Below, one piece after another: positions 1 to 39,104 of a stretch of 39,104 nt of DNA (position 1 is its first letter; each line of letters begins with the position of its first letter). The stretch lies in the NCBI GenBank assembly GCA_027028505.1, contig JALVJE010000067.1, positions 1 through 39,104 of the forward strand. Reading direction: 5' to 3'. The notes under the pieces are model-generated. The model made no database searches and was not told the origin of the DNA. It worked only from the letters and a program-made list of their open reading frames with translations. The DNA comes from Bacteroidales bacterium. Lineage in GTDB: Bacteria > Bacteroidota > Bacteroidia > Bacteroidales > VadinHA17. The translations under genes and the position numbers were made by a program.

Positions 1-136
1 CGGCAGGACCGGCGACGGCCACTGCTGCTGCAGCAGGTTCGATGTTATATTCTTCCTTGAGAATATCTGCCAACTCATTTACTTCTTTTACTGTCAGATT
101 TACTAATTCTTCAGCAAGCTTTTTCAAATCAGCCAT
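1..136 (-). CDS. rplL: 50S ribosomal protein L7/L12, 5' part only (runs off the window edge)
   Basis: Minus-strand translation from the ATG at 136 gives [45 protein letters not shown], a typical L7/L12 N-terminus, directly after rplJ. Confidence 0.93.
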
Positions 137-167
137 GGTTACAAAATTTTAATCGTTATTAACTTTT

Positions 168-689
168 TTAATTTTCTTTTTCACCTAATGTTTTCAATAC
201 TCCTGTGAGGATGTTGTTACCCGACTGCAGGGCAGACATCACGTTCTTCACGGGCGACTGCAGCAGCAGGATGATATCGCCGATGAGCTCTTCTTTCGAT
301 TTGAGCGAGGCGAGCATCTCCAGCTGGTCGTCACCGATATAAACGGATTCTTCCACATAAGCAGCCTTGAGAACGGGCTTCTCGTGACTTTTCCGGAAAT
401 CCTTGATCAGTTTTGCCGGAACATTGGCCACGTCGGTAAGCATCACGGAGGTGGGGTTCTTCAGCACGTCAAAGAGTTCCGAATAGTCCTTCTCCGCCTT
501 CTCGAGGGCTTTCTTCAACAGGGTATTTTTTACGACAATCAGTTTGATGTCCTTCTCAAAACATTTCCTCCTGAGGTCACTCGTATCGCCGGCATTCATG
601 GTTGAGATGTCGGTGAGATAGAGATGACCGCGGGAATTGATCTGTTCGGTCAGTGCATCAATGATCGCATTCTTTTCTTCCCTTGTCAT
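168..689 (-). CDS. rplJ: 50S ribosomal protein L10
   Basis: 173-aa ORF, L10-like; rplK-rplA-rplJ-rplL order. Confidence 0.96.
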   Translation of the reverse strand: MTREEKNAIIDALTEQINSRGHLYLTDISTMNAGDTSDLRRKCFEKDIKLIVVKNTLLKKALEKAEKDYSELFDVLKNPTSVMLTDVANVPAKLIKDFRKSHEKPVLKAAYVEESVYIGDDQLEMLASLKSKEELIGDIILLLQSPVKNVMSALQSGNNILTGVLKTLGEKEN

Positions 690-710
690 AATTCAATAAA
701 GGTTAAGCAT

Positions 711-1403
711 TTAGTCAATCGCTTTGGTATCCACCTTGATCCCGGGACTCATGGTACTGGAGAGGTAGATACTCTTGATATAGGTTCCTTTGGCGGCAGC
801 GGGTTTGAGTTTGTTGATCATCGAGATAAACTCGCGGGCATTTTCCGTGATCTTTTCGGCGTCAAAAGAGACCTTTCCGATCGCGGCATGGATGATACCG
901 TATTTGTCTACCTTGAAATCGATCTTACCCTGCTTGACTTCTTTCACGGCCTTTCCCACATCCATGGTAACCGTACCACTTTTGGGGTTAGGCATCAAGC
1001 CCCGCGGGCCAAGGATCCTTCCCAGCTGTCCAACCTTACCCATCACGGAAGGCATGGTGATGATCACATCCACATCGGTCCATCCTCCCTTGATCTTGTC
1101 GATGTATTCGTCGAGGCCGACATAGTCGGCGCCGGCGGCTTTGGCTTCCTCTTCCTTGTCGGGGGTACAGAGCACCAGCACTTTGGTCTCTTTACCGGTC
1201 CCGTGGGGAAGGGTCACTATGCCACGAACCATCTGGTTAGACTTTCTCGGGTCCACTCCTAAGCGCACGTCGATATCTACCGATGCATCGAAGTTTGTGG
1301 TGGTTATCTCCTTCACCAGCTCAGCTGCCTCGGATAGGCTGTATGGTTTCCCAGGTTCAAACTTCTCAAGAGCTTTCTTTCTGTGTTTTGTCAGTTTAGT
1401 CAT
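711..1403 (-). CDS. rplA: 50S ribosomal protein L1
   Basis: 230-aa ORF with L1 motifs ([15 protein letters not shown]). Confidence 0.97.
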
Positions 1404-1416
1404 TTTTCACTCTTCT

Positions 1417-1863
1417 TTATTGGTTGTTTCCCGGGAACTCACCCTGAATGGTGATCCCCATACTCCTGGCGGTGCCTGCTACCATTCGCATGGCAGACTC
1501 GACCGTAAAACAGTTCAGGTCGGACATCTTGGCTTCAGCGATGGCCCGTACCTGATCCCATGTAATGTTGGCCACCTTCGTCCTGTTGGGCTCAGGTGAT
1601 CCTGATTTCAGTTTGGCAGCTTCTTTGAGCTGCACAGCCACCGGCGGGGTCTTCGTGACAAAGTCAAACGACTTGTCGGAATACACCGTGATGACCACCG
1701 GGATCAGCTTGCCTGCCATCTCCTGTGTGCGTGCGTTGAACTGCTTGCAAAAGTCCATGATATTCACGCCTTTTGCGCCCAACGCAGGACCCACCGGAGG
1801 CGACGGGTTGGCCGCACCGCCACGGATCTGCAATTTGATTATTCCTGCGACTTCTTTTGCCAT
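1417..1863 (-). CDS. rplK: 50S ribosomal protein L11
   Basis: 148-aa [33 protein letters not shown]. Confidence 0.97.
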
Positions 1864-1963
1864 AATTCAGGATTTCTACATTCTGGTTATCAATCAAATC
1901 AACGCTGGATCGCTCAGGAAGCATTATGATTATTGCGATCAGGCTGATATTTTAAATTCACTT

Positions 1964-2518
1964 CTATTCTTTTTCCACCTGCATGAAGCTCAACTCCAGC
2001 GGGGTCTTTCTGCCGAAGATCTTCACCATCACCTTCAGCTTTTTCTTCTCTTCGTTCACCTCTTCGATCACGCCTGTAAAGCTGTTGAAGGGCCCGTCGA
2101 TCACTTTGACGGTCTCACCCACGAAGAAAGGCACATTGATCTCCTCCTCACTGCCGGCCAGCTCATCCACCTTGCCCAGGATGCGGTTGACCTCCGACTC
2201 GCGGAGCGGCTGCGGCGTCTCGTTTTTGCCGGCTTTCTCACCGAGAAAACCCAGCACATTGGGCACATTGACAAGGATGTGCGGCACCTCACCCACCAGA
2301 GCCGCCTCTACCAGGATATATCCGGGAAAGAAGTTCTTCTCTTTGCTGATCTTCTTCCCTGAACGGATCTGATAGACCTTTTCTGTGGGGATCAATACCT
2401 GGGAAATATAATCCTGGAGATGACGCCTGTTGATCTCAGCCTCTATATACTCCTTGACCTTTTTTTCTTTCCCGCTTATCGCCCGCAGCACATACCATTT
2501 CTTCTCCTGCTCAGCCAT
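1964..2518 (-). CDS. nusG: Transcription termination/antitermination protein NusG
   Basis: 184-aa ORF; NGN-like [19 protein letters not shown] and KOW-like [17 protein letters not shown]; next to secE. Confidence 0.95.
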
Positions 2519-2548
2519 GATGTTCCAATTCAGAACGGATCTCTTCCT

Positions 2549-2740
2549 TTAATAGAAAAGACCGTATAAAAAATTCATCAGATGTTCGAAAACAAAGTCC
2601 ATTACAAAAACAACAAGTCCGATGATGATGGCAGCGACCATCACGACAATGGAACTATTCTGCAACTCACTCCAGGTAGGCCATGTAACTTTATGGACCA
2701 GTTCATTGTAAGACTCGGTGACATAAGATTTAAAGCTCAT
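2549..2740 (-). CDS. secE: Preprotein translocase subunit SecE
   Basis: 63-aa single-TM protein with YVTESYNELVHKVTWPTWSELQ; upstream of nusG. Confidence 0.92.
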   Translation of the reverse strand: MSFKSYVTESYNELVHKVTWPTWSELQNSSIVVMVAAIIIGLVVFVMDFVFEHLMNFLYGLFY

Positions 2741-2835
2741 TTTTCTTCTCCTTACATCATTTGGCAGGCGCCTTTACCTGAAGGATCCCTCCGGGAGGTA
2801 ATGCCCTGTTGTTGTTTGGTTATCTGAAAACTTTG

Positions 2836-2908
2836 CACGGGAGGAGCGACTCGAACGCCCGACACCTGGTTTTGGAGACCAGTGCTCTACCAACTGAGCT
2901 ACACCCGT
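2836..2908 (-). tRNA. tRNA-Trp (CCA)
   Basis: Cloverleaf on minus strand: ACGGGTG TA GCTCAGTTGGTAGAGC ACTGGTCTCCAAAACCAGG...GGGCGTTCGAGTCGCTC CTCCCGT; anticodon CCA; no encoded CCA tail. Confidence 0.93.
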
Positions 2909-2926
2909 GTCAATGTTATGAAGATA

Positions 2927-2955
2927 GGAAAAGGGTGAGTGTATCACCCTTTTCC
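2927..2955 (-). terminator. Perfect 11-bp hairpin immediately downstream of tuf (terminator/attenuator/processing signal)
   Basis: GGAAAAGGGTG-agtgtat-CACCCTTTTCC between the tuf stop and tRNA-Trp; only a weak U-tract. Confidence 0.5.
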
Positions 2956-2974
2956 CGGGAGATTATTGCGGATC

Positions 2975-4162
2975 TTACTCAATGATCTCGGTCACCTGTC
3001 CTGCACCCACGGTGCGGCCGCCTTCACGGATGGCGAAACGCAGCCCCTGGTTCAGGGCAACAGGGTAGATCAGCTCAACGGTGATGGTCACGTTATCACC
3101 GGGCATGACCATTTCCGTTCCTTCGGGAAGGGTGATCTCACCGGTCACGTCGAGGGTCCTCAGATAGAACTGGGGACGGTACTTGTTGTGGAAGGGAGTA
3201 TGACGACCACCTTCTTCTTTTTTCAGCACGTATACCTCGGCCTTGAACTTGGTATGCGGAGTGATGGAACCGGGCTTGGCCAGCACCATACCTCTTTTGA
3301 TCTCTTTCTTGTCCACACCACGGAGCAGCAGACCCACGTTGTCGCCGGCTTCTCCTTCGTCGAGGATCTTACGGAACATCTCGACGCCGGTAACCACCGT
3401 CTTGCGCTTGTTGGCACCCAGACCGATCAGCTCAACCTCATCGCCTGTATGCACGACACCGGTCTCGATCCTTCCGGTAGCCACGGTACCACGACCTGTG
3501 ATGGAGAAAACGTCTTCCACGGGCATCAGGAAAGGCTTCTCCACGTCACGCGGAGGCACGGGGATGTACTCATCCACAGCGTCCATCAGCTCACGTACTT
3601 TTTCTTTCCATTTCTCCTCACCCTGCATAGCACCCAGAGCGGAACCGCGGATCACCGGGGTCTCATCGCCGTCATAGCCATAGAAATCGAGAAGTTCACG
3701 AACCTCCATCTCCACCAGCTCGATCAGCTCTTCATCGTCCACCAGGTCGACCTTGTTCAGGAAAACCACGATCTTGGGCACGTTCACCTGACGGGCCAGG
3801 AGGATATGCTCACGCGTCTGCGGCATGGGGCCGTCGGTGGCAGCCACCACCAGGATGGCACCGTCCATCTGGGCAGCACCCGTAACCATGTTCTTCACAT
3901 AGTCGGCATGACCGGGGCAGTCAACGTGTGCATAATGCCTTTTGTCGGTCTCGTATTCAACGTGTGCCGTGTTAATCGTTATACCTCTCTCTTTTTCCTC
4001 GGGAGCATTGTCAATAGAGTCGAAGTCTTTCACTTCGGCCAGCCCCTTCTCGGAAAGGACCATCGTAATGGCAGATGTTAATGTGGTTTTCCCGTGGTCG
4101 ACGTGACCGATGGTACCGATATTAACATGAGGTTTCGTCCGTTCGAATTTTTCTTTAGCCAT
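2975..4162 (-). CDS. tuf: Elongation factor Tu
   Basis: 395-aa ORF with GTPase motifs [21 protein letters not shown]. Confidence 0.99.
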
Positions 4163-4228
4163 AATTTAAAAAATTAAATGTTCAATAATCTATTCTTCTT
4201 GTTTGTTATATATTATTAAAAAAAATTG

Positions 4229-4301
<73 letters not shown>

Positions 4302-4309
4302 TTACCCAG

Positions 4310-4382
4310 AGCGGGAGACGGAACTCGAATCCGCGACCCTCAGCTTGGAAGGCTGATGCTCTACCAACTGAGCTACTCCCGC
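4310..4382 (-). tRNA. tRNA-Gly (TCC)
   Basis: Minus-strand cloverleaf GCGGGAGTAGCTCAGTTGGTAGAGCATCAGCCTTCCAAGCTGAGG...CTCCCGC; anticodon TCC. Confidence 0.95.
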
Positions 4383-4423
4383 ATAACTTTACTCCAATAC
4401 CTTATGAAGAACGTTTCAACCTT

Positions 4424-4458
4424 CTCATCGCTCATCGCTCACCTCTCATCGCTCAAAA
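4424..4458. repeat. Short heptanucleotide array (CTCATCG-type, 5 units) in the tRNA-Tyr/tRNA-Gly spacer
   Basis: CTCATCG CTCATCG CTCACCT CTCATCG CTCAAAA read in 7-nt register. Confidence 0.8.
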
Positions 4459-4462
4459 AAAG

Positions 4463-4545
4463 TGGGGAGAGCAGGATTCGAACCTACGAAGGCATTCGCC
4501 AGCAGATTTACAGTCTGCCCCAGTTGACCGCTTTGGTATCTCCCC
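4463..4545 (-). tRNA. tRNA-Tyr (GTA)
   Basis: Minus-strand class II tRNA GGGGAGATACCAAAGCGGTCAACTGGGGCAGACTGTAAATCTGC...CTCCCC with long variable arm; anticodon GTA. Confidence 0.94.
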
Positions 4546-4570
4546 TTTATATCTTTCTTTTCCGTTCAGG

Positions 4571-4644
4571 AGCCGATGGAGGGATTCGAACCCACGACCT
4601 GCTGATTACAAATCAGCTGCTCTGACCAACTGAGCTACATCGGC
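4571..4644 (-). tRNA. tRNA-Thr (TGT)
   Basis: Minus-strand cloverleaf GCCGATGTAGCTCAGTTGGTCAGAGCAGCTGATTTGTAATCAGC...CATCGGC; anticodon TGT. Confidence 0.95.
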
Positions 4645-4694
4645 CTGTATCTCAAAGAACACCGACCCCCGGGACAGGCCCGAAAATCGGATTG

Positions 4695-4726
4695 CAAATG
4701 TAGAAAAAAACTATGGATATCACAAA
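4695..4726 (-). promoter_or_regulatory. Putative Bacteroidota sigma-ABfr type promoter for the tRNA-tuf operon
   Basis: On minus strand TTTG-N20-TACATTTG, matching the -33 TTTG / -7 TAnnTTTG consensus, upstream of tRNA-Thr(TGT). Confidence 0.7.
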
Positions 4727-4756
4727 AATAATACCACAATTTTTTTATACGGCTGT

Positions 4757-5056
4757 TCAAACCTTTCTGACTTTGTCTTTTTGTTTGGTTATCTGTTTCC
4801 TGAGAGCATCCACCACCTGGTCTGTTGCCTCCTCGAAAGTTTTGCATTGTTTCTTGGCAAAAAGAGAAGTCCGCGGCAACTCCAGTTTGATCTCCGTGAT
4901 CTTGTTGGCCTGAACATCCGACTTGTCCAGACGAAGAAAAACTTCGGCACTGATCAGGCTGTCATTCATGTGAGCCAGTTTGGAAACCTTCGTCTCAATA
5001 AAATCAAGCAATTTCTTATCTGCATCAAACTTCAGGGAATGGATCTGTATGTTCAT
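4757..5056 (-). CDS. hpf: Ribosome hibernation-promoting factor / RaiA family
   Basis: 99-aa ORF MNIQIHSLKFDADKKLLDFIETKVSKLAH..., HPF/RaiA-like; between xer and the tRNA cluster. Confidence 0.9.
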   Translation of the reverse strand: MNIQIHSLKFDADKKLLDFIETKVSKLAHMNDSLISAEVFLRLDKSDVQANKITEIKLELPRTSLFAKKQCKTFEEATDQVVDALRKQITKQKDKVRKV

Positions 5057-5074
5057 AATTGTTCCTCCTTCTTT

Positions 5075-5953
5075 TTATGCTCTGGGATGAGCCTGTTTAT
5101 ATACTTTTTTCAGTTTTTCAAAGGTACTGTGTGTATAGATCTGTGTAGCGGACAGGTTGGCGTGGCCCAGGATCTCCTTGATGGCATTGAGATCGGCGCC
5201 GCGGTTGAGCAGGTGCGTGGCGAAAGTATGCCGCAGCACATGTGGACTTTTCTTCGTCAGCGAGGTCACCAGTCCCAGGTACTTGTGGACCACTCTGTAC
5301 AATAAACGGGGATACATCTGTTTCCCTTTGGAGGTGACGAACAGCCAGGTCACTCCGGGGAACAACTCCCGCTTTATCTCCAGGTATGCTTCCAGTTTCT
5401 CTGCCAGCTCCGGCAGCAACGGTATCTGCCGCTGCTTGTTCCTTTTCCCGGTCACCCGGATGATCTTTTCGCCGAACCGCACATCTTCCTCGCGCAGACC
5501 GATGAGCTCAGCTCTTCGCATCCCTGTCCCGTACAACATTTCAATGATCATCTTGTTCCTTTGCCCCTCAAAATCATCCCCGAACTCCCAGCTATCCAGC
5601 AACTCACTTATCTCGTTCTCCCGTACGAAAGCCGGCAGGGGCTTGCCTGTCTTAGGCCCGCTGATCCCTGCTGTCGGATCGGCTTTCACTCCTTTCCGCT
5701 GCAAATACCTGTAAAATGACTTAAGGGAAGACAACTTGCGGTTCACACTCCGGGGAGAGATCCCCTCATCCATCAGGGCGATCATCCATGCTCTCACCTG
5801 CCTGTCGGTCACCTCCTCCCATCCGGGCCGGTGGTTCTCCTCTCCGAGAAAAGCAGCAAACTGCAGGATATCGTTACGGTAAGCATTTACCGTATGTTCA
5901 GAATATCTTTTCTGAAACCTTAGATAATCTATGTAATCGTTAAAAAATCGCAT
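5075..5953 (-). CDS. Tyrosine recombinase XerC/XerD family
   Basis: 292-aa ORF; catalytic motifs LYGTGMRRAELIGL, HVLRHTFATHLL, LGHANLSATQIYTH. Confidence 0.94.
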   Translation of the reverse strand: MRFFNDYIDYLRFQKRYSEHTVNAYRNDILQFAAFLGEENHRPGWEEVTDRQVRAWMIALMDEGISPRSVNRKLSSLKSFYRYLQRKGVKADPTAGISGPKTGKPLPAFVRENEISELLDSWEFGDDFEGQRNKMIIEMLYGTGMRRAELIGLREEDVRFGEKIIRVTGKRNKQRQIPLLPELAEKLEAYLEIKRELFPGVTWLFVTSKGKQMYPRLLYRVVHKYLGLVTSLTKKSPHVLRHTFATHLLNRGADLNAIKEILGHANLSATQIYTHSTFEKLKKVYKQAHPRA

Positions 5954-6041
5954 TTGTTACGGGAACGTTTTGAAGTTGAACTCAGAAAAAATACGGTCCA
6001 TGTGACCGCCAGGAACGTCCCGTAAGTATTAAAGCTGGTTT

Positions 6042-6233
6042 TCAGGCATCTTTCTGCTGCAGTTTTTGGATATATTCAGCATGTTTTTTGATCTCACGAC
6101 GCCGCACCGACGGCTTAATATAAGCCTGACGCTGACGCAACTCCCTCATTATACCGGTTTTTTCAAACTTTCGCTTATACTTTTTTAAAGCCCTTTCAAT
6201 GTTTTCGCCTTCTTTTACAGGTATTATGATCAT
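6042..6233 (-). CDS. rpsU: 30S ribosomal protein S21
   Basis: 63-aa basic ORF MIIIPVKEGENIERALKKYKRKFEKTGIMRELRQRQAYIKPSVRRR. Confidence 0.95.
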   Translation of the reverse strand: MIIIPVKEGENIERALKKYKRKFEKTGIMRELRQRQAYIKPSVRRREIKKHAEYIQKLQQKDA

Positions 6234-6336
6234 AGCTCTTTTTTTAAATGAGCCGCAAAGTTAAAAATTGGTTTTTTCTTTACAAAATTTATTTTCCTTT
6301 TGCTTTCAATATAAGAAAAAAACCTGAGAAAAGCAA

Positions 6337-7254
6337 TCATTTTTCCGGTCCTGTTTCAAGATAGGGAAACACGCGTCTGAAAGTCTTTTCAGGCAGCACA
6401 TGTTCCGTTCTCAGGACGTTCAGATCGCTGATCCTGCCAAAGTGTTCCCGGTAAAAGATCACTGCCCCGGCCTCCCGTCGGGAGAGATAAGGATGACGCG
6501 CGAGAGTATATTCATCACAGCTGTTCACATTGATCTTACGCACCTGCAGGGTATCTACCGTGATCCTCTTTTCGATCCTGTCATAGGTCAGGCTGTCCAG
6601 TCCATATACCTCCAGCAACTGCTCTTTGCGGGCAAACCCGCCCAGCAGGTTCCTGTACTTCACGATCCTGCGGGCCAGGAAAGGAGGAACGTCCGGCAGG
6701 CTATCCAGGGTTGCCGAATCGGCTGTATTGATCTCCACAAGGGTCAAAGAAACTGCTTCCCTCACAGCTTCCTCCTCTGAAGAAGGTAACGTATCCACCG
6801 GTATCTTCTCTTTCACCTGAATATAAGGGGAGATCCGGTCATACAGGGAATCGGTCATGCCATAGATCTTTTTCACATCCTCCTTTTTCCGGAAGACACC
6901 CCCTTTGCTTCGGTAGTTCATAAGGGTCCTGATCACACGGGGCGGGAGGGCCAGCTCATTCCATTCTTCCTTCGTCATGGTGTTGGGATCCCGCACGGGC
7001 GGAGGCTCTTTCAACTCCTTCAGGTCAGTGGACTGCATCCCGGCTCCTGTTGCCGCTTCGTGCTCAGCCGCAGGGTTTGCCTCCTCAGCAGGTAGCACCG
7101 CAGTGATCAGTGAATCAAATGCTCTTACCTCATCCTCCGGCAGGGGACGGACATGCCTCACATAGGCCAGCGCCAACAGCACCGCAAGGGTAAGCGCCAG
7201 GATGATAAGGGAAGCGATCCGCTCGCCCCGGGAAAAACGCAGGAACTCCTTCAA
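6337..7254 (-). CDS. Helix-hairpin-helix (ComEA-like) domain protein with N-terminal TM segment
   Basis: 305-aa ORF; N-terminal hydrophobic stretch; repeated HHH-like segments (LPPRVIRTLMNYRSKGGVFRKKEDVKKIYGM; LPDVPPFLARRIVKYRNLLGGFARKEQLLEVYGL). Confidence 0.8.
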   Translation of the reverse strand: MKEFLRFSRGERIASLIILALTLAVLLALAYVRHVRPLPEDEVRAFDSLITAVLPAEEANPAAEHEAATGAGMQSTDLKELKEPPPVRDPNTMTKEEWNELALPPRVIRTLMNYRSKGGVFRKKEDVKKIYGMTDSLYDRISPYIQVKEKIPVDTLPSSEEEAVREAVSLTLVEINTADSATLDSLPDVPPFLARRIVKYRNLLGGFARKEQLLEVYGLDSLTYDRIEKRITVDTLQVRKINVNSCDEYTLARHPYLSRREAGAVIFYREHFGRISDLNVLRTEHVLPEKTFRRVFPYLETGPEK

Positions 7255-7312
7255 GGCAGATCGTTTTTATACCTTTATAAATATAGGGGCTCTGTACTTC
7301 CGTTCCTTTTTT

Positions 7313-8662
7313 TCAGAGCCAGCCCAGACCGTTCATAAAAACCAGCGCGATGGCCAGAGGCGCTACAAAGCGTACCAGGAACATGAACACGGGCAGATAA
7401 GCAGTCCGGACCGATCCGTCGTTGGACAACTCGGCTTTCACCCTGCCGGGGCCCATGAACCACCCTACAAAGATCACGATGAAAAAGCCTCCCACCGGCA
7501 GCAGGATATTGGCTGTAGTAAAGTCGAGGATCCCGAAGAAATTCTGGTTCATCACATGCACGCCTCTGAACCAGCCCCACGAACCGGCAGCGAAAATACC
7601 CAGAATACCCACAGCCAGCGAGGCCAGCAAGGTCGCAGCTTTCCTGGAGATATTCAACTCTTCCGAGAAGAAGGCCACAATTACTTCCAGCACCGAGATG
7701 GTAGAAGTGAGGGCGGCAATGGCCAGCAACAGGAAGAAAATGATCGAGAAAATATACCCCCCCGGCATCTCCTGAAAGATCAGCGGGAGTGTCTTGAATA
7801 CAAGGCCGGTACCTTCGCCCGGTTCGATGCCGAATGCAAAAACGGCCGGGAAAATGGCGATTCCGGCCAGCACGGCAATGAGGGTATCGGCGAGGGTCAC
7901 GTTCAGGGCTGCATTGCCCAGCCTTTCCTTTTTATTGATATAGGATCCGTAAGTGATCAGGGTCCCCATACCGATACTCAGGGAGAAGAATCCCTGCCCC
8001 AGGGCCTCCAGGATGGTCTCGGCGGTGATCTTGGAAAAATCGGGCCGGAAAAGGAACTTCAATCCCTCAGCAGCCCCCGGCAGGGTGATGGCACGTATGT
8101 CCAGCACAATGATCAGGATGAACAGAAAGGGCATCAGGATCTTGGTGTATTTTTCGATCCCCTTGCGGATGCCGGACATGACGATCCAGGCCGTCATGAA
8201 CATAAAGATCAGGAACCAGAGGATGGGCCGGAAAGTGCCGCCGCGAAAGATATCGAACATGGCGGTGATCTCTGCGGAGGATTTTCCGCGGAAGCCGTTG
8301 AGGAGCGCCTGGTAAAGATATTCAAGGGTCCACCCGGCCACCACCGCGTAGAAAGCCAGGATCATAAAAGCGGCCGTGATCCCCATCAGGCCGACGAGAT
8401 ACCAGGGCCTCTCCGGCGCCAGACGGCGGAACGCCCCGTAAGGATTACGCTGTGTGCTGCGACCGATGGTAAACTCCGAGAGCATCACCGGAATACCGAC
8501 CATCGCCACCAGGATCAAATAGATCAACAGGAAGATACCGCCACCGTTCTCTCCCAGCACATAAGGGAAACGCCATATATTCCCCAATCCTATTGCCGAT
8601 CCTGCCGCCGCAGCGATCACTCCGAAACGACTGCCGAAACTATCCCTCTGTTCTGTTTGCAT
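7313..8662 (-). CDS. Sodium-dependent transporter, SNF/NSS family
   Basis: 449-aa multi-TM ORF; SRFGVIAAAAGSAIGLGNIWRFPYVLGENGGGIFLLIYL is a hallmark of NSS N-termini. Confidence 0.94.
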   Translation of the reverse strand: MQTEQRDSFGSRFGVIAAAAGSAIGLGNIWRFPYVLGENGGGIFLLIYLILVAMVGIPVMLSEFTIGRSTQRNPYGAFRRLAPERPWYLVGLMGITAAFMILAFYAVVAGWTLEYLYQALLNGFRGKSSAEITAMFDIFRGGTFRPILWFLIFMFMTAWIVMSGIRKGIEKYTKILMPFLFILIIVLDIRAITLPGAAEGLKFLFRPDFSKITAETILEALGQGFFSLSIGMGTLITYGSYINKKERLGNAALNVTLADTLIAVLAGIAIFPAVFAFGIEPGEGTGLVFKTLPLIFQEMPGGYIFSIIFFLLLAIAALTSTISVLEVIVAFFSEELNISRKAATLLASLAVGILGIFAAGSWGWFRGVHVMNQNFFGILDFTTANILLPVGGFFIVIFVGWFMGPGRVKAELSNDGSVRTAYLPVFMFLVRFVAPLAIALVFMNGLGWL

Positions 8663-8738
8663 GGTGTTTTATTTTGGGGGCGAAAATTCGTAAAAAACAA
8701 TTATTTATCCAAACCGGTCTGTCTTCGTGCGTAAAAAA

Positions 8739-8769
8739 TTGGTGAAAAGTGCCGGTTGTGTTATCTTTA
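8739..8769 (+). promoter_or_regulatory. Putative pyk promoter (weak match)
   Basis: TTG-N20-TATCTTTA; -7 box deviates from TAnnTTTG at the last base. Confidence 0.4.
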
Positions 8770-8884
8770 TCCCAGCTTACGCATTAGAAAGCCAGGTATG
8801 AGCTGAACGAATGCGTTAGCTGGGATCAACCCCTTTCAGCCAGGAAAAGCGCTTGCGATTTCCCATTGCTGATTTTGGGTTTAC
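8769..8884. repeat. Dispersed composite palindromic element, copy 1 (module A 8769-8826, module B about 8845-8884)
   Basis: ATCCCAGCTTACGCATT...AATGCGTTAGCTGGGAT inverted repeat, then GGAAAAGCGCTTGCGATTTCCCATTGCTGATTTTGGGTTTA shared with copy 2. Confidence 0.85.
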
Positions 8885-8919
8885 TTTTTTTTAGATCGTA
8901 ATCCGTTAATCTTTCCGTC

Positions 8920-10356
8920 ATGAACAACTATCTCCTGAAAAAGACCAAGATCATAGCAACGCTGGGACCTGCTTCCACCGATCCCGGGACCATGAAAAAA
9001 ATGGTGCAGGAGGGGGTGAACATTTTTCGTCTCAATTTTTCTCACGGCACCCATGAGCAAAAAGCAGAAGAGATACGTACCATCAAAGAGCTGCGGAAAG
9101 AACTGGGCATTCCTTTGGGGATCCTGGCCGATCTGCAGGGGCCCAAGCTGCGTATCGGCAAGATAAAAGGAGGCACTGTTCTGCTGAAAGACGGAGAACT
9201 GATAGAGATCACCAACACCGAATGTGAGGGGGACGAGAAGAGGGTTTACATGAGCTACCGGGAGTTCGCCCGGGATGTAAAAAAGGGAGATGCCGTGCTC
9301 ATCGACGACGGCAAGATCAAGCTGGAGGTAACAGAGACCAATGGCAAGGATACGGTGGTAGCACGGGTGGTCCACGGAGGCCCACTCTCCTCCAATAAAG
9401 GGGTCAACCTGCCGCATACGGCCATTTCGCTCCCCAGTCTTACTGAGAAAGATCTGGAGGATGCCCGTTTCATTCTGGAGCAGGAGGTCGACTGGATCGC
9501 GCTCTCCTTTGTACGCAAACCGGAGGATGTGATCGATCTGCATGAGGTGATCCGGAAACATGGCGGCAGGAACCAGCCGTGGATCATCTCCAAGATCGAG
9601 AAGCCGGAGGCCCTGAAAAACCTGGACCAGATCATTGATCTGTCCAAAGGGATCATGGTCGCCCGCGGCGACCTGGGGGTGGAGGTGTCCTTCAGCCAGG
9701 TACCAATCATCCAGAAAGAGATCATACAAAAATGTATCGAGCAGGCCAAACCGGTGATCATTGCCACTCAGATGATGGAGAGCATGATCGAGAACTTCCG
9801 CCCCACCCGGGCGGAGGCCACAGATGTGGCCAATGCCGTGCTGGATGGTGGCGACTGTCTTATGCTCAGCGGAGAGACTTCCGTCGGGAAATATCCGGTG
9901 GAAGTGGTGACCAATATGCACGAGATCATCAGCTGGACAGAAGACCACGGGTTCCATTACCTGCAGGAACATCCGCCGGAAGAGGGCTTTCCCACTTTCC
10001 TGCCCGAATCGGTATGTTATCAGGCTACCAAAATGGCCTCACAGACCCACGCCGAAGCCATTATCACCTTTACCTATTCAGGGTCCACCGCGCTCTCCAT
10101 CGCCAGCCACCGGCCCAACGCACGCATCTTCGCTTTTACCAACAACAGAGAACTGATGAACAAGCTGGCCCTGATCTACAATGTTTATCCTTTTTATATG
10201 AATGAGGTGGAGAAGATCGAGGATGCCGTGCAGCAGTCTGTCCGGATACTCAAAGAAAAGGGATACCTCAAAGATGACCAGGTGGTGGTCCATGTCGGCA
10301 GCACCCCCATCAACCAGCGAGGGAAAACGAATGTGCTGAAATTAAGTTATATATAG
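8920..10356 (+). CDS. pyk: Pyruvate kinase
   Basis: 478-aa ORF; TKIIATLGPAS, ISKIEKPEAL, MVARGDLGVEV, IIATQMMESM. Confidence 0.97.
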   Translation: MNNYLLKKTKIIATLGPASTDPGTMKKMVQEGVNIFRLNFSHGTHEQKAEEIRTIKELRKELGIPLGILADLQGPKLRIGKIKGGTVLLKDGELIEITNTECEGDEKRVYMSYREFARDVKKGDAVLIDDGKIKLEVTETNGKDTVVARVVHGGPLSSNKGVNLPHTAISLPSLTEKDLEDARFILEQEVDWIALSFVRKPEDVIDLHEVIRKHGGRNQPWIISKIEKPEALKNLDQIIDLSKGIMVARGDLGVEVSFSQVPIIQKEIIQKCIEQAKPVIIATQMMESMIENFRPTRAEATDVANAVLDGGDCLMLSGETSVGKYPVEVVTNMHEIISWTEDHGFHYLQEHPPEEGFPTFLPESVCYQATKMASQTHAEAIITFTYSGSTALSIASHRPNARIFAFTNNRELMNKLALIYNVYPFYMNEVEKIEDAVQQSVRILKEKGYLKDDQVVVHVGSTPINQRGKTNVLKLSYI

Positions 10357-10437
10357 TTCAAAGTTCACGGTTCTCAGTTCTCAGTTCTCAGTTCTCAGTT
10401 CACAGTTCACAGTTCACAGTTCATAGTTCACAGTTCA
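10354..10437. repeat. Heptanucleotide tandem array (12 units, consensus CAGTTCA/CAGTTCT)
   Basis: TAGTTCA AAGTTCA CGGTTCT CAGTTCT x3 CAGTTCA x4 TAGTTCA CAGTTCA, unbroken 7-nt register; first unit contains the pyk TAG stop. Confidence 0.95.
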
Positions 10438-10469
10438 AGGTTTGTGAATTCGAGCTTCGCCCTTCGAGC

Positions 10470-10505
10470 TTCCCCGCCCGGACGACTGTCCGGTCGGACG
10501 GGAAA
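10470..10505. repeat. GC-rich palindrome between array and tamL-like stop (possible terminator)
   Basis: TTCCCCGCCCGGACgactGTCCGGTCGGACGGGAA. Confidence 0.5.
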
Positions 10506-10508
10506 CTT

Positions 10509-12896
10509 CTAGAACGGGTATCCTATCCCGATCTGCAGGGTCATGTCCTTGCGCCAGTTGTAGTGGCGGCCAAAGGGCACCCATTTGTCCCCTTCCGGGG
10601 CTCCGGGGTCCCTTAATTTAAATCCCAGGTCGGTACGGAAGATAAAGAATGAGAAGTCAAAACGCAGCCCGAAACCGGAGCCTATGGCAATATCATTAAA
10701 AAAATTACTGAACTGAAAAAGGGCTCCCGGCCGGTCATCCTCTTTTGTGATGGCCCAGATATTCCCCATATCCGTATAAAGAGCTCCTTCCAGGATCCAG
10801 AACATCTTAAAACGGTATTCCAGGTTCCATTCCAGTTTCATATCTGCCGTCTGGTTGTAAAAATTTGAATTCTCCGCGGTATAAGAACCGGGCCCCAGTG
10901 ACCGCACCTGCCAGGCCCTGATGTCGTTGGCCCCTCCCGAATAGTACTGTTTCTCAAAAGGCACGGCCTTAGAGTTCAGATAAGGCACTGCCACCCCGGC
11001 AAAGAAACGATAGGTCATCGAGGAGATCTTGTTCACCACGTTCGTATACCGGATATCTATATCCGTTTTCAGGTACTGGGCAAAATTAAGCCCGAAGATA
11101 CTGTAGCTTCCCGAGGTATCTGTACCGGCTTTGGCGATCTTGTACCCGGCATACAACAGGTTGCCGGCAGCTTCAATGTTGAAGCGAAAAAAAACATGAT
11201 CGGAGCTTCTGTTCAACAGTCCTTTGTTGAAGATATAACTGTAATTGGCTGCCGTTATGAAAACATCTTTGTAACTGTATGCCATGTAAGTGGTCGTATC
11301 CAGCTGTTCAAGGAAAGTCGAATCGATATATGGCAACTTTACCAGGTTCAGGCTCAGCGGGGAGAGTACCTGGGAGACATTCCTGGATGATTGCCACGAA
11401 TAGCCCATATGGGTAGTGAAGATTGTACGTGTGTAGTCAGGCCGCCGCTGATAATTATAGGTAACCCCCAGGGTTGTCTTGGGAGCGTATTTTTTCACAA
11501 AACGATCCTTGTTGAAGAAAGGCCCCAGGAACTTGCCGAAGACCAGATTGGCATTCAGATCGGTCATAACGATCCGCTTGAGCCCTTTTTTCTCCTGGGC
11601 AAGGGCTTCCAGCGACTGTTTGATCCCGATATTAAAATTCTCAGCCCCGTGGAAAAGGTTGCGATGTAAATAATTTAAGCTCAGGGCCGCCCCCATATTC
11701 CCCGACGAGTTGGTACCCTCCAGCTCGATGGTATAGGACTGCTGTTTCACCGGCGAGAGCTGCACATGACAGTCAAGCGGATGATACCCGGAGGTATCCT
11801 GCTCCTCATGAGGAGCTTCCGTGAAATAAACGTTCACGAACTTATACACGTTCAGGCCGGACAGGTGCTTGCGGGTCAGTTCCACATCTTCCAGGTTATA
11901 GGTCGTTCCGGGATAAATGTAATTCGATTGCAGGATCACCTTCTTCTTCAGATAATTGGAATCCTCCCGGGAGATAAAATAATATCCCTTCACAAAGGAA
12001 GTGTCCAGCGCCCGGAAATACTCGGATTGTTTTTCGATCGCTTTCTGCGGATCATAATCGACAAAAAAATAGACGTTCCTGATCTTATACCGGTAATGCG
12101 GTATCTCCATCACCTCAAGATCGGGCCCCTGTTTCAGTGCTTTCCCCACTATCACTGACACATCCAGAAGATGATCCCCCACGGTGGTATCCACCTCAAA
12201 GGTAACATAATCCTTGATGAAAGCATAGTATCCGGAGTCCCTGAAGATCTTTTCCAGATGGGAACGCTCCTGGTCCAGTTTCTCCACATTGAACACCTGA
12301 CCGGGCCGTACTTCCGCATGGATCGTATCGGCCAGCACCAGATCCCTTACCATTGAATCTTTCACTACGTACGTGACGCGCCGGACCCTGTAAGGTTTCC
12401 CGGTCCAGACCTCATAATAAACACGGGCCTTTTGTTTCTTTCTGTATTCGATGGAATCATCCACCACTGCCTGAAAATAGCCCCGTGATCCAACAAAGTT
12501 CCTGATCTGTAGAGAGGAATTCCTTACTTCGGCCGTATCGAGGATCACCGGTGCTTCTCCTGTTTTCCGGAGCCACTGATTGAATTTCTTCTGTTCATCG
12601 GGGCCTGACAGGTTATAAAGCCACAGGCCGAAACGCATACCGGCAAACCTTCTGTTGGGCTGTTGGGTGATATAACTCTTGATATCGTCGCGGGTAACCT
12701 CGCCCCCACCCTCCTTGTGCAGGACCACTCTGTTACCGGTGAGGAGATACTTCCCCTCGGGGACATACTTTACGGGGGAACAGGACGCCACCACCAGGGC
12801 CATCACCCCGGTGAGCCAGAGATAAAGATTTTTGCTATTTTTAATTGTTTTTTTCAATGCCGCATCCTGCCCTGTTCCTGTTTGATAATAATACAA
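10509..12896 (-). CDS. BamA/TamA-family outer-membrane protein (TamL-like lipoprotein)
   Basis: 795-aa ORF; lipobox-like LVVASCSPVKYVPEGKYLLTGN, POTRA-like region, C-terminal beta-barrel ending in aromatic GIGYPF; Omp85 family features. Exact start uncertain. Confidence 0.85.
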   Translation of the reverse strand: MYYYQTGTGQDAALKKTIKNSKNLYLWLTGVMALVVASCSPVKYVPEGKYLLTGNRVVLHKEGGGEVTRDDIKSYITQQPNRRFAGMRFGLWLYNLSGPDEQKKFNQWLRKTGEAPVILDTAEVRNSSLQIRNFVGSRGYFQAVVDDSIEYRKKQKARVYYEVWTGKPYRVRRVTYVVKDSMVRDLVLADTIHAEVRPGQVFNVEKLDQERSHLEKIFRDSGYYAFIKDYVTFEVDTTVGDHLLDVSVIVGKALKQGPDLEVMEIPHYRYKIRNVYFFVDYDPQKAIEKQSEYFRALDTSFVKGYYFISREDSNYLKKKVILQSNYIYPGTTYNLEDVELTRKHLSGLNVYKFVNVYFTEAPHEEQDTSGYHPLDCHVQLSPVKQQSYTIELEGTNSSGNMGAALSLNYLHRNLFHGAENFNIGIKQSLEALAQEKKGLKRIVMTDLNANLVFGKFLGPFFNKDRFVKKYAPKTTLGVTYNYQRRPDYTRTIFTTHMGYSWQSSRNVSQVLSPLSLNLVKLPYIDSTFLEQLDTTTYMAYSYKDVFITAANYSYIFNKGLLNRSSDHVFFRFNIEAAGNLLYAGYKIAKAGTDTSGSYSIFGLNFAQYLKTDIDIRYTNVVNKISSMTYRFFAGVAVPYLNSKAVPFEKQYYSGGANDIRAWQVRSLGPGSYTAENSNFYNQTADMKLEWNLEYRFKMFWILEGALYTDMGNIWAITKEDDRPGALFQFSNFFNDIAIGSGFGLRFDFSFFIFRTDLGFKLRDPGAPEGDKWVPFGRHYNWRKDMTLQIGIGYPF

Positions 12897-12946
12897 ATAT
12901 ACACAGGCGAAATGAATCGGGAATATAACATTAACAGAATCATTGC

Positions 12947-13723
12947 ATGATCAGCAAAAATAAGATAAAATTAATACGTTTTTTGGGTACGAAGAAATAC
13001 CGGGATGAGCAGGGGCTTTTTGTGGCCGAAGGGGACAAGATCGTTGCCGACCTGCTGCAGGCTGAAGGATGGGATGTCAGGTACCTCTTTGGGAAAAAAG
13101 AATGGATCAGGAAGTTAACCCCCCGGGAACGGGAAAAGGCAGGGGAGATCATAGAGGTCAGTTATGAGGAACTCCGGAAGATCTCCTACATGAAGAGCCC
13201 CCACAATGTGCTGGCGCTGGTGTCCCTGCCTGCCTGGCAGATGCCGGACGTACCGCCTGCCGGAGAGCTGACACTGGCCCTGGAGAACATACAGGACCCC
13301 GGCAACCTGGGAACCATCATACGGACGGCCAACTGGTTCGGCATACGGCACATCTTCTGCTCACCGGGAAGTGTGGATATCTTTAACCCCAAAGTGGTGC
13401 AGGCCTCCATGGGGGCTTTCATACATACGGCCGTTCACTACACCGCTCTGGACAGGCTGATCACCGGAACTACGGAGGCAGACATACCGGTCTACGGCAC
13501 TTTCCTGGAGGGTCGCTCCCTCTATACGACCGATCTGAAAGAAAATGGTCTGATCGTCTTTGGGAATGAATCCAAAGGGATCTCTCCCTCTCTTGAGGAG
13601 ATGATCCCCGAAAAGATCTTCATCCCTCCCTTCCCTGATCACAGGAAAGCGACCAACTCTCTCAACATCTCCTCCTCCACGGCGATCGTATGCGCAGAGT
13701 TCAGAAGAAGAAAGGTCCGGTAA
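12947..13723 (+). CDS. RNA 2'-O-methyltransferase, SpoU/TrmH family
   Basis: 258-aa ORF; ENIQDPGNLGTIIRTANWFGI, LIVFGNESKGIS, SLNISSSTAIVCAEF motifs. Confidence 0.93.
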   Translation: MISKNKIKLIRFLGTKKYRDEQGLFVAEGDKIVADLLQAEGWDVRYLFGKKEWIRKLTPREREKAGEIIEVSYEELRKISYMKSPHNVLALVSLPAWQMPDVPPAGELTLALENIQDPGNLGTIIRTANWFGIRHIFCSPGSVDIFNPKVVQASMGAFIHTAVHYTALDRLITGTTEADIPVYGTFLEGRSLYTTDLKENGLIVFGNESKGISPSLEEMIPEKIFIPPFPDHRKATNSLNISSSTAIVCAEFRRRKVR

Positions 13724-13725
13724 AA

Positions 13726-14430
13726 CTACTCAAAATGGAAAGAGAGCACCCAGATCTGGGAGCGTAGACGCTGCAAGGCATTGACATACTCAGGATGTTC
13801 GGAGGCCGGATCCGTCACCAGGATATTGCGGAAGCCCGTCGAGACCTTCAACTCCGCTGAAAACTTAAAATAAGGCAGATAAAAATCTATGCCGAACCCC
13901 TCCTCATGGTACAGGTCCGATTGATGCAGCCGGAGATAGACCCCCTTCTCCGGATTGTACTTCCGGCGGGCAGCCATATCCATCCTGTAATTGACCCCCG
14001 CGATGAGGTAAGGCCTGAAATTATTGATCCTTTTGGCTTTATATTTTAATAGCAGAGGGAACTCTATGAAAGCTGATTCAATCTTCTGCTTGCCATACAT
14101 TATCCCTTCCGGCTTGTAATAATAAATATCGCGCTGCCCGAAGCTCAGGCCGGGGAGGAAACGCAGGTCCAGATATTTCATGAGCCGCAGGTTGGTCACC
14201 ATGGAGACATTGAAACCCGGCAACAACTCGTTCACATTGGCAAAAAGTGTGTCCGTGTTCTCAGGCACATTTTTATTGGCCACAAAAAAATCCATGGTAT
14301 TGAGCCCCAGGGTAAAACCAAAATGAATGGTCTTGGTATCCACTTTCTGGTAATATTTCACCTTCTGTTTCTGAGCAAAAAGGGAAAGCCCCAGGAGGGA
14401 GACAAGCAATATGAGAAAGGATCTCTTCAA
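13726..14430 (-). CDS. porT: PorT-family outer-membrane beta-barrel protein (type IX secretion)
   Basis: 234-aa ORF with signal peptide, HFGFTLGLNTMDFFV and barrel-like pattern; adjacent to ubiE as commonly seen in Bacteroidota. Confidence 0.8.
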   Translation of the reverse strand: MKRSFLILLVSLLGLSLFAQKQKVKYYQKVDTKTIHFGFTLGLNTMDFFVANKNVPENTDTLFANVNELLPGFNVSMVTNLRLMKYLDLRFLPGLSFGQRDIYYYKPEGIMYGKQKIESAFIEFPLLLKYKAKRINNFRPYLIAGVNYRMDMAARRKYNPEKGVYLRLHQSDLYHEEGFGIDFYLPYFKFSAELKVSTGFRNILVTDPASEHPEYVNALQRLRSQIWVLSFHFE

Positions 14431-14483
14431 ATGGCAACCGGTTTACTTCAATAAACTGTGATCCCGTAAAAATAGTATAAAAT

Positions 14484-14655
14484 TTAATCCAAAATCAGCA
14501 ATAGAAAATCGCAAGCGCTTTTCATTGCTGATCGATTAAGGATTTCATCGGTTTTGGTTATTCACCAAAACCGTGAACTCCTAGATCGGGGTTTACCCCA
14601 GCTAACGCATTAGTTCAGCTATTTTTTAGCTTCCTAATGCGTAATCCGGGTTTAA
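14484..14655. repeat. Dispersed composite palindromic element, copy 2 (module B 14484-14533, extra hairpin 14549-14573, module A 14587-14655)
   Basis: ATCAGCAATaGAAAATCGCAAGCGCTTttcATTGCTGAT; CGGTTTTGGTtattcACCAAAACCG; CCCAGCTAACGCATTAGttcAGCTAttttTTAGCTtcCTAATGCGTAATCCGGG. Confidence 0.9.
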
Positions 14656-15382
14656 TTTTTTTTTCCCCGAAATAAGCGGCCACGATCCCTCCGGTATAGG
14701 TTTGAAACCTGCACCCTCTGAAACCGCACCGTTCCATGATCTCCAGGAAGTCTTCGCGCTGTGGGAATCTTTCTATGGAGGCAGGCAGATAGGTATAGGC
14801 ATATTTATCACCGGAGAAAAGTTTCCCGGCCCAGGGTAACAGATGAAAAAGATAAAAGGAGTAGAGCGCTTTCAACGGTTGACGGGCAGGTTTGGAGAAC
14901 TCCAGAATAGCGGTTATCCCGCCCGGATGCAACACCCGCAACATCTCTTTGAGACCCTTCTCCAGGTCGGTATAGTTACGCACCCCGAAAGCCACGGTAA
15001 CGGCATCGAAAGTGTTGTCTTCGAAAGGTATCTCCTCGGCCCTGCCTGCAATGAACTTTACAGATCCTTCCTTGCCTTTTTTTCTCATCTTCTTCCTGCC
15101 GGCTTCCATCATCTTTTCCGACACGTCCATGCCTGTCACCCGGCAGTCGCAGGCTTTCAGCACGGAAAGGGCCAGATCGCCTGTGCCGGTCGCCACATCC
15201 AGCACATGATCACCATCCTTCAGTCCGGCGGCACGGATCAGTTTTTTTCGCCACCGGCGGTCGATGCCCAGCGAAAGAAAATGGTTCAGAAAATCATACC
15301 AGCCCGCAATGCGGTCAAACATGTTCTGTACATGCTCCCCTTTTTTTTCGAGGATCTCCTGCGTCTTATCCTGGGTAGCCAC
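14615..15382 (-). CDS. ubiE: Demethylmenaquinone/ubiquinone methyltransferase
   Basis: 255-aa ORF; LDVATGTGDLAL, AFGVRNYTDLEKGLKEMLRVLHPGG, YTGGIVAAYFG; last ~12 codons lie in repeat copy 2. Confidence 0.95.
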   Translation of the reverse strand: MATQDKTQEILEKKGEHVQNMFDRIAGWYDFLNHFLSLGIDRRWRKKLIRAAGLKDGDHVLDVATGTGDLALSVLKACDCRVTGMDVSEKMMEAGRKKMRKKGKEGSVKFIAGRAEEIPFEDNTFDAVTVAFGVRNYTDLEKGLKEMLRVLHPGGITAILEFSKPARQPLKALYSFYLFHLLPWAGKLFSGDKYAYTYLPASIERFPQREDFLEIMERCGFRGCRFQTYTGGIVAAYFGEKKIKPGLRIRKLKNS

Positions 15383-15385
15383 GGA

Positions 15386-17617
15386 TCAGTTTTCTTCAAG
15401 ATATTTCCCGATGGCATTGTCGTAGATCTTCTTCAGGTCACAGATGAAACCGTAAGAGATATCGTCAATGCGTATCTCTCCCCTGGTGACGTGTCCCAGC
15501 GCGAAGAAAGGCACGCCGCTTTTTACCATGAAATCGATGAACTCCGTCTCACGCGTCTCCGAAACCGTCACCACCACGCGTCCCTGTGCCTCCCCGAAAA
15601 GGAAAGCATCTTTGCGTATCTCGGCGTCGGTTGTGATATCAAAACCGAGGCCATGATACATGCCTGACTCGAAGAGTGCGATGAAAAGCCCTCCTTCCGA
15701 CACATCATGGGCCGACCGTACCAGGCTGTAGCTGATCAGGTCTTTCACCACCTGCTGCATACGCACCTCCTCTTCCAGATCGAAATATGGTGGCGGGGAT
15801 TTTTCCACCCCATGGTAATGCACCAGGTATTCTGACGAAGCTATGTCATTGACCGATTTTCCGATCAGGTATATCATATTCCCCTTGTTCTTGAAAGGGA
15901 TGGTCATCTGGTTATTTTTCTCCCGCAGGACACCCAGCATGCCGATCACCGGTGTCGGGAAAACCGGTTCCACCTCTCCATCGATGGAGGCCTGGTTGTA
16001 AAAGCTCACATTCCCTCCGGTGACGGGAGTATTGAACCGCCGGCAGGCATTCCCCATCCCCTGTACGGCTTTCACGAACTGCCAGTATACCTCGGGATTG
16101 TATGGGTTGCCGAAGTTGAGGCAATTGGTGATGGCCAGGGGTTCTCCCCCCGAGCAGACGATATTGCGGGCCGCTTCGGCCACAGCTATCTCAGCTCCTT
16201 TTTCCGGGTCGGCCTTGACATAACGGGAATTACAGTCGACCGTCAGGGCCAGGGCGCTGCGTGTGCCCCGCAGATCCACCAGGCCGGCATCCGACGGCAT
16301 ATTGGTGCTCATGTTCTTCACCCCCACCATGGTGTCATACTGCTCATACACCCAATGTTTGCTGGCAATGTCGGGATTGGCGACCAACATGCGTGCTACT
16401 TCCCGGAGATCTTCCGGTTCTTCAATATCCTCTATGGAGAATTGCTGGTATTCCTTGTAATAAGCCGGTTCCCGGTACTCCCGGTCATACTGGGGCGCTC
16501 CGCCGCCCAGCACCAGGTCGGATGCAGGCACATCGGCTACCAACTCCCCGTGGCGGTAGAAATAAAGACGGTCCTCATCGATCACCTCTCCGATGATCTT
16601 GCAGTTGAGGTCCCATTTGTCAAATACGGCCTCCACCTCTTTTTCACGGCCTTTCTCCACCACCACGAGCATACGCTCCTGCGATTCGCTGAGGAGGATC
16701 TCCCAGCCTTCCATATTTTGCTGGCGCAGAGGCACCTTGTCCAGATCGATGCGCATCCCGCTGTTCCCTTTGGCCGACATCTCCGAAGTGGAGCAGATGA
16801 TCCCTGCAGCTCCCATGTCCTGCATACCCACGACGGCACCGGTCTTGATCACCTCCAGCGTGGCTTCCAGCAGCAGTTTTTCCATGAAAGGGTCTCCCAC
16901 CTGTATGGAGGGGATATCATTGGCGGAGTCCTCCGTAATATCCGCCGAGGCAAAGGTGGCTCCGTGGATGCCGTCCTTGCCGGTGGACGAGCCGACGATA
17001 TATACAGGGTTGCCGACTCCTTTGGCCACCGCCGAGACCAACTCGTCATGTTTCATGATCCCGACCGACATGGCATTGACCAGCGGGTTGTTGTTATAAC
17101 TGTCATCGAAATAGACCTCTCCGCCTACCACCGGCACACCGAATGAGTTGCCGTAATCACCGATGCCCTTCACCACGCCCCGCATCAGCCAGTGAGTACG
17201 GTCGTTCTCAATGTTGCCGAAACGCAGGGAGTTGAGCTGGGCAATGGGACGGGCTCCCATGGTAAAGATGTCCCGGTTGATGCCTCCCACACCCGTAGCA
17301 GCACCCTGGTAGGGCTCCACAGCACAGGGATGGTTGTGCGACTCGATCTTGAAGGCACAGGCCAGCCCGTGCCCCACATCTACAAGACCGGCATTCTCCT
17401 CGCCGGCCCCCACCAGCATATTCTCACCATCGCGGGGGAGGGTCTTGAGCCATTTGATGGAGTTCTTGTAAGAGGCATGCTCCGACCACATCACTGAGAA
17501 GATGCTCAGCTCCGTAAAATTGGGGTTCCTGCCCAGGATCTCTTTGATCCTCTCATATTCCTGATCCTCCAGGCCCAGGCTTCTGGCGGTATCAAGGGTT
17601 ACTTCCGGTAAAGCCAT
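15386..17617 (-). CDS. purL: Phosphoribosylformylglycinamidine synthase subunit PurL (short form)
   Basis: Translation from the ATG at 17617 ([53 protein letters not shown]...[27 protein letters not shown]); the 882-aa ORF extends further upstream but that part overlaps the divergent SDR gene. Confidence 0.95.
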
Positions 17618-17740
17618 TATCAAAAGGATTGTTAAAGGAACAAAGATAATCAAAAAGCATCTTCTTCTTTTAACTTTTTCACAATCCCTTTTCCCGGAGG
17701 CACGACTTATTTTACTAAATTTGCCGGAAAGAAAACCACC

Positions 17741-18508
17741 ATGAACAGAATAGCACTGATTACCGGAGCCACGGCAGGCATCGGCGAGGCCACAGCCCGC
17801 CTGCTGGGAAAAAACGGATATGATCTGATCATCACAGGCCGCAGGAAAGAACGGCTCGACCGTCTGAAAAACGAACTGGAAGAAAAGACACCGACGAAGG
17901 TACTCCCCCTGACCTTTGATGTGCGCAGGCGCGATGAGGCGGAAAAAGCACTGGGATCCCTGCCCGAAAAATGGCAGGCCATCGACGTGCTGGTCAACAA
18001 CGCAGGTCTGGCAGCAGGATTGTCGAAGCTGCACGAAGGCGATATAGACGACTGGGAGCAGATGATCGACACCAATGTCAAAGGATTATTGTATGTCTCC
18101 CGTATCATCCTCCCCGGCATGGTGGAAAGGCGCAGAGGACATGTCATCAATATCTCCTCCACGGCTGGCAAGGAGGTATATGCCAACGGCAATGTCTATT
18201 GTGCCACCAAGTTCGCGGTAGATGCCCTCAACAAGGCCATGCGCCTCGAACTGGTGGACTACGGCGTGAAAGTGACCTCCGTCAACCCCGGTTTCACGGA
18301 AACGGAGTTCTCCCTCGTCCGCTTCAAAGGGGATAAAGAAAAGGCCAAACAACCCTATGTGGGCATGGAGCCTCTTCACGCAGAAGATATCGCCGAGGTG
18401 ATCCTCTTCGTCCTCAGCCGTCCCGACCATGTCAACATCAATGAGATCATCGTCACCCCCAAAGCCCAGGCCAACGCGTTTTATATACACAGGGAGAAAG
18501 AAGAATAA
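17741..18508 (+). CDS. SDR family NAD(P)-dependent oxidoreductase (YdfG-like)
   Basis: 255-aa [34 protein letters not shown]. Confidence 0.94.
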
Positions 18509-18572
18509 GGCAAAAGTAATCCGACTTCGCCCAGGCTACGTCGGACGAAGAAAGGCAGAAGGCAAAAGGAAG

Positions 18573-18607
18573 TTCCAGGTTTCAGGTTTCAGGTTCCAGG
18601 TTCCAGG
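18573..18607. repeat. Heptanucleotide tandem array (5 units, TTCCAGG/TTTCAGG)
   Basis: TTCCAGG TTTCAGG TTTCAGG TTCCAGG TTCCAGG. Confidence 0.85.
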
Positions 18608-18623
18608 GATGATCCAGGATACG

Positions 18624-18668
18624 ACGAACACCGAATAACGAACATCGAATAACGCCTGCCTAGGCAGG
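18624..18668. repeat. 14-nt (2x7) direct repeat followed by perfect 14-bp palindrome CCTGCCTAGGCAGG
   Basis: GAACACCGAATAAC GAACATCGAATAAC then CCTGCCTAGGCAGG (18655-18668). Confidence 0.75.
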
Positions 18669-18858
18669 AATTTTGATTTATGAATTTTGATTTCTGAGTG
18701 ATGATTTATGATTAAATACTGAATGAGTCCCAGATGATCATCGTTTGACTAATAACCAAATACCCGAAATCCAAAACCCGATACTCTTAACTCAAAACTC
18801 GATACTACCAACTTTCAACTTCAGGCACTTTTAACTTTTAACTAAGACTTAACTTAAG

Positions 18859-19947
18859 ATGAACCAACCCTACACTCCCGAATACCTCAGAAATTTCATC
18901 ACCCTGTTTTTTGAGAAGCTGGACTGTCCTGCGGAGGATGCCCGGGCCATTGCCGACGCTTTTGTGCGTGCCGAGCTGCGCAACCTCTCCTCCCACGGTA
19001 TGATCCGTCTGAAGGACCATTACCAGCTCTGGGAGGCAGGGCGTCTCAATGTACATCCTGATATCAAGGTTGTTCATGAGACCCCCGGCACGGCTGTCGT
19101 CGACGGGGACAACGGCGTGGGCATGCTTGTGGCTACGCGTGCCATGCAGGTGGCCATGGAGAAAGCAAAGAACGTGGGCAGCGGCTGGGTGGCCGTACGC
19201 AACTCCAACCACTTCGGCATAGGCAGCTACTATGCGCTGATGGCAGCAGAGAACGATATGATAGGCCTGGCGATGACCAACGGCAACCCGCTGGTGGCCC
19301 CGGCCAACTCGGTAGACCGTCTGCTGGGCACCAATCCCATCGCCCTGGCGGTGCCTGCCGGCAAGAACCCGCCTTTCGTGGGGGATTTCAGCACCACGCC
19401 CATCGCCCGTGGTAAACTGGCCGTAGCAGCTAAAAAAGGAGAGAAAGTGCCTTTCGGATACGTCATCGACAGCGAGGGCAACCCCTCTGACGATCCCGAT
19501 ATCCTGAAAAAAGGAGGCGCCATGGTGCCCCTGGGCGGCGACCTGGCCCACGGCAGCCACAAAGGCTATGCCCTCGGCGCCATCGTCGACATCCTCAGCG
19601 GCGTCCTCTCAGGCGCCAACTTCGGACCCTTCGTGCCGCCTAACCTGGCATACCTGCCCCTGCCCAAAGAACAGGTGGGCAAAGGGATGGGCCACTTCTT
19701 CGGCGCCTGGCGCATCGACGCCTTCATGGAGGCAGAAGAATTTAAAAGCCGCATGGACCGCTGGATAGAGATCTTCCGCAATGCAAAACCTGCCAAAGGA
19801 AAGAAAGTGCTCATCCCCGGCGATATTGAACGGGAAGCAGAAGAACGCCTCGCCCGCGAAGGGATCACCATCCTCCCGGCCATCCAGCAGGACGTAAAAG
19901 AGCTGGCTGACAAGCTGGGGATAGCGTTCGAGGTTCACGGTTCATAG
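18859..19947 (+). CDS. Ldh family oxidoreductase (malate/L-lactate dehydrogenase-like)
   Basis: 362-aa ORF; LRNLSSHGMIRL, VRNSNHFGIGSYYALMAAE, LGTNPIALAVPA. Confidence 0.93.
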   Translation: MNQPYTPEYLRNFITLFFEKLDCPAEDARAIADAFVRAELRNLSSHGMIRLKDHYQLWEAGRLNVHPDIKVVHETPGTAVVDGDNGVGMLVATRAMQVAMEKAKNVGSGWVAVRNSNHFGIGSYYALMAAENDMIGLAMTNGNPLVAPANSVDRLLGTNPIALAVPAGKNPPFVGDFSTTPIARGKLAVAAKKGEKVPFGYVIDSEGNPSDDPDILKKGGAMVPLGGDLAHGSHKGYALGAIVDILSGVLSGANFGPFVPPNLAYLPLPKEQVGKGMGHFFGAWRIDAFMEAEEFKSRMDRWIEIFRNAKPAKGKKVLIPGDIEREAEERLAREGITILPAIQQDVKELADKLGIAFEVHGS

Positions 19948-20154
19948 TTCACAGTTCACAGTTCTCGGTTCACAGTTCACAGTTCACGGTTCACGGTTCA
20001 CGGTTCACGGTTCATAGTTCACAGTTCACAGTTCTCGGTTCACAGTTCACAGTTCACGGTTCACGGTTCACAGTTCACAGTTCACGGTTCACGGTTCACA
20101 GTTCACGGTTCACAGTTCATCGTTCATCGTTCATCGTTCATCCTTCATCGATCA
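19931..20154. repeat. Large heptanucleotide array (32 units) with 70-nt higher-order duplication
   Basis: Continuous 7-nt register: 27 units of (A/C/T)(A/G)GTTC(A/T), then TCGTTCA x3, TCCTTCA, TCGATCA; 19945-20014 and 20015-20084 differ at 2 of 70 positions. Confidence 0.96.
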
Positions 20155-20162
20155 TCCTTCGC

Positions 20163-20228
20163 CCGACGAAGTCCCCGGTCACTGAGTAGCCTCACAGAGG
20201 CGTACCGAAGGGAGGGACGAAGTCGGGG
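20163..20228. repeat. GC-rich imperfect palindrome between the array and the nitroreductase stop
   Basis: CCCGAC-GAA-GTCCC ... GGGAC-GAA-GTCGGG arms enclosing CGGTCACTGAGTAGCCTCACAGAGGCGTACCGAAG. Confidence 0.7.
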
Positions 20229-20229
20229 T

Positions 20230-20982
20230 TCATCGTTCATCCTTCCTGAATCCTTGCTGCTCAATAACTTTCAGGAACTCCTTTGAGAAAAAGACATTGT
20301 CCTTTTTCGTATAGCGGTTGTCGGTAAAGATCTGGGCGAGGGTCTCCTTATCGTTGATTTCCAGGAGCTTTCTGGTCTCCTCCAGCGCTTCTTTCTCTGC
20401 ATAGATCCTGTCAATATCCTCACGCGAATAATCTTTATAGGTCTCTTCATGCACGACCCCTTCGAGTGGCAGGCGATCGGTGAGCGGCGGATCCTCGGCC
20501 GGATAACCCGTCACCAGAGTGGTCACCGGCACCACCAGCTCCGGCAGATCGAGTATCTCTATGATCCTGCCGGCCATATATGTGGTCGTGCCCAGATAGC
20601 AGATACCCAGCCCGTGGTCCTCGGCAGCCAGCGCTACGTTCTGCGCCGCCAGCAAAGCATCGATAGCCGCCGTAAAAAATGACAGGAAATTGCGGTAGCC
20701 GGGAGACGCCTTCCGCCATTCACACCATTTGGTGAAGCGGTTGAAATCGGCACAGAAGGTCAGCACCACCGGGGCCTGCAGGACCATGTCCTGCTTAAAA
20801 TGAGCCTCCCACAGCTTTTTCTTTAGTTCCGGCTCTTTGGTGACCACAATGCTGTATACCTGCATGTTGCCGGTCGTGGAGGCACGCGTGCCGGCACGCA
20901 GGACTTCCTGCAAAATATCCGTTGGAATATCATCGGGCTTATAAGTCCGGACCGAACGGTGATCAAAGATCGCTTTTATCAT
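20230..20982 (-). CDS. Nitroreductase family protein
   Basis: ORF from MIKAIFDHRSVRTYKPDDIPTDILQEVLRAGTRASTTGNMQVYSIVV; FMN-reductase fold motifs. ORF-track start at 21018 judged too far upstream. Confidence 0.9.
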   Translation of the reverse strand: MIKAIFDHRSVRTYKPDDIPTDILQEVLRAGTRASTTGNMQVYSIVVTKEPELKKKLWEAHFKQDMVLQAPVVLTFCADFNRFTKWCEWRKASPGYRNFLSFFTAAIDALLAAQNVALAAEDHGLGICYLGTTTYMAGRIIEILDLPELVVPVTTLVTGYPAEDPPLTDRLPLEGVVHEETYKDYSREDIDRIYAEKEALEETRKLLEINDKETLAQIFTDNRYTKKDNVFFSKEFLKVIEQQGFRKDER

Positions 20983-21227
20983 TTGAATCCTTTTTTTTGA
21001 CCGGACAAAGTTATACAACTTCCCGGTCCCACAGCATGACCCACGTCATCTTTCCCAAATGACCACGGGGCCATTTATCACAGAAAATATATCTTTCACA
21101 AAAAAATGAGCGCATTGTGGAAAAGTATTGACGACTCCCTGATACATTTCTCAAAAGAATTCCATAAATTTATGTCCCTTTTTCCGATATACAGATAATG
21201 AATAATTATTATTAACCATTAAAAACT

Positions 21228-24200
21228 ATGATTATGAAAAAACTGTTACTTCCTTTCCTTTTCATTGCGGTTTGCTGGCTTCCTATACATGCACAACCCA
21301 ATGCCTGGATAAATGAAATACATTATGACAATGCTGGCACAGATGTAAATGAGAGAGTTGAAGTCGTTATTGAGGATGCAGATTCCTACGATCTCGTTGA
21401 TTTCCAGGTCTCACTGTATAATGGATATAATGGATCTATCTATGGCACTGCAACCCTGGATCAGTTTACCCGAGGAACTTCTGTAAATGGTTTCACGATC
21501 TTCTATTTTCAATTTACAGGTGGTATCCAGAACGGACCTGATGGTCTTGCTCTTTCCTATCAGGGAACATTGATACCCGGCCAGTTTTTGAGCTATGAAG
21601 GGACTTTTACAGCCGCAGATGGTCCGGCAGGCGGGATACTTAGTACAGATATTGGCGTATCAGAAAATTCATCCGCCGGGGAAAACGAATCATTGCAATT
21701 ATCCGGTACAGGTTCAGTCTATAGTGATTTTACATGGAGCGATCCGGCAGCCAGTACATTTGGAGCCGTAAACAATAACCAGACCCTTGTTTCACCGGGA
21801 GGTGATGTCACGCCCCCCAAATGGGCTGCGGGATATCCTATAGCCATCGGCCGTGATGTGAATGCAGTGGTGAGCGTCAAGACCGACGAGCCCGGCATGG
21901 CATACGCCATCGCTGTAGCATCCGGATCGGACGCTCCCACTTCCGAACAGGTGAAAGCCGGCGGGGATTACGGAAGCGTGACCGTCGTTTCCGCAGGGAA
22001 TACAGCGATTATGGATGATGAGCATGAATTCCTCATCAACCTCACCGGCCTTGCCACCCAGACTTCCTATGATGTGTGGGTGGTGGCAGAAGACAATGCA
22101 GCCACCCCCAACCTGCAGACCGATCCTGTTAAGATCGCCATCAACACCATTGCCACCCGCGAGCTGACCATGACCCTGCCGAAAGACAAGGATACCGTTT
22201 ATGTCAACGGCATGCTCCATTTTGAATGGACCTCCAAGAACATTGATTCCCTTTACATGGGTGGCGGCATGGGCGGTCGCTTCTTCATCATCACCGACGA
22301 CGATGACCGCCCCATATCCGTCGATGCTTCCCTGGGAAGTTATGATTTTAAGATCCCCACCGGGGCAGAACCCGGTATCTACGACATTGCCCTGATGGAT
22401 GCCGCTGACACCTCTTTCAAGGATGTAGCCGATTCCCTCACACTGATCGACGCACGTGTGCTGGAATGGGTCTCTCCTGAAGATAAAGACACTGTCTATG
22501 TGGGCGATACGATCAAGCTGGTATGGAACGCCGAGTATATAGACTCTGTCTTCTTCGGAGGAATTGATTATACCAGCGGAGAAGGGTTTATGCTCGAAGA
22601 TGAAAATGGCAACCCGCTTGTCTTCCCGGCTTCCCTGGGATCCTTCGATCTGCCCATCCCGCTGGATGCCGAGACCGACTCTGTCAAGCTCTACATCGTG
22701 GATGCTTCCGATCCATCACTGAGGGATTCCATCGATCCTTTGTATATCCTGGATACGATCGCTCCGGTGATAGATGAACTGACCCCGGCCAACGGTGCAG
22801 GCGATATGCCTTATATGTTCACGGCAATGATCGAGTTCAACGAGTCCGTGACGATCCTCTCAGGGAATATCATTCTCCACAAGGAAGATGGGACGGTAGT
22901 TCAGACCTATGATCTTACCGGCTCGAATATCCAGCACGACGGATCAACGATCATGTTCCCCATCGGAGTCATTCTGGACAAAGGGGCCACCTATTATTTC
23001 ACGATGGATGCCGACGCTGTGGAAGATGGACAACACAATCCCTTCCCCGGCATCAGCGATGCCAACACCTGGCGGTTCACCACGGCAGCCAAACAGCTAT
23101 ACTTCTCCGAGTATATTGAAGGCAGTGGCAACAATAAAGCACTGGAGCTTTACAACCCCACCGATCATACGATCGATCTTTCTCAATATGGCATCGTCAA
23201 TACCTCCAATGGCAGCAACTGGTATCCACCGGCGCCCCTGACCGGTACGCTGGCCCCCGGTGAGGTGTACACCATCATCAGCCCCGATTTTGATTTCTCC
23301 CTGCTGGCTGATTCAGCAGCGGTCGTGGATACGCTTTGGGGCAGGTATGTAACCTATTTCAACGGGGATGATGCCCGTGGGCTGGTACAACTGATCGGAG
23401 GCTCCTGGGATGACGGAGCTAACTTCACCATCATCGATCAGATCGGCGTGGAAGGAGATGATCCCGGCTCCGGATGGGACGTGGCAGGCGTAGGTGCTGC
23501 CACCAAAGACCATACCCTCATCCGTAAAGCAAATGTAGAGACCGGTAATGCTACCATAGGATGGGAGGCCTCCGCCGGTACCGATGCAGCCACCTCGGAA
23601 TGGATCGTCATGCCGAAGGACTTTGCGGACAACCTGGGCTATGCCACCCCCAATGCCAGCGACAACACAACCATCACAGCCTTTGAACTGCGCGATACAA
23701 CCGGCAACCTGGTAAGCACTACCGTCACGATCGACTCCGCTGCCGCCACGATCACGGCCGAAGTGATCTTCAGCGCCGAACCCATGCTGGACTCGCTGGT
23801 GGCAGTGATCACGGTAGCTGACGAAGGTACCACCGTACCCGCTTCAGGTGATACCATAGACTTTACCGATCCGGTTACCATTACCGTCACAGCTGCCGAC
23901 GGACTCACTACGCGCAACTGGACCGTCACGGTATTGGCTGCTACCACTCCCAGTACGGCTGCTGACATTTTAAACTTCTCCATAGAGGGACAGACAGGCG
24001 ATGCCGTGATAGACGCTGACAACCACACCGTCACCGTCGAGATGCCATACGGGACGGATGTCACAGCCCTGACGCCTGTTTTTGAGGTATCGGCAGGCGC
24101 TACGGCGGATCCGCCCTCCGGTTCGGCCCTCGACTTCACCAACCCTATAGCCATCTCGGTAACTGCCGAAGACGGCACTACGGTCATCAACTGGACGGTA

Positions 24201-25079
24201 ACCGTCACGGTCTTCGAACCTCCTGTAGTAGGGATCTACGATATCCAGTACACTACGGACGCTTCCGGCGACTCCCCCTACCTGGGGCAGCTCGTCAGGA
24301 CTTCCGGTATCGTAACCGCTGTTAATATCTATCAGAACTCCTTCAAAGGCTACTTCCTGCAGGATTCGGCCAAAGCCTGGAATGGTATCTATGTTTATGA
24401 TCCCGCTCACGATACTATCGTAGTAGGAGACAGTGTTACCATTGTAGGAGAGGTAACCGAATATTACAACCTCACAGAGATCAAGAACATCATGGAGCTG
24501 ACCCTGAACAGCCGTGACAATGCCCTTCCGGGCCCAGTCGAACTGACCACGGGAGAAGCCAGCAATGAAATGTGGGAAGGAGTATTTGTCACTTTCCACA
24601 ATGCAACGTGCCTGGACAACGACCTGGGCCACGGAGAAGTATCCGTCGACGATGGCTCCGGCGCCCTGATCGTGGATGACTTCCTGTATTATTATGACCC
24701 GGCCACCGACTTTGTCGTCGACAATGTCTATAACCTCACAGGGGTCATGAACTTCTCCTACGGGAACTTCAAGCTCAACCCCAGAAGCGCCGATGATATC
24801 TCTGATGTGACCGGTATCATCAACACCTTTGCCGGAGAGAACATCAAAGTCTGGCCAAACCCCTCCGACGGTAACTTCACCGTTACGGTGGAAGACATGA
24901 CCGGCGATGTGAGGATCACCATCCTGGATGCTACCGGCAGGGTTGTCCTGTCCCGCGAAGCAGGAAACAGCAACTTCGTCCATGAGGAGTTCAGCCTCTC
25001 CAATGCTTCCAATGGCCTCTACTTCATCCGTATCGACAACGGAAAAGAGATGACCGTAAAACGGATCGTGATCCGTTGA
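21228..25079 (+). CDS. Secreted multidomain protein: lamin-tail-like domains, Ig/SwmB-like and DUF5018-like repeats, OB-fold-like region, T9SS type A sorting domain
   Basis: 1283-aa ORF; signal peptide; LYFSEYIEGSGNNKALELYNPTDHTIDLSQY (LTD); PVIDELTPANGAGDMPYMFTAMIEFNE (Ig-like); C-terminal VWPNPSDGNFTVTVE...GLYFIRIDNGKEMTVKRIVIR. Confidence 0.85.
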   Translation: MIMKKLLLPFLFIAVCWLPIHAQPNAWINEIHYDNAGTDVNERVEVVIEDADSYDLVDFQVSLYNGYNGSIYGTATLDQFTRGTSVNGFTIFYFQFTGGIQNGPDGLALSYQGTLIPGQFLSYEGTFTAADGPAGGILSTDIGVSENSSAGENESLQLSGTGSVYSDFTWSDPAASTFGAVNNNQTLVSPGGDVTPPKWAAGYPIAIGRDVNAVVSVKTDEPGMAYAIAVASGSDAPTSEQVKAGGDYGSVTVVSAGNTAIMDDEHEFLINLTGLATQTSYDVWVVAEDNAATPNLQTDPVKIAINTIATRELTMTLPKDKDTVYVNGMLHFEWTSKNIDSLYMGGGMGGRFFIITDDDDRPISVDASLGSYDFKIPTGAEPGIYDIALMDAADTSFKDVADSLTLIDARVLEWVSPEDKDTVYVGDTIKLVWNAEYIDSVFFGGIDYTSGEGFMLEDENGNPLVFPASLGSFDLPIPLDAETDSVKLYIVDASDPSLRDSIDPLYILDTIAPVIDELTPANGAGDMPYMFTAMIEFNESVTILSGNIILHKEDGTVVQTYDLTGSNIQHDGSTIMFPIGVILDKGATYYFTMDADAVEDGQHNPFPGISDANTWRFTTAAKQLYFSEYIEGSGNNKALELYNPTDHTIDLSQYGIVNTSNGSNWYPPAPLTGTLAPGEVYTIISPDFDFSLLADSAAVVDTLWGRYVTYFNGDDARGLVQLIGGSWDDGANFTIIDQIGVEGDDPGSGWDVAGVGAATKDHTLIRKANVETGNATIGWEASAGTDAATSEWIVMPKDFADNLGYATPNASDNTTITAFELRDTTGNLVSTTVTIDSAAATITAEVIFSAEPMLDSLVAVITVADEGTTVPASGDTIDFTDPVTITVTAADGLTTRNWTVTVLAATTPSTAADILNFSIEGQTGDAVIDADNHTVTVEMPYGTDVTALTPVFEVSAGATADPPSGSALDFTNPIAISVTAEDGTTVINWTVTVTVFEPPVVGIYDIQYTTDASGDSPYLGQLVRTSGIVTAVNIYQNSFKGYFLQDSAKAWNGIYVYDPAHDTIVVGDSVTIVGEVTEYYNLTEIKNIMELTLNSRDNALPGPVELTTGEASNEMWEGVFVTFHNATCLDNDLGHGEVSVDDGSGALIVDDFLYYYDPATDFVVDNVYNLTGVMNFSYGNFKLNPRSADDISDVTGIINTFAGENIKVWPNPSDGNFTVTVEDMTGDVRITILDATGRVVLSREAGNSNFVHEEFSLSNASNGLYFIRIDNGKEMTVKRIVIR

Positions 25080-25100
25080 TGAACGATTGCTGCTTATTTT

Positions 25101-25132
25101 AAAAAGGCCGGAGAATTCTCCGGCCTTTTTTT
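25101..25132 (+). terminator. Rho-independent terminator
   Basis: Perfect palindrome AAAAAGGCCGGAGAATTCTCCGGCCTTTTT plus TT. Confidence 0.92.
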
Positions 25133-25179
25133 GTAATTTGCAGCAAAATTTTAAACCCTAACTTATATAATTTAGAATC

Positions 25180-28100
25180 ATGAGATCAAAAAATATTTTG
25201 CTTCTGGCACTTACCCTGCTCTTCTTCGTACCTGTCCTGCAGTTGTCTGCAGCAGACAAAAACAAGAAGAAGAAAGAACCTGCTACCGAAAAAAAAACGG
25301 ATACTTCTCTTTACTCCGGACTTAAATGGAGGAGTATAGGGCCCGCTTTTACCTCAGGCCGTATTTCCGATTTTGCCGTGCGGCCTGACAACCACCATGT
25401 GTGGTATGTAGCTTCTGCCGCAGGGCATATCTGGAAGACCACCGACAACGGCACCTCCTTTCAGCCTGTTTTCGACCATTACGGCGCCTATTCCATCGGG
25501 TGCCTGGCCATCGACCCCAACAATCCTGAGATCGTATGGGCCGGTACAGGTGAAAACAATTACCAGCGTGACCTGGGCTATGGCAACGGTATCTACAAAA
25601 CCGTCGATGGAGGAAAATCCTGGAAGAATATGGGCCTAAAAACTTCTCAGCATATCGGGATGATCGCCATCGATCCGCACAACAGTGACGTGGTATGGGT
25701 GGCTGCCCAGGGCTCGATCTGGGGACCGGGAGGAGACAGAGGACTGTACAAAACCACCGACGGGGGAAAAACCTGGGAAAAGGTACTTGACATCAGTGAG
25801 AATACGGGCGTCGGCACCGTCGTCCTGGACCCCCGCAATACCGATGTGGTGTATGCCACCAGCCTGCAGCGGCGGAGGCATGTGAACACGGCCATCGGCG
25901 GAGGTCCGGAGACCGCTTTCTACAAATCTACTGACGGCGGCAAGACCTGGCGGAAGCTTACCAGCGGTCTTCCCTCAGGCGATATGGGAGGCATTGGCCT
26001 GGCCATCTCCCCTGTCAACCCCGACGTGCTATACGCCAAAGTCCAGGCCGCCGGTGAAAGCAGCGGTTTCTACCGCTCTGTCGACCGGGGAGAATCCTGG
26101 AGCAAAATGAGCGATCACTTCTCCAGCGGACAGTACTTCAGCGAGATCGCCTGCGATCCCAAAGATGTCAATACGGTTTACAGTCTCGAAACGATTACAA
26201 AGGTGACCCATGACGGCGGCAGGACCTGGAAATCCCTTGGCAACAATCACCGTCATGTGGACGATCACGCCATGTGGATCGATCCCTCCGACCCCACCCA
26301 CTTCCTCATCGGAGGGGACGGTGGCGTCTACGAATCTTTTGACGGCGGGAAAAACTACCTTTTCAAAACCAACCTGCCCGTCACACAGTTCTACCGCGTA
26401 TACCTCGACAACTCCAAACCTTTTTATTACGTCTATGGCGGGACACAGGACAATAACTCTTTCGGCGGACCCTCCCGCAACACCTCCAGAGGAGGCGTCA
26501 CCAGCGGCGAATGGTTTGTCACTGTGGGAGGCGACGGCTTCTGGGGCGCCGTGGACCCCGAAGATCCCAACATCGTCTACTCGGAATGGCAGTATGGCAA
26601 CAGCGTACGCTATGACCGCAAGAGCGGCGAAGCCATCGACATCAAACCCCAGCCCAAAAAGGACGAACTCACTTTCCGCTGGAACTGGAGCTCCCCGCTG
26701 ATCATCAGCCCACACTCCCATACCCGCCTTTATGTGGCTGCCAACAAGGTGTTCCGCAGCGATGACCGCGGCAATAGCTGGACGGAGATCTCCGGCGATC
26801 TGACCCGATCCCTCGACCGGGATACTTTCCGCGTCATGGGCAAATTCTGGAGCGTCGACGCCGTGGCTAAAGACGTCTCTACCTCCCTTTACGGCACCAT
26901 CGTCGCCCTCGACGAATCGGAAGTGAAAGAAGGCCTTATTTACATAGGTACCGACGACGGACTGATACAAATAACCGACGACGGTGGTAAGACCTGGTAC
27001 AAAACAGCCACCTTCCCCGGCGTGCCGGAATATACCTACGTCAGCGATGTCTGCCCCTCCCGCTTTGACGAGAACATTGTCTTCGCCTCCTTCGACAACC
27101 GGAAAAGGAACGATTTCAAGCCCTACCTCCTCAAGAGCACTGACAAAGGCAAGACCTGGACCTCCATCGCTTCCAACCTGCCCGAAGAAGGAACAGTGCA
27201 TACCATCGCACAGGATCCCGTCGATGCCAACCTCCTCTTTGTCGGCACCGAATTCGGTTTCTATTTTTCACCCAACGGAGGAGAGGAATGGATCAAATTC
27301 AAGAACGGCCTGCCCGATATCGCGGTACGGGATATAGCCATCCAGAAAAGGGATAATGACTTGGTGATCGCCACCTTCGGCCGCGGATTTTATGTTCTCG
27401 ATGATTATACACCGCTGCGTCATTTCACACCGGAGGTCAAACAGAAAGACGCTTATATCTTCCCGGTCCGGGATGCTCTGATCTACATACAGACCCACAC
27501 CAAAGGCGCACAGGGATCCTCCTATTATCTTGCCAAAAACCCGCCTTTCGGGGCAACGTTCACCTACTATCTGAAAGAATCTCTGAAAACAGACAAGCAG
27601 AAACGCCACGAACTGGAGAAAAAAGAGTTCGAAAAAGGTGAGAAGATCAAAGGACTCACCTGGGATGAGGTGAGAAAGGAAAATCTGGAAGAGAAACCGC
27701 ATCTGATCTTCACTGTAACTGATGCTGAGGGTCAGGTAGTACGAAAAATAAACACCTCAGGCAGCAAAGGCATCCATCGCATCACCTGGAACCTGCGGTA
27801 CAGTTCGCCTTTCCCCTTGCATCTGCGTAACGGGAAGTATGATCCCCTGGCCAAAGACAATGACGGCATGCTGGCTATACCCGGCAAATATTTTGTCTCT
27901 CTTTCGGTTTCCGACCACGGGAAGATCACGGAACTCGTTCCCCCCGTTCCCTTCGAAGCAGTAAAGCTGAACAACAGTACCCTGCCCTCCGATCCTGAAA
28001 GTGTCTTTGAATTCGAGAAAAAAGCTTCTCTGCTGGCAGGGAAGATACAGGGTGCCATGAACCGTACTGCCGAACTGATCAAAGAGAACGAGCAGATCCT

Positions 28101-28467
28101 GCAGACCCTCGACCATGCCCCCGGGGCTACGCCGGAGATGCTGCAACAGGCCCGCAAGATACAGAAAGAGCTCAATGATATTCAGTTCGCTTTCAACGGA
28201 TTCACCCCCAAAGCCAGCTGGGAGGAGATCCCGCCGCACAAAATGCCGCTGGCCGTCAGGATGAACAACATGATCTACACCCATTGGGGCTCCACAGCGA
28301 ACATCACCCGGACGGAAAAAGATGATTACAACATCCTGTCCGAAGAGCTGCCTCCACTGCTGGAGAAGATCAGGAACATTTACGAGAAAGAGATCAAACC
28401 TCTGGAAAAACAACTGGAACAGATCAATGCTCCCTGGACACCCGGGCGCCTGCCCGACGCAAAATAG
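25180..28467 (+). CDS. Secreted sortilin/VPS10-like BNR-repeat (beta-propeller) protein
   Basis: 1095-aa ORF with signal peptide and many Asp-box/BNR motifs (IYKTVDGGKSWKNM, LYKTTDGGKTWEKV, FYKSTDGGKTWRKL, LIQITDDGGKTWYKT). Confidence 0.88.
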   Translation: MRSKNILLLALTLLFFVPVLQLSAADKNKKKKEPATEKKTDTSLYSGLKWRSIGPAFTSGRISDFAVRPDNHHVWYVASAAGHIWKTTDNGTSFQPVFDHYGAYSIGCLAIDPNNPEIVWAGTGENNYQRDLGYGNGIYKTVDGGKSWKNMGLKTSQHIGMIAIDPHNSDVVWVAAQGSIWGPGGDRGLYKTTDGGKTWEKVLDISENTGVGTVVLDPRNTDVVYATSLQRRRHVNTAIGGGPETAFYKSTDGGKTWRKLTSGLPSGDMGGIGLAISPVNPDVLYAKVQAAGESSGFYRSVDRGESWSKMSDHFSSGQYFSEIACDPKDVNTVYSLETITKVTHDGGRTWKSLGNNHRHVDDHAMWIDPSDPTHFLIGGDGGVYESFDGGKNYLFKTNLPVTQFYRVYLDNSKPFYYVYGGTQDNNSFGGPSRNTSRGGVTSGEWFVTVGGDGFWGAVDPEDPNIVYSEWQYGNSVRYDRKSGEAIDIKPQPKKDELTFRWNWSSPLIISPHSHTRLYVAANKVFRSDDRGNSWTEISGDLTRSLDRDTFRVMGKFWSVDAVAKDVSTSLYGTIVALDESEVKEGLIYIGTDDGLIQITDDGGKTWYKTATFPGVPEYTYVSDVCPSRFDENIVFASFDNRKRNDFKPYLLKSTDKGKTWTSIASNLPEEGTVHTIAQDPVDANLLFVGTEFGFYFSPNGGEEWIKFKNGLPDIAVRDIAIQKRDNDLVIATFGRGFYVLDDYTPLRHFTPEVKQKDAYIFPVRDALIYIQTHTKGAQGSSYYLAKNPPFGATFTYYLKESLKTDKQKRHELEKKEFEKGEKIKGLTWDEVRKENLEEKPHLIFTVTDAEGQVVRKINTSGSKGIHRITWNLRYSSPFPLHLRNGKYDPLAKDNDGMLAIPGKYFVSLSVSDHGKITELVPPVPFEAVKLNNSTLPSDPESVFEFEKKASLLAGKIQGAMNRTAELIKENEQILQTLDHAPGATPEMLQQARKIQKELNDIQFAFNGFTPKASWEEIPPHKMPLAVRMNNMIYTHWGSTANITRTEKDDYNILSEELPPLLEKIRNIYEKEIKPLEKQLEQINAPWTPGRLPDAK

Positions 28468-28500
28468 CAATAAGGATATGAAAAAGTAAAGGTCATTCCG

Positions 28501-28537
28501 CCCCGGGAATTCATTTGGATTCCCGGGGTTTTGTTTT
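28501..28537. terminator. Terminator hairpin between convergent genes
   Basis: CCCCGGGAATtcatttggATTCCCGGGG followed by TTTTGTTTT. Confidence 0.85.
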
Positions 28538-28539
28538 GA

Positions 28540-30207
28540 TCAGAAGATCACGATCTTTTTATATACCGGCATACGGCGATCACTCAGGCTGATCAGATAG
28601 ACCCCCGGAGCAACATCTGCCAGGTTCACCGGAAAAGTATGTCCTTCCTCCGGTATGGTATGTTCGAAGATCACTTTGCCTGTAAGATCATAGATCCTGA
28701 TCCTGTCGGGCTGAAATGACCCGCAGGACCACTCTACCCGGAAAGAACCGTCAGAAGGGTTGGGTATGAGTCTGATACCGGCATCATCCATGGATCGCGT
28801 CTGCACACCGGTCACGGCAGGACCATAGCCCTGCAGGGAGATGATGCCCGTGGTGTCGGGATCCAGCCAGTAACGCAACTGTTCCGTTTTCCGGGAATAA
28901 TCAGCAAAAGAATGGGAAAATTTCTCAAAAAAAGCATCTGCCGAAGTGCAGTTGGCCACCACACTCCCGCCTGTCAGGTCGCCCACGATCAGATGGTTCT
29001 GGTCAAACAAGGGACTTCCCGAAGAACCTCCTTCCGTAATACCCAGGGTCCAGTTATCGATGTACCAGTGTGTACTGTCGTCATAATCCCACTCATAAAC
29101 AAAATCTCCCGTCACCGGTGATTTGTTGTACAATGCGATCTTCTTCACATCCCCCATCGGATGATGGATACACACCACCTTCTCCGCGGCATCGGGGGAG
29201 GCATTCCAGCCGGCAAAGTAAGGCTTATAAGCATGTGGAATGGTATCACTCATCTTCACAAGAGAAAAATCCAGATTGGTGGTGGTGGCCTGAATGGCAG
29301 AACCCGAAAGGGTTTGTGATACATCACCGTCAGGGCCGTTGCAGGTGGGGCTCTCATAATTAAAGTAGAACACAGAGGTCTGGGCTTCATAATAGGTGGG
29401 CAGACAATGATTGGCCGTCAGGAAAAAAGGCGTTTCATCAAACCTAGTCGTATTGATCAGCGAACCGGTGCACAGATAAGAGTTCCCATTCATTTTGGAG
29501 AAGATGATGCGGCAAATGGCATGTTTCTCAACCTGCCAGTCCGCGCCCTCAGGACAATTGATGTCTTTGTTACAGGGTTGTGACATACCAAACCGGTCAT
29601 CCTGCGTACCCAGAACATCCCGGTAGGCGTGTCCTACCGTGCCGATACTTACGGAACCCCTGAAAGGAGCATCATAAGGTTCAAAATACTCCACAATGAT
29701 CTCATCTCCCGGCAAAGGCGCCACAGCCAAAGCCCCCCACGGCTTATTGTTCTCGGAGGTAAAAGCCCCCAGGACATGCGAATGATCCGGATCATATAAA
29801 AAGAGCTTAGCTCCCGGGGGGATCCTGAATTTATCGAAAATCAGATGGATGGAATATGCCCCGGCAGACCTGATATCTACCCTCCACAACTCCCCTTTCC
29901 CTTTTATCTCCTGAAGCAGCCCGGAATTCTCCGGGGACAGACTGACCTGGAAATTCTTGGAAAAACGCCGGGGATAGTCCGGCATCGTATCGGTGAAAGC
30001 ATCTTCCGCCAGCAATCGGTCAACATCCACCTTTCCCATCTGAACAACCGGGACAGCGCTTTTGCTCTTGAACGAGAAACTGAGCGGTATTCCACCGTGA
30101 CTGATCTGAGCAACCGCACTGAAACTCATAAAGATCAGCAGAACACCTGTCATACCGGGAAAAAGCATAAGAATGCGCGATCTTTTCATTTTCATTTGCA
30201 CTTTCAT
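28540..30207 (-). CDS. Secreted trypsin-like serine protease with T9SS type A sorting domain
   Basis: 555-aa ORF; catalytic triad context FFLTANHCL, TNLDFSLVKM, TEGGSSGSPLFD; C-terminal LIPNPSDGSFRVEW...GVYLISLSDRRMPVYKKIVIF. Confidence 0.9.
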   Translation of the reverse strand: MKVQMKMKRSRILMLFPGMTGVLLIFMSFSAVAQISHGGIPLSFSFKSKSAVPVVQMGKVDVDRLLAEDAFTDTMPDYPRRFSKNFQVSLSPENSGLLQEIKGKGELWRVDIRSAGAYSIHLIFDKFRIPPGAKLFLYDPDHSHVLGAFTSENNKPWGALAVAPLPGDEIIVEYFEPYDAPFRGSVSIGTVGHAYRDVLGTQDDRFGMSQPCNKDINCPEGADWQVEKHAICRIIFSKMNGNSYLCTGSLINTTRFDETPFFLTANHCLPTYYEAQTSVFYFNYESPTCNGPDGDVSQTLSGSAIQATTTNLDFSLVKMSDTIPHAYKPYFAGWNASPDAAEKVVCIHHPMGDVKKIALYNKSPVTGDFVYEWDYDDSTHWYIDNWTLGITEGGSSGSPLFDQNHLIVGDLTGGSVVANCTSADAFFEKFSHSFADYSRKTEQLRYWLDPDTTGIISLQGYGPAVTGVQTRSMDDAGIRLIPNPSDGSFRVEWSCGSFQPDRIRIYDLTGKVIFEHTIPEEGHTFPVNLADVAPGVYLISLSDRRMPVYKKIVIF

Positions 30208-30492
30208 GAGATCAATTCGTCAATAATAAAAAAGATCATTGATAAAAATATATGAATATACTCCGATTACTACGGAGATCCCGGTTTTCACCCCGGAAGA
30301 TCCGGTACTTACCCTATCTTTTTCTACTCAAAATAAAACATTTTCCGCGATGTATCGTAATGAATTTTAGAAAGGATTATTTGATTGCCCCCGGGATCTC
30401 AAAAGATCCCGAAGGTATCATAGAGACATGGCAGAATAATTTTATTGTTTATAGTACGTTTTGGTGTTGTTGTTATGTTTTTCACCGCCATG

Positions 30493-30523
30493 TTTGTTTT
30501 ATCATAAAATTCCTTTAACTTTG
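30493..30523 (+). promoter_or_regulatory. Bacteroidota-type promoter upstream of small lipoprotein
   Basis: TTTG-N19-TAACTTTG. Confidence 0.7.
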
Positions 30524-30564
30524 TTGAAAATAACAATACACCAAAGACAATTTAATCCGGAATA

Positions 30565-30693
30565 ATGATGAAGAAAGTGATCGTAATTGCCGTAGTGTCT
30601 TTATTTCTCGCAGGGCTTTTTACTTCTTGCAACAATGAAACATGTCCTGCCTACAGCAAAGCAGAGACGCATCAGACAGGATCCAACGGGTAA
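30565..30693 (+). CDS. Small (42-aa) predicted lipoprotein, absent from the supplied ORF track
   Basis: MMKKVIVIAVVSLFLAGLFTSCNNETCPAYSKAETHQTGSNG*; basic N-terminus, hydrophobic core, lipobox LFTSC; promoter match just upstream. Confidence 0.75.
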   Translation: MMKKVIVIAVVSLFLAGLFTSCNNETCPAYSKAETHQTGSNG

Positions 30694-30739
30694 GCAGGCA
30701 TCGGCCGGCTTCCCAATATTTTTTACATACGAACAAGTC

Positions 30740-31543
30740 ATGAAGAAAGTAATAATCCTATTCACTTTCTTCCTTTTTTTTGTTTTCACCGCACTGGGAC
30801 AGGGAGAAATAGATAACCAGCAGAAGATCTTCTACCGGAATGAATCCACTTTTGGTTTCTCGCTTAACTCCACGGGCTACGGTGCCAGCTACCGTTACGG
30901 CAAAAGGATCAACTACCTGAACAAAAGGCTTTTTGAAGGGGATTTCAACTATTTCCGCCATCCCAAGGAGATCAAAATGTACAATCCCTATTCACCCAAC
31001 TCCCGGGGATTCGTTTACGGCAAAACCAACCTTTTTTTCAATATAAGGCTGGGATATGGTTTCCAGCGCGACCTCTTCCGCAAGATCGACAAAGGCGGTG
31101 TGGCCGTTCGCTATTTTTTCACCTTCGGCCCGAGCATCGGCTTTTATAAACCCATCTACTACGAGGTCATCTATTTCCTTTCGATGAATACCTACACCAT
31201 CGTGGAGATGAAGTTCGATCCCACCTCCCTGCACTCTCCCAACGACATATACGGCCGGGCCTCCTTCTTTAAAGGATGGGACGAAGTGAAATTCGTGCCG
31301 GGGGGGTATGCTAAATTCGGCTTTAATTTTGAGTTCAGCAAATTCGACCCCTTTGTCCAGTCTCTCGAAGGCGGTATTACCGTCGATGCCTATCCCTGGA
31401 GGGTCCCTATCATGGCCTCCCCCGATAACAACAGCATCTTTATCTCCCTCTTCGCCTGCTTCCGCTTCGGCAAGATCATCGACAAGTACTACAAGAAAGC
31501 CTACGAGAAAAACCAGCAACTGGACAACTCTTTCTCGTATTAG
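30740..31543 (+). CDS. Hypothetical exported protein (267 aa), probable outer-membrane beta-barrel
   Basis: Start chosen at MKKVIILFTFFLFFVFTALGQ (signal peptide); upstream 35 aa of the ORF overlap the small lipoprotein gene and look noncoding. Confidence 0.75.
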   Translation: MKKVIILFTFFLFFVFTALGQGEIDNQQKIFYRNESTFGFSLNSTGYGASYRYGKRINYLNKRLFEGDFNYFRHPKEIKMYNPYSPNSRGFVYGKTNLFFNIRLGYGFQRDLFRKIDKGGVAVRYFFTFGPSIGFYKPIYYEVIYFLSMNTYTIVEMKFDPTSLHSPNDIYGRASFFKGWDEVKFVPGGYAKFGFNFEFSKFDPFVQSLEGGITVDAYPWRVPIMASPDNNSIFISLFACFRFGKIIDKYYKKAYEKNQQLDNSFSY

Positions 31544-31616
31544 TTCCAAGTTCATGGTTCCAAGTTCATAGTTCATAGTTCATAGTTCATAGTTCATAGT
31601 TCATAGTTCATAGTTG
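31541..31616. repeat. Heptanucleotide tandem array (TAGTTCA-type, ~11 units)
   Basis: TAGTTCC AAGTTCA TGGTTCC AAGTTCA TAGTTCA x6 TAGTTG; first unit is the stop codon of the 267-aa ORF. Confidence 0.95.
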
Positions 31617-31627
31617 CCCCATTATTC

Positions 31628-31647
31628 CCTGCCTACCGGCAGGCAGG
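31628..31647. repeat. GC-rich palindrome CCTGCCTACCGGCAGGCAGG
   Basis: CCTGCC-tacc-GGCAGG stem; related to the CCTGCCTAGGCAGG palindrome at 18655. Confidence 0.65.
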
Positions 31648-31680
31648 CATCTTTCCATTATTCCATTCTTCCCTCTTTTT

Positions 31681-31711
31681 TTTGTCAGGTCAAGAGAATG
31701 TGCTATTTTTG
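31681..31711 (+). promoter_or_regulatory. Putative gap promoter
   Basis: TTTG-N19-TATTTTTG. Confidence 0.7.
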
Positions 31712-31757
31712 CGTGATTTTTTCAACATAATTTCATTCATTTTAATTAATAGAAACC

Positions 31758-32768
31758 ATGGCAACAATAAAAGTAGCGATCAATGGATTTGGCCGCATCG
31801 GCCGTAACGTTTTCAAGCTGGCACTGGAAAGAGACAATATCGAGGTCGTAGGCATCAACGATCTCACCGACACCAAAACCCTGGCTCACCTGCTGAAGTA
31901 TGACTCTACGCAGGGTAAGTTCAACGGTACGGTAGAGCACGATGATGAATCCATCATCGTCAACGGCAAACCTATCAAAATATCTGCCGAAAGGAATCCC
32001 GCCAATATCCCCTGGCCTGAGACACCCGATGTGGTAGTGGAGGGTACCGGCGTATTCCGGACAAAAGAGAGCCCGAAAGGCGGTTATGGCGATCACCTGA
32101 AAAACGGTGCCAAAAAAGTGATCCTGACCGTCCCTGCCAAGGATGAGATCGACAACACCATCGTCCTGGGAGTCAATGATGACATGCTCCGGCCCGAAGA
32201 CCAGACCATCTCCAATGCTTCCTGCACCACCAACTGTCTGGCGCCCATCACCAAGGTGATCCACGATAATTTCGGTATCGTGAATGCCCTGATGACCACC
32301 ATCCACTCTTACACCAACGATCAGCGTATCCTGGACTTCCCGCACAGTGACCTGCGCCGGGCACGGTCGGCAGCCGTATCTCAGATACCTACCTCCACCG
32401 GTGCTGCAAGCGCTATAGGCAAAGTTATTCCCGAACTGGATGGGAAAATGAATGGTATGGCTGTCCGTGTTCCCACACCCACGGGTTCAATGGTCGACCT
32501 GGTGGCTTACGTCGAAAAACCGGCCACCATTGAGGAAATTAATGCTGCCATGAAAGCAGCTTCCGAGGGCCCGATGAAAGGTATCCTGGAATATTGCGAA
32601 GACCCGATCGTATCGGTGGACATCATCCACAATACACATTCTTCCATATTCGACTCCCTCAGCACCATGATCAAAGGGAATATGGTGAAGGTGATCTCCT
32701 GGTATGATAATGAATGGGGATATTCTGCCCGCGTGGTCGACCTCATCGAAAAAGCTATGGCCCTGTAA
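31758..32768 (+). CDS. gap: Glyceraldehyde-3-phosphate dehydrogenase, type I
   Basis: 336-aa ORF; INGFGRIGRN, SNASCTTNCLAP, WYDNEWGYS. Confidence 0.98.
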   Translation: MATIKVAINGFGRIGRNVFKLALERDNIEVVGINDLTDTKTLAHLLKYDSTQGKFNGTVEHDDESIIVNGKPIKISAERNPANIPWPETPDVVVEGTGVFRTKESPKGGYGDHLKNGAKKVILTVPAKDEIDNTIVLGVNDDMLRPEDQTISNASCTTNCLAPITKVIHDNFGIVNALMTTIHSYTNDQRILDFPHSDLRRARSAAVSQIPTSTGAASAIGKVIPELDGKMNGMAVRVPTPTGSMVDLVAYVEKPATIEEINAAMKAASEGPMKGILEYCEDPIVSVDIIHNTHSSIFDSLSTMIKGNMVKVISWYDNEWGYSARVVDLIEKAMAL

Positions 32769-32788
32769 ATAGTAACAGAGTACACATT

Positions 32789-32826
32789 AAAAAAAACGTT
32801 CCGGTGATGCCGGAACGTTTTTTTTT
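32789..32826 (+). terminator. Rho-independent terminator of gap
   Basis: AAAACGTTCCGGtgatgCCGGAACGTTTTTTTTT. Confidence 0.92.
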
Positions 32827-32850
32827 ATCATCCACCTTTGCGCCTCAGTC

Positions 32851-33234
32851 TTAAGCATAGATCGCTATGACCTCCATGGGAAGGTCCAAATAATCCCGGA
32901 AATGCTCTCCCATTTCCTGGATCGACTCATCTTCTTCCTCAAAATACCATCGTAAGGTAATATTGCGATGCCCCTCATCTATATACTTTTTCAACGTACG
33001 GAGGATCTCCATGATGTATTTCATCGTACCACTGTTCATGTATTCCAGCCTGAACTGCAGTTCAAAAGGCCGGTCCGGCTCTTCTTCAAGGAACTCCTGC
33101 AGCCATTTAAGCACAGGCAGATAGATCTCTTCCGGATTCTCAGGGATGGAACGTCCCGCGATGAGGAAAACATCCCCCTCTCCCAGCCTGATCTCCGGAA
33201 GAGTCTCTTTGGGTAGGATCACTAATGGTTCCAT
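32851..33234 (-). CDS. SiaC-family / DUF1987 regulatory phosphoprotein
   Basis: From MEPLVILPKETLPEIRLGEGDVFLIAGRSIPENPEEIYLPVLKWLQEF; EYMNSGTMKYIMEILRTLKK (STAS-like). Upstream ORF-track start rejected. Confidence 0.85.
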   Translation of the reverse strand: MEPLVILPKETLPEIRLGEGDVFLIAGRSIPENPEEIYLPVLKWLQEFLEEEPDRPFELQFRLEYMNSGTMKYIMEILRTLKKYIDEGHRNITLRWYFEEEDESIQEMGEHFRDYLDLPMEVIAIYA

Positions 33235-33289
33235 AACAGACAACAATATAGAAATTTTCTTTCGATCTCTGTTCAAAAAATATTACAAA

Positions 33290-33370
33290 ATTAAACCCAG
33301 ATTACGTATTAGGAAGCTAAAAAATAGCTGAACTAATGCGTTAGCTGGGGTTAACCCCGATTTGGGTTAA
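33290..33370. repeat. Dispersed palindromic element, copy 3 (module A only)
   Basis: TTAAACCCAGATTACGTATTAGGAAGCTAAAAAATAGCTGAACTAATGCGTTAGCTGGGGTTAACCCC, near-identical to copy 2 in reverse complement. Confidence 0.9.
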
Positions 33371-33389
33371 AGAACCTGCACCGGGCCCG

Positions 33390-34640
33390 TCACTCATAAC
33401 GCAATGCAATGATCGGGTCCAGGCGGGCTGCTTTGGATGCCGGATAATATCCGGACACCACCCCTACGATAAAACATACCGCCACCCCGCCGATGATCCA
33501 CACCCAGGGGATCACAAAAGCACTCTTGGTCAGCAGGGAGATCAGATTGCCCATAAGGATCCCCAGGAAGATCCCCAACAATCCTCCCAGCTGCCCGATG
33601 AGGACAGCCTCGAAAAGGAACTGCCAGCGTATCGTCCTGCCCTTGGCGCCCAGCGCTTTCCGGATACCTATCTCCCGCGTCCTCTCCGTCACTGTCACCA
33701 GCATGATATTCATCAGACCGATGACCGCCCCGAAAAGGGTAATGATCCCGATGATCGTAGCCGCCCAGGTGACATACCGGATGTTTTCCATCAGGATGGC
33801 GACCAGGTTGTCGCTGCGGGTGATATTGAAATCGGACTCATCGTAGGCCGTGAGACCCCGGATGATACGGAACATTCCTTCCGCCTCGCTGGAGATGATG
33901 TCCAGCAAACGGGTATCATCCGGCATCACGCCGATGCGAAAGGTCATATTGGGACGTGAAAAATAGTGCCGCACCGTCGTCACAGGCATCAGACAGGTAC
34001 GATCGGAACCACCGAAACTGGCTCCTTTCTCTTTAAAAACACCTATCACCTTGAAATGGGCCCCGCCGATGGAGACGATCTTTCCAAGCGGTTCTCCGAG
34101 CGGGAAGATCTGCCTTACCAGATCAGCCCCCACGATCACCACATTGCGGTTCATCTGTATATCCTGGACCGTGAGGTTACGTCCTTCGCGCAGCTCATTC
34201 CCCGAAACCATCATATAATTCTCGTCCCCACCCACCAACTGGATATTGGGATTGCTCTTGTGGTCCTCATATTTCACCGTAGCCATGCCGGAAGCTACCA
34301 CAGAAACCGACACCAGCGCCGGCATATTGAATTCATCTTTGAATCTTTCGGCCTGCCGGTAGGTGATCCGGGCATGGTTCTTTTTTCTGTATCGCTTATT
34401 TCCCACCACGATCGTCATACCACGACTCTCGATAAAAAAAGTGTTGGCACCCATCATGGTAAACTGCTCGGTGAGGGAATACTTGATCGAATCGATGGCA
34501 GTGAGAATGCCTACCAATGCCATGATGCCAAAGGATATGATGAATATCGTCAGCACCGCCCGCACCTTATTGGTACGGATCGAATCAAAGGAGATCTTCA
34601 GATTATCCTGTAATAAACCGGCCCTGATACGCATAACCAT
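33390..34640 (-). CDS. ABC transporter permease, MacB/FtsX family
   Basis: Periplasmic-core MacB-like domain and FtsX motif [40 protein letters not shown]; start placed at [31 protein letters not shown]. Confidence 0.9.
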
Positions 34641-34814
34641 TCCTGTTATCCCCGGGCACCCCAAAAGATGCTCAGCGCTGTTCCCGGTAAAAATACTTTT
34701 TTTACGAACAAAATCTCCATTTCTCATCAAAATCCCTTTGCCGGAAAAGAAAAAAATCCGTATTTCTTAGTACTTTTGTGATCCAGACGTTTAACCATTA
34801 AAAATAATATCATC

Positions 34815-37082
34815 ATGGCATTCGACATTGAAATGATCAAAAAGGTATATTCCGCATACGGCGAGAAATTATCCGCTGTAAAAAAGATACTTGACCGTCC
34901 TCTCACTCTTACCGAGAAGATCCTGTACACCCACCTGGCCGAAGAACATCTCAGCGCTCCTTACCGCCGGGGTGAGGATTATGTGGATTTCCACCCCGAC
35001 CGGGTGGCCATGCAGGATGCCACCGCCCAGATGGCCCTGTTGCAGTTCATGATGGCCGGCAGAGAAAAAACTGCCGTTCCCTCGTCGGTACACTGTGACC
35101 ACCTGATCACCGCCAAAGAAGGAGCTGACAAAGACCTGGAAAAGGCTGAATACACCAACCAGGAAGTGTATGATTTCCTTGCCTCGGTCTCCAATAAGTA
35201 CGGCATCGGTTTCTGGAAGCCGGGCGCCGGTATCATCCACCAGGTGGTGCTGGAGAACTATGCTTTCCCCGGCGGCATGATGATAGGTACCGACTCACAC
35301 ACTCCCAATGCCGGCGGCCTCGGCATGATCGCCATCGGCGTAGGCGGCGCCGACGCCGTGGACGTGATGGCCGGCATGCCGTGGGAGCTGAAATTCCCGA
35401 AGATCATCGGTATCAAACTCACCGGCAGATTGTCGGGATGGACCGCCCCCAAGGATGTGATCCTGAAAGTGGCAGATATCCTCACCGTCAAGGGAGGCAC
35501 GGGATACATCCTGGAATATTTCGGCGAAGGGGCACAGGCCCTCTCGGCCACGGGCCGTGCCACCATTTGTAACATGGGCGCCGAGGTAGGCGCTACTACC
35601 TCCACCTTCGGCTTTGATGACAATACCGCCGAATACCTGCGCCAGACCCACCGCGACGATGTGGCCACCCTCGCCGAAGGGATCCGTGAACATCTCACCG
35701 GCGACCCCGAAGTGTATGCCGAGCCGGAGAAATATTTCGATCAGGTGATCGAGATCAACCTCTCGGAGCTGGAGCCCGCCCTCAACGGACCTTTCACCCC
35801 CGACCTGCGTACACCGGTGTCGGAAATGGCAGAAACCGCCAAAAAGAACGACTGGCCGCTCAACCTGGAGGCAGGCCTCATAGGATCCTGTACCAACTCC
35901 TCTTACGAGGACATCACCCGCGCCGCCTCCATCGCTCGGCAAGCCATCGCCAAAGGTCTCAAACCCAAAGCAAAGATCTACATCACTCCCGGCTCCGAAC
36001 AGGTGCGCTACACCATGGAGCGTGACGGCCTCCTGGAGGTCTTCGAGCAGATCGGCGGCGTCATCCTGGCCAACGCCTGCGGCCCCTGCATCGGCCAGTG
36101 GGACCGTGAAGAGGTGAAAGACGGCCACCGCAACTCCATCGTCACCTCCTTCAACCGCAACTTTGCCAAACGCAACGACGGCAACCCCAATACCTATGCC
36201 TTCGTCGCCTCACCCGACATGGTGATGGCCTATGCTTTCGCCGGCCGTCTCGACTTCGACCCGCTGCACGACACGCTGGTCAACGACAAAGGCGAAGAGG
36301 TGCGCTTCGACGAACCCGAGGGACTGGTTTTCCCGCCCAAAGGCTTCGAGGTGGACGACCCCGGCTATGTGGCCCCGGCCGAAGATGGCAGCAGCGTCGA
36401 GATCAGGGTGAAACCCGACTCCGAGCGGCTGCAACTCCTCAAACCTTTCCCCGCCTGGGACGGCAAAGATTTCTATGGCCTGCACCTCCTTATCAAGGCC
36501 AAAGGAAAATGTACCACCGACCATATCTCCATGGCCGGACCATGGCTCCGCTACCGCGGCCATCTGGAGAATATCTCGCAGAACCTGCTCATCGGCGCCG
36601 TGAACTATTTCAACGAAGCTACCAACAAGGTAAAGAACCAGCTCACGGGTGAATACGTACCCGTGCCGGAAGCGGCCAAAGCTTACCGGGATGCAGGCAA
36701 GGGATCCATCATTATCGGGGATGAGAACTACGGTGAAGGCTCGTCACGCGAACATGCCGCCATGGAACCCCGCTTCATGGGCGTCAAGGCCGTATTGGTG
36801 CGCTCCTTCGCACGTATACACGAGACCAACCTGAAAAAACAGGGCGTGCTGGCCATCACCTTCGCCGATCCGGCTGATTACGACAAAGTGCTGGAAGATG
36901 ACACCTTCGACGTACTCGGTCTGAAAGAGTTCGCCCCCGGCAAGCCCCTCACCGTAGTCATCCACCACAAGGACGGCTCACAGGATACCATCAGCGTGAA
37001 CCATACCTACAACGAGAACCAGATCGAATGGTTCAAAGCCGGATCAGCCCTCAACCTGATCCGGAAGATGAATGCCCAATGA
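34815..37082 (+). CDS. Aconitate hydratase (mitochondrial-type, 755 aa)
   Basis: [50 protein letters not shown]. Confidence 0.97.
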
Positions 37083-37265
37083 AGGTATGCCTACCGCAGA
37101 AACCTGCGCTGTGCACCCGCCGGGCCACAGGCCTGGCAGGAACTGAAAGAACTGCTTCGCAGGAAATAAACAAAACAGCCGCTCTTCACTGGGTGGCTGT
37201 TTCCTTTGTCTGTATCATGGCACGTTTTTTGCTGCATTTATTTTGAAAACATGATCCGTGATCTT

Positions 37266-37850
37266 ATGAAGACCCGCCTGCTGCTTTTTGTCTCTGTGAC
37301 TATTCTGCTCACAGCCTGTCCCCGATGCCCCGAAACGATCCTGCTGGATAACGGTCCCCTGCCCGACGAGGCCATGCAATACATTCCCTACCGTAACGGC
37401 CAGTCAGTTATGTTCAGACATTCCCACAATATGGAAGTGCGTTTCGATGTGTACCAGGTAAAATACCAACAGACTACCTCCTGCGCCGAATGCTGCAAAT
37501 ACAATATCCGGTACGAAACCAACCGGACGGATCTCAAACCCAACTATCCCCTCTTCAACATTTCACTTGAGATCTCCAATATCGACACCTCATTTTTTTA
37601 CAGCTACGCCAATGTGGGGAGCTCTGCCTTCAGCATCCCCACCAACGGACCGGATCAACCGGATGCCGAACGGCTGGATTCCGCCCTGGTGGACAGTGTC
37701 TGGTATTATGATGTATATAAACTTGGAACCAGCGGAGGATACCAGGGAGAGGAGGTTATATATGCCGATACCATCTTTTATAACTATACCGACGGTATCA
37801 TCAAGATCATCATGTCCAACAAAGAATATTATGAACTGGTCAAAAAATAA
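37266..37850 (+). CDS. Hypothetical lipoprotein with CAECC motif
   Basis: Start at MKTRLLLFVSVTILLTACPRCPE (lipobox LLTAC); no family recognised. Confidence 0.75.
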   Translation: MKTRLLLFVSVTILLTACPRCPETILLDNGPLPDEAMQYIPYRNGQSVMFRHSHNMEVRFDVYQVKYQQTTSCAECCKYNIRYETNRTDLKPNYPLFNISLEISNIDTSFFYSYANVGSSAFSIPTNGPDQPDAERLDSALVDSVWYYDVYKLGTSGGYQGEEVIYADTIFYNYTDGIIKIIMSNKEYYELVKK

Positions 37851-38532
37851 ACAATGGTCGCTCCTGCTCCCCGTTCTCCTGCTCGTCACTGCCTGCGGAG
37901 AGGATCACGCCCTTAAGAAAGAGCATTTCTACTTCGCACCGGAGAATGTGGGATGGCTGCCTGCAGATACCCTGCCGGAAACTTTCTGGATACGCGACAA
38001 CAACGGGATCACATACAGTTACACCCTGAGCACAGAAGATCATTATATGAATAAGTCCTGGTCCAGTGTATTGGGGATCAACACCCGCATGTCCTTTAAT
38101 GAACATCATTACAAAGAATACAGGTCGCCCAACGGCAGCGCCTTTCATATCTCCCTGACAGCAGGCTGGCCACCTTTCGGAGACGAACTGTACGTGTCGG
38201 TCATGGGTACCTCCTTTGCCTGGGACCTGGGACTGGAAACCCTGTCCCGTGTCGAGGCAGGGGAAATGTACCTCTCAAGAGGGATGACAGAAACCGGATA
38301 TGATGAACATCAAAAGATCCTTTCTACCGTTGAGATGCTCGACACGCTCCGGGCCGGCGGTACGGTCTATCCGGATGTGTTGCATTTCACCCTCCTCGAC
38401 CTTCCCGGCGGCACGCCCAATCCCTGGCGAGTCATCCAGATCTACCTGGCCAAAGAGTGGGGATTGGTGCGTTACGACCTGGCCTGCGGGATCCGTTATG
38501 AAAGGACGACCCCAAATATCCCGTCCCTCTAA
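37831..38532 (+). CDS. Hypothetical lipoprotein, overlapping the preceding gene
   Basis: Start at MNWSKNKQWSLLLPVLLLVTACGEDHALKKE (lipobox LVTAC), 20-nt overlap with previous gene; no family recognised. Confidence 0.75.
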   Translation: MNWSKNKQWSLLLPVLLLVTACGEDHALKKEHFYFAPENVGWLPADTLPETFWIRDNNGITYSYTLSTEDHYMNKSWSSVLGINTRMSFNEHHYKEYRSPNGSAFHISLTAGWPPFGDELYVSVMGTSFAWDLGLETLSRVEAGEMYLSRGMTETGYDEHQKILSTVEMLDTLRAGGTVYPDVLHFTLLDLPGGTPNPWRVIQIYLAKEWGLVRYDLACGIRYERTTPNIPSL

Positions 38533-38594
38533 CACCCCTGATATACAGGCTTTTACCAAGTATCTAAAAAGATTTGCAAAAAATACCTAACTTT

Positions 38595-38629
38595 TTAGTT
38601 GTATAACTAAAATATTAGTTATATATTTG
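38595..38629 (+). promoter_or_regulatory. Promoter overlapped by a triple half-site operator of the BlaI/MecI-type gene
   Basis: TTAGTT-gtat-AACTAA-aata-TTAGTT (38595-38620) overlapping TTG-N20-TATATTTG. Confidence 0.75.
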
Positions 38630-38756
38630 CGTTAGTAAGACTGAACGAACAGATAATAGTATGCCCTCTGCGTTCTTTGCATAATTCCCTTTGCGCCCTC
38701 TGCGTGAAGACTTTGAAGACTTAAAACAATGATCAATTAATTAAAATACACCGCTT

Positions 38757-39104
38757 ATGAAACTCACCCGTGCTGAAGAGCAGATCATGCAGGTCCTCTG
38801 GGACCTGGAGGAGGCTTTCGTCAGAGAGATCCTCGACCGGCTGGAGGAGCCCCGGCCGGCCTACAACACCGTTTCGACGATCGTACGGATCCTGGAAAAG
38901 AAAGGGTTCGTCGGTCATCATGCCTACGGCAAGTCGCACAAGTACTATCCCCTGGTCAGCCGGGAGGAGTACACCCGCACCACGATGAAAGATTTCGTGA
39001 AGAACTATTTCGGCAACTCCTTCGAACGAATGGTATCCTTCTTTGCACGCGGGAAGGATATCGATCTGAAAGAGATGGAGGATATCATGCGCATCATGCA
39101 GGAA
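38757..39104 (+). CDS. BlaI/MecI/CopY family transcriptional repressor (3'-truncated by window end)
   Basis: MKLTRAEEQIMQVLWDLEEAFVREILDRLEEPRPAYNTVSTIVRILEKKGFVGHHAYGKSHKYYPLVSREEYTRTTM, typical wHTH of the family. Confidence 0.93.
   Translation, partial: MKLTRAEEQIMQVLWDLEEAFVREILDRLEEPRPAYNTVSTIVRILEKKGFVGHHAYGKSHKYYPLVSREEYTRTTMKDFVKNYFGNSFERMVSFFARGKDIDLKEMEDIMRIMQE

Follow-up and report, generated by a model that had tools for sequence, protein, structure and literature searches.

Bacterial MITEs known to be fused to open reading frames include Correia/NEMIS, ERIC and YAPL (reviewed in PMC2229807), and the same review cites the Rickettsia palindromic elements of Ogata et al. 2000. In the Bacteroidota, MITECca01 of Cardinium is a MITE derived from IS982 (PMC9769881). 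The case analysed here comes from a Bacteroidales bacterium, the window being the whole contig stretch of 39,104 nt, in which the reading frame of the ubiE/menG methyltransferase runs into a palindromic repeat. The genome of the window (G000) is a fragmented assembly of 275 contigs (3.38 Mb, 92 % complete).

The ubiE ORF lies on the minus strand (14615–15382) and encodes 255 aa, matching PF01209 with 237.6 bits and TIGR01934 (MenG_MenH_UbiE) with 268.6 bits against a cut-off of 158. The frame enters the repeat and terminates in its left arm on the minus strand, the protein ending in AAYFGEKKIKPGLRIRKLKNS before a TGA stop at 14615–14617. As the earlier note had proposed, the end of UbiE is encoded by this left arm: the repeat starts at CCC (14650), and the 36 nt at 14615–14650 on the minus strand encode the tail PGLRIRKLKNS and the stop. 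The fusion of ubiE to the repeat is thus confirmed as real in the assembly. The note was also right that copy 3 of the repeat yields a similar frame, here KPRLRIRKLKNS followed by a stop in a noncoding gap between genes (33296). The residues IK preceding the tail, which it implied to be part of the element, are instead encoded (ATT AAA) by one flanking A and the 5-bp duplication TTAAA (14651–14655), outside the element. The 11 element-coded residues lie past the conserved UbiE domain. Window UbiE would carry a 13-residue addition, IKPGLRIRKLKNS, replacing a final N; because the domain match stops at residue 241 and natural UbiE C-termini vary among the compared relatives, from GEK directly before the stop to about ten extra residues, this predicted addition is probably tolerated rather than selected, and the predicted tail is probably incidental.

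The interval 14587–14655 reported for the element in the earlier note covers its first module, a leading third of it, and the ubiE-side duplication, but the element is longer. Copy 2 of the repeat (CCCGGATTACG...CTGATTTTGGA) spans 163 bp at 14488–14650 on the minus strand, its left end towards ubiE, with sharp boundaries common to the aligned copies. It has CCC...GGG-type ends and a perfect 5-bp target-site duplication, TTAAA, at 14651–14655 on the ubiE side and identically at 14483–14487 on the porT side. Three hairpin modules make up the element on this strand. In module A (14597–14650) the 17-bp terminal inverted repeat (TIR) and its inverted copy surround the loop region AGCTAAAAAATAGCT. 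Folding and self inverted matches place module B (CGGTTTTGGT...ACCAAAACCG) at about 14532–14587 and module C (CAGCAATGAAAAGCG...TTTTCTATTGCTG), with the right end TTTGGA, at about 14490–14531. The TIRs of the element are imperfect, CCCAGATTACGCATTAG and CCCAAAATCAGCAATAG matching at 12 of 17 positions. Stops occur early in all three frames read from the left (nt 15, 23 and 34), so that genes entering from that side soon end, with a short tail; from the right, they occur at nt 15, 50 and 106. The hairpins are strong (RNA z −10.1, DNA z −12.0) and 97.8 % of stem cells are paired; selected RNA structure was considered, but compensatory change in only 2 of 61 stem pairs is too little to claim it. 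An Rfam search of the window returned tRNAs only, with no match to the MITE above the gathering score. At element positions 52–63 (about 14588–14599) two TIR-bounded units seem to be joined at GGG-GTTAA-CCC, as if by adjacent insertion, and a Chitinophaga-labelled MAG element with different internal sequence (L092, L099, L123) has a similar join, GGG-ATTAA-CCC.

In G000 there are about 60 copies of the repeat, far beyond chance, of which 40 strong copies, the query itself aside, are 89–98 % identical over most of the query; 68 left ends are found when up to three mismatches are allowed. A single left and a single right boundary are common to the aligned copies, which mostly measure 162–163 bp; most of the 44 with both flanks fall within 160–164 bp. 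Perfect 5-bp flank duplications were present in 33 of these 44, against a mean of 9.4 and a maximum of 20 when the flanks were randomly re-paired (10,000 trials). Matches of length 4, 6, 7 and 8 were seen in 1, 1, 0 and 0 copies, respectively, therefore 5 bp is the true length of the duplication. The duplications are TTWAW-like (TTTAT, TTAAA, TTTAA, TTAAT, ATTAT, TTCAA and ATAAA), and this 5-bp pattern is the footprint of a DDE transposase. The repeat is short, multicopy, without a transposase gene and without any frame open through it, and it has both a target-site duplication and an empty site in a relative. It is a MITE family of a known kind, not previously described in the open-access literature searched: the TIR string is absent from the bacterial-transposon papers there, and the open-access papers that combine IS1380 with miniature inverted-repeat include none on such a Bacteroidota element by title or abstract, ISfinder being outside the scope of this search.

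Two other copies lie in the window, both on the plus strand. Copy 1 (8771–8879), upstream of pyruvate kinase, is a 109-bp form of modules A and C with flanks TTTAT and TTTAC. The insertion at this site is orthologous to a 161-bp A+B+C copy in G001, the closest relative (G001:C402:8608-8780); it is older than the ubiE insertion, and window copy 1, judged by the alignment, is a form that has lost the hairpin B kept by G001. Copy 3 (33296–33362), between two minus-strand genes, is a short form of A plus CCCCGATTTGGG with TTAAA on both sides. It was considered as an insertion common to G001 and rejected, the G001 element having the opposite orientation and a slightly different point of insertion. 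The gap concerned (window 33230–33400, G001:C399:19700-19960) carries duplications TTAAA and ATTAA in the two genomes, which would reflect an inversion or else two separate insertions at a single A/T-rich spot. Tandem repeats of the GTTCAYR type (7-bp/14-bp) also form three arrays in or near intergenic regions (10321–10474, 19898–20177 and 31501–31647).

An intact IS1380-family element in the genome of a congener (G003) has a TIR identical to the left 17 bp of the MITE, CCCAGATTACGCATTAG. This insertion sequence is 1,560 bp long, matches over 17 bp at one end and 16 at the other, and is flanked by TTAAT and TTAAA. Its 452-codon open frame contains a 442-aa protein with 238.8 bits to NF033539 (IS1380; cut-off 180) and 150.8 bits to PF13701. 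Likewise, the left 17 bp are identical to one end, and differ by one base from the other, of a complete 1,404-bp insertion sequence (L157 and L091) with perfect TTAAA duplications and a 448-residue transposase frame, which in L157 scores 263.6 bits to NF033539. The string is present in at least 106 stretches of public genomes, among the matches listed mostly Bacteroidota and often at contig edges. In the G000 assembly there is no complete IS1380 gene, ends only: ends of the G003-type element, with protein 100 % identical to the intact G003 copy, lie at three contig edges (C132, C158 and C216), as expected for a multicopy insertion sequence that breaks the assembly. The lone match in G000 to the IS1380 Pfam profile, a terminal ORF of C209 scoring below threshold, was rejected as a parent as it lacks a matching TIR. 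The right end of the MITE has diverged from the insertion sequence TIR, only 12 of 17 bases matching, and no internal sequence common to the two was found in their comparison. Because of the identical 17-bp TIR, the IS1380 transposase matches and the 5-bp duplication, the repeat is classed by sequence as a MITE with IS1380-type ends, and a G003-type element may have mobilised it in trans. The family includes ISEcp1, its best-known member. A 5-bp duplication (TATGA) has been reported for ISEcp1 (PMC2887853).

The site without the element is found in G001, which belongs to the same genus as the window and has 95 % identity in UbiE and 93 % nucleotide identity around the locus. There, the empty site reads GGGGAAAAGAAAAATTAAATTTTATAC and UbiE ends in GEKKN, close to the end near YFGEKK that the earlier note had predicted, with the TAA stop within a single TTAAA target. 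The ubiE-porT junction of G001, GGGGAAAAGAAAAATTAAATTTTATACTATTTTTAC, has the structure GGGGAAAAGAAAAA-TTAAA-TTTTATAC. That of the window, GGGGAAAAAAAAATTAAA-[163 bp]-TTAAATTTTATACTATTTTTAC, has the structure A9-TTAAA-[163 bp]-TTAAA-TTTTATAC. As the duplicated TTAAA includes the native TAA, insertion alone leaves the stop intact, and the replacement of the native stop by the insertion, suggested in the earlier note, is not supported; the frame can run on only if the A-run is one nucleotide shorter. This run, at the end of the native ubiE coding sequence (14656–14664, minus strand), has nine positions in the window and ten in G001 (AAAAGAAAAA, in pairwise alignment with G001:C402), a difference that falls outside both element and duplication. 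The ubiE frame enters the element because of it: with nine As the codons read AAA AAA ATT AAA CCC..., which puts the TAA out of phase and leaves the TGA of the element as the first stop. The A9 run would be either a separate 1-nt deletion or a homopolymer error of the draft assembly. The RIRKLKNS tail, which if present in repeat-free orthologues would speak against its origin in the repeat, is absent from all 29 compared relatives, and the printed sequence of the congeners L063–L067 and 23 further relatives has no element 3′ of the ubiE stop. Because the other congeners and these 23 relatives lack tail and element, the simplest history is that the insertion arose in the lineage of the window.

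The gene downstream of ubiE is porT/sprT of type IX secretion (13726–14430, minus strand; NF052311 215.6 bits, cut-off 125), and a porT homologue adjoins ubiE in 23 of 30 loci compared by tblastn, the window included. Copy 2 places three stable hairpins between these genes, and an effect on porT is possible. A TATTTTT(G/A) motif common to the congeners, resembling a Bacteroidota −7 box, lies at about 14463–14475 on the minus strand, upstream of porT and downstream of ubiE; immediately upstream of this motif, copy 2 would take the place of the −33 region in a candidate porT promoter. Elsewhere, ten other ORFs of at least 100 codons (any start codon) enter a copy. The majority resemble non-coding antisense frames; just two look like real genes ending in the element, a 527-aa ORF with 35 element codons (L010, contig C256) and a 507-aa ORF with nine (L053, contig C121).

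It is therefore considered probable, with good confidence, that a MITE mobilised by IS1380 entered TTAAA at the ubiE stop and that separate loss of one A gave the element-coded tail. An IS1380-family transposase acting in trans would have carried the non-autonomous element into the pentamer overlapping the native stop (AAT TAA A), and this pentamer was duplicated on insertion. UbiE would at that point still have ended in GEKKN, the stop lying inside the duplicated pentamer. The neighbouring run would later have lost a single A, shifting the frame by one; the native TAA would then no longer be in phase, and translation would continue to the left-arm TGA, 12 codons into the element, with the additional residues placed beyond the conserved domain. 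Points against this explanation are the 275-contig assembly and a homopolymer base without read support, the presence in G000 of IS1380 ends but no complete gene, the 12/17 match of the right TIR and the lack of common internal sequence, and the 11 of 44 copies without a perfect duplication. The main competing possibility, unlikely although it deserves serious consideration, is that A9 stems from an error of assembly or consensus and that the true run is A10, with UbiE ending in GEKKN at the native TAA and the element wholly behind the gene. The whole fusion hangs on one homopolymer base in a fragmented assembly, and a run of ten positions yields precisely the native end of G001; however, the remaining ubiE ORF is intact, the contig is long (39 kb), and runs of nine bases are usually correct in short-read assemblies. 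It is doubtful that the A9 tract beside the element causes polymerase or ribosome slippage, giving a mixture of native GEKKN and basic-tail UbiE; if so, a transposon and a slippery tract would together have provided a core respiratory enzyme with two C-termini.

It is equally doubtful that the insertion alone, with no further change, both eliminated the native stop and provided another. The present ORF does terminate in the element, but a clean insertion into a G001-type site keeps the stop and the 1-nt difference lies elsewhere, so that the empty site contradicts this history unless a 9-A allele preceded the insertion; such an allele would run out of frame far into porT. Selection for the basic tail (R, R, K, K), or for the three ubiE-porT hairpins, through altered UbiE activity or porT expression, is very unlikely. 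The stable folding of the hairpins and the adjacency of the two genes in most relatives would fit it, whereas the insertion is absent from the ubiE loci of G001 and the other congeners, about 60 dispersed sites carry the element, and compensatory change in its stems is scarce. Strong hairpins, many copies and the position of each of the three window copies at a gene edge or in a gap also recall palindromes of the REP/BIME type, mobilised by a RAYT (IS200/IS605-like) enzyme. Transposition of the IS200/605 type is not known to make a target duplication, and because 5-bp duplications prevail this explanation is refuted on the present data; with ends that match the IS1380 TIR over 17 bp, it has next to no probability.

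The MITE insertion at ubiE is ordinary transposon biology. The relative with the empty site separates two steps that are usually merged, landing on a stop preserved by duplication and, later, recruitment of the transposon's own stop through a frame slip. In addition, an abundant palindromic repeat of uncultured Bacteroidota is tied to the IS1380 family, which allows proper annotation of such repeats because the 17-bp IS1380 end recurs in many Bacteroidota assemblies among the matches listed. With the IS1380 family (NF033539) the MITE shares the 17-bp TIR start, found in a congener and in other Bacteroidota, and 5-bp A/T-rich duplications as in ISEcp1; it differs in having no transposase gene, a length of 163 bp, a diverged right TIR and no common internal sequence. 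Like MITECca01, it is a short non-autonomous element, here probably derived from an insertion sequence, that spread in a burst within one Bacteroidota lineage alongside its candidate parental family, although MITECca01 has IS982 and not the IS1380 family as its parent, is about 240 bp long and has other ends. Host genes are also found fused to frames of bacterial MITEs such as Correia/NEMIS, ERIC and YAPL, in some cases at the C terminus (RU-3 with LivJ), whereas the ubiE fusion needs a 1-nt homopolymer shift beside the insertion and not the insertion point alone. The Rickettsia palindromic elements, as cited in the review, are likewise palindromic selfish DNA translated within a conserved protein, but they lie in frame within proteins and translation continues beyond them, whereas the MITE at ubiE ends the protein.
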